DNA of 64,000 nt, from contig NZ_CP102798.1 in the NCBI RefSeq assembly GCF_028356935.1, positions 4,526,001-4,590,000 on the forward strand, read 5' to 3'. The notes under the pieces are model-generated. The model had not been told where the DNA came from. It saw only the letters and a program-made list of their open reading frames with translations, and made no database searches. This DNA is from Lysinibacillus sp. OF-1. Lineage in GTDB: Bacteria > Bacillota > Bacilli > Bacillales_A > Planococcaceae. Below, one piece after another: positions 1 through 64,000 of this stretch. Made by a program: the position numbers and the translations under genes. The first letter of the stretch is position 1. Every line of letters begins with the position of its first letter.

Positions 1-142
1 CACGTACGAAACCTTCACGCTTTAAAATTTCAGCGATTTCTTTTTTCACGTTGGAAGCTGGTACTTCTAACTTCTCGTGACGAACCATGTTCGCATTACG
101 AATGCGAGTAAGCATATCTGCAATCGGATCAGTCATTGTCAT
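1..142 (-). CDS. rpsH: 30S ribosomal protein S8 (N-terminal part, cut by window edge)
   Basis: S8 binds the central domain of 16S rRNA and in other bacteria is the feedback repressor of the spc operon. Only about 47 N-terminal residues are present, beginning [18 protein letters not shown], which is diagnostic of S8. The rest lies before position 1. The start at 142 is chosen because GGAGG at 151-155 lies 8 bases upstream, and because Bacillus S8 has the same two-residue lead before MTDPIADM. An ATG at 147 is followed at once by a stop and is not a start. The gene follows rpsN in the usual spc order. Confidence 0.95.
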
Positions 143-171
143 TACATTTACCTCCTTCCCAAATTAGGGGA

Positions 172-919
<748 letters not shown>

Positions 920-948
920 GTGTGTACCTCCCTTCTTTTATTTACTAG

Positions 949-1257
949 TTAGTCGATTACTGCACCTGATTTTTTTGCAACACGAACTTTTTTACCGTTT
1001 TCGATTTTATAACCTACACGAGTCGGCTCGCCAGATTTAGGATCGATTAGCATTACGTTCGAAACGTGAATTGCAGCCTCTTGGCTTACAATCCCACCTT
1101 GTGGATTCAATTGGTTAGGTTTAACGTGCTTTTTCACGATATTAACGCCTTCAACAAGAACGCGGTCTTGTTTAGGGAAAGCAGCTAGGATTACTCCTTC
1201 TTTGCCTTTGTCCTTACCAGTGATAACCTTAACCTTGTCACCTTTTTTTACATGCAT
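949..1257 (-). CDS. rplX: 50S ribosomal protein L24
   Basis: L24 starts 50S assembly by binding the 5' domain of 23S rRNA. The 102-aa product has the N-terminal KOW motif ([18 protein letters not shown]) and the usual C-terminal basic tail. It follows rplN and precedes rplE, the invariant spc order. GGAGG lies a few bases upstream of the ATG at 1257. Confidence 0.97.
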
Positions 1258-1292
1258 GCTGTCGCACCTCCTTGATTGGCACTATCATGAAA

Positions 1293-1661
1293 TTAAAGAA
1301 CTTCTGGAGCTAGAGAAACGATTTTCATGAAGTTGCTGTCACGTAATTCACGTGCAACAGGTCCGAAAATACGAGTTCCGCGTGGTGATTTATCATCACG
1401 AATAATTACACAAGCATTTTCATCAAATTTGATGTACGTACCGTCTTTACGACGTACGCCTGATTTAGTACGAACGATAACAGCTTTAACAACGTCACCC
1501 TTCTTGACAACGCCACCTGGTGTTGCTTTCTTAACTGTACAAACAACGATATCACCGATGTTAGCAGTTTTACGGCCAGAGCCACCAAGCACTTTAATTG
1601 TAAGAACTTCACGTGCACCTGAGTTGTCAGCAACTTTCATACGACTTTCTTGTTGGATCAC
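1293..1661 (-). CDS. rplN: 50S ribosomal protein L14
   Basis: L14 sits at the subunit interface and contacts 16S rRNA helix 14; it is also the binding site of the silencing factor RsfS. The 122-aa protein begins [16 protein letters not shown] and contains the conserved GDIVV and [14 protein letters not shown] motifs. Length and context (rpsQ upstream, rplX downstream) are normal. Confidence 0.98.
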
Positions 1662-1703
1662 TTAGGTTACCTCCCTTCGGAAATGGTTGTTCCGAAATAG
1701 TTA

Positions 1704-1967
1704 TTAAATAATAACCGCTTTTTCTACAACTTCAACTAGACGGAAACGTTTAGTAGCTGATAGCGGGCGAGTCTCCATGATACGTACGATATCACCGATT
1801 TTCGCTTGGTTTTGCTCATCATGAGCTTTAAACTTTTTAGAGTATTTTACACGTTTACCGTAAAGCTTGTGCTTTTTGTGAGTTTCAACTAAAACAGTAA
1901 CAGTTTTGTCCATTTTATCTGAAACAACGCGGCCCGTGTAAACTTTGCGTTGATTACGCTCAGTCAT
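1704..1967 (-). CDS. rpsQ: 30S ribosomal protein S17
   Basis: S17 is a primary 16S rRNA binding protein of the OB-fold type. The 87-aa sequence has the family core [17 protein letters not shown] and the C-terminal [14 protein letters not shown] motif. It lies between rpmC and rplN. Spacing to rpmC is 18 bases, with GGAGG in the spacer. Confidence 0.98.
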
Positions 1968-1985
1968 ACTTGAAAACCTCCTTTA

Positions 1986-2610
<625 letters not shown>

Positions 2611-2611
2611 A

Positions 2612-3265
2612 TTATTTGCCTCCTTCCACAGATTTCTTCGTAGGAAGAACTTCACCACGGTAGATCCATACTTTAACGCCTAATTTACCGTAAGTAGTGT
2701 CAGCTTCTGCGTGTGCATAGTCAATGTCAGCACGTAGAGTATGAAGTGGAACAGTTCCTTCACTATAGTGTTCAGCACGCGCGATATCAGCGCCACCTAA
2801 ACGACCAGATACTTGTGTTTTAATTCCTTTTGCACCAGCACGGATTGTGCGTTGGATCGCTTGCTTTTGCGCACGACGGAATGATACACGGTTTTCTAAT
2901 TGACGAGCGATGTTTTCAGCTACTAGACGAGCGTCAAGATCTGCACGTTTAATTTCAATGATGTTGATGTGTACGCGTTTACCAGTTAACTCGCTAAGGT
3001 ATTTACGAAGGTTTTCAACTTCAGTACCACCTTTACCGATTACCATACCTGGTTTCGCAGTGTGAATTGTAATGTTTACACGGTTTGCAGCACGTTCGAT
3101 TTCTACTTTAGAAACAGAAGCGTCTTTAAGAGCCGTTTCAATATATTTACGCACTTTGATGTCTTCGTGAAGTAGAGTTGCATAGTCTTTTTCAGCGTAC
3201 CATTTTGACTCCCAGTCACGAATAATACCAACGCGCAGTCCTATTGGATGTACTTTTTGACCCAC
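2612..3265 (-). CDS. rpsC: 30S ribosomal protein S3
   Basis: S3 forms part of the mRNA entry channel and has helicase-like activity with S4 and S5. The 217-aa protein has an N-terminal KH domain with a VIGKGG loop and the C-terminal domain ending [13 protein letters not shown]. It follows rplV by three bases and precedes rplP by one, so the three are tightly coupled. Confidence 0.98.
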
Positions 3266-3268
3266 GGA

Positions 3269-3613
3269 TTAACCCTCCTTCTTCTCAGATACCACTAGAG
3301 TGATGTGGCTTGTGCGTTTGTTAATTGCGCTTGCACGTCCTTGCGCACGTGGACGGAAACGTTTTAAAGTTGGACCTTCATCAACGAACACTTCAGAAAC
3401 TACTAAAGAGTTGATGTCAAGATCGTAGTTGTGCTCAGCATTAGCAACTGCAGATTTTAATACTTTCTCAACGACTGGAGACGCCGCTTTTGGAGTATGA
3501 CGTAAAATTGCAACTGCTTCACCAACTTGCTTACCTCGGATTAAGTCTACAACTAGACGTACTTTACGAGGAGCAATACGTACTGTGCGAGCGATAGCTT
3601 TAGCTTGTGTCAT
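3269..3613 (-). CDS. rplV: 50S ribosomal protein L22
   Basis: L22 lines the nascent peptide tunnel; its beta-hairpin is a macrolide-resistance site. The 114-aa sequence has the [21 protein letters not shown] start and a hairpin region ending [22 protein letters not shown] residues. No deletion is evident in the hairpin. It lies between rpsS and rpsC in the S10 operon. Confidence 0.97.
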
Positions 3614-3635
3614 TAGGATTTACCTCCTCTCAAAA

Positions 3636-3914
3636 TTAGCGTCTTGTTTTCTTGTCGTCTGCACCGTGACCTTTGTAAGTACGTGTCGGTGCGAACTCAC
3701 CAAGTTTATGGCCTACCATATCTTCTGTTACGTATACAGGAACATGTTTACGTCCATCATATACAGCAATCGTTAAACCGATGAAGTTCGGGAAGATTGT
3801 AGAACGGCGTGACCAAGTTTTGATAACTTGTTTTTTCTCAGAAGCCTCTTGTACTTCCACTTTTTTCATTAAGTGGTCATCAACAAAAGGTCCTTTTTTC
3901 AAGCTGCGACCCAT
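3636..3914 (-). CDS. rpsS: 30S ribosomal protein S19
   Basis: S19 is a head protein near the A-site tRNA and bridges to the 50S. The 92-aa product begins [15 protein letters not shown] and has the conserved [25 protein letters not shown] core. The spacer to rplB (3915-3974) contains a small inverted repeat near 3943-3963 with no U-tract, so I do not call it a terminator. Confidence 0.98.
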
Positions 3915-3974
3915 GTAGGAACCTCCCTCCGTGATTCCACCACGGCTCTCACATAGAACCGTAGTTTAACCACT

Positions 3975-4805
3975 TTATTTTTTACGACTACGGATGATAA
4001 ATTTATCCGATTTGTTTTTCTTCTTACGAGTTTTGTAACCAAGTGCTGGTTTACCCCAAGGAGTCATTGGTGATTTACGTCCGATTGGAGAACGTCCTTC
4101 ACCACCACCGTGTGGGTGATCGTTAGGGTTCATTACAGAACCACGAACTTCTGGGCGTTTACCTAACCAACGGCTACGACCTGCTTTACCGATGTGTACA
4201 AGTTCGTGTTGTTCGTTACCAACTTGACCGATTGTAGCGCGGCAAGTAGCTAACACTAAACGTACTTCACCAGATTGAAGACGAACGATTACGTACTTAT
4301 CTTCACGACCAAGTACTTGAGCAGAAGTACCAGCAGAACGTACTAATTGTCCACCTTTTCCAGGTTTTAACTCGATGTTATGGATTGTAGTACCCATTGG
4401 AATGTTTGCTAATGGTAATGCATTACCTACTTTAATATCAGCATCTGGACCAGAAACGATTGTTTGACCAACCTCTAGACCTTTTGGTGCTAAGATGTAA
4501 GCTTTTGCTCCATCAGCGTAGTTGATTAATGCGATATTCGCAGAACGGTTTGGATCATATTCAATAGTAGCAACTTTTGCCGGAATGCCATCTTTAACAC
4601 GTTTGAAATCGATAACACGGTATTGCTTCTTATGACCACCACCATGATGACGAACAGTGATTTTACCTTGGTTGTTACGACCAGCTTTGCGTTTAGTTGG
4701 TTCAAGCAATGATTTCTCAGGCTTGTTAGTTGTAATTTCCGCAAAGTCTAATGACGTCATGTTACGACGACCATTAGAGGTAGGTTTATACTTTTTAATC
4801 GCCAT
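3975..4805 (-). CDS. rplB: 50S ribosomal protein L2
   Basis: L2 is needed for subunit association and peptidyl transferase activity. The 276-aa length matches the family. The [18 protein letters not shown] segment and the C-terminal [17 protein letters not shown] stretch, which carries the histidine implicated in peptide bond formation, are intact. It follows rplW with a GGAGG site upstream. Confidence 0.98.
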
Positions 4806-4853
4806 TGTGTTTTCCCTCCTTCTTGAGTGTTCAAATCATAAATCCATTAAGGA

Positions 4854-5138
4854 TTACACTTCGAATAATTCAATTTCTTTGCTATCAGCAGTTAATTTAA
4901 CAATCGCTTTACGACGTTTGTTAGTGTAACCACCGTAACGGCCAACACGCTTGAATTTACCTTTGTAGTTAAGAACGTTTACTTTCTCAACTTTTACGCC
5001 AAAGATTTCTTCTACAGCGTCTTTTACTTGAGTTTTGTTAGCGCGAGTGTCTACTTCGAAAGTATACTTTTTCTCTGCCATAAGTTCTGAAGAACGCTCA
5101 GTAATGACCGGACGTTTTAAAATATCACGTGCTTCCAT
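4854..5138 (-). CDS. rplW: 50S ribosomal protein L23
   Basis: L23 at the tunnel exit is the docking site for trigger factor and SRP. The 94-aa sequence begins [16 protein letters not shown] and has the typical [17 protein letters not shown] motif. Its ATG shares one base with the rplD stop codon (TAATG at 5138), implying translational coupling. Confidence 0.97.
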
Positions 5139-5761
5139 TATCCAAGCACCTCCTCAACTTTTTCTACTGCAGATTTAGTGAATACAACTTTGTCGTGACC
5201 TAATAGATCAAGAACGTTGATTCCATTTGCAGTTAAAACTGTTACACCTGGGATGTTACGAGCAGATAATGCTACGTTTTCATCTAGGTCAGCAGTTACG
5301 AATAAAGATTTTTTCTCTAAAGAAAGATCTTTAAGAATTTTTGTGAATTCTTTTGTTTTTGGTGCTGCTAGAGTTAGAGCATCAAGAACTAAGAAGTTTT
5401 GTTCTACTACTTTAGCTGATAAAGCAGATTTAAGAGCTAAGCGGCGAACTTTTTTAGGTAATTTATAAGAATAGCTACGTGGAGTAGGACCGAATACGAT
5501 ACCACCGCCGCGCCATTGTGGAGAACGGATAGAACCTTGACGAGCACGACCAGTTCCTTTTTGACGCCATGGTTTACGACCACCACCAGCAACCTCAGAA
5601 CGGTTTTTAACCTTGTGATTACCTTGACGAAGAGAAGCACGTTGAGCTACTACTGCGTCGAATAATACTGCTTCATTTGGCTCGATTCCGAAGATCGCAT
5701 CGTTTAATTCGATTTCACCAACTGAAGCACCTGTTTGACTAAGTACAGATACTTTTGTCAT
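5138..5761 (-). CDS. rplD: 50S ribosomal protein L4
   Basis: L4 lines the exit tunnel and in E. coli also represses the S10 operon; whether it does so here is unknown. The 207-aa protein has the tunnel loop with [19 protein letters not shown] and GPTPRSY motifs, where macrolide-resistance changes occur; none is obvious. It lies between rplC and rplW. Confidence 0.97.
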
Positions 5762-5787
5762 TCCTGTTTCCTCCTTTCTTGAAGTGA

Positions 5788-6417
5788 TTACTTAGCTTTA
5801 ATTGCAGTTTTTACTGTAACTAGAGCTTTTTTAGAACCAGGAACATTACCTTTAACAAGTAGTAAGTTACGATCAGCATCAACTTTCACGATTTCTAAGT
5901 TTTGGATTGTAACTACATTGCCACCCATTTGACCAGGTAATTTCTTTTGTTTAAATACGCGGTTCGGAGCAACTGGACCCATTGAACCAGGACGACGGTG
6001 GTAACGAGAACCGTGGGCCATAGGACCACGAGATTGTCCGTGGCGTTTAATAACACCTTGGAAACCTTTACCTTTAGTAACACCTGTTACATCAATTACA
6101 TCGCCTTCTGCGAAAATTTCTACTTTGACTTCTTGACCAACTTCGTATTCTCCAACGTTCACGTTGCGGAATTCACGAATGAAGCGCTTAGGAGCAGTGT
6201 TCGCTTTTGCTACGTGACCTTGTTCAGGTTTGTTAGAAAGCTTAACGCGCTTGTCTTCGAAACCAACTTGAATTGCTTCGTAGCCGTCTGTTTCAACAGT
6301 TTTCTTTTGAAGAACTACGTTTGGCGCAGCTTCGATAACTGTTACCGGGATTAAATCTCCGTTTTCAGCGAAAACTTGTGTCATACCAATTTTTCTACCT
6401 AAGATTCCTTTAGCCAT
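5788..6417 (-). CDS. rplC: 50S ribosomal protein L3
   Basis: L3 starts 50S assembly and reaches the peptidyl transferase centre through its loop. The 209-aa protein begins [16 protein letters not shown] and contains the conserved [16 protein letters not shown] and [13 protein letters not shown] segments. It is the second gene of the S10 operon, after rpsJ. Confidence 0.98.
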
Positions 6418-6463
6418 TTGTCACACCTCCTGTAAGTTTTGAAAAGTTATATTATTTTTACCA

Positions 6464-6895
<432 letters not shown>

Positions 6896-6900
6896 TCAAC

Positions 6901-6929
6901 ATTATATACAATAAAAAAAGAATAAGCAA
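6901..6929 (-). promoter_or_regulatory. Sigma-A promoter of the S10 operon, proximal
   Basis: Reading the minus strand, TTGCTT (6924-6929) is followed after 17 bases by a perfect TATAAT (6901-6906). This lies about 130 bases upstream of rpsJ with no gene between, so it is the likely main promoter of the S10/spc operon. Confidence 0.85.
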
Positions 6930-7006
6930 GTCTTTTCGCTAAATTCTTTTAAATGTTGTAGATATTCTTAGTACTACTACTTCTTCGCTTTATTAAGCCG
7001 TTTATT

Positions 7007-7035
7007 AGTATATAAAATTTTATTACATATTGCAA
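7007..7035 (-). promoter_or_regulatory. Sigma-A promoter of the S10 operon, distal
   Basis: On the minus strand TTGCAA (7030-7035), 17 bases, then TATACT (7007-7012). It lies about 105 bases upstream of the proximal promoter and points the same way. Together the two account for the 351-base gap between rpsJ and the transporter gene, which otherwise holds only leader RNA. Confidence 0.7.
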
Positions 7036-7084
7036 TAGTTAAGGTTGTCATATCAACATTTCCGTACTTTTCAAACAATTCTTT

Positions 7085-7120
7085 AAGAAAGTAGTTTCTA
7101 TAGATAAGAAACTACTTCTT
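7085..7120 (-). terminator. Terminator-like hairpin after the transporter gene
   Basis: Arms at 7085-7099 and 7107-7120 pair over about 14 bases with one bulge. It begins four bases past the stop of the transporter gene. The minus-side tail is only moderately U-rich, so efficiency is uncertain; it may be bidirectional. Confidence 0.6.
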
Positions 7121-7123
7121 ATT

Positions 7124-8434
7124 TTATAGAAAGAATACACATGCCATCCAACCAAACAGGATCAAAGGGATATTAATAAAAACAAATGTCGGTACACAAG
7201 TATCCCAAATATGATGATGTTGTCCATCTACATTTAAGCCTGCTGTTGGTCCTAACGTAGAATCTGAAGCTGGAGAGCCTGCATCGCCTAAAGCACCTGC
7301 TGTACCAATTAAACAAAGAATCGCTAATGGACTCAATCCCAACCCTTGTGCAAGAGGAACAAATAACGTAGCAATAATAGGTACTGTAGCAAAAGATGAA
7401 CCAATACCCATCGTCACAACTAATCCAATGACTAGCATGATAAAGACAGCGAGACTTCTATTACCTTTCAGCACAGCGATTGAGCTTGTAATTAAGCTAT
7501 CCACATCCCCAGTAGCATTAATAACGGCTGCGAAGCCATTGGCCGCAATCATGACAAAGCCAATAAAGGCCATCATCTTCATCCCTTCAGAGAGAATGTC
7601 ATCTGCCTCTTTCCATTTAAGTGCACCTGTAAAATACATCAACATAATCCCTGTAAACGAACCGACAATCATTGAATCTGTTAATACTTGAGCACAAAGT
7701 GATGCGACTAATGCAAGAGCTGTAGAAAACATCACAAACTTACTGACGTTCACGTTTAAAGATTCCGTCTCTACTTCATTGTGCTTATAGTGTCTTGGCT
7801 TGCGGTATACAACAAAGGCGACAAGCAGCCCAATCAGCATTCCTAGCACCGGAATCGCCATTGCTACCGGTACATCACGTGAAGATACAGCCATTCCAGC
7901 CTCTGACACTTGTGTAGCAACGATATCTTGAAAAATGGCTCCGAAACCAGCTGGCACGAAACTATAAGTACCGATTAAGCCTACTGCAATTAGGACCGCA
8001 ATGATACGTCGATCAACCTCCAACATATTTAATATTTTTAAAATAGGAGGAATCAATAATGGAATGAAGGCAATATGAATAGGAATAACATTTTGAGATA
8101 AAATAGACATCACGAAAATAAGGAAAAAAATTAAAACCTTCACTAAGCCTTTTCTATTACTTTCGCCATTTAAAATTTTTAACATCCCTGCAATCATCAA
8201 TTTTGGTATTCCAGTTTTGGCAATAGCAATAGCAAAGCCACCAAGGAGACCATAACTCAATGCAATAGTGGCCCCTGCGCCTAACCCTTCTGTAAATGAT
8301 TGTACTGTTGCCTCAATGCCCATTCCACTTGTAAGACCACCTACAAAAGCTCCTAGTACTAAGGAAAGAACGACATTGATGCGAAGCAAGCTTAATATCA
8401 ACATAACGGCTACCGCCGCAATTACTGCATTCAT
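7124..8434 (-). CDS. Na+/H+ antiporter-family or amino acid transporter, YuiF/NhaC-like
   Basis: This 436-aa integral membrane protein has about 11-12 hydrophobic segments. It begins MNAVIAAVAVMLILSLLRI and has Gly-rich stretches (GLLGGFAIAIAKTGIP near 64-79; GTAGALGDAGSPASDSTLGPT near 380-400) typical of the NhaC / ion transporter superfamily. I recognise it as most like Bacillus YuiF, annotated variously as a Na+/H+ antiporter or amino acid transporter; the substrate cannot be read from sequence. It is the first of five accessory genes lying between tuf and rpsJ. Terminator-like hairpins flank it on both sides, so it is probably a single-gene unit. Confidence 0.75.
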   Translation of the reverse strand: MNAVIAAVAVMLILSLLRINVVLSLVLGAFVGGLTSGMGIEATVQSFTEGLGAGATIALSYGLLGGFAIAIAKTGIPKLMIAGMLKILNGESNRKGLVKVLIFFLIFVMSILSQNVIPIHIAFIPLLIPPILKILNMLEVDRRIIAVLIAVGLIGTYSFVPAGFGAIFQDIVATQVSEAGMAVSSRDVPVAMAIPVLGMLIGLLVAFVVYRKPRHYKHNEVETESLNVNVSKFVMFSTALALVASLCAQVLTDSMIVGSFTGIMLMYFTGALKWKEADDILSEGMKMMAFIGFVMIAANGFAAVINATGDVDSLITSSIAVLKGNRSLAVFIMLVIGLVVTMGIGSSFATVPIIATLFVPLAQGLGLSPLAILCLIGTAGALGDAGSPASDSTLGPTAGLNVDGQHHHIWDTCVPTFVFINIPLILFGWMACVFFL

Positions 8435-8537
8435 TGTTACACTTCACTTTCATACACTAAATTACTAACATGTTAAACTTTATTATTCTGATATTTGAAA
8501 GTCAATAGTTTTCACAATTTCAATATGTTTATATAAA

Positions 8538-8573
8538 AAAACAGTGTAAAGGATTAATCATTACACTGTTTTT
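8538..8573. terminator. Strong bidirectional-looking terminator after bceB
   Basis: A 12-base perfect stem (8538-8549 with 8561-8572) is flanked by an A-run on one side and a T-run on the other. On the minus strand it is followed by seven Ts, so it ends the bceAB transcript and insulates the transporter gene. Confidence 0.85.
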
Positions 8574-8594
8574 GAGTTTCTTCATATTTAATTG

Positions 8595-10574
8595 TTACAA
8601 CGATTCACGAACAACTTTTTTATAATAGCCAACCGAAAGTATGCCAAAGATCGTATATAACGCTACGTAACAGCACATCGCAATCCACAAGGGAGCCGTT
8701 AACTCTGTACCAAATAAGAACCATCCTGACTTAACAGCAAAGTAGCTATGCAATAATCCAATAACTAATGGGACACCAAAATTAAAGGCCTGTTTCATAT
8801 AAATGCCTTTCATGATGTCTTTCTCGGCAAAACCAATTTTTCTGAGTATTGTATAGGAACTTCTTTCTTCCTCTGCCTCAGACATTTGTTTAAAGTATAG
8901 AATACTACCAGTTGTCATTAGAAATGCTAATCCTAAAAATGCTGTTGTAAAAATCGTAAGACCTAATGTTTCAATATTATCTTTACGTTTTTCTTCAAAG
9001 GAAGATTGTGTATATTGCTGTGTCTTACCATCACCTTCTACAGCCGTAATAACTCCTGCATTTGTTTGAATATATAATTTCTCTGCTGTTTCTAATTCTT
9101 CTTTTGCTGTTATTGTAATGGTCGTTTGTTGATGCCAAGGATAAAGCGCTGCTTGCGTAGTTAAACTTGTAAACATGTCATCTGTCACAACAAAGATAGG
9201 TCCGCCACCTCCAGCCGTGACAATACCACTTATAACACTTTTATCATGAACATCTACTACATGGAAAGTTTCTTCAAGCTCTCCTGCAGATACCACTACA
9301 TCACGATCTTTTTCTAATGGAAACATTTCAGCCATATAACCGCCATAGTTGGTTAAGATAACATCGTTGCCTGATAGCGATGCTTCAGGAACGCTTTGCT
9401 GATAATCAGAAAGCGGGATAGTATAGATTGTTCCTTCCATATCATATAAAGGATTGTCCTGCTGCTTTTTAGACATTAATTGACCTACAGAGGCTGTTAC
9501 TCCTTGTAAACGATAATCTACTTTATCATACGTAATGTTATTTTTCTCTAACTCCTCTAAGAAGGTCTGACCCTGCTCTTCTAGCAATATGAAATCACCA
9601 GGTACTTGGCTATAAGCCGATGCCTCTGAGGAATAGTAGGCGATATAGGATAGCGTCGTTACACCTAGAGACACACCTGTTAATACAGTGATAAGTGTTA
9701 ATGACTTTGCGTTGCTCTTCATGCGATGCATAATCGGTGTTAATGCTAATACATCCTTGATAGATAAATGCCCTTTTTTCTTCAAGCGAATAGTATTCAT
9801 AATAAAGGCTACGGAGAAACGAAAGACAAGAAATGTACCACCAATAGTCGTAGCTAAAATTATCATCATATTGATAAATAAATGACCAGCTGAATCAATA
9901 TCAAATAGCTTTGTTGACGCATAGTAGCCGTAAGCAATCAGCACAAGACCCATAAAGCCAATTGCCATTTGTAATGCACTAAAACGTCTCACACGCTCGT
10001 CTGCTTGTTTTGCCGCGCTAAACAGTGATAATAATGAAACACGATGAATCATCCAAGCCATCTGTACAAGAACAATAACCAAAAGAATAGCAAACACGAT
10101 CATCGACTGCTGTAATGCCTGTGTACTAAATGTCATGGTTACAAGAGCTTCTTTTTCAAGGACACGTAGTAAAATCATAGCAAATACGCGTGAGCTAAAG
10201 AAACCTACCAGCATCCCTAGAATAACAGCACCAATAAATAAGAGAATGTTTTCAATCGCTAGTAAACGCACGATTAGCCCCTTTGTCATGCCTATCAATT
10301 GGTACAAGCCTATTTCCTTACTACGACGTTTCATAAATAAATGATTTGCATATAGGACGAAGAATAAAACGATAAAATAGAGAATATAAGTGGCTGCTTT
10401 AAATCCTGCCGTAGCCGTTCCACTCATTTGAACAGCATCCCATACCTCAGAATTATTTTGCAATGTAACAAAGGAAAAATACAAAGTAACACTAAAAATA
10501 AGAGCAAAGAAATATAGATAGTAGTGCTTCATATTTTTCTTCATGCTTCTAATCACTAGCTTACTAAGACTCAT
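8595..10574 (-). CDS. bceB: BceB-type ABC permease (antimicrobial peptide resistance)
   Basis: The 659-aa permease has the BceB layout: about ten membrane segments in two FtsX-like blocks (about 15-300 and 550-655) around a large extracellular domain (about 310-530) that in this family binds peptide antibiotics or their lipid II-cycle targets. With BceA it frees targets from drugs such as bacitracin and also passes flux information to the BceS kinase. The ATG at 10574 is preferred because AGGCGGTGA lies 7 bases before it; a GTG at 10583 is also in frame. It overlaps bceA by 11 bases. The drug specificity is not readable from sequence. Confidence 0.9.
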
Positions 10575-11325
10575 ACCCGTCACCGCCTAGCACACTTTGC
10601 GTATGCATGATTTCTTGGAAAAATGCCTGCCTTGTTTTATCACCCTTATAAAGTTCACTATAGATCAGGCCATCCTTTAAAAATAAAACACGTGTGCAGA
10701 AGCTTGCAGCTACTGCATCATGTGTAACCATCATTATTGTCGCTTCTTTCGTCTCATTAATGTTTTGGAGATTTTGGAGCAAGGCTGTAGCCGATTTAGA
10801 ATCCAATGCACCAGTAGGCTCATCTGCAAATACCAACGATGGGGTCGTAATAAGTGCACGTGCAGCAGAGGTACGCTGCTTTTGTCCACCAGATATTTCA
10901 TTGGGATATTTATTTAAAATTTCTGTAATACCCAATAGGGATGTTAGCTCTTTCACTCGGCTTTCCGCAACAGCTTTTGGTAACTTACTGATAGCTAATG
11001 GCAGAAGGATATTTTCCTTTACTGTGAGGGTATCCAGTAAATTATAATCTTGAAATATGAATCCTAGCTGCTCTCGTCGAAAATTCGCTAATGCCTTTTC
11101 TTTCATATCACGCAAATTATGACCGTTTATTTCAATTACACCTTCTGTTGCGAAATCTATAGAACACAAGACATTTAAAAGTGTTGTTTTACCTGAACCT
11201 GAAGGTCCCATAATGCCTACAAACTCACCTTTATTTACTTCTAAATCAATACCCTTTAGCACTTCTTGAGCCGTTGATTTTTTGCCATATACTTTCTTTA
11301 TTTTACGACCAATTAAAACTGTCAC
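10564..11325 (-). CDS. bceA: BceA-type ABC ATPase (antimicrobial peptide resistance)
   Basis: This is the ATPase partner of the BceB permease. The start is a GTG at 11325, preceded by AAAGGGG at 9 bases, giving 253 aa, the same as B. subtilis BceA; longer in-frame starts lack a ribosome site. Walker [10 protein letters not shown] is at 40-48, the signature ISGGQKQR at about 144-151, and Walker B with Asp168-Glu169. It belongs to the MacB/LolD-like subclass. A terminator and a possible BceR site lie upstream at 11398-11430, so bceAB is likely induced through BceRS. Confidence 0.93.
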
Positions 11326-11397
11326 GTGATAACGCCCCTTTCTATAATCCAAGTGTACCCTGTCATAGCTATTCATTCGTGCGTTTTACATGACAAT

Positions 11398-11430
11398 ATA
11401 AAAAGGTAGGTGACAATTTCGTCATCTACC
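11398..11430 (-). terminator. bceRS terminator with a BceR-like inverted repeat
   Basis: GGTAGATGAC and GTCACCTACC form a 10-base stem with one mismatch and a 6-base loop, followed by TTTTTAT. It contains the bceS stop codon. The inner part (TGACGAAATTGTCA) is also an inverted repeat resembling the BceR/PsdR motif TNACA-N4-TGTAA, and TATATT follows at -10-like spacing. It may therefore serve both as terminator and as the operator/promoter of bceAB. Confidence 0.65.
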
Positions 11431-12447
11431 TGTTAGTTTGACATATTCATTTTGTAAGGGAAAACGCAGTGTAAATAATGAGCCGTCTCCAACATTCGAT
11501 TGAACATAGATGCGAATCCCGATTTTTCGGGCTGCATTGGATGCCAAATAAAGACCCATTCCTGTAGATTGTGAGGATTCTCTTCCCGCTGTTCCCGTAT
11601 ACGATTTTTGAAAAATTCGAGGTAAATCCTCTAAAGGAATACCTATACCTACATCTTTTATATGTAATAATGTCGCACCTATTGGGTCATGTTCAGTAAA
11701 AATTGTGACCTCAGAATTTACTGGACTATATTTTATGGCATTTGAGAGAATTTGCCGAACAATAAACGCTAGCCACTTGCCATCAGTCAGAACCGTATCT
11801 GTAAGCTCAGCGACTTCAAAGCCAATACCTTTTTCAATACACCAAGCCTGCATACCCCTGATTTCTTTATAGACAATCGGTTTCAGCTCGACCTCATTTA
11901 AATAGTTGTCCTTTTCAATAGAGGCTAATCTTGTTTGATGTAGCTGTTGATCGACTAAAAGATGTAGTCTCAGCCATTCATTCTCTAATTTTCGGCGCAG
12001 TGATACATCCTCAATATGCTCTAACAATAAATTAATCGTTGTTAAAGGGGCCTTTACTTCATGAACCCAAGCCAACAGCTCATCTGAATACTCTTGTAGT
12101 TGCACTTTAGCTTGATTTAACTCCATGTTCTTCTCATAAAAGACACTTTCTATTTTTTGAAAGCATGCTTCCTGAAAAGGAGTTAAAACTAGTCTGTTTT
12201 TATGTGCTTCATCAAGGTAGCCGTCCATATTTCCCAGGAAATCTTTTAATTTCCCAACTTCATTGACATAACGCCACACAAAAAAGAGCGTAAAACTAAC
12301 AAGCAAACTAATGTTTACATACCATATTGAAATACTATTTAAACCAACATCTAAAGAAAATAGCACATTTAGAAGTGTAAAAATGAAAATAAAAAAACCA
12401 ATCCATGCAAAGCGTTCTCTTATAAATAATAATAGCATGTTTTTCAC
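11422..12447 (-). CDS. bceS: BceS-type intramembrane-sensing histidine kinase
   Basis: The 341-aa kinase has two membrane helices (about 13-31 and 41-58) with a very short outer loop, so it has no sensory domain of its own and must read the BceAB transporter. The DHp motif WVHEVKAPL contains the phospho-accepting His129. The catalytic domain has the N box (SNAIKYSP), G1 (DVGIGIP) and G2 (GMGLYLAS) motifs. It overlaps bceR by 4 bases. The cognate regulator is BceR and the likely target is bceAB just downstream. Confidence 0.92.
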   Translation of the reverse strand: MKNMLLLFIRERFAWIGFFIFIFTLLNVLFSLDVGLNSISIWYVNISLLVSFTLFFVWRYVNEVGKLKDFLGNMDGYLDEAHKNRLVLTPFQEACFQKIESVFYEKNMELNQAKVQLQEYSDELLAWVHEVKAPLTTINLLLEHIEDVSLRRKLENEWLRLHLLVDQQLHQTRLASIEKDNYLNEVELKPIVYKEIRGMQAWCIEKGIGFEVAELTDTVLTDGKWLAFIVRQILSNAIKYSPVNSEVTIFTEHDPIGATLLHIKDVGIGIPLEDLPRIFQKSYTGTAGRESSQSTGMGLYLASNAARKIGIRIYVQSNVGDGSLFTLRFPLQNEYVKLTGR

Positions 12448-13133
12448 GTCCTCTGGCTGACTGCCATATATCCAAGTCCTTTTTTAGTTAGAATCACTTC
12501 TGGTAAACCAATATCCTCTAGCTTTGTACGTAATCGATTAACATTTACCGACAATGTATTATCATTGACAAAACGTTCATCATCCCAAAGCTTTCTCATT
12601 AATTCGTCTCTTGAAACAATCTGATTAACCTGTTCCACTAAAATTCGTAAAATGAAGAGCTCGTTTTTCGTTAAGGAAGCAGTAGCCCCATTAAACACAA
12701 TCTCACTCCTTGTATAATCAATAACGGCATTATTAAAACGAGTAACGTCCATTTTCTCCTCAACATAGTCATAGGTTCTTCGTAAAATCGCCTGTGTTTT
12801 CGCGAGTAGCACTTCCATATGGAATGGCTTTTGTATAAAATCATCTGCTCCCATTTGCATAGCCATCACCATATCCATTGGATGATCTCGAGACGAGAGA
12901 AAAAGGATGGGTACTTTGGATAAATGACGTATTTCTCGACACCAATGAAAGCCATCATAGGCAGGTAATTGAATATCAATCAGCACAAGATGTGGTTTCT
13001 CCTCTATAAAATTGTCCATCACCTTTTGGAAATTTTTAGGACCAACCACTTGTAATGACCAATGTGCAAAACGTTCTTGAATCATGTTAAAAATGGATGG
13101 ATCATCTTCAATGAGCAAGATTTTCATGTCCAT
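12444..13133 (-). CDS. bceR: BceR-type OmpR-family response regulator
   Basis: The 229-aa protein has a receiver domain (acidic pair D10-D11, phospho-accepting Asp53 in LIDIQLP, conserved Lys in IQKPF) and a C-terminal winged helix (about 130-228). The start is the ATG at 13133, with AAAGGGG eight bases upstream; a second ATG at 13127 is possible. BceS would phosphorylate it, after which it would activate bceAB. A sigma-A promoter could not be placed with confidence in 13134-13230. Confidence 0.92.
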   Translation of the reverse strand: MDMKILLIEDDPSIFNMIQERFAHWSLQVVGPKNFQKVMDNFIEEKPHLVLIDIQLPAYDGFHWCREIRHLSKVPILFLSSRDHPMDMVMAMQMGADDFIQKPFHMEVLLAKTQAILRRTYDYVEEKMDVTRFNNAVIDYTRSEIVFNGATASLTKNELFILRILVEQVNQIVSRDELMRKLWDDERFVNDNTLSVNVNRLRTKLEDIGLPEVILTKKGLGYMAVSQRT

Positions 13134-13230
13134 GTTCAATTCCCCTTTTCTTTATTTCTCCTAGATGACATGCTAGCTGTTATGTATACATACACTAATT
13201 AAAATCATTTGATTTCCCTTATTTTAACAC

Positions 13231-13267
13231 AAAAAACCAATCTGTAAGCGTCCCTACAGATTGGTTT
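13231..13267 (-). terminator. Terminator after tuf (end of str operon)
   Basis: A 13-base perfect stem (13234-13246 with 13255-13267) with an 8-base loop is followed on the minus strand by TTTTTTG. It starts 22 bases past the tuf stop and closes the str operon, so the bce genes and the S10 operon need their own promoters. Confidence 0.92.
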
Positions 13268-13288
13268 GATAATTAGCGAAAGCTAAAA

Positions 13289-14476
13289 TTATTTTTGGAT
13301 AGAAGCAACTACGCCAGCGCCTACAGTACGGCCACCCTCACGGATAGAGAATTTAGTACCTTCTTCAAGAGCGATTGGAGCGATAAGTTCAACTGTCATT
13401 TCGATGTTATCACCAGGCATTACCATTTCAACGCCTTCTGGTAAGTTACAGATACCTGTTACGTCAGTTGTACGGAAGTAGAACTGAGGACGGTAGTTAG
13501 AGAAGAATGGAGTATGACGGCCACCCTCTTCTTTTGATAAAACGTAAACTTCAGCTTTGAAGTTTGTGTGTGGAGTGATTGAACCTGGTTTAGCTAATAC
13601 TTGACCACGTTGGATTTCTTCACGAGCAACACCACGTAGTAAAGCACCGATGTTGTCACCAGCTTCAGCATAGTCTAATAATTTACGGAACATTTCTACA
13701 CCAGTTACAGTAGTAGATTTAGCTTCTTCAGCGATACCGATGATTTCAATTACGTCACCAACTTTAACTTGACCACGTTCAACACGGCCAGTTGCAACTG
13801 TACCACGACCAGTGATAGAGAATACGTCCTCTACTGGCATCATGAATGGTTTGTCAGTTTGACGTTCTGGAGTTGGGATGTAAGAATCTACAGCGTCCAT
13901 TAATTCAACGATTTTTTCTTCCCATTCTGGTTCACCTTCAAGAGCTTTAAGAGCAGAACCTTTGATTACAGGAATATCGTCACCTGGGAAGTCATATTCA
14001 GATAGTAGATCACGGATTTCCATTTCTACTAATTCTAATAATTCTTCGTCATCAACCATATCACATTTGTTCATGAATACTACTAAGTATGGAACACCTA
14101 CTTGACGAGATAAAAGGATGTGTTCACGAGTTTGTGGCATTGGGCCATCAGCAGCAGATACTACTAAGATACCGCCGTCCATTTGTGCAGCACCAGTGAT
14201 CATGTTTTTAACATAGTCAGCGTGTCCTGGGCAGTCAACGTGTGCATAGTGACGAGTTTCTGTTTCATATTCTACGTGAGAAGTGTTGATTGTGATACCA
14301 CGCTCTTTTTCTTCTGGAGCGTTATCGATGTCAGCGTATGATTTAGCTGTACCACCCATTTTTTTAGAAAGAACTGTAGCGATTGCAGCAGTTAAAGTAG
14401 TTTTACCATGGTCAACGTGTCCGATTGTACCAATGTTAGCATGCGTTTTAGAACGGTCAAATTTTTCTTTAGCCAT
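13289..14476 (-). CDS. tuf: Elongation factor Tu
   Basis: EF-Tu delivers aminoacyl-tRNA to the ribosome as a GTP complex. The 395-aa protein has G1 GHVDHGKT (about 18-25), DCPGHADY and NKCDMVDD, followed by two beta-barrel domains. The ATG at 14476 ([10 protein letters not shown]) has GAGGAGG 9 bases upstream; an earlier in-frame ATG lies over the ribosome site and is rejected. It is the last gene of the str operon, 118 bases after fusA. No second tuf copy is in this window. Confidence 0.98.
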
Positions 14477-14612
14477 TAGAGATTGCCTCCTCAAAATTAT
14501 ATGTTTTATTTTTGAAATTTATAGAATGAATGCCGATAGAGAACGGGCCCATCCCCTATCCTGCAATCATAGCTTACAAATTAGTTATACTTTATGCAAG
14601 ATGAAAATTCAA

Positions 14613-16691
14613 TTATTCACCTTTATTTTTTTTGATGATTTCAGCAGCAATTGATTTTGGTACTTCTTCATAATGATCGAATGTCATTGAGAATACACCA
14701 CGACCTTGTGTTGCAGAACGAAGTGTTGTTGCATAACCAAACATTTCTGCTAAAGGAACCATCGCACGAACAACTTGTGAGTTACCACGAGCATCCATAC
14801 CCTCAACGCGTCCGCGACGAGAAGTAATGTTACCCATGATATCGCCAAGGTATTCTTCTGGAATTACAACTTCTACTTTCATCATTGGTTCTAAGATAAC
14901 AGCGTCACATTGTTTCGAAGCTTCTTTAAGAGCCATAGATGCAGCAATTTTGAACGCCATCTCATTCGAGTCAACGTCATGGTAAGAACCGAATACTAAT
15001 TTCGCTTTAATGTCGATTAGAGGGTAACCAGCTACTACACCGCGGTCAAGAGAGTCACGAAGACCTGCTTCAACTGCAGGAATGTATTCACGAGGAATTA
15101 CACCACCAACGATAGCGTTTTCGAATTCAAATCCTTTACCTTCTTCATTTGGAGAGAACTCAATCGTTACGTCTCCGTATTGTCCACGACCACCAGATTG
15201 GCGAGTGAATTTACCTTGAACTTTTGCAGAGCTACGGAATGTTTCACGGTAAGATACCATTGGAGCACCTACGTTAGCTTCTACTTTAAATTCACGGCGC
15301 ATACGGTCAACTAAGATATCAAGGTGAAGTTCACCCATACCTGAGATGATTGTTTGTCCAGTTTCTGTGTCAGTATGAGCACGGAAAGTTGGATCCTCTT
15401 CTTGAAGTTTTTGTAAAGCTTGACCCATTTTATCTTGGTCAGCTTTTGATTTTGGTTCTACAGAAAGAGAAATTACTGGCTCAGGGAACTCCATTGATTC
15501 AAGAATAACTAGGTTCTTCTCGTCACAAAGAGTATCACCAGTAGTAGTGTCTTTAAGACCTACTGCTGCTGCGATGTCTCCAGCAAATACTTTTGAGATC
15601 TCTTCACGAGAGTTAGCGTGCATTTGTAGGATACGACCTACACGCTCACGTTTACCTTTAGAAGAGTTTTGCACGTATGAACCTGAATCTAATGTTCCAG
15701 AGTACACACGGAAGAAAGTTAATTTACCTACGAATGGGTCAGTCATAACTTTGAATGCAAGAGCTGAGAATGGCTCTGCATCAGAAGATTTACGTTCTAA
15801 CTCTTCGTCACCATCTACTGAAGTACCTTTGATTGCTGGTACATCAACTGGAGATGGTAAGTAATCGATAACGGCATTTAACATTGGACGTACGCCTTTG
15901 TGTTTGAATGCTGTACCACAGATTACTGGGTAGAATTCTACTGCGATTGTAGCACGACGGATCGCCGCTTTAAGTTCCGCAACAGTAATTTCTTCGCCTT
16001 CTAAATATTTTTCCATGATTTCTTCATCAACACTTGCAACAGCGTCGATTAGTTTTTCACGGTATTCTTCAGCTTGTGCGCGGTATTCTTCAGGAATTTC
16101 TCCTTCAGTTACTGCTGTACCTTTTTCGTCGCCATAGAAAGTAGCTTTCATCTCAACTAGGTCGATGATTGCTGAGAATTGATCTTCAGCTCCGATAGGT
16201 AATTGGATAGGGTGAGCGTTTGCTTGTAAACGATCATGTAGAGTTCCTACAGAATATAAGAAATCTGCTCCTGTTTTATCCATTTTGTTAATGAATACAA
16301 TACGTGGAACACCATAAGTTGTAGCTTGACGCCATACAGTTTCAGTTTGAGGCTCAACACCAGATTGAGCATCTAGTACTGTAACAGCACCGTCAAGTAC
16401 ACGTAATGAACGTTCTACTTCTACAGTGAAGTCTACGTGTCCAGGAGTATCGATGATGTTTACACGATGGCCTGCCCATTGGGCTGTTGTTGCAGCAGAA
16501 GTGATTGTAATACCACGCTCTTGCTCTTGCTCCATCCAGTCCATTTGAGAAGCGCCTTCATGAGTTTCACCGATTTTGTGAATCTTACCAGTGTAATAAA
16601 GGATACGCTCAGTTGTTGTTGTTTTACCAGCATCAATGTGAGCCATGATCCCAATATTACGAGTATTCTCAAGTGAGAATTCGCGTTTCAT
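14613..16691 (-). CDS. fusA: Elongation factor G
   Basis: EF-G catalyses translocation and, with RRF, ribosome recycling. The 692-aa length is normal. The G1 motif [13 protein letters not shown] is at about 17-29, followed by DTPGHVDFT and NKMDKTGAD. Domains II-V follow, including GGRGQYGDV in domain IV. No substitution typical of fusidic acid resistance was recognised by eye. A good ribosome site precedes the ATG at 16691. Confidence 0.98.
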
Positions 16692-16738
16692 AGGAAATTT
16701 CTCCTTCCATATTGGGGTAAAGACTGTATAAGAGACCT

Positions 16739-16762
16739 TGTGTTAGCTAACTGGCTAACACA
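16739..16762 (-). other. Perfect hairpin in the rpsG-fusA spacer
   Basis: TGTGTTAGC (16739-16747) and GCTAACACA (16754-16762) form a 9-base perfect stem with a 6-base loop. There is no U-tract, so it is unlikely to terminate. It lies just after the rpsG stop and may act in mRNA processing or translational control. Confidence 0.6.
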
Positions 16763-16771
16763 TAGGTTAAA

Positions 16772-17242
16772 TTACCAACGGTAGTGAGCGAATGCTTTGT
16801 TCGCTTCTGCCATTTTGTGCATGTCTTCACGTTTCTTAACTGATGCACCAGTGTTGTTAGAAGCATCAAGAATTTCGTTAGCTAAACGTTCTTCCATAGT
16901 TTTTTCACCACGAAGACGAGCATAGTTAACTAGGTAACGAAGACCTAAAGTTGTACGACGTTCTGGACGTACTTCAACCGGTACTTGGTAGTTTGAACCA
17001 CCAACACGGCGAGCACGAACTTCAAGAACTGGCATTACGTTGTTTAGAGCGGCTTCGAATACTTCAATTGGATTTTCACCAGAACGTTCTTTAACAAGTT
17101 CGAACGCACCGTATAAAATCTTTTGAGAAGTACCTCTTTTACCATCAACCATCATTTTATTGATTAAACGAGTTACTAGTTTTGAACTATAAATTGGATC
17201 TGGTAACACGTCACGTTTGGAAACAGGACCTTTACGAGGCAT
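16772..17242 (-). CDS. rpsG: 30S ribosomal protein S7
   Basis: S7 nucleates assembly of the 30S head. The ATG at 17242 ([16 protein letters not shown]) gives 156 aa, the family length; the frame is open to 17329 but those residues are not conserved. In E. coli S7 represses the str operon by binding the rpsL-rpsG spacer. A strong hairpin occupies the equivalent spacer here (17308-17342). Confidence 0.97.
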
Positions 17243-17307
17243 GTGTTTTCCTCCTTTCGAATAGTTATCGATTATTTTATAAAGTTGGCCTTTTCGTATT
17301 TGTCGAT

Positions 17308-17342
17308 CAAATATCAAATCTGCTAGCAAGATTCGATATTTG
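17308..17342 (-). other. Long hairpin in the rpsL-rpsG spacer (candidate S7 feedback site)
   Basis: Arms 17308-17321 and 17329-17342 pair over 14 positions, all Watson-Crick except one G-U, around a 7-base loop. It lies in the 149-base rpsL-rpsG spacer and has no U-tract. Position parallels the E. coli S7 target, but sequence similarity to that target was not established. Confidence 0.6.
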
Positions 17343-17391
17343 TGACAATTAGTATGAGGCTCAGTATTAAATAACGTTATTTAACGTTAAA

Positions 17392-17811
17392 TTATTTTTT
17401 TTCTTTAGGGCGTTTTGTTCCGTATTTAGAACGTGATTGTAAACGACCGTTTACACCAGCTGTATCAAGAGCTCCACGTACGATATGGTAACGAACACCC
17501 GCTAAGTCTTTTACGCGTCCGCCACGGATAAGAACAACACTGTGCTCTTGTAAGTTGTGGCCTTCACCTGGGATATAAGCTGTAACCTCAATTTGGTTAG
17601 TTAAACGTACACGAGCGTATTTACGTAACGCTGAGTTCGGTTTACGAGGTGTCATTGTACCAACACGAGTACAAACACCGCGTTTTTGTGGTGATTTAAC
17701 ATCAGTTAAAGATTTTTTAAATGAGTTATATCCTTTGTTTAACGCTGGTGATTTTGATTTCGTGATTTTAGATTGACGAGGCTTACGTACTAATTGGTTA
17801 ATTGTAGGCAT
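17392..17811 (-). CDS. rpsL: 30S ribosomal protein S12, with Arg at the streptomycin site
   Basis: S12 is the decoding-centre protein that controls accuracy. The 139-aa sequence matches the Bacillus form. The loop normally reading [11 protein letters not shown] reads [11 protein letters not shown] here: codon CGT at 17644-17646 gives Arg56, the position of Lys56 in B. subtilis and Lys42 in E. coli, where Lys-to-Arg changes are known to give streptomycin resistance. The second resistance site, in the [12 protein letters not shown] loop, keeps its Lys, although Pro is replaced by Ala after DL. It is the first gene of the str operon proper. Confidence 0.97.
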
Positions 17812-17909
17812 CGATATTTCCTCCCTTCATTTATTCCTTGTTAATACCACACATCCAGGTGGTTCATTTTTTGGGTAAAAACAAAGTCTTTGTGTTTAAT
17901 ACACAAAAA

Positions 17910-18158
17910 CTACTCTACAGTAATCGCAACTACCGCAGCTCCAACATGGATTCCACAGGCCTTGCCCAGTTCCTTTTTCGACTCAACAAGAATAACTGGT
18001 ATACCGATTTCTCTCGCGAAAGATATGGCCGAATCGGTTACCCAATTGTCTGCATCAAGTGCCACAAGAAGTTCTTTCACTGAACCGGCTCGCATTGCTT
18101 TTACTGCTTGCTTTGTACCTATGATTGTTTGACTAGCCCTTACTTTATCATAAGACAT
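17910..18158 (-). CDS. ybxF: L7Ae-family kink-turn RNA-binding protein YbxF
   Basis: This 82-aa protein of the L7Ae/L30e family binds kink-turn RNA; Bacillus YbxF associates with ribosomes. It has the [21 protein letters not shown] start and the [16 protein letters not shown] end typical of the family. The ATG at 18158 has GGAGG 8 bases upstream; an ATG two codons earlier is too close to it. It lies between the rpoC terminator and rpsL, as in B. subtilis. Confidence 0.92.
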
Positions 18159-18241
18159 TTTCATATCCTCCGAAGTACAGACAGTTAACTATCAACCTTC
18201 AATATATTATCATTACCAATTTACACTGTCAACTAATATCT

Positions 18242-18281
18242 TTAAAAAGTCCGAAGAGACGGTGAAATTCCATCTCTTCGG
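18242..18281 (-). terminator. Terminator after rpoC
   Basis: CCGAAGAGA (18251-18259) and TCTCTTCGG (18273-18281) form a 9-base perfect stem with ACTTTTTAAA following on the minus strand. It closes the rpoC transcript before ybxF. Confidence 0.9.
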
Positions 18282-18295
18282 TCCTATTTTAATGT

Positions 18296-21200
18296 CTATT
18301 CGGCAGAAACAACTTCTGTGTCAAGCTCATCTTTTTCGATGCGGATTTGACGGTAACGTTGCATACCAGTACCTGCTGGAACAAGTTTACCGATAATTAC
18401 GTTCTCTTTTAATCCAAGAAGCTCGTCACGTTTACCCTTAATTGCTGCATCTGTTAACACACGTGTTGTTTCTTGGAACGATGCTGCAGATAAGAATGAT
18501 TCTGTTTCAAGAGAAGCTTTTGTAATACCCAGGATAACAGGACGACAAGTTGCAGGATTTTTGCCATTCATAACAGCATCTGCATTTGCCTCTGCAAATT
18601 GGTGGATATCTAGTAATGAACCTGGTAATAAATCTGTATCTCCAGCTTCAATTACACGTACTTTACGAAGCATTTGGCGAACCATTACCTCGATATGTTT
18701 ATCACCAATTTCTACCCCTTGCATACGGTATACTTTTTGAACTTCTTTTAATAAATATTCTTGAACAGTTGAAACATCTTTGACTTTTAACAATTGTTTT
18801 GGATCGATAGAACCCTCTGTTAAAACTTGACCACGCTCTACATTATCACCTTCGATAACTTTTAAACGTGCATTATAAGGTGCTTGATACTTACGCGTTT
18901 CTACGTCACCTTGAATAGTAATTTCTTTTAAGCCTTCACGAATTTCTGTGATATCTGAAACAGTACCTGTGATTTCTGAAATAACAGATTGACCTTTTGG
19001 ATTACGTGCTTCAAAGATCTCTTGGATACGTGGAAGACCTTGTGTAATATCATCTCCGGCAACCCCACCTGTATGGAATGTACGCATTGTTAATTGTGTA
19101 CCTGGTTCACCGATTGATTGAGCTGCAATAATACCAACTGCCTCTCCAACCTCAACCTTTTCACCTGTTGCCAAGTTCATGCCGTAACATTTTTTACATA
19201 CGCCATGTTTTGTATTACATGTAAATGCTGAACGGATTGTCACTTCCTCGATACCTGCTTCAATAATTGCACGAGCAACATCTTGGTCGATTAAACCATC
19301 TCTTCCTAAAATAACTTCACCCGTTTCAGGATGTACGATTGTTTTCTTCGTATGACGACCAACAATACGTTCATCTAGAGCTTCAATCAGTTCTGTGCCT
19401 TCCATTAATGCACCAATTGTTAAGCCACGGTCAGTACCACAGTCATCTTCACGTACAATAACATCCTGTGCAACGTCAACAAGACGACGTGTTAAGTAAC
19501 CTGAATCGGCAGTTTTAAGGGCTGTATCGGCAAGACCTTTACGAGCACCGTGAGTAGAGATGAAGTACTCTAATACTGTTAAACCTTCACGGAATGAAGA
19601 TTTAATTGGAAGTTCAATAATACGACCAGCCGGGTTGGCCATCAGACCACGCATACCAGCTAACTGCGTAAAGTTAGATGCGTTACCACGGGCACCTGAA
19701 TCAGACATCATGAAAATTGGGTTTGTTTTCTCAAGTGACTTCATCAGTTTCGCTTGAATTTCGTCTTTCGCAGCACTCCAGCTTGAGATAACACGATCAT
19801 AACGTTCATCCTCTGTAATGAAACCACGACGGAATTGCGCTTGAACTTTATCCACTTTTTCTTGAGCTACAGCTAAAATTTCACCTTTATCAGGTAATAC
19901 CACGATGTCAGATACACCTACAGTAATACCAGCACGTGTTGAATATTTAAATCCTAGGTTTTTCATGCGGTCAAGCATTTTAGATGTTTCAGTAATGTGG
20001 AAACGTTTAAACACTTCAGCAATGATATTTCCTAAGAATTTTTTACGGAATGGATTTACAACTGGTACTGATGCAAAATATTTACGCAATACAGCTGTAC
20101 GTTGTGCATCAATTTTCCCTTTTTCATCTAAATTATTATAAGCGCTATCTGATTCAAGCTCTTTCAGAGTATCTTCGTCAATTACTAAATTAGCGAAGTA
20201 TTTCTCTGGTGTTACTTGCTCTAAGTTGAAATCAGTTGGCTCATTAATATAAGGGAATGATTTTGGCAAGATTTCGTTAAAGATTACTTTACCAACAGTT
20301 GTCAATAGGAACATATTATTTTGTTCTTCTGTGAATGTTGGGTTATTTAACGAACTTGCTTTAATCGCGATACGTGTATGCAAATGTACATGACCTGTAT
20401 CATATGCAATTAAGACTTCATTTGGACCATAGAAAACAGTACCTTCACCACGAGCATCTTCACGTTCAAGTGTTAGGTAGTAGTTTCCTAATACCATATC
20501 TTGAGAAGGTGTTACAACAGGTTTACCATCTTTTGGATTCAAGATGTTTTGTGCTGCAAGCATTAGAAGACGAGCTTCTGCTTGAGCTTCTGCTGATAAC
20601 GGTACGTGAACCGCCATTTGGTCACCATCGAAGTCAGCGTTATACGCTGTACATACTAATGGGTGAAGACGAATAGCACGACCTTCAACTAGTGTTGGTT
20701 CAAATGCTTGAATACCAAGACGGTGAAGCGTTGGTGCACGGTTTAGTAATACCGGATGCTCACGAATAACATCTTCTAAAACGTCCCAAACGTCATTGTT
20801 TAAACGTTCAATTTTACGCTTAGCAGATTTAATGTTATGAGCAAGACCACGCTCTACTAACTCTTTCATTACGAATGGCTTGAATAATTCGATAGCCATT
20901 TCTTTTGGTAAACCACATTGGTACATTTTTAAGTTTGGACCTACTACGATAACGGAACGACCAGAATAGTCAACACGTTTACCAAGTAAGTTTTGACGGA
21001 AACGACCTTGTTTACCTTTCAGCATATGTGAAAGTGATTTTAGTGGACGGTTACCAGGACCTGTTACAGGACGTCCGCGACGACCATTATCAATTAATGC
21101 GTCAACAGCTTCTTGTAGCATACGCTTTTCGTTTTGTACGATGATGCTTGGCGCACCTAAATCTAATAAACGTTTTAAACGATTATTACGGTTGATTACA

Positions 21201-21979
21201 CGACGGTATAAATCGTTTAAATCGGAAGTTGCAAAACGACCACCATCTAATTGCACCATTGGACGAAGCTCTGGTGGAATAACAGGTAGAACATCTAGAA
21301 TCATCCATTCAGGTGAGTTACCTGAGTTACGGAAAGATTCAACAACTTCTAGACGTTTGATAGCACGAGTACGTCTTTGACCTTGTGCAGATTTTAACTC
21401 TTCTTTTAAAGAATGTGTTTCATCCTCTAAGTCAATTTTGCTTAATAGTTTTTTGATTGCTTCTGCACCCATTGCAGCTTCGAATGTGTTGCCGAATTTT
21501 TCACGGTATGCACGGTACTCTTTTTCAGAAAGTAATTGTTTGCTTTCTAAATTAGTAGCACCCGCATCAATCACAACATATGAAGCAAAATAAATAACTT
21601 CTTCTAATGCACGTGGTGACATATCTAGGATTAGACCCATACGGCTTGGAATACCTTTGAAGTACCAGATATGAGAAACTGGTGCTGCTAATTCGATGTG
21701 TCCCATACGTTCACGACGAACTTTAGCGCGTGTTACTTCAACGCCACAACGGTCACAAACTACGCCTTTATAGCGTACACGTTTATATTTACCACAATGA
21801 CATTCCCAATCTTTAGTTGGACCAAAGATACGTTCACAGAATAAACCATCTTTTTCTGGTTTTAATGTACGGTAGTTAATTGTTTCAGGCTTTTTAACCT
21901 CACCATATGACCAAGAACGAATCTTGTCAGGGGATGCTAAACCGATTTTCATATATTCAAATTCATTAACGTCTATCAA
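18296..21979 (-). CDS. rpoC: DNA-directed RNA polymerase subunit beta'
   Basis: Beta' carries the catalytic metal site of RNA polymerase. The NADFDGD motif with its three aspartates is intact, as is the N-terminal zinc site (CHCGKYK and CDRCGVEV, about 60-80). The 1227-aa length is slightly above B. subtilis (about 1199), and it ends with a short acidic tail ([11 protein letters not shown]). It follows rpoB after an unusually long 203-base gap that contains a terminator-like hairpin. Confidence 0.98.
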
Positions 21980-22090
21980 GGAGCCTACCTCCCTCTAGTA
22001 TAGGTCTTTATAAAGACTCTTTTACGCAGCTCGATAATCGCTTGCAAAGAATTGCCTCTTTGGCAAAGGATTAGAAATAGAATGATTTAT

Positions 22091-22131
22091 TAAAAGAAAA
22101 AGCCAGGCAGGGCGTTAAATCCTGCCCGGCT
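22091..22131 (-). terminator. Terminator-like hairpin between rpoB and rpoC
   Basis: AGCCGGGCAGG (minus strand, 22131-22121) pairs with CCTGCCTGGCT (22111-22101) over 11 positions with one mismatch, followed by TTTTTCTTTTA. By sequence it is a strong intrinsic terminator in the minus direction, which would reduce readthrough into rpoC. No clear promoter for rpoC is visible in 21980-22090. Confidence 0.8.
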
Positions 22132-22182
22132 AATTTGAAAAATAAGTTTGACCTTATTCACCATTGTGAATTTGGGTTTCCA

Positions 22183-25100
22183 TTATTCAAAAGACTCTAC
22201 TGGCTCTTCTTCTGTATCTGGCTGTGGTGCAATGTTAAGTGCATCAGCTGGTTGAAGATCTTCTTCTTCGTCTAAATCGCGAAGCTCTACTTCTTCATCA
22301 TTAACTGTTAACATCTTAACATCCATACCAAGAGATTGAAGTTCTTTAATCAATACTTTGAATGATTCAGGAACACCTGGCTCTGGTACACTTTCACCTT
22401 TAACGATGGCTTCATATGTTTTCACACGACCAACAACGTCATCGGATTTAACCGTTAAGATTTCTTGAAGTGTATATGCAGCACCGTATGCTTCAAGTGC
22501 CCATACCTCCATCTCACCAAAACGTTGTCCACCAAATTGCGCTTTACCACCAAGTGGTTGCTGCGTAACAAGTGAATAAGGACCAGTTGAACGTGCGTGA
22601 AGTTTATCATCAACCATGTGAGCAAGTTTGATCATGTACATGATCCCAACAGATACACGGTTATCAAATGGTTCACCAGAACGTCCATCATACAGGATTG
22701 TTTTACCGTCACGGTTCATCCCTGCTTCTTCCATTGTTTCCCAAACGTCTTCTTCATTAGCACCATCAAATACTGGTGTTGCCATGTGGACGCCTAGGTA
22801 GCGGGAAGCCATACCTAAGTGTAACTCTAAAACTTGTCCGATATTCATACGAGAAGGTACACCAAGTGGATTTAACATGATATCAACAGGCGTGCCATCT
22901 GGCATGAACGGCATATCTTCTTCCGGTAAGATACGAGAGATAACCCCTTTGTTACCATGACGTCCGGCCATTTTGTCCCCAACGCGAATTTTACGTTTTT
23001 GAACAATATAAGCACGAACTAATTGGTTAACGCCTGGTGGTAATTCATCGCCATCTTCACGGTTAAATACTTTAACGTCAAGAATGATACCGCCAGCACC
23101 GTGTGGTACACGTAATGAAGTATCACGAACCTCACGAGCCTTTTCACCGAAGATTGCATGTAATAAACGCTCTTCCGCAGTTAATTCTGTAACCCCTTTA
23201 GGTGTTACTTTCCCTACCAGAATATCGCCATCACGTACTTCCGCACCAATACGGATAATACCACGTTCGTCTAGGTTACGAAGTGCATCTTCCCCAACGT
23301 TCGGAATATCGCGAGTGATTTCTTCAGGCCCAAGCTTTGTATCACGAGATTCTGATTCATATTCTTCAATATGAACAGATGTATAGACATCGTCTTTTAC
23401 AAGGCGCTCGCTCATAATAACAGCATCCTCATAGTTAAAGCCGTTCCAAGTCATGAATGCAACAAGTACGTTACGTCCAAGAGCCAGTTCTCCTCTTTCC
23501 ATTGATGGACCGTCTGCTAAAATATCACGAGGTTTCACACGCTCGCCAACTTTTACAAGTGGACGTTGGTTATATGAAGTACCTTGGTTTGAACGAATGA
23601 ATTTTTGTAATTTATATTTTGTTAAATCGCCTTTAACCTCTTTGCCGTCTACAACTTCAATGCGACGAACATGGATAGAGCGAGCCTCTACGTGCTCAAC
23701 AATACCATCGTATTTCGCTACAACAGCTGCACCTGAATCACGCGCATCAACATGTTCCATACCCGTACCAACGAATGGTGCTTCTGGGTTAAGAAGTGGA
23801 ACTGCTTGACGTTGCATGTTGGCACCCATAAGTGCACGGTTAGAGTCATCGTTTTCTAAGAACGGGATACAGGCAGTCGCAGCAGAAACTACTTGTTTAG
23901 GAGATACGTCCATGTAGTCCATTTGAGCTTTATTGAATACTGTGTTATCCCCACGGAAACGACCTACTACTTCTTCATTAGTAAATGTACCATCTGGATT
24001 TAATAGCGAGTTTGCTTGTGCTACATAGTAGTTATCTTCTTCATCAGCTGTTAAATAATCAATTTGATCCGTTACTCGGCCTGTTTCGTGATCAATACGA
24101 CGATAAGGCGTTTCGATGAATCCAAATTTATTGACTTTGGCAAATGAAGATAATGAGTTGATTAAACCAATGTTTGGACCCTCAGGTGTCTCGATTGGAC
24201 ACATACGACCGTAGTGAGAGTAGTGAACGTCACGCACTTCAAAACCAGCACGCTCACGTGTTAAACCACCAGGCCCTAATGCAGATAAACGACGTTTATG
24301 TGTTAACTCTGCTAGAGGGTTTGTTTGGTCCATGAATTGAGATAATTGAGAGCTACCGAAGAACTCTTTAATAGACGCAATTACAGGACGAATATTAATT
24401 AATTGTTGCGGTACGATTGCAGCTGTGTCGTTAATGGACATACGCTCACGTACTACACGTTCCATACGAGATAAACCGATACGGAATTGGTTTTGTAGTA
24501 ACTCACCTACTGAACGTAGACGACGGTTACCTAAATGGTCAATATCATCTGTTGCGCCTACTTGGTAAAGTAAGTTGAAGAAATAGCTTACTGAAGATAA
24601 AACGTCAGCTGGTGTAATATTCTTCACTTCTTCATCAATGTACGCATTACTGATGATATTAATTTCTTTTTGTGCTTCATCTTTCGGTGCATAAATCTTA
24701 ATAGATTGGATTGTTACATCGTCCTCAAGCACGCCACCAACTTGCGATAAAGTACGGTAACCAATACCTTTTGATGAATCTTCTAGGTAAGGTAGAATTT
24801 TATCTAAAGTACGACGGTCAAGCACTGTACCCTTTTCTACTAAAATTTCGCCTGTTTCAGGATCTACAAGCGTTTCAGCAATCGTTTGGTTAAATAAACG
24901 ATTTTTAATATGAAGCTTTTTATTCATTTTGTAGCGACCAACATTCGCTAAATCATAACGTTTTGCATCGAAGAAACGAGAATACAATAAACTCTTCGCA
25001 CTTTCTACTGTTGGAGGCTCACCTGGACGTAAACGTTCATAGATTTCTAAAAGTGCTTTTTCTGTACTTTCAGAGTTATCTTTTTCTAACGTATTACGTA

Positions 25101-25758
25101 AATACTCGTTATCACCGATAATATCGATAATTTCTTGGTCTGAACCGAAACCTAGTGCACGTAGTAACACTGTTACTGGTAGCTTACGAGTACGATCGAT
25201 ACGCACATAAACTACGTCTTTTGCATCAGTTTCATACTCTAACCATGCACCACGGTTTGGAATCACTGTTGCGCCGAAACCTTTTTTACCGTTTTTATCA
25301 GTTTTATCATGGAAATACACACTTGGTGAACGAACTAATTGTGAAACGATAACACGTTCAGCACCATTGATAATGAACGTACCTGTTTCTGTCATTAATG
25401 GGAAGTCACCCATGAAGACATCTTGTTCTTTCACTTCGTCTGTTTCTTTGTTGTAAAGACGTACTTTCACACGTAATGGAGCTGCGTAAGTAACATCTCG
25501 CTCTTTACATTCATCAACATCATACTTAGGCTCACCTAATGAATAATCGATGAATTCTAATGAAAGATTACCTGTAAAGTCCTCGATCGGCGAAATGTCA
25601 CGGAACATTTCACGTAAACCTTCTTCAAGGAACCACTCGTAAGACGCCGTTTGAATCTCAATCAGATTTGGAAGCTCAAGCACCTCTTTAATACGCGCAA
25701 AGCTTCTACGCTGGCGGTGTTGTCCGTACTGAACTAGTTGACCTGTCAACTCATTCAC
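22183..25758 (-). CDS. rpoB: DNA-directed RNA polymerase subunit beta
   Basis: Beta forms the other half of the active-site cleft. The 1191-aa length is normal. The rifampicin pocket ([28 protein letters not shown]) has the wild-type residues, so rifampicin sensitivity is expected. The C-terminus has the acidic tail common in Bacillales. The gene has its own promoter at 25947-25980 and an approximately 190-base leader with two hairpins. Confidence 0.98.
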
Positions 25759-25788
25759 CCCTCAATAAAGCGATATTAGGTCTTTGCA

Positions 25789-25813
25789 AAATCATACAAA
25801 TAGTGTATGATTT
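25789..25813 (-). other. Hairpin in the rpoB leader
   Basis: AAATCATACA (25789-25798) and TGTATGATTT (25804-25813) form a 10-base perfect stem with a 5-base loop. A second, imperfect stem lies upstream in the leader (about 25832-25858) followed by CTTTTTG, which looks like a weak terminator. Both lie between promoter and start codon, so attenuation of rpoB is possible but inferred. Confidence 0.5.
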
Positions 25814-25946
25814 CGAAAGACAAAAAGAAAACGAGTCTTCAAAAAGATCTCATTTTCGGTTAACTAAACTTATCTTGGCAAGTATACCCATATAAAAACA
25901 TTTCTATACAAAAGGGCATACGACCTCAAAATAATATTTTTGCATT

Positions 25947-25980
25947 GTATCATATTATCATAGCCGATTTGTCAAGTCAA
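25947..25980 (-). promoter_or_regulatory. rpoB promoter
   Basis: Two overlapping registers are visible on the minus strand: TTGACT-N17-TAATAT and TTGACA-N17-TGATAC, -35 boxes at 25975-25980 and 25970-25975. It lies between the methyltransferase gene and rpoB, with no gene after it before rpoB. Confidence 0.7.
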
Positions 25981-25999
25981 TAAATTATACATATTTCAT

Positions 26000-26602
26000 T
26001 TATTTTTTTGCGCGTACTATCCAGTACCCTTTTTTCTTCTCGACAATATCGACTTCTGAAAATTTTTCTTCTAGGTAACTTACTGTCGATGGTGCTCCTT
26101 GTTTCTTCTGGATGACTACCCAAAGCTCACCCGAAGGCACTAGTCGATCATAAGCTCCATCGTAAAAGCGGAAAATCGTTTCCTTCCCTGCACGAATTGG
26201 TGGATTCGTTAAGATAGCTGCAGCTTCTACATCTGTATCAACCATCGATAGGCCGTCACTCACAAATATTCGCACATTTTGAACACCGTTCACTTGCGCA
26301 TTTTTCTGCGAAAGTGTAACTGCGCGTTCATTTATATCCATCATATAAACGGTACGGTCTGGATTCGCTTTGGCAATCGATAATCCTATCGGCCCATATC
26401 CACAACCTACATCCAATATCGCACCATTAATATTAGGCATTTTAAAAGCGTCTATTAAAACACGGGATCCAAAATCTACTTCGCTTTTACTAAATACACC
26501 TGCATCCGTTTCAAACGAAAACGAATGCCCTAGTAACTTGAATGTCCAGTGACGAGGTTTACTCTCAGTTTGAGGCTTACTTGTATAATAATGATCTGAC
26601 AT
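26000..26602 (-). CDS. ybxB: Class I SAM-dependent methyltransferase, YbxB/RsmC-like
   Basis: The 200-aa protein has the SAM-binding motif ILDVGCGYGPIGL and the NPPIR motif (LTNPPIRAGK) characteristic of RsmC/RlmG-type rRNA N2-guanine methyltransferases. The Bacillus homologue between rplL and rpoB is YbxB; its exact target base is not assigned here. The ATG at 26602 has GAGGAGG 7 bases upstream; one two codons earlier is too close. A terminator precedes it, so it is not fully coupled to rplJL. Confidence 0.85.
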   Translation of the reverse strand: MSDHYYTSKPQTESKPRHWTFKLLGHSFSFETDAGVFSKSEVDFGSRVLIDAFKMPNINGAILDVGCGYGPIGLSIAKANPDRTVYMMDINERAVTLSQKNAQVNGVQNVRIFVSDGLSMVDTDVEAAAILTNPPIRAGKETIFRFYDGAYDRLVPSGELWVVIQKKQGAPSTVSYLEEKFSEVDIVEKKKGYWIVRAKK

Positions 26603-26622
26603 TTTCATGCCTCCTCAGAATG

Positions 26623-26652
26623 AAGAAAAAAGCTCGCCAAAATGACGAGCTT
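26623..26652 (-). terminator. Terminator after rplL
   Basis: AAGCTCG (26630-26636) and CGAGCTT (26646-26652) form a 7-base stem followed on the minus strand by a T-run. It ends rplJL transcription, perhaps partially, before the methyltransferase and rpoB. Confidence 0.85.
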
Positions 26653-26678
26653 TCCTTTTGTTAAAAAGTAATACGAGA

Positions 26679-27038
26679 TTACTTAACTTCTACAGATGCG
26701 CCAACTTCTTCAAGTTTAGCTTTGATTTCTTCAGCTTCATCTTTAGAAACGCCTTCTTTAAGAGCTTTAGGAGCGTTATCTACTACTTCTTTAGCTTCTT
26801 TAAGACCTAAACCAGTGATTTCACGAACCACTTTGATTACTTTGATTTTTTCTGCACCAGCAGATGCTAATACTACGTCAAATTCAGTTTTTTCTTCAGC
26901 TGCAGCAGCACCGCCAGCAACTACTGCTACAGGAGCAGCAGCTGTTACACCGAATTCTTCTTCGATTGCTTTTACTAAATCGTTTAATTCAAGAACTGTC
27001 ATAGCTTTGATAGCTTCTAAGATTTGCTCTTTATTCAT
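26679..27038 (-). CDS. rplL: 50S ribosomal protein L7/L12
   Basis: L7/L12 forms the flexible stalk that recruits translational GTPases. The 119-aa protein has the N-terminal dimerisation helix, an Ala/Gly hinge (about 32-50) and the C-terminal domain with [16 protein letters not shown] at the end. It follows rplJ and is under the L10 leader. Confidence 0.98.
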
Positions 27039-27111
27039 TATAATTTCCTCCTAATTGGATAATGTTTTATTTTTTTGCGATCAGGCCGCAGAAGTTTGAG
27101 TGCGTATTAAA

Positions 27112-27612
27112 TTACGCGCCTTGTTCTTCTTTTTGTTCTGCAACAGCTTTTGTTGCAAGTGCGAAGTTACGCACTGGAGCTTGAAGTACAGATAAAAGCA
27201 TAGAAAGTAGACCTTCGCGTGATGGAAGTTCTGCAAGTGCTTTAACATCTTCAACAGAAGAGATTGTACCTTCAATAATACCCGCTTTAATTTCTAAAGC
27301 TTCGTTTTTCTTAGCGAACTCGTTGATGATTTTAGCAGGCGCTACAACATCTTCATTTGAGAACGCAATTGCGTTAGGACCAACTAATACGTCGTTGATT
27401 CCTTCAAGACCAGCAGCCTCAGCAGCACGACGAGTTAAAGTATTTTTGTAAACTTTGAACTCAACGCCAGCTTCACGAAGTTGTTTACGAAGCTCAGTTA
27501 CTTGTGCAACATTAAGACCACGGTAATCCACAACTACTACAGAAGCAGCGCCTTGGAATTTTTCAGTAATCTCTTGAACTTGTACTTGTTTGTTTTCGAT
27601 TGCTTTGCTCAT
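27112..27612 (-). CDS. rplJ: 50S ribosomal protein L10
   Basis: L10 anchors the L7/L12 dimers to 23S rRNA and, with L12, represses its own operon. The 166-aa protein has the [20 protein letters not shown] motif and a C-terminal helix for L12 binding. A canonical L10 leader with terminator lies upstream (27650-27782). Confidence 0.97.
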
Positions 27613-27649
27613 GATGACACCTCCTATTAGAATGGGTCATTTATACCGA

Positions 27650-27782
27650 CAAAAGAAAAGCCTCTGGGTCAAATAGACGCAGAGGCTGAAAGTCATCATC
27701 TTTAAAATAAGAATCTGAATTCCGATGTCCTCGGTAGGATCATTAAGTGACAAGTCACCCCTACTGTCTACGGTACAAATGG
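27650..27782 (-). promoter_or_regulatory. L10 leader with terminator (rplJL attenuator)
   Basis: The leader contains the conserved L10-leader sequence pattern (CCGTAGACAGTAGG and CCTACCGAGG, minus strand) followed by an 8-base stem at 27659-27687 (AGCCTCTG/CAGAGGCT) and a T-rich tail. This fits the Firmicutes L10(L12)4 autoregulatory leader, in which protein binding to the upstream helix favours termination. Confidence 0.9.
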
Positions 27783-27801
27783 ATAATTCACAACAGCAAC
27801 T

Positions 27802-27830
27802 ATAATATCATGTATACTCACTGTCGTCAA
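27802..27830 (-). promoter_or_regulatory. rplJL promoter
   Basis: On the minus strand TTGACG (27825-27830), 17 bases, then TATTAT (27802-27807). It lies 15 bases after the rplA stop and directly before the L10 leader, giving rplJL its own start. Confidence 0.85.
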
Positions 27831-27844
27831 CACATATATATAAA

Positions 27845-28543
27845 TTATTTTACTACTACGTTAGAAGCGTCAACTTTAATAGCTGGGCCCATTGTAGTTG
27901 TAACATTTACAGATTTCATGTAAGTACCTTTAGCTGCAGCAGGTTTTGCTTTTTGCACTACATCAAAAACAGCTAAGAAGTTTTCTACTAATTTTTCTGC
28001 TGAGAAAGAAACTTTACCGATAGGAGCGTGGATGATACCAGCTTTATCAGCACGGTATTCTACTTTACCAGCTTTGATTTCTTCGATCGCTTTTGTTACA
28101 TCGAAAGTAACTGTACCAGTTTTAGGGTTTGGCATTAAACCTTTAGGTCCTAATACACGACCAAGTTTACCAACTTCGCCCATCATGTCAGGAGTTGCTA
28201 CGATTACATCGAAATCAAACCAACCTTGTTGGATTTTTTGGATGTATTCTGCATCGCCTACATAGTCAGCACCAGCTGCTTCAGCTTCTTTAAGTTTCTC
28301 ACCTTTTGCGAATACTAATACACGTTGAGTTTTACCAGTACCGTTTGGTAGCACTACTGCACCACGGATTTGTTGGTCGTTTTTACGAGTATCAATACCT
28401 AGACGGAAAGCAACTTCTACAGTAGCGTCGAAGTTAACTGTGCTAGTTTTTTGAGCAAGTTCGATTGCTTCTTGTGCACTATATAGTGAGTTACGATCAA
28501 TTAATTTTACTGCATCTTGCAGTTTTTTACCTTTTTTAGCCAT
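27845..28543 (-). CDS. rplA: 50S ribosomal protein L1
   Basis: L1 forms the mobile stalk near the E site and in many bacteria represses the rplKA operon. The 232-aa length is normal, with the [12 protein letters not shown] and KGTYMKSV motifs. It follows rplK after a 116-base spacer that contains a hairpin. Confidence 0.98.
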
Positions 28544-28595
28544 TATATATTTCCTCCTTGATTGTGGTTATAGCGGATTTTACCTCCCACGAATA

Positions 28596-28630
28596 AAGGT
28601 TGCGTGTTCACAAAGAAACTTCGCAACCTT
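28596..28630 (-). other. Perfect hairpin in the rplK-rplA spacer
   Basis: AAGGTTGCG (28596-28604) and CGCAACCTT (28622-28630) form a 9-base perfect stem with a 17-base loop, no U-tract. It lies directly upstream of rplA and could be an L1-responsive or processing element; this is positional inference. Confidence 0.5.
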
Positions 28631-28659
28631 CCAAAAAACAAAACATCAAGTAAATGGGA

Positions 28660-29085
28660 TTAGTCTTCGATAACAATACCCATGCTTCGTGCAGTACCTT
28701 CAACCATTAACATAGCAGCTTCCACTGAAGCAGCGTTAAGGTCTGGCATTTTAGTTTCAGCGATTTCGCGAACTTTATCACGCTTAACCGTTGCCACTTT
28801 TTTACGATTTGGTTCACCAGATCCTGATTGGATACCAGCTGCTACTTTAAGTAACACTGCTGCAGGTGGAGTTTTTGTAATGAAAGTGAAAGAACGGTCC
28901 TCGAATACTGAAATTTCAACTGGAATAATAAGACCAGCTTGATCAGCAGTACGCGCATTGAATTCTTTACAGAATCCCATGATGTTCACACCCGCTTGAC
29001 CTAATGCAGGACCAACCGGTGGAGCTGGGTTAGCTTTACCAGCAGGGATTTGAAGTTTTACAACTTTAATAACTTTTTTAGCCAC
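28660..29085 (-). CDS. rplK: 50S ribosomal protein L11
   Basis: L11 with its rRNA forms the GTPase-associated centre, the target of thiostrepton and needed for RelA activation. The start is a GTG at 29085 with GGAGGTG upstream, giving 141 aa and the usual [20 protein letters not shown] beginning; an upstream ATG in frame adds unconserved residues. Prolines of the N-terminal thiostrepton site are present. Confidence 0.96.
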
Positions 29086-29185
29086 GAGACACACCTCCTT
29101 AAGTCCGTGATGTGGTAATTGGGTTGCCCCTCCCACTCAATATCTGTCTGTCAGCTAAGTGCCGATAACATTAAAATTATCAATA

Positions 29186-29214
29186 CAGACGTCAACTAAA
29201 AGTATGACAGTCTG
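29186..29214 (-). other. Hairpin at the 5' end of the rplKA transcript
   Basis: CAGAC and GTCA pair with TGAC and GTCTG as a 9-base stem with one bulged base and a 10-base loop. It begins at about the expected transcript start, so the mRNA would carry a 5'-terminal hairpin. Confidence 0.5.
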
Positions 29215-29223
29215 ACCTATGAA

Positions 29224-29252
29224 ATGATACCACTTTTAATTTTTTTAAGCAA
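29224..29252 (-). promoter_or_regulatory. rplKA promoter
   Basis: TTGCTT (29247-29252), 17 bases, then TATCAT (29224-29229) on the minus strand, with an A-rich spacer. It lies between nusG and rplK. Confidence 0.75.
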
Positions 29253-29315
29253 GTAGTAATTAACAAAATCTGCGAAACATCTACCAATTGACATGTCATA
29301 GATCAATTACTGGAA

Positions 29316-29849
29316 CTATAATTTTTGAATTTGTTCGAAATCTAGCTCCATAATTGTTTCGCGACCAAACATATCAACCGACACTTTTATTTTTCCTTTT
29401 TCCGTGTCAATTTCCTCAACACGCCCTTGGAAATGAGCGAACGGCCCTTCTAATACTTCAACAGCCTCACCAACAGTTATATCAACTTCTACAACCTTAT
29501 CAGTCATACCCATTTGTTGTAGTAGACGATCTGCTTCCTCTGGTAGTAAAGGTGTTGGTTTTGCTCCTCCACCTGATGAGCCGATAAAGCCAGTAACGCC
29601 TGGCGTATTTCGTACTACATACCAAGAATCGTCTGTCATAATTAACTCAACTAACACATAACCAGGGAAAACTTTGCGCATCATCGTGCGCTTTTTCCCA
29701 TCTTTCATTTCTGTTTCCTCGTGCTCAGGAACAATTACACGGAAGATTTTATCTTGCATTCCCATTGTTTCTACACGTTTTTCTAGGTTTGCTTTTACAC
29801 GGTTTTCATACCCTGAATACGTATGAACAACATACCAATTTTTCTCCAT
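29316..29849 (-). CDS. nusG: Transcription termination/antitermination factor NusG
   Basis: NusG binds RNA polymerase and modulates pausing, and links to S10. The 177-aa protein has the NGN domain (NWYVVHTYSGYENRVKANLEKR) and a C-terminal KOW domain (VEVLEGPFAHFQGRVEEID). It is separated from secE by 349 bases with a terminator and a hairpin, where the two are usually close. Confidence 0.98.
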   Translation of the reverse strand: MEKNWYVVHTYSGYENRVKANLEKRVETMGMQDKIFRVIVPEHEETEMKDGKKRTMMRKVFPGYVLVELIMTDDSWYVVRNTPGVTGFIGSSGGGAKPTPLLPEEADRLLQQMGMTDKVVEVDITVGEAVEVLEGPFAHFQGRVEEIDTEKGKIKVSVDMFGRETIMELDFEQIQKL

Positions 29850-29950
29850 AACTACTAGGACTCCTCGTCCGTCCCTCCCTTACAAATAAAAGTGAAAATG
29901 AATCGCGATATGCTAAACGCATTCTTACTCTTTTCACAAACATCTCATTA

Positions 29951-29985
29951 GAAAAATATAGCTTTCGCTAATAGCCAGCGAAAGC
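29951..29985 (-). terminator. Terminator-like hairpin in the nusG leader
   Basis: GCTTTCGCT (29961-29969) and AGCGAAAGC (29977-29985) form a 9-base perfect stem, followed on the minus strand by TATATTTTTC. It lies between a candidate promoter and nusG, so it may attenuate nusG. Confidence 0.65.
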
Positions 29986-29992
29986 CCGATGA

Positions 29993-30020
29993 TATATACC
30001 GAAACTAGCATAGTCATCAA
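29993..30020 (-). promoter_or_regulatory. Candidate nusG promoter
   Basis: TTGATG (30015-30020), 16 bases, then TATATA (29993-29998) on the minus strand. It is weaker than the other promoters here but sits between the secE terminator and nusG. Confidence 0.45.
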
Positions 30021-30143
30021 TCACTACTATCATACTCTCCTAGTAGCATCCTTATCATCATGAGCGTATTTTACTGACCTTCACTTCACCATGTCGTCAA
30101 ACCAATAGATAAAGTTTTCTGCTGAATGAAGATAAAACAAACG

Positions 30144-30170
30144 AAAAAACCCGTTATTACAATGGACGGG
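30144..30170 (-). terminator. Terminator after secE
   Basis: A short GC stem (CCCGT/ACGGG, 30150-30154 with 30166-30170) is followed on the minus strand by TTTTTT. It separates secE from nusG. The remainder of 29850-30198 holds only the nusG leader. Confidence 0.7.
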
Positions 30171-30198
30171 CTATTTCAAAAATATGCTATTTACTAAA

Positions 30199-30384
30199 TT
30201 ATAAATCTAAGTACCAGCGGAATAATGATGAAACACCTAAGTCAACTAATACAAAAAATAAAGCCATAATGACAACAGTTGAAATTACAACGACTGTATA
30301 TTTCGTTAGTTCTTTACTTTTTGGCCAGCTTGTTTTGCGCATTTCAGACATTACATCACTTAAAAAGCCTTTGATCTTGCCCAT
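30199..30384 (-). CDS. secE: Preprotein translocase subunit SecE
   Basis: SecE is the small essential partner of SecY in the Sec translocon. The 61-aa form has one membrane helix (about 29-51) after an amphipathic N-terminus with the conserved SEMRKTSWPKSKEL motif. It follows rpmGB, the normal Bacillales order. Confidence 0.97.
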   Translation of the reverse strand: MGKIKGFLSDVMSEMRKTSWPKSKELTKYTVVVISTVVIMALFFVLVDLGVSSLFRWYLDL

Positions 30385-30432
30385 TCTAGCTTAACCTCCG
30401 AATCAATCATATCTGTCTATTTACATATCATT

Positions 30433-30579
30433 TTATAGCGTTTGTTTATGCATTGTATGTTCATTGCAATGCGAGCAAAATTTCTTTAATTCGAGACGTA
30501 CAGTTGAACCTTCTTTAGCTGGGAACGTGTAATTTCTCGACCCGCATTTCTCGCAATTTAGCACGACTTTTTTTGCCAT
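30433..30579 (-). CDS. rpmGB: 50S ribosomal protein L33, zinc-binding form
   Basis: L33 near the E site. The 48-aa protein has C9xxC12 and C35xxC38, the zinc-binding C+ type. The ATG at 30579 (MAKKVVLNCEKCG) is chosen over one at 30621 because the extra residues are unconserved and GGTGA lies just before it. The gene lies between sigH and secE, where B. subtilis has rpmGB. Confidence 0.93.
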   Translation of the reverse strand: MAKKVVLNCEKCGSRNYTFPAKEGSTVRLELKKFCSHCNEHTMHKQTL

Positions 30580-30656
30580 ATACTCACCTTTTTCGGCACT
30601 TTGTCTTTTTAAGACTAACACCTATATTTGTCAATGTCAATAAAGGCCTATATGGA

Positions 30657-31304
30657 CTAAGACATTTCCTCAAGGACCAAATGTCGCTCTAATTTACGCT
30701 TGACCCGCTGCAATGCATTATCAATCGATTTCACATGGCGATTTAATTTCTCAGAAATTTCATGATAAGACTGACCATCTAAATATAAAGCTAAAACTTG
30801 TAGTTCTAATTCACTTAAAATCTCACTCATTTTTTCTTCTAAATAGCCGAACTCTTCTCTATGAATCATCAATTCTTCTGGATCGTCCATAATAGCACCT
30901 GTTAGCACATCCATTAGCGTTCGGTCTGACTCTTCATCAAATATAGGCTTGTCCAAAGAGATATAGGAGTTTAGTGGAATATGCTTTTGCCTAGTAGCTG
31001 TTTTAATCGCCGTGATAATCTGCCTTGTAATACACAGCTCTGCAAAAGCCCTAAAAGAAGCCAGTTTATCGCCTTTAAAATCACGGATCGCTTTATATAA
31101 ACCAATCATACCCTCTTGCACGATGTCTTCCTTATCTGCTCCAATTAAGAAATAGGACCTTGCCTTTGCTCTTACTAACAAACGGTATTTCGTAATTAAG
31201 TAATCCAACGCATCTGTATTACCTTGATGCACCATTTCAATAAGTTCTTCATCATTGAATCGTTCAAAATCTTGTGTCACTTGTACAATGCTATTTTTAA
31301 ACAT
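30657..31304 (-). CDS. sigH: RNA polymerase sigma factor SigH
   Basis: Sigma-H (Spo0H) directs early sporulation and stationary-phase genes. The 215-aa protein has region 2 (DKEDIVQEGMIGLYKAIRDF) and region 4 (YHEISEKLNRHVKSIDNALQR-type helix-turn-helix). It is preceded by its own sigma-A-type promoter at 31339-31368. Context between rae1 and rpmGB matches B. subtilis. Confidence 0.96.
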   Translation of the reverse strand: MFKNSIVQVTQDFERFNDEELIEMVHQGNTDALDYLITKYRLLVRAKARSYFLIGADKEDIVQEGMIGLYKAIRDFKGDKLASFRAFAELCITRQIITAIKTATRQKHIPLNSYISLDKPIFDEESDRTLMDVLTGAIMDDPEELMIHREEFGYLEEKMSEILSELELQVLALYLDGQSYHEISEKLNRHVKSIDNALQRVKRKLERHLVLEEMS

Positions 31305-31338
31305 GGTATCACCTCAGCCACAACAGATAATTAGGAAC

Positions 31339-31368
31339 AGTATAACGGAATTGGAAAATATGCGTCAA
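31339..31368 (-). promoter_or_regulatory. sigH promoter
   Basis: TTGACG (31363-31368), 18 bases, then TATACT (31339-31344) on the minus strand, about 30 bases before the sigH start. In B. subtilis the corresponding promoter is AbrB-repressed; no AbrB site can be named here. Confidence 0.75.
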
Positions 31369-31372
31369 TCTA

Positions 31373-31885
31373 TCATTTCAATCCTCGTCGCCATTTTTCA
31401 AAAGCAAGTGCAACATCTGGCTTTAATTCTATACGAGAAGGCGGCTTGCTTTCTTGTTTGCGCCTCACGTCATGTGAAATTTTATGTTGGATAATGCTTG
31501 TATCAATTTCTAGCTCTCTAGCCGATTTCCTTAGAGCACCATTACCAAAGATAACGCTTTGCTCTGCCATATCGGACGTTGCTACATGTATCTGTACATT
31601 TCTAGCCTTTAGTTCACGCGTCATTTTTTCTATTCGTTCATCTGCCGTTTCATTTTTACGGGTATAAATGACTTCTACACCATTTTCTATATAAGATTGC
31701 TCAACTCCTGGTACAAGATGTGCGTCAAAAACAATAATTACGCGCCAGTCCATAGCCGCTTTATATTCAGCCATAACTTCTATCAGCTTTCTGCGCGCAT
31801 CCTCAAAATTTGTATCACGCAATGGCCGCAGCTCTTTCCAAGATCCAATCATATTATAGCCATCAACAAGCAAAATGTTTTTCAT
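31373..31885 (-). CDS. rae1: Ribosome-dependent endoribonuclease Rae1 (YacP)
   Basis: Rae1 is a NYN/PIN-like nuclease that cleaves mRNA in the ribosomal A site. The 170-aa protein has the LLVDGYNMIGSW start with the catalytic Asp and the conserved TADERIEKM and SDMAEQ segments. It follows rlmB by two bases and is thus in the cysES operon. Confidence 0.9.
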   Translation of the reverse strand: MKNILLVDGYNMIGSWKELRPLRDTNFEDARRKLIEVMAEYKAAMDWRVIIVFDAHLVPGVEQSYIENGVEVIYTRKNETADERIEKMTRELKARNVQIHVATSDMAEQSVIFGNGALRKSARELEIDTSIIQHKISHDVRRKQESKPPSRIELKPDVALAFEKWRRGLK

Positions 31886-31887
31886 TG

Positions 31888-32640
31888 TTACTCATTCGCT
31901 TCTTGACGTTTACGATACACTTCATACATTAAAAGCGCTGCAGCAACTGATGCGTTTAATGATGTAACATGCCCAACCATTGGTAAGTGATATAAAAAAT
32001 CGCATTTTTCTTTTAATAAACGACCCATTCCCTTGCCCTCACTGCCAATAATGATGGCTAACGGTAATGTGGCATCCATTTTTCGATAATCCACCGAGCC
32101 CTTCGCATCTGTACCAGCGATCCATACACCTCGTTCTTTTAGTTCATCAACCGTTTGAGCAAGATTGTTCACACGTACAACTGGAACATGTTCAATAGCA
32201 CCTGTGGATGCTTTTGCCACTACAGCTGTTAAACTAACAGATCGACGCTTTGGAATAATAATACCATGTGCTCCGATAGCATCAGCCGTTCGCATAATAG
32301 ACCCTAGATTATGAGGATCCTCTAGCTCGTCTAAAATTAGGAAAAAAGGATCTTCCTGTTTATTGGCTGCAGCTGCAAATAAATCCTCAAGTTCAGCATA
32401 CTTATAAGCGGCAACAGATGCAACAATTCCTTGATGATTAGCACTCGATAATTGATCGACTTTCTTTTTTGGGACAAACTGAACTATTACACCACGTTCT
32501 CGGGCTAAATCTAGCAATTCATTCACACCAGATTTTTTGACACCTTCTGCAATCCATACTTTATTCATATCGCGGCCTGAACGAAGTGCTTCTAACACTG
32601 GGTTTTTACCGGCAATAATTTCACCATTTTGTTCTGCCAT
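31888..32640 (-). CDS. rlmB: 23S rRNA (guanosine-2'-O)-methyltransferase RlmB
   Basis: SPOUT/TrmH-family methyltransferase, predicted to modify Gm2251 in the P loop. The 250-aa protein has an N-terminal RNA-binding domain (about 8-80) and motifs including LDELEDPHNLGSIMRTAD, IIGSEGKGMGRL and LPMVGHVTSLNASVAAALLMYE, which form the knot. It overlaps mrnC by one base. Confidence 0.93.
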   Translation of the reverse strand: MAEQNGEIIAGKNPVLEALRSGRDMNKVWIAEGVKKSGVNELLDLARERGVIVQFVPKKKVDQLSSANHQGIVASVAAYKYAELEDLFAAAANKQEDPFFLILDELEDPHNLGSIMRTADAIGAHGIIIPKRRSVSLTAVVAKASTGAIEHVPVVRVNNLAQTVDELKERGVWIAGTDAKGSVDYRKMDATLPLAIIIGSEGKGMGRLLKEKCDFLYHLPMVGHVTSLNASVAAALLMYEVYRKRQEANE

Positions 32641-33080
32641 TATTTAGACACTCCCTTTGATTCCTCGATTATTTGAATAGCATATGCAATGATTTCATAC
32701 ACGCGTTCTAGTTCATTTAATAAATATAAACTACCAAGCACTGCCTCAAAGCCTGAGCTATTACGATAGGTTTGGACATCTGTATTTTTTGGTACAGAGC
32801 CGGATTTGGCATTGCGTCCACGACGGAACACAGCCAATTCCTCCTCTGTTAAATAATTTTCATCCATCATGCGATGAACGATCATAGATTGCGCTTTTGC
32901 TGAAACATAACGAGTTGCCTCTCGATGCAGCGTATTCGGCTTAACACGGCCAGAACGTAGCAAATGCTCACGTATTTTTTGTTCTAATACGGCATCCCCC
33001 ATATAGGCTAATGCCAGCGCATTTAATTGCTTAACATCTTCATTGCGAAGTTTATCCAACTTTATTACCCTCGTTTCCAT
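32640..33080 (-). CDS. mrnC: Mini-ribonuclease III
   Basis: Mini-III is an RNase III catalytic domain without a dsRNA-binding domain that matures 23S rRNA. The 146-aa protein has [12 protein letters not shown] with the acidic site and [19 protein letters not shown], both family signatures. It overlaps cysS by 16 bases and rlmB by one, so is translationally coupled. Confidence 0.93.
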
Positions 33081-34465
33081 CTAGTTCCTTGTCGTGTATC
33101 TTCTAAAATGATACCCTGGGCTTGCAAATGGTCACGGATCTCATCAGAACGAGCAAAATCACGGTTTTTACGTGCCTCTACGCGCTCTTGTAGCAATGCT
33201 TCAATTTCTTCGTCTAATAGCTCTTCTTCTTTTACAAATTCAATACCTAAGACGTCGCCTACTACTTCAAAAGTTTCCATAAATGTTTCTAAAACTTTTT
33301 TGCAAGTATTTGCTTCATTTAAGTAAATATTAGCAATACGTGCTACCTCGAATAATACTGAAATAGCGTTTGCAGTATTAAAGTCATCATCCATTGCCTC
33401 TTCAAACTGTGCTTTTTGTTCAGCAATTTTGCTCAGCCATTCTTCCGAGTGATCACCTAAGCTTGCTGTAGTTGTAAGACGATGCTTCACATTATTGTAA
33501 GCTGTACGAATGCGTTCTAAGCCCGTTGCAGCAGCTTCTACTAAATCTTTAGCAAAGTTAATTGGGTGACGATAATGAACCGATAGCATAAAGAAACGTA
33601 GTATCTGTGGATTAATTTGTTTACGAATATCATTAACAAGAATGAAATTGCCAAGAGATTTAGACATCTTTTCATTATCGATATTAATATACCCGTTATG
33701 CATCCAATAACGTGCAAATGTTTTATCGTTATGTGCTTCTGATTGAGCAATTTCATTTTCATGGTGAGGGAAAGTTAAATCTTGCCCACCAGCATGAATA
33801 TCAATAGTATCTCCTAAATGCTCACGAGCCATTACAGAACATTCAATATGCCAGCCTGGACGACCATCTCCCCATGGACTTTCCCAGAAGATCTCACCCG
33901 GCTTCGCAGCTTTCCATAAAGCAAAATCTAATGCATCATCTTTTTTCTCGCCTGCTTCAATACGAGCACCGATTTTTAAATCGTCTACTGATTGATGCGA
34001 TAATTTACCATAGCCATCAAACTTACGTGTGCGATAATACACATCCCCAGCAGATTCATAAGCATAGCCTTTATCAATTAATACTTGAATAAATTGAATG
34101 ATATCGTCCATATGCTCTGTTACACGTGGATGAACATCCGCTTTTTTGCACCCTAGTGCTGTAACATCCTCGAAGTACGCAGCAATAAAGCGCTCTGTTA
34201 ATTCATGCACTTCTTCGCCTAACGCATTTGCTGCCTTAATGATTTTATCGTCTACATCCGTAAAATTGGATACGAATTTTACATCATAGCCTTTATATTG
34301 AAAATAACGGCGAACTGTATCATACACAATGACAGGACGTGAATTTCCAATATGGATATAGTTATAAACAGTCGGACCGCAGACATACATTTTAACTTTT
34401 CCTTCTTCTAGCGGTACGAAGGTTTCCTTTTGTCTTGTTAATGAGTTAAATATTTGAATACTCAT
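33065..34465 (-). CDS. cysS: Cysteine--tRNA ligase
   Basis: Class I synthetase charging tRNA-Cys. The 466-aa protein has the zinc ligand Cys28 in [18 protein letters not shown], which includes the HIGH-type motif, and KMSKSLGNF. The gene overlaps cysE by 4 bases and shares its T-box control. Length is normal. Confidence 0.97.
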
Positions 34466-35112
34466 TGTGTTTCTCTCTCCTTTTGTAAGCGTTCGATTTC
34501 CTGCTGCAATTCAGTGATTTGCTTCTCGAAAACTTGACAACGTTCTTCCACAGGATCAGGTATATTTTGATGATCTAGTTTTTTCTCTAGACGAACTCCA
34601 TCCTTAATTACTATTTTACCAGGAATACCGACAACTGTAGCGTTTGGCGGTACTTCTTTTAAAACAACTGATCCCGCACCAATTTTACTATTCTCACCAA
34701 TTGTGATAGAGCCTAATACTTTCGCGCCCGTTGCAACAAGCACATTGTCCTCTAACGTAGGGTGTCGTTTTCCTTTTTCTTTCCCTGTACCACCTAATGT
34801 TACACCTTGATACAAAGTAACATTATTACCAATTTCACATGTTTCACCAATGACAACACCCATACCATGGTCTATAAAGAAACGACGACCAATTTTTGCA
34901 CCTGGGTGAATTTCAATCCCCGTAAAGAAACGGCTAATTTGCGAAATGGCACGAGCTATAAAATAAAAACGTCTTTTAAAGAACCAATGCGCCACTCGAT
35001 GCGCCCATGTCGCATGCAAACCAGAATAGGTTAACACCACTTCAAATACACTACGCGCTGCTGGATCATTCTCAAAAATTGTTTCCACATCTTCCTTCAT
35101 TCTTTTAAACAC
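34462..35112 (-). CDS. cysE: Serine O-acetyltransferase
   Basis: CysE makes O-acetylserine, the first step of cysteine synthesis. The 216-aa protein has an N-terminal helical domain and a C-terminal left-handed beta-helix of hexapeptide repeats, with the active-site [17 protein letters not shown] stretch. The C-terminal coiled tail is Glu/Gln rich. It is preceded by a T-box leader and overlaps cysS. Confidence 0.95.
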
Positions 35113-35267
35113 AAAAACTCCCCCTTTTCATGTTGGTCTTGCTCAAATCCTTTGAAATCCTACACACTAAAACGATAGCAATTGCCAATTTCCTTCAGAT
35201 TCCCTGCGTAGATGATGTGGTATTGACGCCTCCTTGTAAATTAATGAAGCCTGCATCATTGCCTTTT

Positions 35268-35520
35268 TCTAAAAAATAAAAAGCGCCCCTATCATCCCCA
35301 AAAGGGAATGACAGAGACGCTTAAAATGCGTGGTTCCACTCTGTTTGAAGGCAAAGATGCCCTCCACTCTGGACGTTCTTTAACGGGAACGACTCGATAA
35401 AGCCTACTATAGTTCAGCTCTATGCTCAAAGGTGCATTTCAGTTTTGCCTGGGCTCAGACCACTTTCAGCCGGTGATGGTCCTCTCTTAAGAGCATGCGC
35501 CACTTACTTCTCCTTATCAA
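35268..35520 (-). promoter_or_regulatory. Cysteine T-box riboswitch of cysE-cysS
   Basis: The T-box sequence AGAGTGGAACCACGC is at 35328-35343 (minus strand). The terminator stem (AAGCG... GCGCTT, 35281-35322) is followed by a T-run at 35270-35280. In stem I, the specifier loop reads GAAATGCACC with TGC (Cys) at 35434-35436. It senses uncharged tRNA-Cys and controls the following cys operon. Confidence 0.93.
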
Positions 35521-35579
35521 CGCTTTTTCAATGTAAATACATTTTACAACGAAAGAATGGATTGTCAATAAATTTCTCT

Positions 35580-37040
35580 TTATTGGGCAAATTTTTCTAC
35601 GCGGTCAATTGTTTTCTCTTTACCAATTAAACAAATCGCATTTGGTAACTCTGGTCCATGCGTTTCACCTGTTGTTACAACACGAATTGGCATAAATAGA
35701 TTTTTACCTTTATGACCTGTTGCTTTTTGCACAGCTTTAATAGCAGCTTTTACTGCATCTGGTGTAAATTCTTCTAATTGATCAAGCTCTGCTTTAAATG
35801 CTGCCATTACTTCAGGCACTTGCTCTCCCGCTAAAACCTCTTTTGCTTCTTCATCATATTCAATATGGTCGTTAAAGAATAGGCTAGATAACTCCACAAT
35901 CTCTGCCCCAAAGCTCATTTGATCGTGATAAAGTGCGATTAAATCCGTCGCCCATGCATATTGCTCTGCCGTAAGTTCTTCAGGTAATAGCTCTGCTTTT
36001 TGCAAGTGTGGTAAAGACAATGCTACGACTTCTTCTAAAGATAGTTTTTTAATATATTGATTATTCATCCATGTCAGCTTTTGCTTATCGAACATAGATG
36101 GTGATTTAGAAAGACGTTTTTCATCAAAGATTTTAATAAACTCTTCTTTCGAGAAGATCTCTTCTTCCCCTTCTGGAGACCATCCAAGTAGCGCAAAGAA
36201 GTTGAACATTGCTTCAGGAAGATATCCTAAATCTTTATATTGCGTGACAAATTGAATAATTGATTCATCACGTTTAGATAGCTTTTTACGATTTTCATTA
36301 ATAATTAATGTCATATGACCGAAGCGTGGATATTCCCAGCCAAATGCATCAAAAATCATCATTTGCTTTGGCGTATTCGATAAATGCTCTTCTCCACGGA
36401 AAACATGCGAGATTTCCATAAAGTGATCGTCTAGCACAACCGCATAGTTATATGTTGGAATACCATTTGCTTTTACAAGTACCCAATCACCAATGTCTTT
36501 AGATTCAAATGTAACTGGTCCACGAACTAAATCTTCAAACTCATAAGTTACATTTTCAGGAACACGCATACGGATTGTATATGGCTCGCCCGCTGCTTCT
36601 TTAGCTGCGACTTCCTCTGCTGATAAGTGACGACATGTCCCATCATAAGTAGGAGCCGCTACACCCCTTGCTTTTTGTTCTTCACGTGATGCTTCAAGCT
36701 TTTCTGATGAACAGAAACATTTGTAAGCAACACCTTGTTCTAATAATTTCTCAGCGTGCTCTTTGTAAATATCAAGACGTTCCATTTGACGATAAGGCGC
36801 ATAAGGTCCACCAATATCAATGGACTCATCATATTCAATACCTAACCATTTTAGGTTATCTAGCTGAGATGCTTCTCCGCCCTCTACATTACGTTCAATA
36901 TCCGTATCTTCAATACGTACAATGAATTTACCGTTATGATGTTTTGCATATAAATAATTGAATAATGCTGTACGCGCTCCACCGATATGTAAAAAACCTG
37001 TTGGAGATGGCGCGTATCGAACGCGAACTTCTTTCGTCAT
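35580..37040 (-). CDS. gltX: Glutamate--tRNA ligase
   Basis: Class I synthetase charging tRNA-Glu, and tRNA-Gln when GatCAB is used. The 486-aa protein has [13 protein letters not shown] and KKLSKRD motifs. It lies between ispF and the cysE T-box in the usual Bacillales order. No frameshift. Confidence 0.97.
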
Positions 37041-37102
37041 ATTAAAAGCCTCCTAAATTTTCGATCAAAAAATTGACTTTGTTCATTTTACCACTCTGTT
37101 AC

Positions 37103-37130
37103 AGGAAATAAAAGCGGAGTTAATCCGCAT
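37103..37130 (-). terminator. Terminator after ispF
   Basis: GCGGA (37114-37118) and TCCGC (37124-37128), extended by A-T pairs, with TTTTATTT on the minus strand. It starts beside the ispF stop. Confidence 0.65.
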
Positions 37131-37607
37131 TTATTTCTTCATCAATAGAATTGTGGCCATAGCCGCTATACCTTCCTCACGACCTGTAAAACCTAAACGT
37201 TCAGTTGTCGTTGCCTTTACATTGACTTGAGACGGCTCTGCATGGAGCAATTCAGCGATGCGATTTTGCATCTGTCCAATATAAGGCGCCATCTTGGGGC
37301 GCTGTGCCATAATTGTACAATCTACATTCCCTAGCACATAGCCTTTGTCCTCAACAATTTTCCAAATATACGCTAATAGTTTTGCTGAATCAGCGTCTTT
37401 AAAGGCTGGGTCCGTATCTGGAAAATGACGACCGATATCTCCCTCTCCAATTGCCCCTAGAGCTGCATCCGTAACCGTGTGTAAAAGAACATCTGCATCA
37501 GAATGCCCTACTAGCCCTTTTTCATGTGGAATCGTAATACCACCAATAATTAATGGACGACCTTCTTCAAATGCATGTACATCAAAACCTTGTCCAATTC
37601 GAAACAT
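37131..37607 (-). CDS. ispF: 2-C-methyl-D-erythritol 2,4-cyclodiphosphate synthase
   Basis: Fifth step of the MEP isoprenoid pathway. The 158-aa protein has the metal ligands in GQGFDVHAF (Asp and His) and [10 protein letters not shown]. It is separate from ispD (not fused), 269 bases downstream of it. The ribosome site is weak and a 19-codon ORF lies just upstream (37617-37676). Confidence 0.95.
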
Positions 37608-37616
37608 ATAGAGAGA

Positions 37617-37676
37617 CTACTTTAGCAAAACATGTGGATCAAACCAGCTCTTTGCCTGCTGTAAGCGCAGTCTCAT
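37617..37676 (-). CDS. Possible 19-codon leader ORF before ispF
   Basis: ATG at 37676 to TAG at 37617 reads MRLRLQQAKSWFDPHVLLK. A GAAGGTGA run abuts the start, somewhat too close for a good ribosome site. The stop is ten bases before the ispF ATG, which has a poor site of its own, so coupling is possible. No homologue is recognised. Confidence 0.25.
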   Translation of the reverse strand: MRLRLQQAKSWFDPHVLLK

Positions 37677-37831
37677 TCACCTTCTTTCACTTTTATATTC
37701 ACTCACTATTATACCCTCACATTTTAACATATTTCCTAGGAAATTGAGCTGATAGCAAATAGTGAGCATTTTCCCTCACTTACATCTCAGCATAAGCCTG
37801 CGTCTGGCTCTATAAACATTAGCTAAATCAA

Positions 37832-37870
37832 GATAAAATCCCATTAGCAACAATTGCCAATGAGATTTTT
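37832..37870 (-). terminator. Terminator after ispD
   Basis: An imperfect 11-12-base stem (37835-37846 with 37859-37870) with TTTTATCTT on the minus strand, 7 bases past ispD. The rest of the 269-base ispD-ispF gap holds no recognised gene other than the short ORF above. Confidence 0.6.
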
Positions 37871-37876
37871 AGATTA

Positions 37877-38572
37877 CTATTCGTTTATTTGCAATGCTCG
37901 TTTTCGTAAAATAGCTTCACCAAATATTAAATCTTCCTGTGTCGTCATTTTGACATTTTCATAGCTACTTTCTACAATATGCACTGCATGACCTAAGCGT
38001 TCAACTAGCATAGCTTCATCTGTACCAAGAAAGCCCACCTTCTCAGCAACATCCTCTGCCTCCACAATTAAATCAAATTGGAAGGCTTGTGGCGTTTGAA
38101 TCATCCATAAGCTATCACGATCAACTGTTTCTTCGATAATACCATTACGAACCTTTTTCATTGTATCCTTCGCTCGAACCCCTGCAATAGCTGCCCCAAA
38201 CTCATGAGCACTTTGTACAAGGCTAGCGATAATACCATGTGTAATAAAAGGCCGAGCTGCATCGTGGACAAGCACAATATCTACCTGCTGCATCTCTTTC
38301 ATACATGAATGGACTGAATGCTGTCGCTCAGCACCGCCATCAGGTAAGCCCTTCACTTTTGTAATCTCAAATTGCTCTAGCAATTCTTGAATATAAGTAC
38401 GTTCTTCTGGTTTTACAGCCAGCCAAATACCAGTGCAAAAAGGATCTTGTTGAAACACTTCTAGCGTGTGGATCAGAATAGGCTTCTCTAAAAGTTTTAA
38501 AAACAATTTATTTTGTCCCGCACCCATGCGTTTTCCGCTTCCTGCCGCAGGTAGTACTACTTCATATTGCAT
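37877..38572 (-). CDS. ispD: 2-C-methyl-D-erythritol 4-phosphate cytidylyltransferase
   Basis: Third step of the MEP pathway, using CTP. The 231-aa protein has the nucleotide-binding LPAAGSGKRMG start and VHDAARPFI motif. It follows yacL by 11 bases and is probably cotranscribed with it. Confidence 0.96.
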   Translation of the reverse strand: MQYEVVLPAAGSGKRMGAGQNKLFLKLLEKPILIHTLEVFQQDPFCTGIWLAVKPEERTYIQELLEQFEITKVKGLPDGGAERQHSVHSCMKEMQQVDIVLVHDAARPFITHGIIASLVQSAHEFGAAIAGVRAKDTMKKVRNGIIEETVDRDSLWMIQTPQAFQFDLIVEAEDVAEKVGFLGTDEAMLVERLGHAVHIVESSYENVKMTTQEDLIFGEAILRKRALQINE

Positions 38573-38583
38573 TTTTCCACATC

Positions 38584-39669
38584 CTAATCGTCCTTCGGCT
38601 TGGCAAATATCATTCGACCCGCTGATGTTTGCAGCACACTCGTTACTGTCACAGTAATGGCCTGTCCGATATAACTACGACCACCTTCAACAACAATCAT
38701 TGTTCCATCATCTAAATAGGCAACCCCTTGATTATGCTCTTTACCATCCTTGATGACCACAACCTGCATATCTTCACCTGGGATTACAACAGGCTTCACC
38801 GCATTCGCTAAATCATTAATATTTAATACTTTCACATGATGGAGCTCACAGACTTTATTCAAGTTAAAATCATTTGTGACAATCTGTGTGTCATTCCCCA
38901 TTTTCTTTGCAAGACGTACAAGCTTTAAATCCACCTCTTGTACATCCTCAAAATCTTCATCCGTAATTTCCACTTTGGTCTTACGTTCATCTTGTAATTT
39001 TCTTAAAATATCTAATCCACGACGTCCTCTTGTACGTTTTAACGTATCGGAAGAATCGGCAATATGCTGCAGCTCTGTAAGGACAAATTGAGGTACGACT
39101 AAGACTCCTTCTATGAAGCCAGTTCCAGAAATATCAGCAATACGACCATCAATAATAACGCTCGTATCTAACAGCTTATAACTCCCACGTATTTCTTGAA
39201 TTTCAGCACCTTCAGCAGCCTTTTTCTTTGTATTATTACTACGTAAAGTAAAAAGCTGTATTAATTCATCTCTTTTTCTAAAACCTAAACGGAACCCTAA
39301 ATAACCTAATACAAATGACAGAATAATAGGGAGTACTTCTGTAATTACAGGGAATTGCACACTATCGATGGCGAAGCCTAAAAAATAAGCTACAATCAGT
39401 CCCATGATTAAACCAAGCGTACCAAAAAATAAATCACCGATAGGCACCTTAAACAGGACCTCTTCCATCCAGCTAATGAGCTTCACAAAATAATCGGAAA
39501 ATGCAAAAGACAGTGTAAATAGTAAAAGCGCGCCTAATGCTACTGATACGTAAGGATTATCTAGCCAAGGATTAGATGATAAATGAAGCAATTCGTATAA
39601 TGGCGGTAAGAAAACAAGGCCCAATGCTCCTCCAATCAGTAAAAAGGCAATTTGAACAAATTTTTTCAC
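38584..39669 (-). CDS. yacL: PIN/TRAM domain membrane protein YacL
   Basis: The 361-aa protein has four membrane helices (about 5-25, 38-60, 80-100, 110-130), then a PIN nuclease-fold domain with LLDTSVIIDGRI and NDFNLNKVCEL, and a C-terminal TRAM RNA-binding domain. In Bacillus it is an uncharacterised gene next to disA and radA. A TATAAT at 39698-39703 just upstream could be its own -10 box. Confidence 0.9.
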   Translation of the reverse strand: MKKFVQIAFLLIGGALGLVFLPPLYELLHLSSNPWLDNPYVSVALGALLLFTLSFAFSDYFVKLISWMEEVLFKVPIGDLFFGTLGLIMGLIVAYFLGFAIDSVQFPVITEVLPIILSFVLGYLGFRLGFRKRDELIQLFTLRSNNTKKKAAEGAEIQEIRGSYKLLDTSVIIDGRIADISGTGFIEGVLVVPQFVLTELQHIADSSDTLKRTRGRRGLDILRKLQDERKTKVEITDEDFEDVQEVDLKLVRLAKKMGNDTQIVTNDFNLNKVCELHHVKVLNINDLANAVKPVVIPGEDMQVVVIKDGKEHNQGVAYLDDGTMIVVEGGRSYIGQAITVTVTSVLQTSAGRMIFAKPKDD

Positions 39670-39954
39670 AAGCTGTCACCTCCTATTGTTAGTTAAGATT
39701 ATACATAGTTTACTGTAGAAAATCCTTCATGAGCTCATCAAATTATCATTATTTTTGATGTTCATTCACAGGGACAAATCATTTAGACATCATTCTTTCC
39801 AACCTCTATCTTACTGTGTTTTCGATGACACTCTTGCATGACTTTATCCTGCTATTATCTAGGACGCCTATCCCCTTACTTGAGTTTCCGATTTTAACGT
39901 TAAAAATGACGGAAAATGCATGTCAGAATGGTATCCAACATGCACAATTTCCCT
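39670..39954. other. Intergenic region where disA is usually found
   Basis: The 285 bases between radA and yacL contain no ORF resembling the diadenylate cyclase DisA or any recognisable remnant of it. They hold a TATAAT-like -10 (39698-39703) and a CATCAA/TTGATG inverted repeat, but otherwise nothing I recognise. Confidence 0.7.
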
Positions 39955-41331
39955 TTACAACTCTCTAAAGCATGCATTTAATGCATCTTTGATCGTTTCT
40001 ACTCCGACAATTTCTATTCCCTGTGGAAAATCCCAACCACCAATATTGGAGGCAGGTATGAAAGCTCTTTTAAACCCAAGCTTTGCCGCTTCAATAACAC
40101 GCTGTTCAATCCGTGATACTCGACGTACCTCACCTGTCAGCCCTACTTCACCAATAAAGCAGTCCGTTGCTCGCACAGCTTGATCTTTAAAGCTTGAGAC
40201 AATACTTGTCAACACCGCTAAATCAATTGCTGGCTCATCCAATTTGACACCACCAGCCACTTTAATATATGCGTCCTGAGCTTGTAGCATGAGGCCCATC
40301 CGTTTTTCTAGCACTGCCATTAGCAATTGCACTCGGTTTTGATCGACACCAGTTGCCATACGTTTAGGGTAATTAAAGCTTGTAGGTGTTACTAAAGATT
40401 GAATTTCAACAAGGATGGGTCTTGTCCCCTCCATTGATGCAACAATAGTGGATCCCGCTGCTCCTTGTGACCGCTCCTGCAAAAATAATTCAGAAGGATT
40501 CAGCACTTCCTTTAATCCCCCTTGAAGCATTTCAAATATCGCAATTTCATTGGTAGAGCCGAAGCGGTTTTTTTGGCTGCGTAGAATACGATGATTATGA
40601 TGTCTTTCTCCTTCAAAATATAACACTGTATCAACCATATGCTCTAAAATACGAGGTCCGGCAATTTGCCCCTCTTTTGTTACATGCCCGACCAAGAAAA
40701 TAGCAATGCCTTTTGTCTTGGCGATTCGCATCAGTTCTGCCGTACATTCACGAACTTGCGATACACTACCTGGTGCACTTGTTACTTCTGGATGAAAGAC
40801 GGTTTGTATGGAATCGACAATGACAAATTTCGGTTGTACTTCATCAATGGTTTGGTTTAAAAATTCGAGATTCGTCTCGGAATATATGTAAAGCTCTTGA
40901 GAAACCACTCCTAGACGCTCTGCTCGTAATTTTGTTTGACGAATGGACTCCTCTCCAGAAATATAAAGCACACGATGCCCTTTATTCGAAAGTAATGCTG
41001 AAACTTGTAGTAATAGTGTAGATTTCCCAATCCCCGGATCTCCCCCGATTAATACGAGCGAACCGGGTACAATACCGCCACCCAATACGCGATTCAGTTC
41101 GCCCATTTCCGTCGCTACACGGGATTCTTCAGTCGCTTCGACCTGAATAATTGGGAGAGCCTTTTGGGTAACTGTAGCAGAATGCTGGAATGCTCCTCGT
41201 GGTCCCTTTGCGACCATCTCAACTTCTTCCACCATCTTATTCCATTCTCCACACCCTGGACATCTTCCCATCCATTTTGCAGTTTCATAGCCACAGCCTG
41301 AACATACAAACTTTGTTTTTTTCTTTGCCAA
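39955..41331 (-). CDS. radA: DNA repair protein RadA (Sms)
   Basis: RadA is a RecA-like, DnaB-type branch-migration helicase for recombination. The start is a TTG at 41331 with GAGGTGA upstream, giving 458 aa and the family start [15 protein letters not shown]; in-frame ATGs further upstream lack conservation. Zinc cysteines C10, C13, C24, C27; Walker [11 protein letters not shown] (about 96-105); KNRFG motif; and a Lon-protease-like C-terminal domain. It follows clpC by about 90 bases. Confidence 0.95.
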
Positions 41332-41422
41332 ATTGCTTTCACCTCGAATATTTGTTCTTATCATTAATTGTACAGAAAAAAAGACAGCTTGGCACTTAAA
41401 GCCTCGCTGTCTTTGCATAAAA

Positions 41423-43867
41423 TTATTTAGAGATGGATACTCCCTCTTTTTTCTTTACAATAAACTCACCGTCTACATAATCAATGATTACCTGATTACC
41501 CTTCTCTACATTACCTTTCAGTAATTCTTCTGATAATCGATCCTCTACTTGTTTTTGTAATGCACGGCGTAACGGACGAGCACCATATTGAGGGTCATAG
41601 CCTTCCTCAGCAATTTTCTCAAGTGCTGCATCAGTTAGCTCCAACGAAATATCTTGCTCTTTTAAGCGTTTTGTTAGTGCATTGCCCATCATTGCAATGA
41701 TTTCTTTTAAATGCTCTTTATCTAATGCGTGGAAGACAATCATTTCATCGATACGGTTTAAGAACTCTGGACGGAATGCCTTTTTCAATTCTTCTAGCAT
41801 CGTACCCTTCATATCTTTATGCTTAGATTCTGCTCCACCTACATTGAAACCAAGGCTCTTTTGATATTTTAAAGCATCGGCACCAACGTTTGAAGTCATA
41901 ATGACTACTGTATTACGGAAGTCTACTACACGGCCCTTAGAATCTGTTAAACGGCCATCTTCAAGAACTTGCAGTAGAATATTGAAAACATCTGGATGTG
42001 CTTTTTCAATTTCATCTAATAATACAACCGAGTATGGTTTACGGCGAACCTTTTCAGTCAATTGACCACCATCATCAAAGCCCACATAGCCTGGAGGTGA
42101 ACCTACTAAACGAGAAGTCGAATGCTTCTCCATGTACTCAGACATATCGACACGAATCATCGCATCTTCATCGCCAAACATCACTTCAGCAAGTGCTCTT
42201 GCCAACTCTGTTTTACCAACACCTGTAGGTCCTAAGAAAATGAATGAGCCGATTGGTCGTTTTGGATCTTTTAAGCCTGCTCTTGCACGACGGATCGCAC
42301 GAGAAATCGCTTCTACCGCTTCTCCTTGCCCTACTACACGTTTGTGTAACTCTTCTTCAAGTTGTAATAACTTCGAAGATTCCTCGGAAGCAATTTTAGC
42401 TACTGGGATTCCTGTCCACATTGATACAACTGCTGCAACATCATCCACAGTCACTTTAGATTCCGCTTTGCCTTGCTCTTCTTTCCAATTTTTTCGTGTA
42501 GCTTCAATTTCATCTTTCAGCTTTTGCTCTGTGTCTCTTAGAGAGGCTGCCTTTTCAAATTCTTGGCCTGATACGGCTGCATTTTTTTCAGAGCGCACAT
42601 TTTCAAGTTTATCTTCAAGTGCCTTTAAGTTTGGTGGCACTGCAAATGAACGTAAGCGGACTTTAGAACCTGCCTCGTCGATTAAGTCAATTGCTTTATC
42701 TGGTAAGAATCGGTCTGAAATATATCTGTCACTCATTTTAGCCGCTGCTTCAATCGCTTCATCTGTAATTTTTACACGGTGATGCGCTTCATAACGGTCA
42801 CGTAAGCCTTGAATAATTAGAATCGCTTCTTCCACTGTTGGTTCATCCACTTGGATTGGTTGGAAGCGACGCTCTAATGCTGCATCCTTTTCAATATATT
42901 TGCGGTACTCGTCTAATGTTGTTGCACCAATACATTGAAGCTCACCGCGTGCTAAAGATGGTTTTAAAATATTGGAGGCATCAATCGCACCTTCTGCACC
43001 ACCTGCACCGATTAATGTATGCAATTCATCGATGAATAAAATGATGTTGCCGGCTTGGCGAATTTCATCCATCACCTTTTTCAAACGATCTTCAAATTCA
43101 CCACGATATTTAGTACCTGCAACAACCGTCCCCATATCTAAAGTCATGACACGTTTGTCACGTAGGATTTCTGGTACTTCATTATGGATAATTTGCTGTG
43201 CTAACCCTTCAGCAATCGCTGTTTTACCAACACCTGGCTCACCAATCAATACAGGGTTATTTTTCGTACGACGCGATAACACTTCAATCACACGTGTAAT
43301 TTCCTTGCTTCGACCAATAACAGGGTCTAATGTGCCTTCACGTGCAATTTGTGTTAAATCACGTGCTAAGCTATCTAAAGTTGGGGTATTGGCAGCTTGA
43401 GCTGCTTGTTGCCCAGATTGTGCATTATCGTTGTTACCTAATAGCAATAATACTTGCTGACGTGCTTTATTTAAGCCGACACCCGCATTGTTTAAGACGC
43501 GAGCTGCCACGCCTTCACCTTCACGAATAAGCGCTAATAATAAGTGCTCTGTGCCGATATACGAGTGACCTAATTTACGTGATTCATCCACAGATAGTTC
43601 AATTACTTTCTTAGCTCTTGGCGTATAGTGAACAATTGGGCCGACATCTTCTTTACCTTTACCAACTAATTCCTCAATACCAGCTTCAATCATTTGAGGA
43701 CTAATATCAATGGCTTCTAACGCTTTCGCAGCAATACCGCCGCCTTCACGTATAAGCCCTAATAGAATGTGCTCTGTTCCAATAGATTCGTGCTTCCAAC
43801 GAATAGCCTCTTCCTGAGCAAGCTGTAATACTTTTTGCGCGCGTTGTGTAAAACGATTAAACATCAT
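41423..43867 (-). CDS. clpC: ATP-dependent Clp protease ATP-binding subunit ClpC
   Basis: ClpC unfolds phospho-arginine-tagged proteins for ClpP with MecA or McsB as adaptor. The ATG at 43867 ([13 protein letters not shown]) has GGAGAGG 6 bases upstream and gives 814 aa. Two Clp-N repeats, AAA-1 with GEPGVGKTA, a middle coiled domain with a UVR motif, and AAA-2 with GPTGVGKTE are in order. It overlaps mcsB by 11 bases and is in the CtsR operon. Confidence 0.97.
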
Positions 43868-44966
43868 ATAAATCCTCTCCTTTTTCCCCATTTATAGGCT
43901 TATTCGCATATTCTTGAGATAATGCCTCACGGAGCATTTCCGCTCGGACACGATCCCGTTCAGCAGGGGGCAATGCCTCACCTGCATAGTGCTGTAAAAA
44001 ACCTGGTTGCATACTAACAACACATTCATTTAAGGTTGTTGCTTGAATCCCATCAATTAACTGTAGATCTACTCCTAAACGAACATTAGATAGACAGGTA
44101 GCGGCTTCCTCACTTGTTAGAATTCTCGCATGTGTAAGGGTACCTAAAGCCCGATATACTCTATCTTCTAGAGCAAGCTCTGCCTTTTCCATCAACTTCC
44201 CTCTTGCGTGTCGCTCTTTTTGGATAATCTTTTCAGCGACACTTTGTATGTCTGCTAAAATGTCTTCTTCTGTCTTCCCAAGTGTAATTTGATTCGACAC
44301 TTGATAAACATTTCCTAAATTTTCGCTGCCTTCTCCATATATACCTCTTACAGTCATTCCTAAGCGAGTCATGGCATTAATAATTTGATTCATTTGCCCG
44401 GTTAATGTCAGTGCGGGTAGATGCATCATGACCGATGCGCGAAGACCCGTGCCAATATTCGTCGGACAACTTGTTAAATAGCCAAAAGTATCTCGAAAGG
44501 CATACGGTAATACTTTCTCTAGGATACGATCAATTTTATTTGCTTGTTCATAGGCACTTTGAAGTTGAAAGCTTGCTGTCATACATTGAATGCGTAAATG
44601 ATCCTCTTCATTCACCATAATGCTAACGGATTCATCTTCAGAAAGAAGTATGGAGCCTACTTGCTCTTTTTTAGCAAGCTGTGGACTAATCAAATGCTTT
44701 TCTACAAGAATTTGACGCTGTAGAGGCGTTAAATCCTTAATAGCAAAATAAGCATAATCATTTTGAAGCGTTGGGCTATCACTTAGTGCATGTGTAACTG
44801 CCTGTTCCACCTGCAGTGCCTCATTCTCTGAGAAAGCTAATGGAAATCGATAGCCATCTAAATTTCGAGCAAGGCGAATACGTGTACTAATGACAATATC
44901 TGAATAATCATCCTTGATATGCATCCACGTTGGGGTCGCACGCTCTAAAAATGAATCAATCATCAT
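43857..44966 (-). CDS. mcsB: Protein-arginine kinase McsB
   Basis: McsB phosphorylates arginine on damaged proteins and on CtsR, marking them for ClpCP. The 369-aa protein has [34 protein letters not shown] with the catalytic Cys, and [16 protein letters not shown], all conserved in the phosphagen kinase fold. Its start overlaps the mcsA stop by four bases (ATGA). Confidence 0.96.
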
Positions 44967-45505
44967 GACACATCACCACCTTCAAATTGTAGATGCTTCT
45001 CTAGCTCTTTAACTTCATCACGGAGCTTCGCCGCCTCCTCAAATTGTTCTTCTGCTACAGCGGCCTTCATACGCTTGCGGATATCCTCTATTTGCTTTTT
45101 AATGACATACACATTACTGCGAGCACCAGGCATTTTACCAATGTGTTGAGGGCCTGCCTGTATGCGATTAAAGAGCTTAGGCAAATGCTCACTAAAGGTG
45201 TCATAACAGCTCGGGCATCCAAATTTACCTTCTTTTAAAAATTGTTTATACGAAAATCCACATTGTGGGCATGTTTGCTGTTGTGGTTGAACTTGTTGTT
45301 TTTCCCCCACCTTTTGCCATGTAGGCGAGCCGAACCAGTTCGACAATAGCTGTTGAATAGACACTGGCTCTTGTTTAAACTCTGCATGAAATGGATGGAA
45401 CTGTGAGGCGCAGACGTCACAATAATGGTGCTCCACCTTTTGCCCATTTTGAACTTGTGTTACTGTAACTGTCGCATTACGTTGTTTACAATGTTCGCAT
45501 ATCAT
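44963..45505 (-). CDS. mcsA: Activator of McsB kinase, McsA
   Basis: McsA is a zinc protein that activates McsB. The 180-aa protein has four CxxC pairs (MICEHC, YCDVC, TCPQC, GCPSC) and a C-terminal UVR motif (EEQFEEAAKLRDEVKELE). The ATG at 45505 has GAGGTG upstream at proper spacing; earlier ATGs at 45535 and 45511 fit the family less well. Confidence 0.93.
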   Translation of the reverse strand: MICEHCKQRNATVTVTQVQNGQKVEHHYCDVCASQFHPFHAEFKQEPVSIQQLLSNWFGSPTWQKVGEKQQVQPQQQTCPQCGFSYKQFLKEGKFGCPSCYDTFSEHLPKLFNRIQAGPQHIGKMPGARSNVYVIKKQIEDIRKRMKAAVAEEQFEEAAKLRDEVKELEKHLQFEGGDVS

Positions 45506-45518
45506 TTCCATCACCTCA

Positions 45519-45989
45519 CTATTTTTGCTGTTCATATTTGATTGTTGTCAGCATTGCTCGCAAGATCTTTGCTCGAATAGTATCTCTTAAAGGGAGATGT
45601 AAATCGATTGTGGAGCGATCAATTGCTGCTAACATTAATTTCGCTTCTCGTTTTGAAATTACCTGCTCATCGATGAGCCGATATACTAAATCTTCTGCCA
45701 TCGTTTGAGATGCTCCACCTTCTATTTGTCTGAGAACATCGTCGATTAAATCAATCTGTGAATGCGCGCGGACACGTAAAATTCGTATGTACCCACCACC
45801 ACCACGTTTGCTCTCAACAAGGTAACCTCGCTCGGCAGTAAATCTTGTATTAATTACATAATTTATTTGTGATGGCACACATTGAAATTTATCAGCAATC
45901 TCACTCCGTTTAATTTCAATATGCCCTTCTCCACCTAATTCAAGTACTTGCTTTAAGTAACCTTCTATGATGTCTGATATATTACGCAT
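45519..45989 (-). CDS. ctsR: Transcriptional repressor CtsR
   Basis: CtsR is a winged-helix repressor of clp and ctsR operons, inactivated by heat and by McsB. The ATG at 45989 (MRNISDIIEGYLKQ) gives 156 aa; a GTG at 46016 lies upstream of the ribosome site and is rejected. The RGGGGYIRI wing with its thermosensing glycine-rich loop is intact. First gene of its operon. Confidence 0.96.
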   Translation of the reverse strand: MRNISDIIEGYLKQVLELGGEGHIEIKRSEIADKFQCVPSQINYVINTRFTAERGYLVESKRGGGGYIRILRVRAHSQIDLIDDVLRQIEGGASQTMAEDLVYRLIDEQVISKREAKLMLAAIDRSTIDLHLPLRDTIRAKILRAMLTTIKYEQQK

Positions 45990-46020
45990 TTTAGGAATAC
46001 ACCTCGCTTGCTTCACTGAC

Positions 46021-46037
46021 TTTGACTATCTTTGACT
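46021..46037 (-). promoter_or_regulatory. CtsR operator
   Basis: The minus strand reads AGTCAAA-GAT-AGTCAAA, a close match to the heptad direct repeat A/GGTCAAANANA/GGTCAAA. It lies just downstream of the -10 box, ideal for autorepression by CtsR. Confidence 0.93.
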
Positions 46038-46049
46038 TTCTTTTAGTAT

Positions 46050-46079
46050 ATTATACAAAACGCTTCAAAAAAATTGCAA
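46050..46079 (-). promoter_or_regulatory. ctsR operon promoter
   Basis: TTGCAA (46074-46079), 18 bases, then TATAAT (46050-46055) on the minus strand, directly before the CtsR operator. Confidence 0.8.
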
Positions 46080-46207
46080 TGATTTCGCCCATAGAAAAGT
46101 GAAAAGTCTTAAAATGCCTATTTTAGTACGAAAAACAGCACTTTTTCAGTTAAAACTGCGCGGGTTATAATTTGCTCATATACCTAATGTACCCTTATTA
46201 GTCATAG

Positions 46208-46245
46208 AAAAAACGCAAGCATATGCAACTAGCATATACTTGCGT
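46208..46245 (-). terminator. Terminator after the DUF4870 gene
   Basis: A stem of about 13 bases (46213-46225 with 46232-46245) with two mismatches, followed on the minus strand by TTTTTTC. Confidence 0.85.
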
Positions 46246-46254
46246 CTATGAAAA

Positions 46255-46560
46255 TTATACCCAACGACCAACAATTGGATAACGCCAAGGCTCATCAGAC
46301 AATGCTTTTACGATACCGATAATTGGTACAACAAATAACATGATGCCGAAAATGATTAAAAACGGTAACCCAATAAGAACAAAACTTAAAACAACTGAGA
46401 TAGCGATTAAAATACCCATAACAATTTGGAAGAGCAATGCTTGAATAGAAATCGCCTTCACTTCCTCATCCGAACTAATTAAGAAGAAAATAATAGGTAC
46501 TAACCATGGCGCAAAAAATGCACTTGCGTGTATGATTACTTTAGACCATTTAGTCTCCAT
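46255..46560 (-). CDS. DUF4870-like small membrane protein
   Basis: The 101-aa protein has three membrane segments (about 10-28, 40-60, 65-85) and ends EPWRYPIVGRWV-like residues. This resembles the DUF4870 family of unknown function. The ATG at 46560 has AAAGGG 9 bases upstream; a TTG three codons earlier is weaker. It stands alone, divergent from the next gene. Confidence 0.7.
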   Translation of the reverse strand: METKWSKVIIHASAFFAPWLVPIIFFLISSDEEVKAISIQALLFQIVMGILIAISVVLSFVLIGLPFLIIFGIMLFVVPIIGIVKALSDEPWRYPIVGRWV

Positions 46561-46604
46561 ATATATCAACCCTTTCTTTGTACTTTGTCTATGTTTTATG
46601 TACT

Positions 46605-46633
46605 ACTATTTACGGAACTATACCCGTAATAGT
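46605..46633. repeat. Inverted repeat between divergent genes
   Basis: ACTATTTACGG (46605-46615) and CCGTAATAGT (46624-46633) pair over 10 bases with one extra T. It lies between the start codons of two divergent genes, so it may be an operator or a leader hairpin. Confidence 0.45.
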
Positions 46634-46684
46634 TTCACATTAAATAAGATTTATTAAATTTTTTTTGGAAGGCTGTGATGAGAG

Positions 46685-47368
46685 ATGGAATTTAACAACA
46701 CATTAGCAAACGAATATGAAAAGGGTATTCGTCGTACATTGCCAAGCTATGATGCCATGCTACGTTTAATACAAACCTTTTATCATTCCACACTCCCAGA
46801 TAAAGCTGATATGTTAATTGTGGGTGCAGGAAGCGGCAATGAAATTTTACAGCTTGCAGATGGAAGGCCCGACTGGTCATTCACAGGTATTGATCCATCA
46901 GAGTCCATGCTCAGCATAGCAAAGGAACGTCTACACACTCTACCCAATACGCTGTCTTTCCACCAAGGAACAATACTAGGTACTCAATTACCCTCCATAA
47001 AATACGATGCAGCAAGTTGTGTTCTCGTTCTGCATTTTATTCTGGGTTATGAAGAAAAGCTATCTACATTAGAAGAAATCGCAAGACATTTAAAGCCTGG
47101 AGCACCGTTTGTCCTTGTCTCGAAATATGGTCAGCCCGGCTCTTTAGAAACTGAACTACAATTTGATTTATGGCGTTCCTATTGGCTACAACATACAAAG
47201 CTTTCTGCATCTGATGTAGCAGAGATGGAAAAATCCATTCGCTCCCTTTCGTTTATGCGTGAAGAGGATATTTTAACACTGCTACAAAAGGCGGGCTTTA
47301 CAAAACCTTCTAGATTTTTTGCCACTACTTTATTTGCTGGTTGGGTATGCTTTAAAGAGGGGCACTAA
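46685..47368 (+). CDS. Class I SAM-dependent methyltransferase of unknown target
   Basis: The 227-aa protein has motif I LIVGAGSGNEI (44-54), an acidic motif II (TGIDPSESM) and VLHFILGYEEKL after motif IV, typical of small-molecule methyltransferases of the Methyltransf_25 type. GGAAGG lies before the ATG. It is followed by a CorA transporter after 37 bases, but no functional link is evident. The target is unknown. Confidence 0.75.
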   Translation: MEFNNTLANEYEKGIRRTLPSYDAMLRLIQTFYHSTLPDKADMLIVGAGSGNEILQLADGRPDWSFTGIDPSESMLSIAKERLHTLPNTLSFHQGTILGTQLPSIKYDAASCVLVLHFILGYEEKLSTLEEIARHLKPGAPFVLVSKYGQPGSLETELQFDLWRSYWLQHTKLSASDVAEMEKSIRSLSFMREEDILTLLQKAGFTKPSRFFATTLFAGWVCFKEGH

Positions 47369-47405
47369 ATAAATATTTTGTAGTAAATAATTTGAGGTGA
47401 AAACC

Positions 47406-48368
47406 GTGATAAGCACCATTGGTATTACAAAACAACAACAATTACTAAAAGATTTTCCATTGGAAGTTATACATCAGCAAGAATTTGAATGGTATTGGGT
47501 TGATTTTAATTGCCCTACAGCCGAAGAAGAATCATTATTAGATACATTTTTCCATTTCCATCCGCTTGCTATTGAAGATTGCTTAATGCGATTACAGCGC
47601 CCAAAGCTCGATTTCTATGATGATTTTCATTTCTTTGTTATTCATCGAGTAAATGAAGAGAACCTTGCTGCAGAAGAGGTTAATATTTTTGCCTCCAATA
47701 AATTTATTGTGACGTTCCATAAAAACCCTGTTCCTGAAATAGATAAGGTACAAAAGATACTAGCAAGCCAACCAAAGAATTGGGAACGGGGAACGGTTTA
47801 TTTAACATATCAAACAATTGATAAAATCGTGGATAGCTATTTCCCTCTTGTTTATAAAATTGAAGATCATCTTAATGCACTTGAAGGCGAACTTACATAC
47901 CAAAGCAACGTAAATGCCATGAAGATTGTCTTCGAATTCCGTAGTGACTTACTTGACCTAAGACGCACTATTTTACCGATGCGAGATCTTTTATATCGAA
48001 TTCTTAATTCTTACCGTTTTTCTTTAAACAAATCAGAAAGAGCTTATTTCGGAGATATTTATGACCATCTCATTAAACTAACTGAAATGGTTGAATCCAA
48101 TCGAGAACTGACAGCGGATATGCGTGATAGCTATATGGCTATGAGCTCAAGTCGCATGAACGGTATTATGATGACTTTAACCATTGTATCAACTATCTTT
48201 ATCCCGCTTACTTTTATTGCTGGTGTATATGGCATGAACTTTGATAACATGCCTGAGCTTCATGGCCATTACAGCTATTTTATTGTACTAGGCTCCATGA
48301 TTATTATTGCGATCTTTATGCTAGCTATCTTTAAACATAAAGGCTGGTTTAAATTATTTAAACCATAA
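47406..48368 (+). CDS. corA: CorA-family divalent metal transporter
   Basis: CorA channels import Mg2+ or related ions. The 320-aa protein has the cytoplasmic domain, two C-terminal membrane helices and the selectivity motif YGMNF at about 275-279. A GTG at 47406 with GAGGTGA upstream is the likely start; another GTG at 47397 lies within the ribosome site. A strong terminator follows. The metal is not determined by sequence alone. Confidence 0.9.
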   Translation: MISTIGITKQQQLLKDFPLEVIHQQEFEWYWVDFNCPTAEEESLLDTFFHFHPLAIEDCLMRLQRPKLDFYDDFHFFVIHRVNEENLAAEEVNIFASNKFIVTFHKNPVPEIDKVQKILASQPKNWERGTVYLTYQTIDKIVDSYFPLVYKIEDHLNALEGELTYQSNVNAMKIVFEFRSDLLDLRRTILPMRDLLYRILNSYRFSLNKSERAYFGDIYDHLIKLTEMVESNRELTADMRDSYMAMSSSRMNGIMMTLTIVSTIFIPLTFIAGVYGMNFDNMPELHGHYSYFIVLGSMIIIAIFMLAIFKHKGWFKLFKP

Positions 48369-48374
48369 AAAAAG

Positions 48375-48401
48375 CTGCTCGTTTTGTCATGAAACGAGCA
48401 G
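48375..48401. terminator. Bidirectional terminator between corA and a convergent gene
   Basis: CTGCTCGTTT (48375-48384) and AAACGAGCAG (48392-48401) form a 10-base perfect stem with T-rich tails on both sides. Confidence 0.9.
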
Positions 48402-48418
48402 TCTCCTTTTTCAAGAAG

Positions 48419-48628
48419 TTAATAGGGTCCCCTATCATCAATTTTATTATCACCTTGCTGCGGAAATAAAAAGTATGCTAGTACGCCTGATCCCAAAGTT
48501 GCACAGATTGTAATTAATAATCGCTCAACAGAGGGTACCTCAGCATAATAGTTTCGTAACATATAAACAGAGCCAATTGCGACAATAACCATGACTGGGA
48601 TGACAAATTTAAAACGCTTTTTCTCCAT
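48419..48628 (-). CDS. Small two-helix membrane protein, unknown function
   Basis: This 69-aa protein has two membrane segments (about 8-25 and 38-55) separated by a short polar loop, and ends in a charged tail (QQGDNKIDDRGPY). A good ribosome site (AGGAGGTATTAT) precedes the ATG. I recognise no family. It is convergent with corA. The 283 bases beyond it (48629-48911) are AT-rich and hold two copies of AACCAAAT 12 bases apart (48768-48787) but no gene. Confidence 0.6.
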   Translation of the reverse strand: MEKKRFKFVIPVMVIVAIGSVYMLRNYYAEVPSVERLLITICATLGSGVLAYFLFPQQGDNKIDDRGPY

Positions 48629-48911
48629 ATAATACCTCCTCTACTCCTTTTTTACGTACAGTCTCTATCTTGCTAAACAGTTCGTATTTTACAGGTTTCC
48701 TATTTTAAATTCAAATTTACTTCGCTTCACTAATTGAACTGACAATAAAGTAAAAAAATAAAGAAATAACCAAATTTTTAACCAAATATTCAGCAAATAA
48801 TAGTAAAATAGATTTAATACCAATTATTTATCAAATTTACAAACCTAACAAATTTCAAAAGGCTTTTTTACTTACAATTTATTATGGATATTAGGAATGG
48901 AGCAAATAATA

Positions 48912-50222
48912 ATGAGTTGGTTTTCCAAAAACAGTAGTGCTAACTATTCAATTACATTAACACCTGAAAATTTTAAGAATGATGTTCGACTAGATGTATC
49001 GAACTACCCGAATCTTCAAAAACAATTGCAACTTTTAAATTTAACAGTAGACGATTTAGCAATCATTAAACAACTACAACCGCTTGCAAAGGATCTCATC
49101 CCTGCAATGGTGGAGCAATTTTATGCTGCCATTAGTTTGAGCCAAGATCTAATCGATATTATTAATAGAACATCACATATTGACCGTTTGAAAATTACAT
49201 TACATAAACATTTAAGTGATATTTTTGAGAGTCATATAAATGATGCCTACATTGCCGAAAGAAAGGCAATTGCCGAGACTCACGTGCGAATTGGTTTACA
49301 ATCCAAATGGTATATTGCCTCATTCCAATCACTCACTTCTACATTCACAAATTTTGTGAGCGAAGTGGACATCTCAAAACAAGATGCCATTCGTGCCATA
49401 AATGCTTTTTGTAAAATCATTAATTTCGAGCAACAGCTTGTGATTGAGGCCTATGAAAATGAAGAAGAACGCATTCGCTCAGTGGCTGATGCAACAAAAA
49501 ACTCTCTTGTTACAACCATTCAGAGTACAGCAGAGGAGCTCAACTCTATTAGTGAAGAAACAGCAGCATCACTATTGGTTATTTCCTCGCAGACAGATGA
49601 TATTGCTGTGGCGACAAAGCAAGGATTAAGCTTCGTAGCAGATACCCAAGAAAAATCAAGACGTGGTCAACTGCAGCTTAAAGAACAAAATGATTTAATC
49701 CAAGTCATTTTACAAAGTGTCAACAGTCTGGAGGTAACGATGAATCAGCTACGTACCTCTTCTCAGAAAATTTCTGAGATTGTTGGACTTGTTACAGGTA
49801 TTGCTGATCAAACCAATTTATTAGCCTTAAATGCTTCCATCGAGGCTGCTCGAGCTGGAGAACATGGGAAAGGTTTCGCGGTGGTGGCTGAGGAAGTACG
49901 CAAGCTTGCTGAGGAAACAAAAAATGCCGTACAAAATGTTTCACACCTCATTAAAGAAACAGAAAGCAATATTACAACGATGGCCAATTCCGTTCTTAAT
50001 GTGGATCAAAAAATTCAGCACAGTGTCAATACACAAGAGAATTTATCCAAGTCATTTAATGATATTGCCGATGCTGTTTCTGGCATTCAACAGCAATATG
50101 TCAACACATCAAGAGATATTTCAGCCATCTCTAATCTAATTACTGAATTATCACAGGGAGCTACGCTCGTTTCTTCTTCTTCTGACTCTCTTATTAATGT
50201 AGTTAATGAACTAAATATGTAA
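48912..50222 (+). CDS. hemAT: Globin-coupled methyl-accepting chemoreceptor, HemAT-like
   Basis: HemAT senses O2 through heme and signals to CheA for aerotaxis. The 436-aa protein (ATG at 48912, with GGAATGGAG upstream) has a globin domain in the N-terminal 180 residues, with proximal His124 in [15 protein letters not shown] aligned with B. subtilis His123, and Tyr71 in the heme pocket. No membrane helices. The MCP signalling hairpin is at about 296-340 ([20 protein letters not shown]). Chemotaxis partner genes are not in the window. Confidence 0.92.
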
Positions 50223-50225
50223 AAT

Positions 50226-50263
50226 GAAAGGGAAATTCACTTTTAAAAGCGAATTTCCCTTTC
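50226..50263. terminator. Bidirectional terminator between hemAT and a thioesterase
   Basis: GAAAGGGAAATTC (50226-50238) and GAATTTCCCTTTC (50251-50263) form a 13-base perfect stem between convergent genes. Confidence 0.9.
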
Positions 50264-50266
50264 TCC

Positions 50267-50746
50267 TTAATGTGGTAATGCACGTTTTTGCTTACGGTGC
50301 TCTCGTCTTGCTGGCCCTGTTTCAAACAAACGTTTTTCTTCATCTGTTTCAGGATAAATCGCAGGAACTGGTACTGGTTTCCCTTCCTCATTTACTGCAA
50401 CCATCGTAACAAAGGATTCTGTCGTTAATTTTTCCTCGCCAGTCTCAATATTACGAGAAACAACACGAACGTAAACTTCCATAGAAGAACGTCCTGTAGA
50501 CGAAACAATACTCTCGATTTCAAGAATATCCCCTACATGTGCAGCCGATAAAAAATCAACCGAATCAATAGAGGCTGTAACTACGAGTCCCTTCGCATGT
50601 TTCATTGCTGTAATAGCAGCGATTTCATCAATATAAGCTAACACTCTTCCACCGAAAATAGAATTGTGATTATTTGTGTCTGGGGGTAATACGAGACGCG
50701 ATTGAACCGTACGTGATTGGCTCATTGGTACAGCGTTGTTTGGCAT
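50267..50746 (-). CDS. Hotdog-fold acyl-CoA thioesterase, YkhA-like
   Basis: The 159-aa protein has the acyl-CoA thioesterase signature NHNSIFGGRVLAYIDE (Asn and Asp catalytic) and ASIDSVDFLSAAHVGDIL. It resembles Bacillus YkhA/YciA thioesterases, which hydrolyse a range of acyl-CoAs. The C-terminus is basic (RREHRKQKRALPH). It is not obviously in an operon with neighbours. Confidence 0.85.
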   Translation of the reverse strand: MPNNAVPMSQSRTVQSRLVLPPDTNNHNSIFGGRVLAYIDEIAAITAMKHAKGLVVTASIDSVDFLSAAHVGDILEIESIVSSTGRSSMEVYVRVVSRNIETGEEKLTTESFVTMVAVNEEGKPVPVPAIYPETDEEKRLFETGPARREHRKQKRALPH

Positions 50747-50815
50747 AATACTTGCAACTTCCCTTCATGTAATGTTCTTTCGTCATCGTATCGCAGAAGA
50801 AGAGCTGATGCAAAT

Positions 50816-52243
50816 TTAGAATGATTTTTTCATCGAAATAAATTTCATATCGCTCATTTCCTCAATGGCCCACTTAATTCCTTCTCGTCCATAACCACTC
50901 ATCTTCACACCACCATATGGCATGTTATCTACCCTGAATGTCGGAATATCATTAATAATGACAGCACCAGCCTGTAATTCGTCTGCTGCATATAAGGCAT
51001 CTGACAATATATTCGTGTAAATACCCGCATTTAGACCAAGGTCCGACTCGTTCACAAGTCGAATCGCGTCGTCTAATGTTTCATATGAAACAATTGAGAC
51101 GATTGGTGCGAATGTTTCCTGACAGACAATTTTCATGTCAGCTGTTACATTCGTCATAACTGTTGGTGTTAGAGTACGTTCTGTAAATTCGCCACCTGTT
51201 GCAATAACTGCCCCTTGTTCTTGCGCTTCCTCAACCCACGCTCGGATACGTTCTACCTCATTTGGATTAATCATGGCACTGACATCTGTCTTTGTATCTA
51301 ACGGGTCTCCTACTATAAGTTTTTTCGTTTCTTCAACGAATGCTTCAGTAAATTCATCAATGATGGACGAATGCACATAAATACGTTGTAACGAAATACA
51401 TACTTGTCCAGCAAAGTTGAAAGCACCGCTTACGCAACGACTAACAATTTTATGAATTGGCGTCGATGGTTCGACAATTACGGCTGCATTAGAACCTAGT
51501 TCTAACGTTATTTTACGCAAACCGACCTTTTCTTTAATGCTCAAACCAACTTTACTACTGCCTGTAAAGGTTACTTTTTTGACGTATGGATGCGTAACAA
51601 GTGTATCACTAAGCTCGCCACCACTTCCTGTTACGATCTGCAACGCGCCATCAGGTAATCCTGCTTCACGAAAAATTTCAGCCATCACAATAGCACTTAA
51701 CGGCGTTTGTGTTGCTGGCTTTAATACAACCGTATTACCTACTGCAAATGCTGGGCCTAATTTATGTGCCACTAAATTGAATGGAAAATTAAACGGCGTA
51801 ATGGCTGAGATTACACCTAATGGTTCTCGTTTTGTCCAGCCTATACGATCTCCAGCTCCAGGTGCTGCATCCATCGGAACAGTCTCACCCTTAGACTGTT
51901 TAGCTCCCTCTGCCGCAAATTGATAGGTTGCGATTGTACGATCCATTTCGGCTAATCCTGCTACTATAGGCTTCCCTGCCTCTAATGCTAAAATTTCAGC
52001 AAATTCTTCTTTACGTTGTCGCATAATCTCAACAACTTTATATAATATTTCGGCACGTTCGTAGGCTGTAGTCTTTTTAAACGATTGGAATGCCTGCTGT
52101 GCACCTTCGATAGCTCTCTCTACATCTTGTATCGATGCTTTTGCTACCTGAGCAATAACCTCACCACTATACGGAGATGTTAGCTCATAGCTTTCCTTGG
52201 CATCTTGCCACTGACCATTCATCCATAGTTTTGTTTCCTTCAT
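50816..52243 (-). CDS. NAD(P)-dependent aldehyde dehydrogenase
   Basis: Aldehyde dehydrogenase superfamily, 475 aa. Catalytic Cys282 (GQVCIS), general base Glu249 (LELGSN), Asn152 (PFNFPFN) and the NAD-binding TFTGSSKVG are all in place. The absence of Gly after LELG (Ser-Asn instead of Gly-Lys) places it in the subgroup with lactaldehyde, phosphonoacetaldehyde and GapN-like enzymes rather than betaine aldehyde dehydrogenases. The substrate is unknown. Single gene unit. Confidence 0.85.
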   Translation of the reverse strand: MKETKLWMNGQWQDAKESYELTSPYSGEVIAQVAKASIQDVERAIEGAQQAFQSFKKTTAYERAEILYKVVEIMRQRKEEFAEILALEAGKPIVAGLAEMDRTIATYQFAAEGAKQSKGETVPMDAAPGAGDRIGWTKREPLGVISAITPFNFPFNLVAHKLGPAFAVGNTVVLKPATQTPLSAIVMAEIFREAGLPDGALQIVTGSGGELSDTLVTHPYVKKVTFTGSSKVGLSIKEKVGLRKITLELGSNAAVIVEPSTPIHKIVSRCVSGAFNFAGQVCISLQRIYVHSSIIDEFTEAFVEETKKLIVGDPLDTKTDVSAMINPNEVERIRAWVEEAQEQGAVIATGGEFTERTLTPTVMTNVTADMKIVCQETFAPIVSIVSYETLDDAIRLVNESDLGLNAGIYTNILSDALYAADELQAGAVIINDIPTFRVDNMPYGGVKMSGYGREGIKWAIEEMSDMKFISMKKSF

Positions 52244-52286
52244 CCTTCAAATGCACCTCCAAATAATCAAGTTCTCCTTTATTCTA

Positions 52287-53255
52287 TCATGAAGAACTTG
52301 AACTTGATGCAATAGCAGCTGCACTAACCGCAGCTATCATCGCTGCTTGCTGTGCTTGGATTAATAATTCAATGGAAGACATAATGGTCATGGACAAAGA
52401 TTTTTGCACCTTCGCCATATCATAAATAGCGATTTGTACAGCCATAAAGAGAACAAATTCACGGTGCCATTTTAATAATTTCAAGTCCTTTAATTCATGA
52501 TATAAATCAATAATATCTTGAAGCTGTGCTTTAGTAAGACTTAGTATGGCTAAAAAGCCGAGTAAAGGATAATGCATAGCCTTGACCTTTACAATTTGGT
52601 TTTTGAGTGTATCACGGAGTGCCACAACATTTGGTGCTAGATTAACATCAAATTGTGGGGATAAAAATGTTAATACCTGTGATAGCCACTGTAGTTCATT
52701 ACCAGCATTAAAATTATATGTTCGTAATTCTTTATAATATCGATTCATTGTTTCCGCCCGTAGCTCAACATCATCAGATGGACTACTCAATAACACTGCA
52801 TAAGGAATGTCCTCATAAGATGTTAAAAATGGATGATGTTTACGAATAGCATCGAATAAAGTTCTAGCTGCCTGTGCATGTGCTTTTTTATTTTGTTCAT
52901 CCTCAGTCAAAAACTGTGCTCCGATATAGCTGAAATTGCCGCTTCTAAATTTTGCTTCCTTCAAGATACTCACGTTTGTAAGTAAATTCTCGACTGCCTT
53001 TTCAGTATCTTCTTGCTCCAATAAATTGGCGGCAATACTATACCCAACTGTTGTTCGTAAAGGGGACATCCACGAGGATTGCTTCTTCATCTCTTGCAGA
53101 ACATTTTTATATCTTATTGCATCAAAAGTTTTTCCTGACGCTACAAATTTACTAGCAATCGCTAAAACAATTTTACGATCGACTGTCCAACCAGCAGCCT
53201 TTGATACATCCTCAACTGTATTTGTAAGTTCATTTTCAATCAGCGCGTAATCCAT
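52287..53255 (-). CDS. DUF4003-like protein with a polyserine tail
   Basis: A 322-aa mostly helical soluble protein of unknown function; it resembles the DUF4003 family of Bacillales. The ATG at 53255 has GGAG about 10 bases upstream. It ends with Ala-rich residues (IAAVSAAAIA) followed by six serines, a low-complexity tail also seen in related proteins only from memory. Neighbours give no clue. Confidence 0.6.
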   Translation of the reverse strand: MDYALIENELTNTVEDVSKAAGWTVDRKIVLAIASKFVASGKTFDAIRYKNVLQEMKKQSSWMSPLRTTVGYSIAANLLEQEDTEKAVENLLTNVSILKEAKFRSGNFSYIGAQFLTEDEQNKKAHAQAARTLFDAIRKHHPFLTSYEDIPYAVLLSSPSDDVELRAETMNRYYKELRTYNFNAGNELQWLSQVLTFLSPQFDVNLAPNVVALRDTLKNQIVKVKAMHYPLLGFLAILSLTKAQLQDIIDLYHELKDLKLLKWHREFVLFMAVQIAIYDMAKVQKSLSMTIMSSIELLIQAQQAAMIAAVSAAAIASSSSSS

Positions 53256-53415
53256 ATTTAGCACACTCCTTTACCCATTTTACGTGACAATCTGTGAGAA
53301 AGATTCAATCCTCTTTGTAACAATTAACATAAAAAGTAAACTTAATTTAATGTATGTTACTTCATTTATCTGATTTAATAGGAAATATTAACAGCTATAA
53401 AAGGAGGTCTTGAGG

Positions 53416-53541
53416 ATGATAGCAAAAACCACAAGAAAACTATTATTTACCGTCACCTTAAAGGATCGATTAAATTTATTCCTATTTTTAAGAAATTCAT
53501 CAACTAATATCGCTTTACATACTCTATTCCACAAAAATTAA
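53416..53541 (+). CDS. Small ORF with strong ribosome binding site
   Basis: This 41-codon ORF begins MIAKTTRKLLFTVTLKDRLN and ends HTLFHKN. AAGGAGGTC lies 8 bases before its ATG, a near-ideal ribosome site, which makes translation likely. The peptide is cationic with a hydrophobic centre (LFLFL). No family is recognised. It is alone on the plus strand in the 332-base gap between two minus-strand genes; the rest of that gap (53256-53415) shows only AT-rich sequence. It could be a leader, toxin-like or regulatory peptide, or not a gene. Confidence 0.45.
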   Translation: MIAKTTRKLLFTVTLKDRLNLFLFLRNSSTNIALHTLFHKN

Positions 53542-53543
53542 TA

Positions 53544-53575
53544 TAAAAAACAGCGGCAAATTTTTCTGCCGCTGT
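53544..53575 (-). terminator. Terminator after the DUF779 gene
   Basis: ACAGCGGCA (53550-53558) and TGCCGCTGT (53567-53575) form a 9-base perfect stem with TTTTTTAT following on the minus strand. It may also halt the small ORF transcript. Confidence 0.85.
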
Positions 53576-53587
53576 ACTATCCTTCAT

Positions 53588-53953
53588 TTAAATTAACCCT
53601 AGTTCTCGTAACTCCTCAGATGTGAAGGCTCTTGACCTTGTTAGGAAACGTTTTCCCTCTACGCCCTCTAATGAGAACATGCCTCCTCTGCCCGCAACAA
53701 CATCCAATATGATTTGTGTATGCTTCCAGTAATCATATTGATTTTTGTGCATGTAGAAAGGCGCACCACCAATCTCTCCAAGGCATACATCCTGATCTCC
53801 TAATAGCAAATCACCTTCTGGATAGCACATTGGCGAGGAGCCATCACAGCATCCGCCGGACTGATGAAACATCACAGGTCCATGTTTATCTTTTAATAGA
53901 TTGATTAGTGCCAGCGCTTCTTCTGTAGCTAGTACACGTTCAACCACGCTCAT
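53588..53953 (-). CDS. DUF779 protein, partner of acetaldehyde dehydrogenase
   Basis: The 121-aa protein has a Cys-rich HQSGGCCDGSSPMCY segment (about 30-44) typical of DUF779. In many bacteria this family is encoded directly after an ExaC/AcoD-type acetaldehyde dehydrogenase, as here, where it follows after 15 bases. Its function is not established; the cysteines suggest metal or redox chemistry. It shares an operon with the dehydrogenase. Confidence 0.85.
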   Translation of the reverse strand: MSVVERVLATEEALALINLLKDKHGPVMFHQSGGCCDGSSPMCYPEGDLLLGDQDVCLGEIGGAPFYMHKNQYDYWKHTQIILDVVAGRGGMFSLEGVEGKRFLTRSRAFTSEELRELGLI

Positions 53954-53968
53954 GCACCTCCCTACAAA

Positions 53969-55489
53969 TTAGAAGAAACCAAGTTTGTTTTCGCTGTAGC
54001 TAACTAATAGGTTTTTCGTTTGTTGGTAATGCGCTAACATCATTTTGTGATTTTCACGACCAACACCTGACATTTTATAGCCGCCAAATGCAGCATGTGC
54101 CGGATAAGCATGGTAACAGTTTGTCCAAACACGACCTGCTTGAATTTCACGACCGAAGCGATAAGCTGTATTAATATCTCTCGTCCAAACGCCAGAACCT
54201 AAGCCATATAATGTATCATTAGCAATTTCTAGTGCTTCCTCTTTTGTTTTAAACGTTGTTACAGCAACAACTGGTCCGAAAATTTCCTCTTGGAAAATAC
54301 GCATTTTATTATTTCCCTTGAAGACTGTCGGTTTAATGTAGTAGCCATTTTCGAAGCCCTCGCCTACATTATTTTTCTCGCCACCAATTAGGCATTGTGC
54401 ACCCTCTTGCTTACCAATATCTAAATAAGAAAGAATTTTTTCCATTTGCTCACTTGAAGCCTGCGCACCCATCATTGTGTTTGGATCAAGCGGATTGCCC
54501 ACTTTAATGGCTTCTACACGCTGTAGTACACGCTCCATAAATTTATCGTATATAGATTCCTGGATCAGTGCACGTGAAGGACATGTACATACTTCTCCTT
54601 GATTGAGAGCAAATAGTACGAAGCCCTCTACTGCTTTATCTAAAAAGGCATCATCTTTATCCATAATATCTTCAAAGAAGATATTTGGTGATTTACCGCC
54701 CAATTCTAATGTAACGGGAATAAGATTTTGAGAAGCATATTGCATAATTAAACGACCTGTCGTCGTCTCACCTGTGAAGGCAATTTTACCAATGCGAGGA
54801 TTGGATGCAAGCGGTTTCCCTGCTTCTAAGCCAAATCCATTCACAACATTAATAACTCCTGGTGGTAATAAATCTTCTATTAATTCCACAAGCACCATAA
54901 TAGATGCTGGTGTTTGCTCTGCAGGTTTTAATACGACACAGTTCCCAGCTGCAAGTGCTGGTGCGAGCTTCCATACTGCCATTAATAGTGGGAAGTTCCA
55001 AGGGATGATTTGACCCACTACACCAATCGGCTCATGGAAGTGATAAGCAACTGTATCGTTATCAATTTGGCTAACGGAACCTTCTTGAGCACGTAAGACT
55101 CCAGCAAAATAACGGAAATGATCAATTGCAAGAGGGATATCTGCATTTAATGTTTCGCGCACCGCTTTACCGTTATCCCATGTTTCAGCAACGGCTAGCT
55201 TTTCTAGATTTTCCTCAATACGGTCCGCAATTTTAAGTAAAATGTTTGCACGTTCTGTTGGTGATGTTTTGCCCCATGCATCTTTAGCAGCATGTGCTGC
55301 ATCGAGTGCATGTTCAATATCCTCAGCTGTGGAACGTGCTACTTGTGTAAAAACTTGTCCAGTAACAGGAGTGACGTTATCAAAGTATTGACCTTTCACT
55401 GGGGGTGTCCATTCGCCACCAATATAATTATCATATTTCTGTTTGAATTGAACTACCGATCCTTCAGTGTTTGGAAATGCATAAACCAT
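53969..55489 (-). CDS. Acetaldehyde dehydrogenase, ExaC/AcoD-like
   Basis: A 506-aa aldehyde dehydrogenase of the acetaldehyde subgroup. Catalytic Cys301 in GEVCTCPSR, Glu262 in [13 protein letters not shown] near 164-167 and FTGETTTG are present; the CTC pattern is typical of AcoD/ExaC enzymes used in ethanol or acetoin breakdown. A sigma-A-like promoter is at 55589-55617; no sigma-54 site was found. It is cotranscribed with the DUF779 gene. Confidence 0.88.
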
Positions 55490-55588
55490 TTTACTTCTCC
55501 CCTTTACACAATTTAATGAGAACTATCTAGAAAAAACGTTATTTTATATCGGAATAACACTATTTTCATAGAAACCCTCTCAACTACT

Positions 55589-55617
55589 ATATTGTCAGAA
55601 ACGTAAAATAATTTCAA
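55589..55617 (-). promoter_or_regulatory. Candidate promoter of the acetaldehyde dehydrogenase operon
   Basis: TTGAAA (55612-55617), 17 bases, then CAATAT (55589-55594) on the minus strand. Confidence 0.55.
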
Positions 55618-55729
55618 CTTTTTCAAAAACTTTTCCATTTAATTTATTTTTGCTAGAAAAGCTTCTAGAATTCACGGCATGTACACGTTAAGGTATACTT
55701 AAAAATAATATAAAATATAGGAGAACAAT

Positions 55730-56431
55730 ATGCGTATTAATAAATATTTAAGTGAAACAGGCATCATATCCCGTCGTGGTGCTGATAAATGGGTTGCTGA
55801 AGGAAAAGTAACCATTAATGGTCAGTTGGCGACTGTCGGTAGTCAGGTTGAAACAGGTGATATAGTTTGCGTTGATGGAAAAGAGGTAAAGAAAGAACAA
55901 CAGCTTATCTATATTGCTCTGAATAAACCTGTCGGCATTACAAGTACAACAGAGCGTCATATAAAAGGCAATGTCGTTGATTTCGTCAATCATCCCTTAC
56001 GTATTTTTCATATCGGACGTCTCGATAAGGAATCAGAGGGATTATTGTTATTAACTAATGATGGCGATATCGTCAATAAAATTCTGCGTGCAGAAAACCA
56101 TCATGAAAAAGAATACATCGTTCAAGTTGATCAGCCTATAACAGCGCAATTTATTAAAAAAATGGGAGCCGGTGTTGATATTCTAGATACAACAACCTTA
56201 CCTTGTCGTGTAGAAAAGATTTCGGACAAAGTTTTTAAAATCATTTTAGAGCAAGGCTTAAATCGTCAAATCCGCCGAATGTGCTCAGCGCTAGGTTATT
56301 CCGTTAAGCGCCTACAGCGTATTCGTATTATGAATATTAAGCTTGGTAATTTAAAAGTGGGCCAATGGCGTGATTTAACAGATAAGGAACGAACAGAACT
56401 ATTCAAACTACTCAACTACACACCTAAATAA
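55730..56431 (+). CDS. rluF: RluB/RluF-family rRNA pseudouridine synthase
   Basis: The 233-aa protein has an N-terminal S4 RNA-binding domain ([19 protein letters not shown]) and the RsuA/RluB-type catalytic motif [14 protein letters not shown] with catalytic Asp99. The C-terminal [16 protein letters not shown] is also conserved. It most resembles RluF, which modifies U2604 of 23S rRNA in E. coli; the exact target here is inferred. Confidence 0.85.
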
Positions 56432-56454
56432 GCACTTAAAGGAGGGCGAGGACT

Positions 56455-57174
56455 ATGATATCTATTCAAAGCACAGAGCAACTAACAGGGGTACGGGTTA
56501 GCGGGGATTATTGGGATTTAGATGAACTAATCAATGCGATCTATAAAGTAACTGGTGATGAAAATAAATACTATGATTATCAAGGTCCTCGACTACGTAT
56601 TTTAAGCGTATGCTATAAACTAAGACATGCTATGCTCGGGGAACATCACCTTGATTTTGTGAGTAACGGACTTAATAAAAATGTCCTGACACAACATGAA
56701 CTGATCTTTCCTAATAAAAATGTTTATTTTGCCACAGAAATTCTTTGGCCAGAAATAATATTTAGTGCGATTGCTTTAAATGATTTTATTGATTTGCATC
56801 AGCAGTTAAACAATGCGTCCATGTGGAATTATGAAATTGCCATTTTACGCAAGTTTCAAGCGGCTATTGCCGATTGTTTGGAACAGGAGATTGATGAGGA
56901 AGATTACGTTATGTTTGTCCGAATGCTACATGCTAAAAATCCATTCACTTTCCGTTTTGCTACGCAATATGTTGATGTTCTGAATCTAGAATATATTCAA
57001 TTAAGTAAAGAGGAGCGAAAAGCACATTTAGCGGCATTTGCGGTGCGATTAATGGTAGAGGATCATGAATATTTGGCATTAAAATCAACTCTAATGGAAG
57101 CAGCCATTACGACTAAGCAAGCATTACATGATATCCAAATACAACTGAATTATCCTGAAGAAATACTATGGTGA
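56455..57174 (+). CDS. Uncharacterised protein, possibly DUF6904-like
   Basis: The 239-aa protein begins MISIQSTEQLTGVRVSGDYWDLDE and is rich in Tyr, Leu and acidic residues. It has no membrane segments or recognised catalytic motif. It may belong to DUF6904, recalled but not checked. GGAGGGCGAGG precedes the ATG and it follows the pseudouridine synthase by 23 bases, so the two are probably cotranscribed. Confidence 0.6.
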   Translation: MISIQSTEQLTGVRVSGDYWDLDELINAIYKVTGDENKYYDYQGPRLRILSVCYKLRHAMLGEHHLDFVSNGLNKNVLTQHELIFPNKNVYFATEILWPEIIFSAIALNDFIDLHQQLNNASMWNYEIAILRKFQAAIADCLEQEIDEEDYVMFVRMLHAKNPFTFRFATQYVDVLNLEYIQLSKEERKAHLAAFAVRLMVEDHEYLALKSTLMEAAITTKQALHDIQIQLNYPEEILW

Positions 57175-57183
57175 ACCAATCAT

Positions 57184-57208
57184 GCCGTCTCAAAAACTTT
57201 GAGACGGC
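57184..57208. terminator. Bidirectional terminator
   Basis: GCCGTCTCAAA (57184-57194) and TTTGAGACGGC (57198-57208) form an 11-base perfect stem with a three-base loop, followed on the plus strand by TACTTTTC. It lies between convergent genes. Confidence 0.85.
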
Positions 57209-57215
57209 TACTTTT

Positions 57216-57716
57216 CTATTTAATGGTTTTGTAAGCCATTTTACGAATAACTCCCTCGTGCTGAGGATAGTCTGCTAAAAGCTCTTCCTGTGTAAACAAT
57301 TCAAAATCTGCAAAGTCAAATCCTGGTGCAACCATACACCCGACTAGACTAAACGTCTCGGAATCCTCCACCGATGAGCCGAAAATGGTATTTTTCGGAA
57401 CTGCAATTTGTGGTACCTCACCAGCTTCTACATTCAAACCAAGCTTTTTCGCCTCATAGGTACCATCGGGAAAAATCATATGAACTGTTAGTGGACTTCC
57501 CGCATGGTAATACCATAGCTCATCTGATTGCAATCGATGTAAATGTGAGATATCTTGTGAGCGTAATAAGAAATAAATACTCGTATAAATAGGTCTCTGA
57601 ACATCTCTCACTGCTAGCTCGTCTGTGGCACGAAATGATGAAATGTAATAGCCTCCTTCTGGATGTTCGGCTAAATTTAATTGTTTAATAAAATATTGTG
57701 CTGAAAACTTCAACAT
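57216..57716 (-). CDS. DUF985 cupin-family protein
   Basis: The 166-aa protein has the cupin_5/DUF985 pattern EHPEGGYY, FLLRSQDISHLHRLQSDELWYYHAG and a C-terminal GCMVAPGFDFADFELF. The family is uncharacterised, with possible sugar-epimerase-like fold. It is a single-gene unit between terminators. Confidence 0.8.
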   Translation of the reverse strand: MLKFSAQYFIKQLNLAEHPEGGYYISSFRATDELAVRDVQRPIYTSIYFLLRSQDISHLHRLQSDELWYYHAGSPLTVHMIFPDGTYEAKKLGLNVEAGEVPQIAVPKNTIFGSSVEDSETFSLVGCMVAPGFDFADFELFTQEELLADYPQHEGVIRKMAYKTIK

Positions 57717-57826
57717 GTATCACTCCTTTTTTCCACCTTACCAAAAAATAAAGTAAAAAGGCTACCTTTGATTTTTCAAGGGATCAGCTTTATCAAGAGG
57801 TAATCTTGATATATCGAAGATCAACT

Positions 57827-57857
57827 GAAAGGGCATCTCTTTGTTGAGATGCCCTTC
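57827..57857 (-). terminator. Terminator-like hairpin after livF
   Basis: A 12-13-base stem (57827-57839 with 57846-57857) lies just past the livF stop. The U-tract is weak (TTTCAGTT), so it may be a 3'-stabilising hairpin as much as a terminator. Confidence 0.65.
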
Positions 57858-57862
57858 AAATT

Positions 57863-58570
57863 CTATAATCCGCCTAAATAAGCTGCTTTTACTTGCTCGC
57901 TCTCTTGAAGCTCTTTTGCTGAACCAGCTAAAACAATACGTCCTGTTTCAAGTACATACGCACGATTAGCAACAGATAAAGCCATATTAGCATTTTGCTC
58001 AACAAGCAATACAGTTGTACCTTCTTTATTGACCTGTTCAATAATATTAAAGATGTTTTTAACCATTAGCGGTGCAAGACCCATCGAAGGTTCATCCATT
58101 AATAACAGTTTTGGTTTTGCCATTAAGGCACGGCCCATCGCAAGCATCTGCTGTTCCCCACCAGATAATGTGCCTGACTGCTGCTTGCGACGCTCTAATA
58201 AGCGCGGAAATAGCTCGAAAACATGATCCATATCTTTTTTAATACCAGCTTTATCATTACGTAGATAGGCACCAAGCTCTAAGTTTTCTTCTACTGACAT
58301 ATTGGCAAAAACACGACGACCCTCCGGAACGTGGGAAATTCCTGATTTAACAATAGTTTGTGCTGCCTTCCCAGCAATAGAGAAGCCCTCGTATTCAATA
58401 ATGCCACCTTTTGGCTTCAGTAAACCTGATAATGTCTTTAACAATGTACTTTTTCCAGCACCATTTGCACCGATTAACGTTACAATTTCACCCTCGTTTA
58501 CTTCTAAAGAGAGGCCCTTTAATGCTTGGATGTTGCCATAATAAACATCGATATTTTGTACTTTTAGCAT
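57863..58570 (-). CDS. livF: Branched-chain amino acid ABC transporter, ATPase LivF
   Basis: One of two ATPases of the LIV-type importer. The 235-aa protein has Walker A GANGAGKST (about 33-41), signature LSGGEQQM and Walker B LLLMDEPSMGLAP. Its ATG shares one base with the livG stop. The substrate class is inferred from the whole operon. Confidence 0.92.
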   Translation of the reverse strand: MLKVQNIDVYYGNIQALKGLSLEVNEGEIVTLIGANGAGKSTLLKTLSGLLKPKGGIIEYEGFSIAGKAAQTIVKSGISHVPEGRRVFANMSVEENLELGAYLRNDKAGIKKDMDHVFELFPRLLERRKQQSGTLSGGEQQMLAMGRALMAKPKLLLMDEPSMGLAPLMVKNIFNIIEQVNKEGTTVLLVEQNANMALSVANRAYVLETGRIVLAGSAKELQESEQVKAAYLGGL

Positions 58571-59349
58571 TAGCCGATAACCTCCTCACCAAGGTACGCT
58601 TCAATTACCTTAGGATTGTTGCGAATTTCTTCTGGTGTCCCGTCAGCGATTAATTGTCCATGATCGAGTACATAAATGCGTTCACAAATACCCATAACTA
58701 AGCTCATATCATGCTCAATTAACAAAATGGTTAAGCCAAATTCTTTACGAATAAATGCAATTAACTCCATTAAATCATGTGTTTCCTGTGGGTTCATCCC
58801 TGCTGCTGGCTCATCCAATAATAGTAGCTTGGGATTCGCTGCTAAAGCACGAGCAATTTCTAAACGACGCTGCATTCCATATGGTAAATTTTTCGCTAGT
58901 TCATCCTTATAGACATCTAAGCCAAAGATTTTTAAGAATTCAATTGATTGATGCTCCATTGCTGCCTCACCCTTGAAATGAGTTGGCAAACGGAAAATAG
59001 AAGACCACATGGAATGCTTAGCAAGAGAATGATTGGCTACCTTAACATTGTCTAGAACAGATAGCTCTTTAAATAAGCGAATATTTTGGAACGTACGGCT
59101 AATACCCTTTTGCGTCACCTGATATGGTGCAAGTCCATTTAATCTCATACCATCAAAAGTAATTATACCTTCCGTTGGGGTATAAACCCCTGTCAGCATA
59201 TTAAAGCTGGTTGTTTTCCCAGCACCATTAGGTCCAATTAGCCCTACTAATTCACCTTGATTAAGGTACATATTCACACCCTGTACCGCCTTTAAACCAC
59301 CGAATTGAATCCCCATGTTTTCAACTTTTATAAGAAGGTTTCCAGTCAT
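58570..59349 (-). CDS. livG: Branched-chain amino acid ABC transporter, ATPase LivG
   Basis: The 259-aa ATPase has Walker A GPNGAGKTT (about 37-45), a LivG-length insertion and LPYGMQRRLEIARAL as the signature variant, Walker B LLLLDEPAAGMNP. Its ATG shares one base with the livM stop; its GGAGG ribosome site lies in the end of livM. Confidence 0.93.
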   Translation of the reverse strand: MTGNLLIKVENMGIQFGGLKAVQGVNMYLNQGELVGLIGPNGAGKTTSFNMLTGVYTPTEGIITFDGMRLNGLAPYQVTQKGISRTFQNIRLFKELSVLDNVKVANHSLAKHSMWSSIFRLPTHFKGEAAMEHQSIEFLKIFGLDVYKDELAKNLPYGMQRRLEIARALAANPKLLLLDEPAAGMNPQETHDLMELIAFIRKEFGLTILLIEHDMSLVMGICERIYVLDHGQLIADGTPEEIRNNPKVIEAYLGEEVIG

Positions 59350-60284
59350 TATTTTGTACCTCCTTTTTTACCAAACTTAAATAACTGCGTAATTTCCTTT
59401 GTTCCCATTAAGCCGGTTGGACGATACAGCATGACAATAATTAATACTAAACTATAAATAATCATACGAGTTTCAGGGAAGTTTGCTAGATAAGTTGATA
59501 CAAAAGTTAAGAAAATCGCTGCAATCACTGAACCAGAAAGACTCCCTAAGCCACCGAGTACAACATAAATTAAAATATCAAATGATTTTAAGAAACCAAA
59601 TGTTGTCGGTTGGATAATATAAAAGTTATGTGCGAAAATAGCTCCAGCTAGACCTGCAAAGAAAGACCCAATCGCGAATGCAACAACTTTATAATAGGTC
59701 GTATTAATACCCATAGCATCCGCTGCAATTTCATCCTCACGAATGGAAATACACGCACGACCATGACGAGAATTTGTAAAGTTCGAGATAACGAGAATCG
59801 TTAACACAACACCAAAGAATGCATATGTCCAGTTAGATAAATATTTAACCTGCATCCCCGCTGCGCCACCAACATAATCCGTATTTAAAAAGATAATACG
59901 AATAATTTCAGCAAAGCCTAGTGTCGCAATTGCTAAATAATCTCCTTTTAAACGCAGAGTGGGAATCCCTACTATTAGACCAGCAACCGCTGCTGCGACT
60001 GCCCCTAAAAGGATAGCCAATGGGAATGGCAGCATTAATTTTGTGGTAATGATAGCGGACACATATGCACCAACTGCTAGGAACCCAGCATGCCCAATTG
60101 AGAATTGTCCAGTAACCCCAATAACAATATGCAAGCTGACAGCCAGCATGATGTTAATACACATTGTGATTAACATATTTTTGTAGTACAAATCAATTAC
60201 TTCTGTTGTAATCAATAATTGCACAACTGCATAGATGACTAGCGCTATTACGGCATAGCCCCAAAAAATTTTAGACTTTTTCAT
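59349..60284 (-). CDS. livM: Branched-chain amino acid ABC transporter, permease LivM
   Basis: The 311-aa permease has about nine membrane segments and the conserved TLRLKGDYLAIATLGFAEIIR loop. The ATG at 60284 has AGGTGA 8 bases upstream; a GTG at 60296 lies in that site and is rejected. It pairs with LivH. Confidence 0.92.
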   Translation of the reverse strand: MKKSKIFWGYAVIALVIYAVVQLLITTEVIDLYYKNMLITMCINIMLAVSLHIVIGVTGQFSIGHAGFLAVGAYVSAIITTKLMLPFPLAILLGAVAAAVAGLIVGIPTLRLKGDYLAIATLGFAEIIRIIFLNTDYVGGAAGMQVKYLSNWTYAFFGVVLTILVISNFTNSRHGRACISIREDEIAADAMGINTTYYKVVAFAIGSFFAGLAGAIFAHNFYIIQPTTFGFLKSFDILIYVVLGGLGSLSGSVIAAIFLTFVSTYLANFPETRMIIYSLVLIIVMLYRPTGLMGTKEITQLFKFGKKGGTK

Positions 60285-60296
60285 AAAACCGCTCAC

Positions 60297-61178
60297 CTAC
60301 ACTTTCTCACGGGCATTTTTACCAAAGATACCCGATGGTCTGAAGATTAAAATTAAAATTAAAATTACGAATGCCGCTGCATCACGCCATAATGAGAAGC
60401 CAAGCGCACTTACTAAGGACTCTACAACGCCTAGTAACATACCACCAACCATAGCGCCCGGAATGATACCAATACCACCAAGAACAGCTGCGATAAATGC
60501 TTTAACGCCAGGAATAACACCCATTAAAGGATCAATCTTTGTATAATAAACACCGAAGATAACACCCGCTGCACCAGCTAAAGCTGAACCAATAGCAAAT
60601 GTTGCAGAGATTGTATTATCAACGTTTATACCCATTAAGCGAGCTGCATCTGCATCGTGAGAAACGGCACGCATCGCTTTACCGATTTTTGTTTTATGTA
60701 CGATGAATTGTAAAAGAATCATCAGTACAACTGCGACTGATAAAATTAAAATGGATGTACTGCTAATTTGTACACCAAAAATATCAAATGATTTATTTTT
60801 GAAAACTTCAGGATAAGCTGCTGGTTGAGCACCTCTGAAGAAAATAGTAGTGTATTCAATTAACAATGACACACCAATCGCTGTAATTAATGCTGCGATA
60901 CGTGTTGCATTTCGTAAACGTTTATAGGCAATACGTTCAATTAAAACACCAAAGATCGCACAAACGGTCATTGCCAATAATAGAGCCGGGAAGAAACCAA
61001 GCTCCCATTTAGCAATTGCGTAAAAGCCAATAAATGACCCGATCATGAAAACATCACCATGAGCAAAGTTAATCAGCTTGATAATACCGTATACCATCGT
61101 ATACCCTAACGCTATTAACGCGTAGATACTTCCAAGTGAAATACCGTTCACAAGTTGCTGTATCCATTCCATGCGCAT
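60297..61178 (-). CDS. livH: Branched-chain amino acid ABC transporter, permease LivH
   Basis: The 293-aa permease has about eight membrane segments, the NFAHGDVFMIGSFIGF motif, and ends GIFGKNAREKV. It follows livK after 140 bases that include a terminator-like hairpin. Confidence 0.93.
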   Translation of the reverse strand: MRMEWIQQLVNGISLGSIYALIALGYTMVYGIIKLINFAHGDVFMIGSFIGFYAIAKWELGFFPALLLAMTVCAIFGVLIERIAYKRLRNATRIAALITAIGVSLLIEYTTIFFRGAQPAAYPEVFKNKSFDIFGVQISSTSILILSVAVVLMILLQFIVHKTKIGKAMRAVSHDADAARLMGINVDNTISATFAIGSALAGAAGVIFGVYYTKIDPLMGVIPGVKAFIAAVLGGIGIIPGAMVGGMLLGVVESLVSALGFSLWRDAAAFVILILILIFRPSGIFGKNAREKV

Positions 61179-61271
61179 TCACTCCTTTGAATTTTCTGAA
61201 AAATGAGAAATCTGTACATGCATCTATACTAGAAAGTTATGAATTACGTTAGCATTCTAGTTATCTAAAAC

Positions 61272-61306
61272 ATAAAAAGGAAGGCGTGTTTACCCGCCTC
61301 CCCCTT
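61272..61306 (-). terminator. Attenuator-like hairpin between livK and livH
   Basis: AAGGGGGAGGCG and CGCCTTCCTT (minus strand, 61305-61277) form a GC-rich stem with a mismatch, followed by TTTTTATG. Partial termination here would yield more livK than downstream mRNA, as is common for binding-protein genes. Confidence 0.75.
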
Positions 61307-61318
61307 GCTTACAAAACA

Positions 61319-62539
61319 TTAAGGATTAACTTTAGAGTTGAACACTTGTTTACCGTCTTTGAATTCAAGAACTGTTGCTGTTTTAATTGGGTTATGGTTT
61401 TCGTCAACTGAGAAAGTACCTGTTACTAAAGAAAGATCTTTTGTTGCAGCTAATTCATTTTTAATTGCTTCACCATCCGTAGAGCCTGCACGTTTAATCG
61501 CATCTGCAATGTAGTAAATTGAGTCATAACCAAGTGCATTAAATGCGTCAGGTGCTTTGTCACCATTTGCCGCTTTAAATGCCTTTACGAAATCTTGAAT
61601 TTTTTGGTCTGGGTCTTCAGCAGAATAGTGGTTTGTGATGTATGTGTTATTCAATGCATCCGCACCAGCTAAATCTATTAAAGTTGGAGAATCCCAACCA
61701 TCAGCACCCATTAAAGGTACATCAATACCCATTTCACGTGCTTGTTTAACGATTAAACCAACTTCTTCATAGTATCCTGGGATAAAGATGAAATCTGGAT
61801 TTGATGCTTTAATATTTGTTAACTGTGTACGGAAGTCTGTATCCTTCGCTACATAAGCTTCTTCTTTCACAACTTTTCCGCCACTCTTAGTAATTGTTTC
61901 TTTAAAGGATTTTGCCAAACCTTTTGCATAGTCTGATGCATTATCTGCGAAAATAGCTACATTTTTCGCATCTAGCTCGCCTGAGGCAAAGTTAGCCGCT
62001 ACAATTCCTTGGAATGGATCGATAAAGCATGTACGGAATGCATATTCATTCACACTGCCATCTTCGTTTACTGTAATATTTGGCGCTGTACCAGAACCAG
62101 TTACAATTGGAATTTTATTATCATTGGCTATTTGAACCGTTGCTACTGTATTTCCTGAAGTTGCAGGCGCTAGCATTGCTACTACTTTATCTTGCGTTGC
62201 TAGTTTAATAGCAGCTGAGGTTGCCTCAGAGTTCTCTGATTTATTATCTACTTTAATCAATTCAATTTTCTTGCCGTCAATACCGCCAGCATCATTAATT
62301 TCTTTTACAGCCAGTTCTGCACCTAGCCCAATAGAGGAACCATAAGATGCTACATTCCCCGAAAGCTCTAAGTTGGCACCAATTTTAATTGTATCGCCAT
62401 CAGATGAACCTCCGCCTGATGATGAGCCTCCGCCAGAACTTGAATCGTCTCCGTTACCACAACCTGCAAGAACACCAGCAAGTAATGAAGATGCTACTAA
62501 AAGTGAACCGAACTTCTTAAGCTTTTTGCTCTCTCTCAT
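61319..62539 (-). CDS. livK: Branched-chain amino acid-binding lipoprotein LivK
   Basis: The 406-aa solute-binding protein is a lipoprotein: a basic start, a hydrophobic stretch, and the lipobox LAGC with Cys27. A Gly/Ser-rich linker (about 31-50) follows, then a Peripla_BP_6 type I fold. It is the first gene of livKHMGF. Leu, Ile and Val are the family substrates; exact preference is unknown. Confidence 0.93.
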   Translation of the reverse strand: MRESKKLKKFGSLLVASSLLAGVLAGCGNGDDSSSGGGSSSGGGSSDGDTIKIGANLELSGNVASYGSSIGLGAELAVKEINDAGGIDGKKIELIKVDNKSENSEATSAAIKLATQDKVVAMLAPATSGNTVATVQIANDNKIPIVTGSGTAPNITVNEDGSVNEYAFRTCFIDPFQGIVAANFASGELDAKNVAIFADNASDYAKGLAKSFKETITKSGGKVVKEEAYVAKDTDFRTQLTNIKASNPDFIFIPGYYEEVGLIVKQAREMGIDVPLMGADGWDSPTLIDLAGADALNNTYITNHYSAEDPDQKIQDFVKAFKAANGDKAPDAFNALGYDSIYYIADAIKRAGSTDGEAIKNELAATKDLSLVTGTFSVDENHNPIKTATVLEFKDGKQVFNSKVNP

Positions 62540-62574
62540 AATTAAATTCCCCCTGAAAATTTCTAAAATATTAG

Positions 62575-62615
62575 ATATTTCTGATAATTATAAACAATTA
62601 AATTCATTTACTCAA
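62575..62615 (-). promoter_or_regulatory. livK promoter with overlapping CodY-like box
   Basis: On the minus strand, TTGAGT (62610-62615), 17 bases, then TATAAT (62587-62592). AATTATCAGAAATAT (62575-62589) overlaps the -10 and matches the CodY consensus AATTTTCWGAAAATT at 12 of 15 positions. Repression by CodY when branched-chain amino acids are plentiful is expected. A second partial match lies near the ribosome site. The remaining part of 62616-62893 shows nothing recognisable. Confidence 0.75.
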
Positions 62616-62893
62616 TAGCAAAAATAATTATTTATAACTATCCTAAAACGAATGAAAAATATTATTCATATAAGCCTTTTACATTGTAAAACATTCTTTA
62701 TATTTAGTCTAGAGTGATTTTTCAGTATAATTAGTTATTTGTGAATTATCTTTTAATTTTACATAAAGACTAGTACAAAACTATTAGATGAAATTACTTT
62801 TTTACAATAAAGTCTAAGTAAGAGCGTTCATTTTCTCATATCATTATTTCCCTGAAAATAATTACTGCGATGTTACTTTATTTAAATTAGAAA

Positions 62894-62924
62894 AGCTTAG
62901 AGTTGGTTTCCCAAGCTCTAAGCT
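62894..62924 (-). terminator. Terminator overlapping the end of the methyltransferase gene
   Basis: AGCTTAGAG (62894-62902) and CTCTAAGCT (62916-62924) form a 9-base outer stem with an inner TGG/CCA helix, then TTTTC on the minus strand. The stop codon lies within it. Confidence 0.8.
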
Positions 62925-63520
62925 CTTTTTAAGACAAACACACAAAGACGTTCATTAATATTGGTTTCATTTTCTAAATGAACCTCATGAAGTAATTCAA
63001 ATGATGTTCCGTGATGTAAAAATTGTAAATAATCATAAGGCGGATAATATAAAATTAAATGAATATCTCGCATTCGCTGTTCATAGGATTTCCAAATATT
63101 ATGAATGACTGTACGAAAAATATGAATCGAAAAAGGGTTGAAGAAGAAGAACACATTATCACGTGACTTTATTTCATAAGCCTCAGCTATTGTATGAATA
63201 AACGAAATGGGTGCATGTGCTTTCATTTTTTGGAGATAACTACGTTTATTTTCTTCAGCCTCTGCATAAAATCCTGCATCCATTTCTATCCCAATAGTCG
63301 GAATACGGAACTTATGATGCACATAAATGGGTACTCTTCCTTTTCCACATCCCATATCAATGAATACTGGATTGTCCGGCATCTCGTACGCTTCAAACAA
63401 TTGTTCCAACCCGCTATATGGTGTTGGCTCATATCGGTGATAGTGTGCGAGTTTTGGGAAACCGTATTGTTCTCCCACTGTGTTAATATGCAAATATTTA
63501 TCAAACTGCTGTTCATTCAT
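62918..63520 (-). CDS. Class I SAM-dependent methyltransferase, unknown target
   Basis: The 200-aa protein has motif I FIDMGCGKGR (53-62), an acidic motif II (GIEMD) and NVFFFFNPFS after it (about 122-131). Such NPF-containing small methyltransferases are known in Bacillales without assigned targets. It stands alone between the liv operon and the last gene. Confidence 0.7.
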   Translation of the reverse strand: MNEQQFDKYLHINTVGEQYGFPKLAHYHRYEPTPYSGLEQLFEAYEMPDNPVFIDMGCGKGRVPIYVHHKFRIPTIGIEMDAGFYAEAEENKRSYLQKMKAHAPISFIHTIAEAYEIKSRDNVFFFFNPFSIHIFRTVIHNIWKSYEQRMRDIHLILYYPPYDYLQFLHHGTSFELLHEVHLENETNINERLCVFVLKRA

Positions 63521-63570
63521 ATGAAAAGACTCCTCAGAAAAGAATGCTTTATTTTAACACGATAAAATGC

Positions 63571-63602
63571 AAAAACCATACCCAAACATGTTGGATATGG
63601 TT
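63571..63602 (-). terminator. Terminator of the last gene
   Basis: AACCATACCCAA (63574-63585) and TTGGATATGGTT (63591-63602) pair as a 12-base stem with one mismatch, followed on the minus strand by TTTTTG. Confidence 0.85.
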
Positions 63603-63607
63603 ATTTT

Positions 63608-64000
63608 TCAACGACCTCTGCGTTTAAATTTAACAACAAAGAGAAGTGCTAAGAGAAGCAATACAAGACAGGCTGCGGCTGTAAACACTGTATTTTTATC
63701 AATTACAGTTGCTTGATTAGACGCTCCATCATTTTCACCTGGCATACTGATTGGGCCTCCGCTTCCATCAGGACGTTGCATTGATTCGCCATTTTGTCCT
63801 TCTCGTGGGCCATTGCCTTCTCTATTAAACGGTGGGCTCTGTGATGGATCAAAATCCTCTGGTAGCTGACTCGGGTCAAAATTCTCTGGCATTGAATTCA
63901 TCTCACCATTTTCATTTGGAGTTGGTACGCCCATATTTCCTTGTGATGTCGTAGACGCTTCTACAACCAGCTCTCCAGATAGCTGCTTTAAAATAGATTG
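63608..64000 (-). CDS. C-terminal part of a membrane-anchored, possibly CotH-like, protein (cut by window edge)
   Basis: The frame stays open past the window end, so an ATG at 63934 is not the true start. About 130 residues are present. They include a proline- and acid-rich linker with repeats (PENFDPSQL and PEDFDPSQS) and Gly/Asn-rich stretches, one membrane helix (about 25 residues) near the C-terminus and a short KFKRRGR tail, so the protein is anchored with its N-terminus outside. Such DPSQ-type linkers recall CotH-family spore coat kinases, but the catalytic domain is out of view. Confidence 0.6.
   Translation of the reverse strand, partial: QSILKQLSGELVVEASTTSQGNMGVPTPNENGEMNSMPENFDPSQLPEDFDPSQSPPFNREGNGPREGQNGESMQRPDGSGGPISMPGENDGASNQATVIDKNTVFTAAACLVLLLLALLFVVKFKRRGR

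Follow-up and report, generated by a model that had tools for sequence, protein, structure and literature searches.

In Lysinibacillus sp. OF-1, ribosomal protein S12 combines an arginine at residue 56 with an alanine at residue 104, and its gene lies on a fusA-rpsG-rpsL tract that appears to have entered by homologous replacement, a bounded tract in conflict with both its flanking genes and unlinked genes. We consider it probable that Arg56/Ala104 is a target-type streptomycin-resistance allele, that it entered horizontally on this tract, and that ANT(6)-type enzymes, then dispensable, decayed. For the wider scenario, i.e. a resistance allele that would have spread across genera and then among Lysinibacillus species, become part of the native ribosome and displaced ANT(6), with two coupled residues that must change together, we put the chances at about even.

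The window, i.e. the whole stretch of 64,000 nucleotides analysed here, encodes, among others, an antiporter protein of 436 aa with 99 % identity to one named from L. fusiformis, in keeping with a Lysinibacillus. Its features relevant to the tract are the following:

13289..14494, minus strand: tuf (EF-Tu), left flank, highly similar across 20 compared genomes.
14613..16691, minus strand: fusA (EF-G), in which 34 residues separate the Arg and Lys types.
14650..17900 (limits approximate), no strand assigned: foreign tract fusA-rpsG-rpsL of about 3.3 kb, delimited by informative sites, identity and gene trees.
16772..17242, minus strand: rpsG (ribosomal protein S7), with zero residues separating the Arg and Lys types.
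17392..17811, minus strand: rpsL (ribosomal protein S12), 139 amino acids over 139 codons, from the reading frame and its translation.
17500..17502, minus strand: rpsL codon 104, GCG for Ala, at the position of E. coli Pro90, which is the other of the two classic streptomycin sites.
17644..17646, minus strand: rpsL codon 56, read as CGT (Arg), equivalent to E. coli Lys42.
17910..18164, minus strand: L7Ae-type ribosomal protein gene, right end of the tract, with the breakpoint there or adjoining.
18296..21979, minus strand: rpoC, right flank, which does not share the Arg-type grouping.

A sequence-only reading of the window had reported a CGT codon for Arg56 in rpsL and had assigned it to the streptomycin site, and both points were borne out. 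Lys42 of E. coli S12 lies at the streptomycin site of the decoding centre; a genome search returned a single S12 gene, and this gene has Arg at the Lys42 equivalent, as resistance alleles of the K42R class do. The equivalent K42R change is a resistance change in Klebsiella, where it gave a streptomycin MIC above 1,024 µg/ml at a relative fitness of 0.97, i.e. a small cost (PMC4182516). By analogy, Arg56 would weaken streptomycin binding and leave decoding near-normal, thereby conferring resistance with little loss.

Arg56 was also present in a second genome of the window's species (G007) and in 24 of the 31 Lysinibacillus genomes readable at codon 56 (genus set of 32 genomes; one, 86 % complete, gave no match), and is therefore no sequencing error. 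The other seven readable genomes encode Lys56 by AAA, from which CGT differs at three bases. The 24 Arg-type members differ consistently from the 7 Lys-type ones at six S12 residues (13, 20, 56, 104, 124 and 129). Beyond the genus, Arg56 is uncommon: in an even sample of 398 genomes across the phylum, the pattern search gave it in 13, the genome under study among them.

Residue 104 of the same S12, which the sequence-only reading had overlooked, lies in the motif VKDLAGVRY, as against VKDLPGVRY in Lys-type relatives. The comparison of S12 across Lysinibacillus and its relatives, which had been proposed in that reading, split the genus: 24 of the 31 readable genomes were Arg56/Ala104, 7 were Lys56/Pro104 and none was mixed; G027 and G029 are Arg56/Ala104. 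The same association was found at the family level (261 genomes, 253 of them readable at codon 56 by pattern, the eight without a match being G005, G060, G077, G147, G148, G214, G222 and G247), with Arg56 in 49 genomes and Ala104 in 48, all within those 49. The 49th, G059 (L139), has Ser104; its S12 also carries Gly81 (YIGGEG versus YIPGEG), and it is the only family Arg56 genome without Ala104. The phylum sample gave 13 Arg56 genomes: six of the same class (the genome under study included), all Ala104, and seven of other classes, all Pro104. It thereby contributed five further Arg56/Ala104 genomes from another family of the same class, bringing the Bacilli genomes with Arg56 to 54, of which 53 have Ala and one has Ser at residue 104. 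Ala104 without Arg56 was seen in no genome searched. Among 119 S12 proteins parsed out of 120 listed, three were Arg56/Pro104, two Lys56/Ala104 and one Asn56/Pro104, the first five exceptions all being on short contigs. Given these five and the occurrence of Arg56/Pro104 outside Bacilli, the coupling is not absolute.

A scan of 80 named loci (L095 unread; no Lysinibacillus among those kept) showed Arg56/Ala104 in Saccharibacillus sacchari, S. endophyticus and Bacillus sp. FJAT-28004. Genomes grouping with Paenibacillus, i.e. L171-L175 (G635, G326, G594, G478 and G282), L061, L062 and L065, are likewise Arg56/Ala104 and are interspersed on the tree with Lys56/Pro104 relatives, G635 being outside the tree.

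On an rpsL tree of 93 rows inferred without codons 56 and 104, each site changed six times and the changes coincided, four of them being forced by well supported branches. The coupling test on this tree had four pairs (p = 0.125), a number at which 0.05 is out of reach. An early count of eight coupled pairs on a RpoB+RpoC+FusA tree (p = 0.008) was set aside, because that tree contains fusA, which moves together with rpsL, and because transferred alleles are no independent mutations. As Ala104 was absent from Lys56 backgrounds in the examined genomes, it may be tolerated chiefly where Arg56 is present. The change from Pro104 to Ala (or Ser) would be a partner change that accompanies Arg56 in the examined Bacilli genomes, and Ala104 may relieve the small cost of Arg56 or deepen resistance.

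The borders of the tract were delineated by informative sites, on which the genome under study sides either with six distant Arg56 genomes or with three near Lys56 relatives. Between 14,700 and 17,899, 287 sites sided with the distant Arg56 genomes versus 10 with the near Lys56 relatives. The balance was 3 versus 45 at 18,200-19,499 and 22 versus 153 further right, to 27,499; on the left, at 14,400-14,699, it was 2 versus 125, in partly gappy intergenic sequence. This switch at both ends places the tract between the vicinity of the fusA 3' end and a point just upstream of rpsL. As zero informative sites were found at 17,900-18,199, the right breakpoint lies at or beside the L7Ae-type gene.

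Pairwise identities followed the same pattern. To the near Lys56 genomes (G002, G003 and G010) versus eight distant Arg56 genomes, the genome under study was 87 % versus 95-97 % identical in fusA and 93-94 % versus 98-99 % in rpsL; in rpoC the values were 94-95 % versus 89-91 %. In tuf, the near Lys56 relatives were slightly closer than the distant Arg56 ones. We also observed that less than half of the rpsG-rpsL spacer (17243-17391) could be aligned between the genome under study and Lys-type genomes, though rpsG itself has no type-exclusive residue.

Gene trees were built with the Arg-type genomes of the genus together with 12 of the 21 Arg-type genomes found outside it (genera g3, g6, g8 and g16). 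In the rpsL tree, the 24 Arg-type members of the genus and these 12 genomes formed one clade (support 100/100, whether or not codons 56 and 104 were included), and the same 24 + 12 genomes formed one clade in the fusA tree (100), the genus' 7 Lys-type genomes being placed elsewhere. fusA rejected Lysinibacillus as one clade (AU p = 0.0005). The rpoC tree recovered the genus as one clade (100) and rejected the Arg lineage as one (p = 7e-43). A tree of an unlinked locus, covering 29 of the 32 genus genomes (G005, G012 and G016 were left out for a weak, partial or missing match), did not group Arg56 as one clade (four changes, AU p = 1.6e-8); it placed Lys56 G002 and G003 as sister to Arg56 G009, and Lys56 G013 as sister to Arg56 G021. 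Against replacement, the joint RpoB+RpoC+FusA tree united the Arg56 genomes of the genus in one clade. We attribute this to fusA, because rpoC alone needs five changes and the unlinked locus four. A single mutation inherited within the genus was thus ruled out by the unlinked-locus tree, the informative sites and the fusA and rpoC trees.

The source of the allele would have been a bacterium related to several other genera of the family, or else an unsampled donor close to them; it would have arrived on the segment of about 3.3 kb and would have spread among Lysinibacillus species through homologous replacement. For the fusA gene of the genome under study, identity was 88-89 % with the four Arg-type genomes from outside the genus that were compared, versus 87 % with the Lys-type members of its own genus, a small raw margin, although the tree is well supported. 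As the former value is only 88-89 %, the donor would be unsampled or the entry old. Spread of the tract after the species had split is suggested by the Arg-type pair G021-G000, more alike in fusA (0.956) than in rpoC (0.895), the reverse holding for the Lys-type pair G010-G013 (0.899 and 0.921, respectively).

The sequence-only reading stated that strains of the B. sphaericus group are naturally streptomycin-resistant and that streptomycin is used in selective media for them, and had explained this by a single inherited Lys56Arg point change that makes the whole group resistant. Its site was right, Arg56 is present and K42R, its equivalent, is known to confer resistance; but the trait cannot be genus-wide with 7 of 31 genomes at Lys56, the Arg allele lies on a foreign tract and is polyphyletic on the unlinked tree, and Ala104 accompanies Arg56 in 24 of 24 Arg56 genus genomes. 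What remains is a two-site allele on an imported segment instead of a lone point change. The inheritance and extent of the single-change version being already contradicted, we give it almost no chance of being correct. Our literature search found no streptomycin MIC linked to any of these genotypes, a point against the favoured explanation; the one Lysinibacillus value it gave, 32 mg/L and marked resistant, is for an isolate of unspecified rpsL type (PMC7022595).

As the tract spans nearly all of fusA, selection may have acted there. The tract would then have spread through resistance to an EF-G inhibitor or through better translocation, rpsL having hitchhiked. EF-G changed far more than S12 (34 versus 6 type-exclusive residues, and none in S7), hence fusA may be the selected gene. 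However, zero of the 34 EF-G residues fell on the nine fusidic-acid sites looked at (these sites and their wild-type residues being those we assume for EF-G), and the loss of ANT(6)-type genes points towards streptomycin. In genus g11, moreover, the rpsL tree joined the Arg56/Ala104 genomes G071 (L311) and G076 (L315) and the fusA tree separated them, a weak hint of a transfer of rpsL without fusA. We therefore rank selection on fusA below selection by streptomycin, and regard it as rather unlikely.

Under the streptomycin explanation, an imported resistant target would have rendered the ANT(6)-type adenylyltransferase dispensable, the allele preceding the decay, and Lys56/Pro104 species would have retained one such enzyme. 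The distribution of these genes was surveyed with PF04439 (ANT(6)/AadK). Full-length genes without internal stops were found in all 7 Lys56 genomes of the genus (341.8-383.8 bits) and a full-length match in 1 of the 24 Arg56 genomes (G001, 376 bits), the other Arg56 genomes having fragments, weak matches or none (Fisher p = 3e-6 for 7/7 versus 1/24, uncorrected for kinship). Lys56 G002, G003 and G010 possess a whole ANT(6)-type gene flanked by an aminotransferase-like gene on one side and an ATPase gene on the other; of this gene only broken pieces, some with internal stops, persist at the same locus in the genome under study, G007 and G009, all Arg56. Another ANT(6)-type gene is whole in Lys56 G013 and split in two frames in its Arg56 sister G021, at a locus 91 % identical over 3.2 kb; this split could be a sequencing error. 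At least two Arg56 lineages, among them the window's species, thus have a broken copy at the locus where Lys56 relatives have the whole gene.

The intact gene of G001 (L191) speaks against the favoured explanation, as in this Arg56 genome the ANT(6)-type gene is still full-length, though located elsewhere; its DNA is 73 % identical to that of G010. Four unrelated loci, i.e. those of G002/G003/G010, of G011/G025, of G013 and of G016, harbour the ANT(6)-type genes found in Lys56 genomes (L188-L195), a pattern that would fit repeated gain of the enzyme.

The loss of these genes might instead be ordinary turnover of accessory genes, with Arg56/Ala104 serving to tune decoding or translocation and having no connection to streptomycin. 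Two results lend this some credit. Across the 261 family genomes, 38 had PF04439 matches over 300 bits, of which 36 were among 204 non-Arg genomes (two of the 36 containing a stop), one among 49 Arg genomes and one in a genome with S12 unread, so that non-Arg genomes, too, mostly have no full-length gene. The independent-pair test, run on the genus set and hence not on genomes selected for enzyme presence, was not significant: with four independent species pairs from the unlinked tree, Arg56 and an intact gene were opposite in 4/4 pairs in 189 of 200 pairings and in 3/4 in the remaining 11, the best p being 0.125. Against this stand the enzyme homologue in 7/7 Lys56 genus members, found at four different loci, the same-locus breakage in at least two Arg56 lineages, and the fact that both changed residues are classic streptomycin sites (PMC4182516). 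We consider this alternative unlikely.

Whether the Lys56 genes adenylylate streptomycin is uncertain, since four of the five scored (out of seven) fell below the NCBIfam NF033084 cut-off for ANT(6) of 420 bits (260.9-400.8 bits), G025 alone exceeding it (474.3 bits); the G001 gene was also below (249.5 bits). The Lys56 genes match PF04439 over nearly the whole of the profile, and that of G010 matches the ANT(6)-Ib structure 8vxb and the aminoglycoside 6-adenylyltransferase 2pbe. The difference from ANT(6)/AadK proper lies in this equivalog cut-off, under which most are best described as ANT(6)-like only.

A modifying enzyme might instead account for streptomycin resistance of the window's species, if present, an alternative that the sequence-only reading had named as capable of overturning its claim. 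It holds some ground in that an ANT(6)-type remnant is kept in the genome and that the search covered ANT(6) and APH(6), which leaves AadA-type and APH(3'')-type enzymes as candidates. Nevertheless, the remnant is interrupted by stop codons and can be recognised in pieces only, and APH(6) has no match in this genome; no APH(6) above cut-off was found in the genus, which gave two sub-threshold matches (G001 and G024). With ANT(6) broken and APH(6) absent, these two enzymes do not explain resistance away in the genome under study, and we judge an enzymatic cause very improbable.

The common view is that each lineage acquires ribosomal-target resistance through mutations of its own, and that EF-G and the ribosomal proteins are passed on vertically. 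In the present case, one short segment carrying S12 and EF-G seems to have been exchanged between lineages, and apparently took the place of resistance by enzyme. A parallel in mode is found in the mosaic target genes penA and pbp2x, in which a chromosomal drug target is replaced through homologous recombination with DNA of related species; the genes concerned here encode ribosomal proteins and EF-G, and the drug pressure would be that of streptomycin. Laboratory and clinical rpsL mutants (K42R, K43R or K56R) show the same Lys-to-Arg change at the same residue (PMC4182516), but the allele described here is native to many species, encoded by CGT, paired with Ala or Ser at 104 among the examined Bacilli and, in the genus, carried by a recombined tract. 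Similarly, the S12 changes P90L, P90Q and P90R affect the residue equivalent to Pro104 and cause streptomycin dependence (PMC4182516), whereas Ala or Ser at this position occurs on Arg56 in every genome found, and drug-free growth is presumed.

That a native S12 substitution may cause natural streptomycin resistance is already known from the wild-type Arg87 S12 of Sphingomonadaceae and Erythrobacteraceae, proposed as the cause of their resistance (PMC4741004). There too a native S12 residue is offered for the resistance of whole taxa, but the residue is another one, and the available text of that paper describes no partner site, rpsL transfer or enzyme decay. The paired change at 104, the horizontal spread of fusA-rpsG-rpsL and the enzyme decay look new: our literature search, with most subscription journals outside its coverage, found no description of such an S12 (Arg56/Ala104) for Lysinibacillus, of its transfer or of enzyme replacement. 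If the proposed history holds, a ribosome of resistance type can spread horizontally and persist for long as the native state, enzymatic resistance can be exchanged naturally for target-based resistance, and residue 104 would be a partner that may offset or extend the Lys-to-Arg change. It would also call for caution in using fusA or rpsL as phylogenetic markers in the family, and would allow the classic streptomycin sites to be tested for their cost and partner effects by means of alleles kept in nature.

Finally, the usual str / S10 gene order is interrupted in the window by genes at 7124-13139, between tuf and the rpsJ-led ribosomal operon. These are a NhaC-type antiporter gene together with putative genes for a permease, an ABC ATPase, a histidine kinase and a response regulator, and the latter four look like a Bce-type peptide-antibiotic module.
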